A stretch of 7,183 nt of DNA from Candidatus Hydrogenedentota bacterium (lineage in GTDB: Bacteria; Hydrogenedentota; Hydrogenedentia; Hydrogenedentiales; CAITNO01), in contig CAIXUF010000635.1 of NCBI GenBank assembly GCA_903922535.1, positions 1 through 7,183 of the forward strand. Reading direction: 5' to 3'. A program made the translations under genes and the position numbers. Position 1 is the first letter of the stretch; every line of letters starts with the position of its first letter. A model generated the notes under the pieces. The model saw only the letters and a list, made by a program, of their open reading frames with translations, did not search any database and was not told the DNA's origin. This document shows positions 1 through 7,183 of the stretch, in pieces.

Positions 1-752
1 ACAGCATCCACGACGCGCCGCACCAGGCCATCGGCATCGGCGGCAACAACCACGTCATCGAGTGCAACGACGTCTTCCGCATCTGCCAGGAAGCGGACGA
101 CTGCGGCGCGTTCTACATGGGCCGCAACCCCTCCGAGCGGGGCACGGTCATCCGCCACAACTTCTGGCACGACACGGGCGGTCCGCGCTCGCATGGAAGC
201 TGCGCGATCTATTTCGACGACGGCGCGGGCGGGCAGACGGTCTTCGGCAATGTGTTCCTGCGCGCGGCGGGCGGCAGTTTCGGTGCCGTGTTTATCCACG
301 GCGGCCACGACAACCGGGTGATCAACAACATCTTCATCGACTGCAAGGCGGCCATGCGCCAGGTGCGGTGGGACGACAAGGGATGGCGCAAGTGGCTGGA
401 TGAGGAACTTTGGCAGGACCGCCTGCTGAAGGAGGTGGACATCACTAAACCGCCCTACAGTGAACGTTATCCCGAACTCAACGGTTTCATGGACTTTCAC
501 GGCGAGCCGCGACTGAATCATTCCGAGCGCAACGTTGTGGTGCGGTGCCCCATGCTCCTGGACGGTGACTGGGACCAGAAGGACAACTACGTCACCGACG
601 ACGACCCCGGATTTGTTGACGCGGCGGCGCTGAACTTTGCCCTAAAGGACGATTCCGAGGTCTTCAAAAAAGTGCCGGGCTTTGAGCGCATCCCCTTTGC
701 GGAGATCGGGCTGGTGAAGGACGATCTGCGGCCGGATCTGCCGAAACGGTAG
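1..752 (+). CDS. Right-handed parallel beta-helix protein, C-terminal part (5' end outside window)
   Basis: The gene enters from the left edge. The first complete codon is at position 3, and 249 codons precede the TAG at 750-752. The reading frame is open to the edge, so an internal ATG at 117 is not taken as the start. The first ~110 residues show short repeats typical of beta-helix coils: GGNNHVIECNDVF, GTVIRHNFWHD, TVFGNVFLRA, NRVINNIFIDC, with N and F/I stacked at regular intervals. A W/K/E-rich helical stretch follows, then a tail reading DDPGFVDAAALNFALKDDS and ending in IPFAEIGL. From memory, that tail is common in secreted beta-helix proteins of planctomycetes, Lentisphaerae and similar groups, often near polysaccharide-degradation genes. 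Family assignment is firm. Substrate and activity cannot be read because the catalytic region may lie outside the window. No functional link to the rightward operon is visible. Confidence 0.85.
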   Translation, partial: SIHDAPHQAIGIGGNNHVIECNDVFRICQEADDCGAFYMGRNPSERGTVIRHNFWHDTGGPRSHGSCAIYFDDGAGGQTVFGNVFLRAAGGSFGAVFIHGGHDNRVINNIFIDCKAAMRQVRWDDKGWRKWLDEELWQDRLLKEVDITKPPYSERYPELNGFMDFHGEPRLNHSERNVVVRCPMLLDGDWDQKDNYVTDDDPGFVDAAALNFALKDDSEVFKKVPGFERIPFAEIGLVKDDLRPDLPKR

Positions 753-840
753 GGTGCGAGGAGTTCTGCGAAGCAAAACGGAGCGCACCTCCACTTTCCT
801 GCCTGGGACGGTGCGCTCCGCTTCGCTGCACGCACCCTAC
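749..840. repeat. Large imperfect inverted repeat between convergent genes
   Basis: The outer arms are GTAGGGTGCG (749-758) and its exact reverse complement CGCACCCTAC (831-840). The inner arms are CGGAGCGCACC (779-789) and GGTGCGCTCCG (810-820), perfect over 11 bp. A middle block GCGAAGC (768-774) pairs with GCTTCGC (820-826) in an alternative register. The right half (810-840) forms one continuous module whose complement matches the left half, apart from extra bases in the left arm. The apical loop is about 20 nt. The left arm contains the stop codon of the beta-helix gene, and the repeat ends 15 bp before the 3' end of the leftward gene. It may serve as a bidirectional terminator, but no T-tract follows the stem. 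It also resembles dispersed palindromic intergenic repeats with GGTGCG...CGCACC ends. Confidence 0.8.
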
Positions 841-855
841 TGCCTTCCCATCCCC

Positions 856-2163
856 CTACCCCAAATACTTCTTCTGTTCCCCGTCGCGGCTTTGGGCCTC
901 CTCCTCGTCGCGCAGGATGTCGGCGGCCGTTTCCACCACCACCACCTTGACATTGTCCTCTTTCAAGTCATGCTCGAAAGACACGCGGTACTGGAGTCCC
1001 TCGGCGACCATCCGACGGAACAGTTCATGCACGTCGGTGCACCATTTCTTCTCCTGCCGCGCGAGGTGGATATGTTCGGAAATGCTGAGCGGCGCCCGGG
1101 CATCGGCCCCCTCAGGCCGTTCGTGAACCACCTCAAAGGCCAGTTGGCGGTTTTGGTGCAGCGCCGCGCGCACGATTTCCCCGCCGGGGATGCGCATGGA
1201 CGCAACGGCCATGGGTTGGCCCTCTTCAAAGGCGAAATCGTCCACCGCCTCATAGCCCATTTCGCCGAGGATGCGCGTGACCGCCTCGGCCACGCCGCGC
1301 CGCTGCGCGGCCATCATGCTGTCGCGGTCAATCTCGCCGCGCAGCGTCTCCAGCCGCCGTTCGATCGTGCCCAGCGCGTCGGCGTCGGGCTCACCGGCCG
1401 CGCAAAGCCCAATCAGGCGTTCGCGGAGCGCGCCAAGCTCCACGGCGTGGCCGGCCAGTTCGGCGGAGAACCGCCGTGCCACCTGTTCGGAAAACAGAAC
1501 CATGTCCAGGGCGCTCTCGATGCGGGCCTGGAGCGCCGCGCGCCACTCGCGCCGCGCGCGCATCGCTGCCAGAAACGCCGCCAGCGTGCCGTGATAGGCC
1601 TCGCGCAACCCCTCGATGTCGGCCCCGTCCAGCGGTTCGCCACCCTGCAGCCGCGCGGCCAGCGCGGCGCGCTGCCGCTCCAGGCGTCCGCAGGGATCAC
1701 CCTCGGCCGCGCGGAACGCGGCGGGGGCTTCGGCCAGCAGAGACGCAAACTCCGCCAGCAGCGACGCGGCGCGCTCCGGCGCCAGCCGCTCCCTGCCCAG
1801 TTCCATGTGCGCCCGGGCCCGTTCCGAAGGCGGCTCCCCGCCTTCCGCCCCGAGGACCCGCTTTGTCACCCCGCCCAATTCCATGGCGGCCAGTTTTTGC
1901 TCCGAAGCGACCAGCATTTCCTCCAGCGCGGCCGCCTCCCGGTTCTCCTGCTGCTGCCGCTGGACAAAGGCCGCCCATTCCGCGATGCGTTCCTTTTCCG
2001 CGTCGCGCTGCTTCTCCGCATTGTGGATGCAGTCATCCACAATCGCCTTCACCCCGACGGCAATGCCAACCGCGGCCGCCACCGCCGCGCCGCCGGTGGC
2101 GGCGTAGAACATGGTGTGGGTCGAGGGAATGATGATTTCCGTTGCGATGACATGGCCGCTCAT
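856..2163 (-). CDS. Coiled-coil protein of unknown function, paralog A (435 aa)
   Basis: I do not recognise this family. Residues ~19-41 form an Ala/Gly-rich hydrophobic segment ending in VKAIVDDC, possibly a membrane anchor. Residues ~45-100 and ~200-290 are charged, Ala/Glu/Arg-rich helices likely to form coiled coils. Residues ~286-412 look like an alpha/beta domain: AVTRILGEMGYE, then strand-like MAVASMRIPGG, LAFEVVHER, a helix starting KWCTDVHELFRRM, and strand VKVVVVE. The adjacent upstream gene encodes a paralog of 436 residues with the same domain order. In a 63-nt block (1251-1313 against 2618-2680) the two copies differ at four bases, all third codon positions of this leftward frame, which supports it over the long opposite-strand frame. 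The start is set by AAGGGAG 8 nt upstream; ATG at 2112 is an alternative. The divergent AAA+/radical SAM operon suggests shared function (inference). Confidence 0.85.
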   Translation of the reverse strand: MSGHVIATEIIIPSTHTMFYAATGGAAVAAAVGIAVGVKAIVDDCIHNAEKQRDAEKERIAEWAAFVQRQQQENREAAALEEMLVASEQKLAAMELGGVTKRVLGAEGGEPPSERARAHMELGRERLAPERAASLLAEFASLLAEAPAAFRAAEGDPCGRLERQRAALAARLQGGEPLDGADIEGLREAYHGTLAAFLAAMRARREWRAALQARIESALDMVLFSEQVARRFSAELAGHAVELGALRERLIGLCAAGEPDADALGTIERRLETLRGEIDRDSMMAAQRRGVAEAVTRILGEMGYEAVDDFAFEEGQPMAVASMRIPGGEIVRAALHQNRQLAFEVVHERPEGADARAPLSISEHIHLARQEKKWCTDVHELFRRMVAEGLQYRVSFEHDLKEDNVKVVVVETAADILRDEEEAQSRDGEQKKYLG

Positions 2164-2171
2164 GCATAGTA

Positions 2172-2178
2172 CTCCCTT
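2172..2178 (-). promoter_or_regulatory. Ribosome binding site of paralog A
   Basis: On the minus strand AAGGGAG lies 8 nt before the ATG at 2163. It decides between this start and the in-frame ATG at 2112, which would remove the first 17 residues. The resulting N-terminus, MSG, matches the one chosen for paralog B. The 10-mer CCAAGGGAGT containing this site also occurs before the AAA+ gene. Confidence 0.75.
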
Positions 2179-2193
2179 GGTCTGCCTTTTTTT

Positions 2194-2202
2194 AGTATAG
2201 CA
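2194..2202 (-). promoter_or_regulatory. Extended -10 promoter element of paralog A
   Basis: Read leftward the sequence is TGCTATACT, an extended -10 (TGnTATAAT-like). It lies in the 59-bp gap between the two paralogs and implies a leader of roughly 24 nt. No convincing -35 hexamer is visible 17 bp upstream, which fits an extended -10 promoter. It suggests paralog A can be transcribed independently of paralog B. No terminator is visible between the two genes, so readthrough from paralog B is also likely. Confidence 0.45.
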
Positions 2203-2222
2203 TGACAGGAAAGGCGGGGGGA

Positions 2223-3533
2223 TCAGTTGTCCATGCGCCGCTGCTGTCCGGAATTGGCGTCCATTTCGGCCCCCCTATCCAGAATGTCGCCGGGAGACTC
2301 GACCACCACCACCTTCACCGTCTCCTCCTTCAGTTCCTGCTCGAAGGCCACCCGGTACTGAAACCCCTCACCCACGAGGCGGCGGAACATTTCACGCATG
2401 TCGGCGCACCATTTCTGTTCCTGCCGCCGGAGGTGGACGCGTTCTGAAGTGGTAAGCGGGGCGTCGGCCCCCGGCCCGGACGACCGTTCGTGGACCACCT
2501 CAAAGGCAAGCTGGCGCTTGCGGTGCAGCGCCGCGCGCACTATCTCGCCGCCGGGAATGCGCAGGGACGCGACCGCCATGGGCGTGTCGCGTTCGAATGC
2601 AAAATCGTCTATGGACTCATAGCCCATCTCGCCGAGGATGCGCGTGACCGCCTCCGCAACGCCGCGCCGCTGCGCCGCCACAATCGTGTCCCGGTCGATG
2701 TCACCGCGCAGCGTTTCCAAACGCCGCTCGATCAGGCCCAGTTCCCCGGCGTTCGTCTCGTTGTCGGCGCACAGCGCTGTCAGGCGTCCGCGCAGCGTTT
2801 CCAGTTCGGCGGCGTGAAGGGCCATTTCCGCCTCGAACCGGGAAATGACATGTTCGGCGAACAGCACCGTGTCGAGTGCCGCCTCGATGCGCGCGCGCAT
2901 GGCCTCCTGCCAGTCACGCCGGGCGCGCACCGTGGCCACAAACGCGGCCAGTGTCCGGTGGTAGGCGTCGCGCAGCCCGGCAATATCCTCCGCCTCCACC
3001 CCGTCGCCCGAGGCCATCCGGCAGGCCATGGTCCGGCGCTGCCGTTCCAGCAGCCCCCAGGGGTCGCCTGCGGCGGCGCGAAACGCATCGGGCGCGGTCT
3101 GAAACATTTCCGCCAGATCATCCAGCAACGCGGCGGCATGGCCGGGGGAAAGCCGCTGCGCGCCCAACTGCATCCTGGCGCGCGCCAGCAGGTGCAGCGG
3201 CGCCTCCCGCCCGGCTTCGGCCGCGCGCTTCTCCACATTCCCCAGTTCCAGGGCGGCCAGCCGCTGCTCCGACGCGATCACAGCCTCCTCCAGTTCGGCG
3301 GCCCTGGCATTGGCCTCCTGTTGACGTTCCTGCAGCGCGCGCCATTCAAGGAGTTCGGCCTTGCGGCGGTTGCGGTATTCGATGGACTGGCTCACGCAGT
3401 CATCCACGATGCGCTTTACCCCCACGGCCAGAAGCAGCGGCGTCGCTCCCACCGCATACGCGCCCGCTTCGATGACGAAGTCCAAACGAAGGGGCAACAT
3501 TCCCTCATCATTGCCAATGACAGTTCCACTCAT
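2223..3533 (-). CDS. Coiled-coil protein of unknown function, paralog B (436 aa)
   Basis: This is the upstream copy of the tandem pair. Layout: hydrophobic segment ~20-43 (ending VKRIVDDC), helical region ~47-100, GDPWGLLERQR near 157, coiled-coil-like helices ~203-290, and a conserved C-terminal domain ~287-411. Long stretches there match paralog A almost exactly, including AAQRRGVAEAVTRILGEMGY and GGEIVRAALH. The first ~20 residues and the last ~20 differ between copies. Three cysteines are shared with paralog A: in VDDC, in the LCA turn near 255, and in KWC near 376. An upstream in-frame ATG at 3569 was rejected. The ATG at 3533 has GGGAGG 8 nt before it, gives MSG as in paralog A, and leaves room for the promoter. 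Function is unknown; the divergent AAA+ gene is the best clue. Confidence 0.85.
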   Translation of the reverse strand: MSGTVIGNDEGMLPLRLDFVIEAGAYAVGATPLLLAVGVKRIVDDCVSQSIEYRNRRKAELLEWRALQERQQEANARAAELEEAVIASEQRLAALELGNVEKRAAEAGREAPLHLLARARMQLGAQRLSPGHAAALLDDLAEMFQTAPDAFRAAAGDPWGLLERQRRTMACRMASGDGVEAEDIAGLRDAYHRTLAAFVATVRARRDWQEAMRARIEAALDTVLFAEHVISRFEAEMALHAAELETLRGRLTALCADNETNAGELGLIERRLETLRGDIDRDTIVAAQRRGVAEAVTRILGEMGYESIDDFAFERDTPMAVASLRIPGGEIVRAALHRKRQLAFEVVHERSSGPGADAPLTTSERVHLRRQEQKWCADMREMFRRLVGEGFQYRVAFEQELKEETVKVVVVESPGDILDRGAEMDANSGQQRRMDN

Positions 3534-3541
3534 AAGACCGG

Positions 3542-3547
3542 CCTCCC
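3542..3547 (-). promoter_or_regulatory. Ribosome binding site of paralog B
   Basis: On the minus strand GGGAGG lies 8 nt before the ATG at 3533, the same spacing as in paralog A. It favours this start over the in-frame ATG at 3569, which would add 12 residues (MLESGRLREAGL) absent from paralog A and would place the start upstream of the likely promoter. Confidence 0.75.
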
Positions 3548-3559
3548 TGAGCCGCCCTG

Positions 3560-3568
3560 ATTCTAGCA
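3560..3568 (-). promoter_or_regulatory. Extended -10 promoter element of paralog B
   Basis: Read leftward the sequence is TGCTAGAAT, an extended -10 element with the same TGCTA core found before paralog A. The implied leader is about 20 nt. With 17-bp spacing the -35 position would fall on TGGCGC (3583-3588 complement), a poor match to TTGACA that coincides with one arm of an inverted repeat. Confidence 0.45.
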
Positions 3569-3582
3569 CAACAAAAGAAAAT

Positions 3583-3602
3583 GCGCCACCAGGGGATGGC
3601 GC
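3583..3602. promoter_or_regulatory. Short inverted repeat, possible operator in the divergent promoter region
   Basis: GCGCCA (3583-3588) and TGGCGC (3597-3602) are exact reverse complements separated by 8 bp. The pair lies between the divergent starts at 3533 and 3728, and the left arm sits where the -35 of the leftward promoter would be. This placement would suit a repressor site. In GC-rich DNA a 6-bp inverted repeat can also arise by chance, so an operator role is only a suggestion. Confidence 0.3.
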
Positions 3603-3666
3603 CCCGTTTGCCGATGCGCACCCAACCGTCCACCGCCCCCCATCAACTATCGACTGTCACCTGCTT

Positions 3667-3696
3667 TTGCGCCTCCGTCCCCTTTCCGTCTACAAT
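3667..3696 (+). promoter_or_regulatory. Putative sigma70-type promoter of the AAA+ operon
   Basis: TTGCGC (3667-3672) and TACAAT (3691-3696) are separated by 18 bp. The -10 is a good match; the -35 keeps only TTG. A start of transcription near 3703 would give a leader of about 25 nt containing the Shine-Dalgarno site. The stretch 3534-3727 holds no gene. It contains this promoter, the leftward promoter and the short inverted repeat. Confidence 0.45.
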
Positions 3697-3714
3697 CACC
3701 GCAGGCATCAAGCC

Positions 3715-3721
3715 AAGGGAG
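3715..3721 (+). promoter_or_regulatory. Ribosome binding site of the AAA+ gene
   Basis: AAGGGAG lies 6 nt before the ATG at 3728. It decides the start, because the frame stays open upstream to an ATG at 3581, whose 49-codon extension would run through the promoter region. Confidence 0.8.
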
Positions 3722-3727
3722 TCCGCC

Positions 3728-5734
3728 ATGATTGTGGTGAATGAGGAGTCGTCGCGCTGGCTGCGCGAAATGGCGCGGTTTGTCTGCATCAAGAATGTCC
3801 TGTTCATCTACGGCAACGTGTACGACCTCGTCTCGTTTCCGGTGCAGGGGGACGAACCAAACCAACTGCGCTGGACCGAGAGCGACCTGCCTGGTTTTCT
3901 GCGCCGCTTTCTGCTCGGAATGAAATACGAGGTGGTCTCCTGGGCCGACCCGGTCGAGGACCTGTCCTTTGTGTCCCCCGAGATGGAGGCGGTGTTTCAT
4001 AGGATTGAAAAGGGCGGCGAGCCCGAGGACAAGGACAAACCGGCCACGGACGCGGACAAGAACCGGGCCGAGCTGGAGCAGGGCCGGTCCATGAACCAGC
4101 AGCAGTCCGGCGGCATGCTGAGCCGGGCGGCGGACAAGTTCCGCGGCGGCAAGCCGCGCGCCGTGGACTGGGAAACCGTGGTGCACCGGATCGGGCTGGG
4201 CCTGCAGAACACGAAAGTGCCCTGCGCGTTCGTGATCGATTTTGCGTCGCGCCTGACCTCCACGCCGGACCGGCTCCCGCGCGACGAGCGCCTGCTCATG
4301 ACCCGCCTGCTCAAGGCCACCATGGCCAGCCGCGAGGTGGTGCGCGAGGACGGGCGCTGGAACAACCTGATCATCCTCATCTGCGAGAAGCTCAACGACC
4401 TCCCCGCGTTTCTCTACCTGAACAGCCCGCGGGCGCGGTCCATCCACATCGAGCCGCCGGACCGGGACGAGCGGGAGCGTTTCATCCTCCGCTACTACCG
4501 CTACTTCCACGGCGCGGTGGGGCCGCAGGAACCGCCGCCCAAGCAGGTGGTGAAGGAGTTTGTCGATCTGACCGAGGGGCTCACGAACTACGAGATGCGC
4601 AGCCTGCTCAACCTGTCCCTGCGCGAGCGCATCCCCGTGGTTGATCCCGACACCGGCGTATCGAACGTCAAGCGCATTTCGGAGATGTACAAGTACGGCG
4701 TGACCGTGAGCGAGTGGGACAAGATCAGCGTGGAGCGGCTGTCCGGGGCAGAGGCCTTCATCCGCACCCGGATCAAGGGGCAGGAGGCGGCCGTCGGACG
4801 GGTCATCGACATCGTCAAGCGCGCCAAGATCGGCATCGCCGCGGGCGACAGCGACAAAACAAACCGCCCGCGGGGTGTGCTCTTCTTCGCCGGGCCCACC
4901 GGTGTGGGCAAGACCGAAATGGCCAAGGCGCTGGCCGAACTGCTGTTCGGCCGCGAGGACCGGCTGCTCCGTTTCGATATGAGCGAGTACGCCGCACCCC
5001 AGTCGGACCAGCGCCTGCTCGGCGCGCCGCCGGGCTATGTGGGCTATGAGGAGGGCGGCCAGCTCACCAACGCCGTCAAGAACAACCCCTTCTCGATTCT
5101 GCTCTTCGACGAGATCGAAAAGGCCCACGGCAGCATCTTCGACAAGTTCCTCCAAATCCTGGACGACGGTCGGCTGACCGACAGCAAGGGCGAAACCGTC
5201 TATTTTTCCGAGTGCATCATCATCTTCACGAGCAACCTGGGCACGGTCGCCCGGTCCGAGGGCGAGGCGCCGCAGGTGCTGGTCACGCCCGACATGCCCT
5301 ACAGCCGCATGAAGGACACGGTGCTCCAGGCCATCCGCGACCACTTCAACTTCGTGCTGGGCCGCCCGGAAATCCTCAACCGATTCGGCGACAATTTCGT
5401 GGTCTTCGACTTCATCAAACCGCCCCTCGACGAGCAGATTGTGGACCTGCTGATCGGCAAGCTGTCCCACGCCGCACTCGAAACCCGGGGGACGACCGTC
5501 GTGGTGGAGCAGGCCGCCCGCGACAAGCTGGTGGAATACGCGCGCACCCACCTGCACCATGGCGGGCGAGGCATCCGCAACGCCGTCGATTCTGCGCTGG
5601 TCAACCCACTGAGCCGGGCCCTGTTCGACGGCAACGTGCCCGCGGGCACGCGGCTGCGGGTGCTCGATTTGATTGACCGCGGAGTGGATGCCCCCACGCG
5701 CTTTGAACTCACCGTGCGAATCGAGTCCGCATGA
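3728..5734 (+). CDS. Two-domain AAA+ ATPase: degenerate first domain, ClpA/ClpB-D2-like second domain (668 aa)
   Basis: The second domain (~335-668) carries a full ATPase set: Walker A GPTGVGKT (389-396), pore loop GYVGYEEGG (436-444), Walker B ILLFDE (457-462), sensor-1 Asn in TSN (503), arginine-finger position in EILNRF (R552), and a sensor-2 region GGRGIR (612-617). This is the pattern of the D2 ring of ClpA/ClpB-type unfoldases, so ATP-driven threading or remodelling of a protein is expected in the cytoplasm. The first ~300 residues lack Walker A, but keep strands resembling a worn AAA core: NVLFIYGNVYDL (23-34), CAFVIDF (166-172), LIILICE (214-220) and a lid-like LTEGLTNYEMRSLL (281-294). 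A charged linker lies at ~95-140. There is no ClpP-docking loop or Clp N-domain that I can recognise, so it is not an ordinary Clp. It overlaps the radical SAM gene by 4 nt, implying coupled translation. Confidence 0.92.
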   Translation: MIVVNEESSRWLREMARFVCIKNVLFIYGNVYDLVSFPVQGDEPNQLRWTESDLPGFLRRFLLGMKYEVVSWADPVEDLSFVSPEMEAVFHRIEKGGEPEDKDKPATDADKNRAELEQGRSMNQQQSGGMLSRAADKFRGGKPRAVDWETVVHRIGLGLQNTKVPCAFVIDFASRLTSTPDRLPRDERLLMTRLLKATMASREVVREDGRWNNLIILICEKLNDLPAFLYLNSPRARSIHIEPPDRDERERFILRYYRYFHGAVGPQEPPPKQVVKEFVDLTEGLTNYEMRSLLNLSLRERIPVVDPDTGVSNVKRISEMYKYGVTVSEWDKISVERLSGAEAFIRTRIKGQEAAVGRVIDIVKRAKIGIAAGDSDKTNRPRGVLFFAGPTGVGKTEMAKALAELLFGREDRLLRFDMSEYAAPQSDQRLLGAPPGYVGYEEGGQLTNAVKNNPFSILLFDEIEKAHGSIFDKFLQILDDGRLTDSKGETVYFSECIIIFTSNLGTVARSEGEAPQVLVTPDMPYSRMKDTVLQAIRDHFNFVLGRPEILNRFGDNFVVFDFIKPPLDEQIVDLLIGKLSHAALETRGTTVVVEQAARDKLVEYARTHLHHGGRGIRNAVDSALVNPLSRALFDGNVPAGTRLRVLDLIDRGVDAPTRFELTVRIESA

Positions 5735-6354
5735 GCGTGCTGCGCCTGTTCGCCCTGGCCTGGCCCGTGACGGCGCTTGGGCCGGGAGTCCGGGCCGTGC
5801 TCTGGGTGGCCGGATGCCCGCGCGACTGCCCGGGATGCATCAGCCCCGAGATGCAGCCCGATGACGCGGGCGAGGACGTTCCGGTCAGCGTGCTGGCCGC
5901 GCGTCTGGAGCGCATCGCGGCCCCGCTCGACGGCGTCACCATTTCGGGCGGCGAGCCCTTCGACCAGCCGGAGGCGCTGGCCGATCTGCTGGACCGGCTG
6001 CGCGCGATGCGGCCCGACTGGAACGTGCTCGTCTATACGGGATACCTGATTGAGGAACTCCGCGCCGACCCCGTCCGCGCCGTGCTGCTGGAACACATCG
6101 ACATTCTTGCGGACGGCCCCTACCGGCAGGAGATTCCCCGCACCCATCCGCTGACCGGGTCCGGAAACCAGCGGGTGCATTATCTGAGCCCGCGCGGCGC
6201 GGCCCTCCGTGAGACGGTGGAGTCGCTGCAGTCCGGCGCGATGAACCTGGGACTGAGCCGGTCCGGCCTCACGGACATGATTATCGGCGTCACCGACGCG
6301 CAAAAGCGCGCCGACGCCTGCCGCGAACTCACCCCGCCGACGCAGACGGAATGA
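5731..6354 (+). CDS. NrdG-like radical SAM activating protein (207 aa)
   Basis: A short radical SAM protein of the 4Fe-4S single-cluster type. CPRDCPGC (29-36) gives the CX3CX2C ligand set for the [4Fe-4S] cluster that cleaves S-adenosylmethionine. ISGGEPFDQPEAL (71-83) is the SAM-binding GGEP motif. VYTGY (101-105), DGPY (128-131) and GSGNQRV (143-149) match the order of motifs in NrdG, the activase of anaerobic ribonucleotide reductase. NrdG is typically ~150-160 residues; this protein is longer, with ~50 residues after the core ending in an Arg/Glu-rich tail. No NrdD or other glycyl-radical enzyme lies in the window. The start overlaps the AAA+ stop (ATGA), so the two are probably made in fixed ratio and work together. 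The target is unknown; candidates are the AAA+ protein, the coiled-coil paralogs or an outside client (inference). Confidence 0.9.
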   Translation: MSVLRLFALAWPVTALGPGVRAVLWVAGCPRDCPGCISPEMQPDDAGEDVPVSVLAARLERIAAPLDGVTISGGEPFDQPEALADLLDRLRAMRPDWNVLVYTGYLIEELRADPVRAVLLEHIDILADGPYRQEIPRTHPLTGSGNQRVHYLSPRGAALRETVESLQSGAMNLGLSRSGLTDMIIGVTDAQKRADACRELTPPTQTE

Positions 6355-6381
6355 GCCCCAAAAGCGAAAGAACCACACCCC

Positions 6382-7152
6382 ATGCTGCTGATCAAAGTAC
6401 TGACACAACTCGCGTCTCCACTGGGCCTGACCCTGACGGTGCTTTTGTCCGCGTTCTTTCTGATGATCGCCAGATTCCGGAAGATCGGCCTGTTTCTCCT
6501 CTCTTTTTCCGTGCTGTGGCTGTGGTTCTGGTCCGCGCCGGCGACCGGCGACTGGGTGCGGCAGACCCTGGAACGCGCCAATCCGCCTGTGCCGGTGGAG
6601 AAATTGCCCGGTGCCGACGCCATTGTGGTGCTGGGCGGCGGAATGGGGACGATGGCACCACCGCGGCCATATCCCGACCTGGCCGCCGCCGCCGACCGGG
6701 TGTGGCATGCCGCACGGCTTTACAAGGCGGGCAAAGCCCCGGTCATTGTGGTGAGCGGCGGAATGGGATTGGTGCAGGAGGAGGGAAAGCAGCCGGAGTC
6801 CGACGCCATGGGCGAGTTTCTGGAGGACTTGGGCGTTCCAAAATCGGCCATCCTGTTTGAATCGGAAAGCCGAAACACCTACGAGAACGCCCTCCTGACC
6901 AAGCGTCTCCTGGACGCCCGGGGTGACAAGACCATACTTTTGGTCACCTCCGCGCTCCATATGCGCCGCGCCGAGGCCATCTTCCGGTCTTTCGGCCTGA
7001 ACATCATTCCCGCCGCAACCGACTACGAAGTCCTTGACGAGCCAAAACCGGCCCCCTTGCGGTGGCTTCCCGATGGGGGAACGCTGGAAGGCAGCTCTCG
7101 TGCGCTCAAGGAATACCTCGGGCTGATTACCTTCCGCATCCGGGGAGAATAG
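6382..7152 (+). CDS. ElyC/SanA/YdcF-family (DUF218) membrane protein (256 aa)
   Basis: Two N-terminal hydrophobic helices (~10-30 and ~34-52, separated by RFRK) precede a soluble domain at ~78-250. The domain has the DUF218 signature: AIVVLGGGMG (80-89), VIVVSGGMG (121-129), a conserved acidic site in QPESDAM (137-143), SRNTYENA (163-170) and LVTSALHMRRA (187-197). Length and the two-helix arrangement match E. coli ElyC (259 aa), which affects peptidoglycan and envelope-carbohydrate assembly; the biochemical activity of this family is poorly defined. The soluble domain probably faces the periplasm. The gene starts 27 bp after the radical SAM stop with only a weak GAAAG purine stretch upstream, so it is likely co-transcribed. 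Whether it belongs functionally to the AAA+/radical SAM pair is uncertain, because DUF218 genes occur in many contexts. Confidence 0.9.
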   Translation: MLLIKVLTQLASPLGLTLTVLLSAFFLMIARFRKIGLFLLSFSVLWLWFWSAPATGDWVRQTLERANPPVPVEKLPGADAIVVLGGGMGTMAPPRPYPDLAAAADRVWHAARLYKAGKAPVIVVSGGMGLVQEEGKQPESDAMGEFLEDLGVPKSAILFESESRNTYENALLTKRLLDARGDKTILLVTSALHMRRAEAIFRSFGLNIIPAATDYEVLDEPKPAPLRWLPDGGTLEGSSRALKEYLGLITFRIRGE

Positions 7153-7161
7153 CCCGGATTG

Positions 7162-7183
7162 AGCCTGCAATCGCCAGCAGGCT
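7162..7183 (+). terminator. Hairpin after the operon, probable terminator cut by the window edge
   Basis: AGCCTGC (7162-7168) and GCAGGCT (7177-7183) are exact reverse complements around an 8-nt loop, starting 9 bp after the stop codon of the DUF218 gene. Position and shape fit an intrinsic terminator. The T-tract that would confirm it would fall just beyond the window, so it cannot be checked here. Confidence 0.5.

Follow-up and report, generated by a model that had tools for sequence, protein, structure and literature searches.

The FtsH ternary vWA-MoxR systems, in the part of Kaur et al. (2020; PMC7159879) that treats them, combine AAA+ proteins with a radical SAM enzyme whose predicted target is a peptide effector, and are presented as a conflict system. 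In P. aeruginosa, a large DUF4011 gene and a radical SAM gene are flanking genes on the right side of the defence hotspot cDHS1, and the DUF4011 gene, which shares its flank with a radical SAM gene, is reported as core in the portion of PMC10250203 that concerns the hotspot. The locus described here joins an AAA+ ATPase and a small radical SAM enzyme to a pair of paralogous proteins. No described system of this composition appears in PADLOC, Pfam, NCBIfam or the literature found, in line with the sequence-only reading, which knew of none. The window, the whole stretch of DNA analyzed, comprises 7,183 nucleotides from a Candidatus Hydrogenedentota bacterium (assembly GCA_903922535.1, contig CAIXUF010000635.1).

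The reverse strand carries paralog B (856–2163; 435 amino acids, beginning MSGHVI) and paralog A (2223–3533; 436 amino acids, beginning MSGTVI). Both belong to what we term the MSG family, with a conserved Met-Ser-Gly start, a long helical middle and a C-terminal domain. The Shine-Dalgarno-like CTCAGGGAGG lies upstream of the paralog A ATG at 3533, and an alternative, longer ORF opens with GTG at 3569. On the forward strand are the AAA+ ATPase (3728–5734; 668 amino acids) and an NrdG-like radical SAM enzyme (5731–6354; 207 amino acids), which share the four base pairs ATGA. AAGGGAG lies upstream of the AAA+ ATG at 3728, the mechanical ORF start being 3581. The starts of paralog A and the AAA+ gene are separated by a divergent intergenic region of 194 bp (3534–3727), which holds no sigma-70-like promoter match and a single terminator-like stem (3583–3602, reverse strand). 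These coordinates confirm the arrangement first proposed, with tandem paralogs back to back with the AAA+ gene across 194 bp and overlapping AAA+ and radical SAM genes. No effector, kinase or nuclease gene is visible in the window. DUF218/ElyC-like and beta-helix genes are also present, which we treat as mere neighbors rather than parts of the trio; a casual look noticed neither adjoining the trio in the other loci listed.

The two paralogs are identical at 250 of 433 aligned residues (58%, E = 2e-159). Related proteins, one of each paralog type, occur on contigs of 3692, 11516 and 36251 bases (a shared contig being deduced from equal sizes), and because both types recur in this way the tandem pair appears to be old. 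A wider protein search, made with a diverse alignment, gave 26 proteins, but as these come mostly from the window's own branch, the size of the family cannot be counted from it. Pfam, NCBIfam and PADLOC offer no named family for the paralogs, nor did we find a description of them in the literature: NCBIfam returned no match, Pfam gave sub-cut-off matches only (HTH_55, 0.057; Arg_decarbox_C, 0.34), and PADLOC gave one weak match, of paralog A to LmuB (0.015). Their coiled-coil label is weakly suggested by their composition and by low-scoring similarity to designed coiled coils (E = 0.08 and 0.27). The MSG protein of locus L006 matches Rx_N just below the cut-off (26.8 versus 27.7 bits), a match seen in no other scanned MSG protein and read here as helical similarity.

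Two features of the MSG family, which the sequence-only reading could not have seen, are strongly conserved. Met-Ser begins 32 of 33 members and Met-Ser-Gly 21 of 33, compared with 28 and 1, respectively, of 320 background ORFs, a set that includes spurious ORFs. Starts are mechanical, except in plasmids, where they are annotated, and GTG was counted as Met; eight of the 33 were picked by hand (paralog A by its Shine-Dalgarno sequence; L132, L110, L121, L123, L112, L118 and L177 by motif). Among members with unguided starts, the counts are 24 of 25 for Met-Ser and 15 of 25 for Met-Ser-Gly. Gly3 is missing in 11 of 33 members; one fixed glycyl radical at this position therefore cannot be the rule, and we rejected a universal one. 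The second feature is a single Cys of the C-terminal domain, invariant in alignments A8 (18/18 rows) and A7 (15/15 rows), which corresponds to residue 375 of paralog B (codon 1039–1041, reverse strand) and residue 376 of paralog A (codon 2406–2408, reverse strand). The domain itself, common to MSG proteins of other phyla, spans 856–1365 in paralog B, the stretch used in profile A8, and 2223–2732 in paralog A (both on the reverse strand). It shows weak profile similarity to DUF2997 (hhalign 40%, P = 3e-4) and less to DUF1257 (9%), and at these values we do not claim kinship with either.

The AAA+ protein has two dissimilar halves. Its Pfam matches, AAA_2 (1.4e-49) and ClpB_D2-small (2e-7), are confined to the D2 half, where they bear out the ClpB-D2-like character given to it earlier, and its PADLOC matches (PDC-M37B, DolB) are restricted to the same stretch. 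Like the D2 module of the Hsp100 proteins ClpB and ClpA (TIGR03346, PF07724, PF10431), this half has Walker A and B motifs, a GYVG pore loop and a C-terminal small domain. Walker A (GPTGVGKT, 4892–4915, forward strand) has G, P, T, G, G, K and T invariant across the nine rows of alignment A1, and together with Walker B (LLFDE, 5099–5113, forward strand) and the pore loop it is preserved in 9/9. Unlike ClpB and ClpA, however, the 668-residue protein has a single D2-type module. Its N-terminal domain, marked by GNVxD, DFASR and DLPxxL motifs, forms a separate family without a Pfam name; the first ∼330 residues match nothing in Pfam or NCBIfam, and inspection revealed no P-loop. A ClpB disaggregase has two active AAA+ modules; against the ClpB equivalog model the protein scores 271 of the required 1232 bits, through D2 only.

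The radical SAM protein matches Fer4_12 (6.9e-30) and Radical_SAM (1.1e-7) in Pfam. Its best NCBIfam model is NrdG (TIGR02491), at 98.4 bits against a cut-off of 126.1, so the description as NrdG-like holds, although below the score for NrdG itself. NrdG-type models lead the ranking (98, 61, 46 and 40 bits), followed by glycyl-radical-enzyme activases, none above 40 bits, and QueE at 13 bits. As in NrdG, the window enzyme has CX3CX2C, GG(E/D)P and GSxNQ motifs, and all three occur in 18 of 18 aligned family enzymes (A10), the three Cys of the cluster motif (5815–5838, forward strand) being invariant in every row. GSxNQ we take to be an NrdG feature. The enzymes nevertheless differ from NrdG in being about 40–70 residues longer than the 154-position model, in their linkage to AAA+ and MSG genes and in having no NrdD found adjoining: neither NrdD nor any other glycyl radical enzyme family was detected in the window or among 38 Pfam-scanned proteins of other loci, a subset of the neighbors. 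The Moellerella enzyme gives a weak pVip match over residues 27–103 (5.6e-6).

The AAA+ N-domain, the NrdG-like enzyme and the MSG C-terminal domain are all present in the window, which contributed rows to all three profiles. Among 40 loci with this AAA+ type, found by AAA+ similarity, 28 have the radical SAM gene, 30 the MSG domain and 24 both. In contrast, neither partner, nor the AAA+ N-domain, occurs in any of 71 Clp-type control loci (975,604 bases). The three families are far commoner together than beside Clp-type genes, and the repeated co-occurrence proposed beforehand as a test is thus observed. The 40 loci exclude the short stretches L081–L108, which represent the same matches, and the genomes of L005 and L009 are represented by longer sequences (L132 and L131, respectively). 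Many of the loci contributed rows to profiles A8–A10; positives without a row number 13 for the MSG domain (L110, L113, L115, L123, L126, L172–L179; the L123 match is weak, E = 2.8e-4) and 10 for the radical SAM enzyme (L008, L109, L110, L115, L119–L121, L123, L131, L174).

Ten of the 40 loci have no MSG-domain match. Six of these also lack the radical SAM gene (L001–L003, L128–L130) and four retain it (L004, L008, L109, L120), the contig of L004 breaking off within its MSGPK gene. A further six have the MSG domain but show no radical SAM gene within the sequence examined (L112, L113, L114, L125, L126, L176); searching four of these genomes whole located the enzyme ∼10–13 kb away in G823 and G759, on another contig in G018 and nowhere in G193. 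The reverse search, with the MSG domain in 545 genomes, matched at least 6 of 299 Pseudomonadota and at least 3 of 246 Actinomycetota. All nine matches listed lie near an AAA+ gene, with no orphan: eight are within ∼2 kb, and that of G170 is ∼9 kb off, behind a giant gene. Two of the nine (G193, G170) are absent from the profile, and three genomes positive for AAA+ (G216, G683, G716) went undetected.

By AAA+ search, positives comprise at least 7 of 299 Pseudomonadota, at least 5 of 199 from another phylum, at least 5 of 246 Actinomycetota and at least 7 of 194 Cyanobacteriota genomes, three of the seven cyanobacterial matches being the outgroup L128–L130. Chloroflexota gave 0 of 201 among the matches listed, in a search without a known positive. 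Named records place the trio in Pseudomonadota, Actinomycetota and Bacillota, and sampled genomes add Cyanobacteriota and Planctomycetota. The cyanobacterial relatives that the sequence-only reading had mentioned do exist (L124–L127, and the plasmid locus L176 with no more than the AAA+ and MSG genes). The 4-bp overlap of AAA+ and radical SAM genes recurs in five of the seven annotated plasmid loci having both.

In relatives, two kinds of neighbors accompany the trio: SF1 helicase plus nuclease genes, some of them on conjugative plasmids, and genes for Ser/Thr kinase, FHA or PP2C proteins (L007, L111, L120, L121, L122, L124, L179). These partners, too, lay beyond the sequence-only reading. Candidate effectors or regulators are an SF1 helicase with a PIN nuclease, a kinase-DUF4011-helicase-REase protein and a Ser/Thr kinase with FHA and PP2C. 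In PADLOC, the helicase resembles MkoA of Mokosh (7e-102), and the giant protein of L004 matches PDC-S37 (1.6e-143); L004 has the one giant gene scanned in full, those at L005, L009 and L178 being judged by size, place or annotation. DUF4011 is matched in G170, G001 and G216, and PA2725–PA2727 of PAO1 are presumably the DUF4011/radical SAM region of the cDHS1 flank. Of 20 plasmid records, 12 are typed conjugative and six are near-identical Moellerella plasmids. One search of phage records with the AAA+ N-domain of L005 found no match. An ankyrin gene (beside L006), HigBA (beside L176) and ArdA (beside L172) were not counted as parts because each was seen at one locus.

We tentatively favor, at somewhat less than an even chance, a model in which the locus is the simplest version of a multi-gene system, probably for defence, whose radical SAM enzyme modifies an MSG protein, whose AAA+ protein remodels it and whose effectors are thereby controlled. 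The core would be the mostly helical MSG protein with its conserved start and small Cys-bearing C-terminal domain, a ClpB-D2-like motor whose distinct N-terminal domain looks inactive, and the small NrdG-like enzyme. This enzyme would modify the MSG protein by radical chemistry, the candidate sites being the exposed N-terminal Ser/Gly and the invariant Cys. The motor would bind the MSG protein and spend ATP to load, remodel or dismantle its assembly, thereby switching the associated effector. As first suggested, the paralogs may be substrate, scaffold or adaptor of such a machine, and the window would use two in place of one, perhaps as a heteromer. The helicase, nuclease, kinase, FHA and PP2C partners of relatives point to a conflict system triggered by stress or invaders. 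A more specific version, which we hold to be unlikely, is a radical-gated switch: the enzyme would place a radical or a radical-made cross-link at one of the candidate sites (the Ser/Gly of the processed N-terminus or the invariant Cys), the AAA+ protein would thread or reset the modified MSG protein (a heteromer in the window's lineage), and a helicase-nuclease or kinase effector directed at invaders would thereby be controlled. No bacterial defence switch that includes a protein-radical step is known to us.

The same partners could instead belong to a housekeeping or stress-signaling module, in which kinase, phosphatase and FHA proteins read an MSG scaffold remodeled by the AAA+ protein and the nucleases act in repair or are incidental. 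The seven loci with kinase, FHA or PP2C neighbors fit this arrangement, PADLOC matches of the kinases may reflect generic kinase similarity, and the core status reported for the P. aeruginosa DUF4011 gene, which shares its flank with a radical SAM gene (in the hotspot portion of PMC10250203), is compatible with housekeeping as well as defence. However, the patchy distribution across phyla, the carriage on plasmids, including conjugative ones, and the helicase-nuclease operons of relatives make us regard it as unlikely, if a serious competitor. Other alternatives concern the chemistry. The radical SAM enzyme of the same core might make a small molecule, such as a nucleotide analogue or signal, that is sensed by the AAA+/MSG assembly or acts on the invader, leaving the MSG protein an unmodified scaffold. 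Small radical SAM enzymes such as QueE and viperin do act on small molecules, and the pVip match in Moellerella leans the same way, but the NrdG-type models far above QueE, the universal GSxNQ and the linkage of the enzyme to one protein family render this rather unlikely.

It is very improbable that the enzyme activates a glycyl radical enzyme encoded elsewhere, NrdD for example, with its proximity to the AAA+ gene secondary: NrdG is indeed the nearest named family, but the scanned neighbors include no such enzyme and the linkage to AAA+ and MSG genes crosses phyla. Chance neighborhood without a functional link has a negligible probability, since both partners accompany 24 of 40 AAA+ loci and none of the 71 controls, and the 4-bp overlap is shared by the window and most annotated plasmid loci; we found no points in its favor.

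The MSG protein and the AAA+ N-domain lie outside any named family found, yet the trio spans distant phyla and rides conjugative plasmids beside nucleases. As a defence system, it would add a chemistry not found in PADLOC, a radical SAM enzyme and an AAA+ motor acting on a dedicated protein; as a signaling system, it would join protein phosphorylation to radical chemistry. Either way, the favored model makes a clear prediction: one protein should be modified, at one or other of two conserved positions.

Compared with known systems, the closest likenesses are partial. Mokosh (MkoA), Hhe and PDC-S37 (PADLOC-DB 2.0.0) have SF1 helicases related to those in the effector proteins of relatives, and MkoA-type proteins a kinase as well; unlike these systems, the locus is built around MSG proteins, of which two from relatives and the window's two have no significant PADLOC match. 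The MkoA kinase/helicase that forms the core of Mokosh is absent from the window, related helicases occurring only in some relatives. The cyanobacterial DUF2997-Ycf35(DUF1257)-ferredoxin cluster, as far as the relevant part of PMC4284462 describes it, shares an Fe-S partner and the weak MSG C-terminal similarity to DUF2997, but homology to the MSG domain is unconvincing. The DUF4011 and radical SAM pairing of the cDHS1 flank resembles that of the giant gene and radical SAM gene in L004, and in the hotspot portion of PMC10250203 these are described as flanking genes only. The FtsH ternary systems are built on vWA, MoxR and FtsH proteins, and no vWA match was found in the window or among the 38 scanned proteins of other loci; like the window, in the account in PMC7159879 that deals with them, they pair AAA+ proteins with a radical SAM enzyme.

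The window carries six genes. The C-terminal part of a right-handed beta-helix protein, cut by the window start (3–752, plus strand; Beta_helix 2e-4 and NosD 0.006, both under the cut-off), is followed on the minus strand by the MSG-family paralogs B (856–2163) and A (2223–3533), and on the plus strand by the AAA+ gene (3728–5734), the NrdG-like radical SAM gene (5731–6354) and a DUF218/ElyC-like gene (6382–7152). The coordinates, the AAA+/radical SAM overlap and the 194-bp divergent gap described in the sequence-only reading were all correct when re-read on the window sequence. Shine-Dalgarno-like sequences precede the starts of both paralogs and the AAA+ gene, and a terminator-like stem (3583–3602, minus strand) lies in the divergent control region, oriented towards paralog A. 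The DUF218/ElyC-like gene begins 27 bp downstream of the radical SAM gene and is possibly co-transcribed with it; no such gene was noticed next to the trio in the gene lists of the other loci. Paralogs A and B share 58% identity and match no named family in Pfam, NCBIfam or PADLOC; among the hits of a protein search is P0020 (45%), which comes from a Candidatus Hydrogenedentes MAG.

The AAA+ protein was scanned against one-per-species genomes and the best 80 loci were taken. In the nine top loci the match extends well past the D2 half, starting at query residues 9–167; the other 71, whose matches begin near residue 290 (L058 at 232) and lie mainly in the ClpB-like half, served as Clp-type controls. 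Three of the nine (L004, L005 and L009) comprise AAA+, radical SAM, a ∼2100-residue protein and a protein starting MSGPK, the large protein of L004 containing protein kinase, DUF4011, SF1 helicase and MTES_1575 nuclease domains; the L005 MSG gene lies at the edge of its stretch, and its sequence was taken from L132. L007 has an MSGPK protein, AAA+, radical SAM, zinc-ribbon-FHA and PP2C, and L006 an MSGP protein, an ankyrin gene, AAA+ and radical SAM. L008 has its AAA+ gene at a contig end and a radical SAM gene 5.5 kb away, and the clostridial loci L001–L003 have AAA+ without either partner. An unnamed gene of ∼247 residues, with similar beginnings, follows the clostridial AAA+ gene in L002 (9847–10593) and L003 (9805–10545). 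In the AAA+ tree the window sequence is sister to L111 (100/100), where an MSA-type protein, AAA+, radical SAM, zinc-ribbon-FHA and kinase genes all run in the same direction.

We scored 40 loci with the window's AAA+ type for a radical SAM gene and an MSG domain. Both are present in 24, the MSG domain only in six (L112–L114, L125, L126 and L176), the radical SAM gene only in four (L004, L008, L109 and L120) and neither in six (L001–L003 and L128–L130). L114 is a contig end, and the L004 contig is cut inside its MSGPK gene; in L120 an MTGPS protein scoring below the MSG domain threshold adjoins the AAA+ gene, and the weak domain match of L123 (2.8e-4) shares its reading frame with an MSGSPKY start. 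A radical SAM gene of the same type lies ∼13 kb away for L125, ∼10 kb away for L126 and on another contig for L112; a genome search found none for L113. The 71 control loci (975,604 bases) gave no match to any of the three profiles. The AAA+, radical SAM and MSG families almost certainly constitute a real system. The giant gene of L109 (11812–16908) is shortened and looks split, beside AAA+ and radical SAM genes and with no MSG domain match, and this locus may be decaying.

The AAA+ N-terminal domain alone (profile A4, E ≤ 1e-10), with phylum taken as that of the sample's centre genome, matched 7/299 Pseudomonadota and 5/246 Actinomycetota genomes (the centre genome itself counted in both), 5/199 Planctomycetota, 7/194 Cyanobacteriota and 0/201 Chloroflexota; the stretches examined in positive genomes measured up to 20 kb. 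Two loci sampled as Pseudomonadota (L112 and L113, genomes G018 and G193) have AAA+ genes that group with cyanobacterial ones and proteins starting MS(G/A)TPKY, which suggests transfer between phyla. Directly upstream in two Planctomycetota-sampled loci is a ∼1000-residue protein (L116, 4797–7889, with a Ppx/GppA domain; L117, 6951–9890, with no Pfam match), possibly another effector type. An FtsK/SpoIIIE-type protein with mad8 and SspH similarity (L122, 31–3348) lies near an Actinomycetota-sampled trio with kinase and PP2C.

Among 72,556 plasmid records, 20 match the L005 AAA+ protein at E ≤ 1e-60 with coverage of 80% or more of that protein; 12 of the 20 are typed conjugative and six are near-identical Moellerella plasmids. 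Phage records gave no match to the N-domain of the same protein. Gene order was examined in eight of the plasmid records, of which five (Moellerella, Acinetobacter, Photobacterium, Polaromonas and Leisingera) share the order "AAA domain" protein, PIN-domain protein, "hypothetical protein" of ∼375 residues, AAA+ and 4Fe-4S radical SAM. Pfam identifies the first as an SF1 helicase (AAA_11/AAA_12; Moellerella, Acinetobacter and Leisingera) and confirms the second as PIN_4 (Moellerella and Acinetobacter). Further radical SAM genes lie near the operon in Acinetobacter (L173, 14709–16213, with a small AAA gene) and Photobacterium (L174, 1–1520). The Rhizobium plasmid carries AAA+, radical SAM, a 2086-residue "AAA domain" protein and an MSGPK protein, and the Aristaeella record DUF4011, kinase, MSGPK protein, FHA, radical SAM, AAA+, phosphatase, DUF6273 and kinase. 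On the Geminocystis plasmid (L176), genes for a HigB-type toxin and a regulator (7238–7943) separate the gene of an MSGSPKY protein from that of AAA+; no radical SAM gene was found in the stretch examined.

C-terminally, the window paralogs share an alignable domain with the L006 and L007 MSG proteins. Profile-profile comparison of the Pseudomonadota/Actinomycetota/window group with the Cyanobacteriota/Planctomycetota group gave 72% probability (P 3.3e-5), and two columns of the joint profile A8 (18 rows) are invariant, a Cys and a Gly. All eight plasmid neighbours match A8, none being a profile row (best domain 47 to 128 bits). Searched in the same genomes, the MSG domain was found in 6/299 Pseudomonadota and 3/246 Actinomycetota, all nine matches near an AAA+ gene; since seven were already profile rows, the informative part is the lack of orphans and the two new matches (G193 and G170). 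Three AAA+-positive genomes (G216, G683 and G716) were missed.

Of 33 MSG proteins, 21 start Met-Ser-Gly, three Met-Ser-Ala, eight Met-Ser-other and one Met-Thr-Gly. Excluding eight starts that we chose ourselves leaves Met-Ser in 24/25 and Met-Ser-Gly in 15/25, against 28/320 and 1/320 for other ORFs of the same loci, a background with mechanical starts and spurious ORFs included. The following residues vary: the window and L114 have hydrophobic ones, Aristaeella and several Actinomycetota have PKxxxY, and Cyanobacteriota have (S/T)PKY. Nine of the 11 members without Gly3 belong to the helicase-PIN and Planctomycetota set (L116–L119, L172–L175 and L177), whose AAA+ genes form one tree group with modest support (89/66). 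Because Met is removed before small second residues, an established rule, Ser would be the mature N terminus.

The radical SAM enzyme scores best against NrdG, under that model's cut-off, and CX3CX2C, GG(E/D)P and GSxNQ are kept in 18/18 aligned proteins. NrdG shares the first two motifs, and carries GSxNQ as well. No glycyl radical enzyme occurs among the proteins scanned (the window and the neighbours at other loci), and the MSG protein is mostly beside the enzyme, making it the simplest candidate partner. That the enzyme acts on it is slightly less likely than not; the mechanism as a whole, in which the modified MSG protein assembly would be remodeled by AAA+ and an effector switched, is slightly more tentative.

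A role in defense is mildly favored. In PADLOC, the Moellerella helicase resembles Mokosh MkoA (7e-102) and the L004 giant protein PDC-S37, Hhe and MkoA; AAA+ matches are limited to the D2 stretch, one window paralog has just a weak match to LmuB (0.015), and two scanned MSG proteins of relatives have no match at 0.001. In P. aeruginosa PAO1, likely counterparts of genes that flank the core defense hotspot cDHS1 would be PA2725 (chaperone), PA2726 (radical activating enzyme) and PA2727. According to one study, cDHS1 is bordered by a large DUF4011 gene, present in every isolate, and that flank also holds a radical SAM gene (PMC10250203). No description of the trio was found in the literature searched, most subscription papers lying beyond its reach, or in the accessible portions of PMC7159879, PMC10853773, PMC10250203 and PMC4284462; within the literature and database searches made, the system is undescribed. 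We found no single described system of which it would be a variant. The effectors of its relatives are of known kinds, and AAA+/radical SAM combinations have one precedent in conflict systems (PMC7159879).
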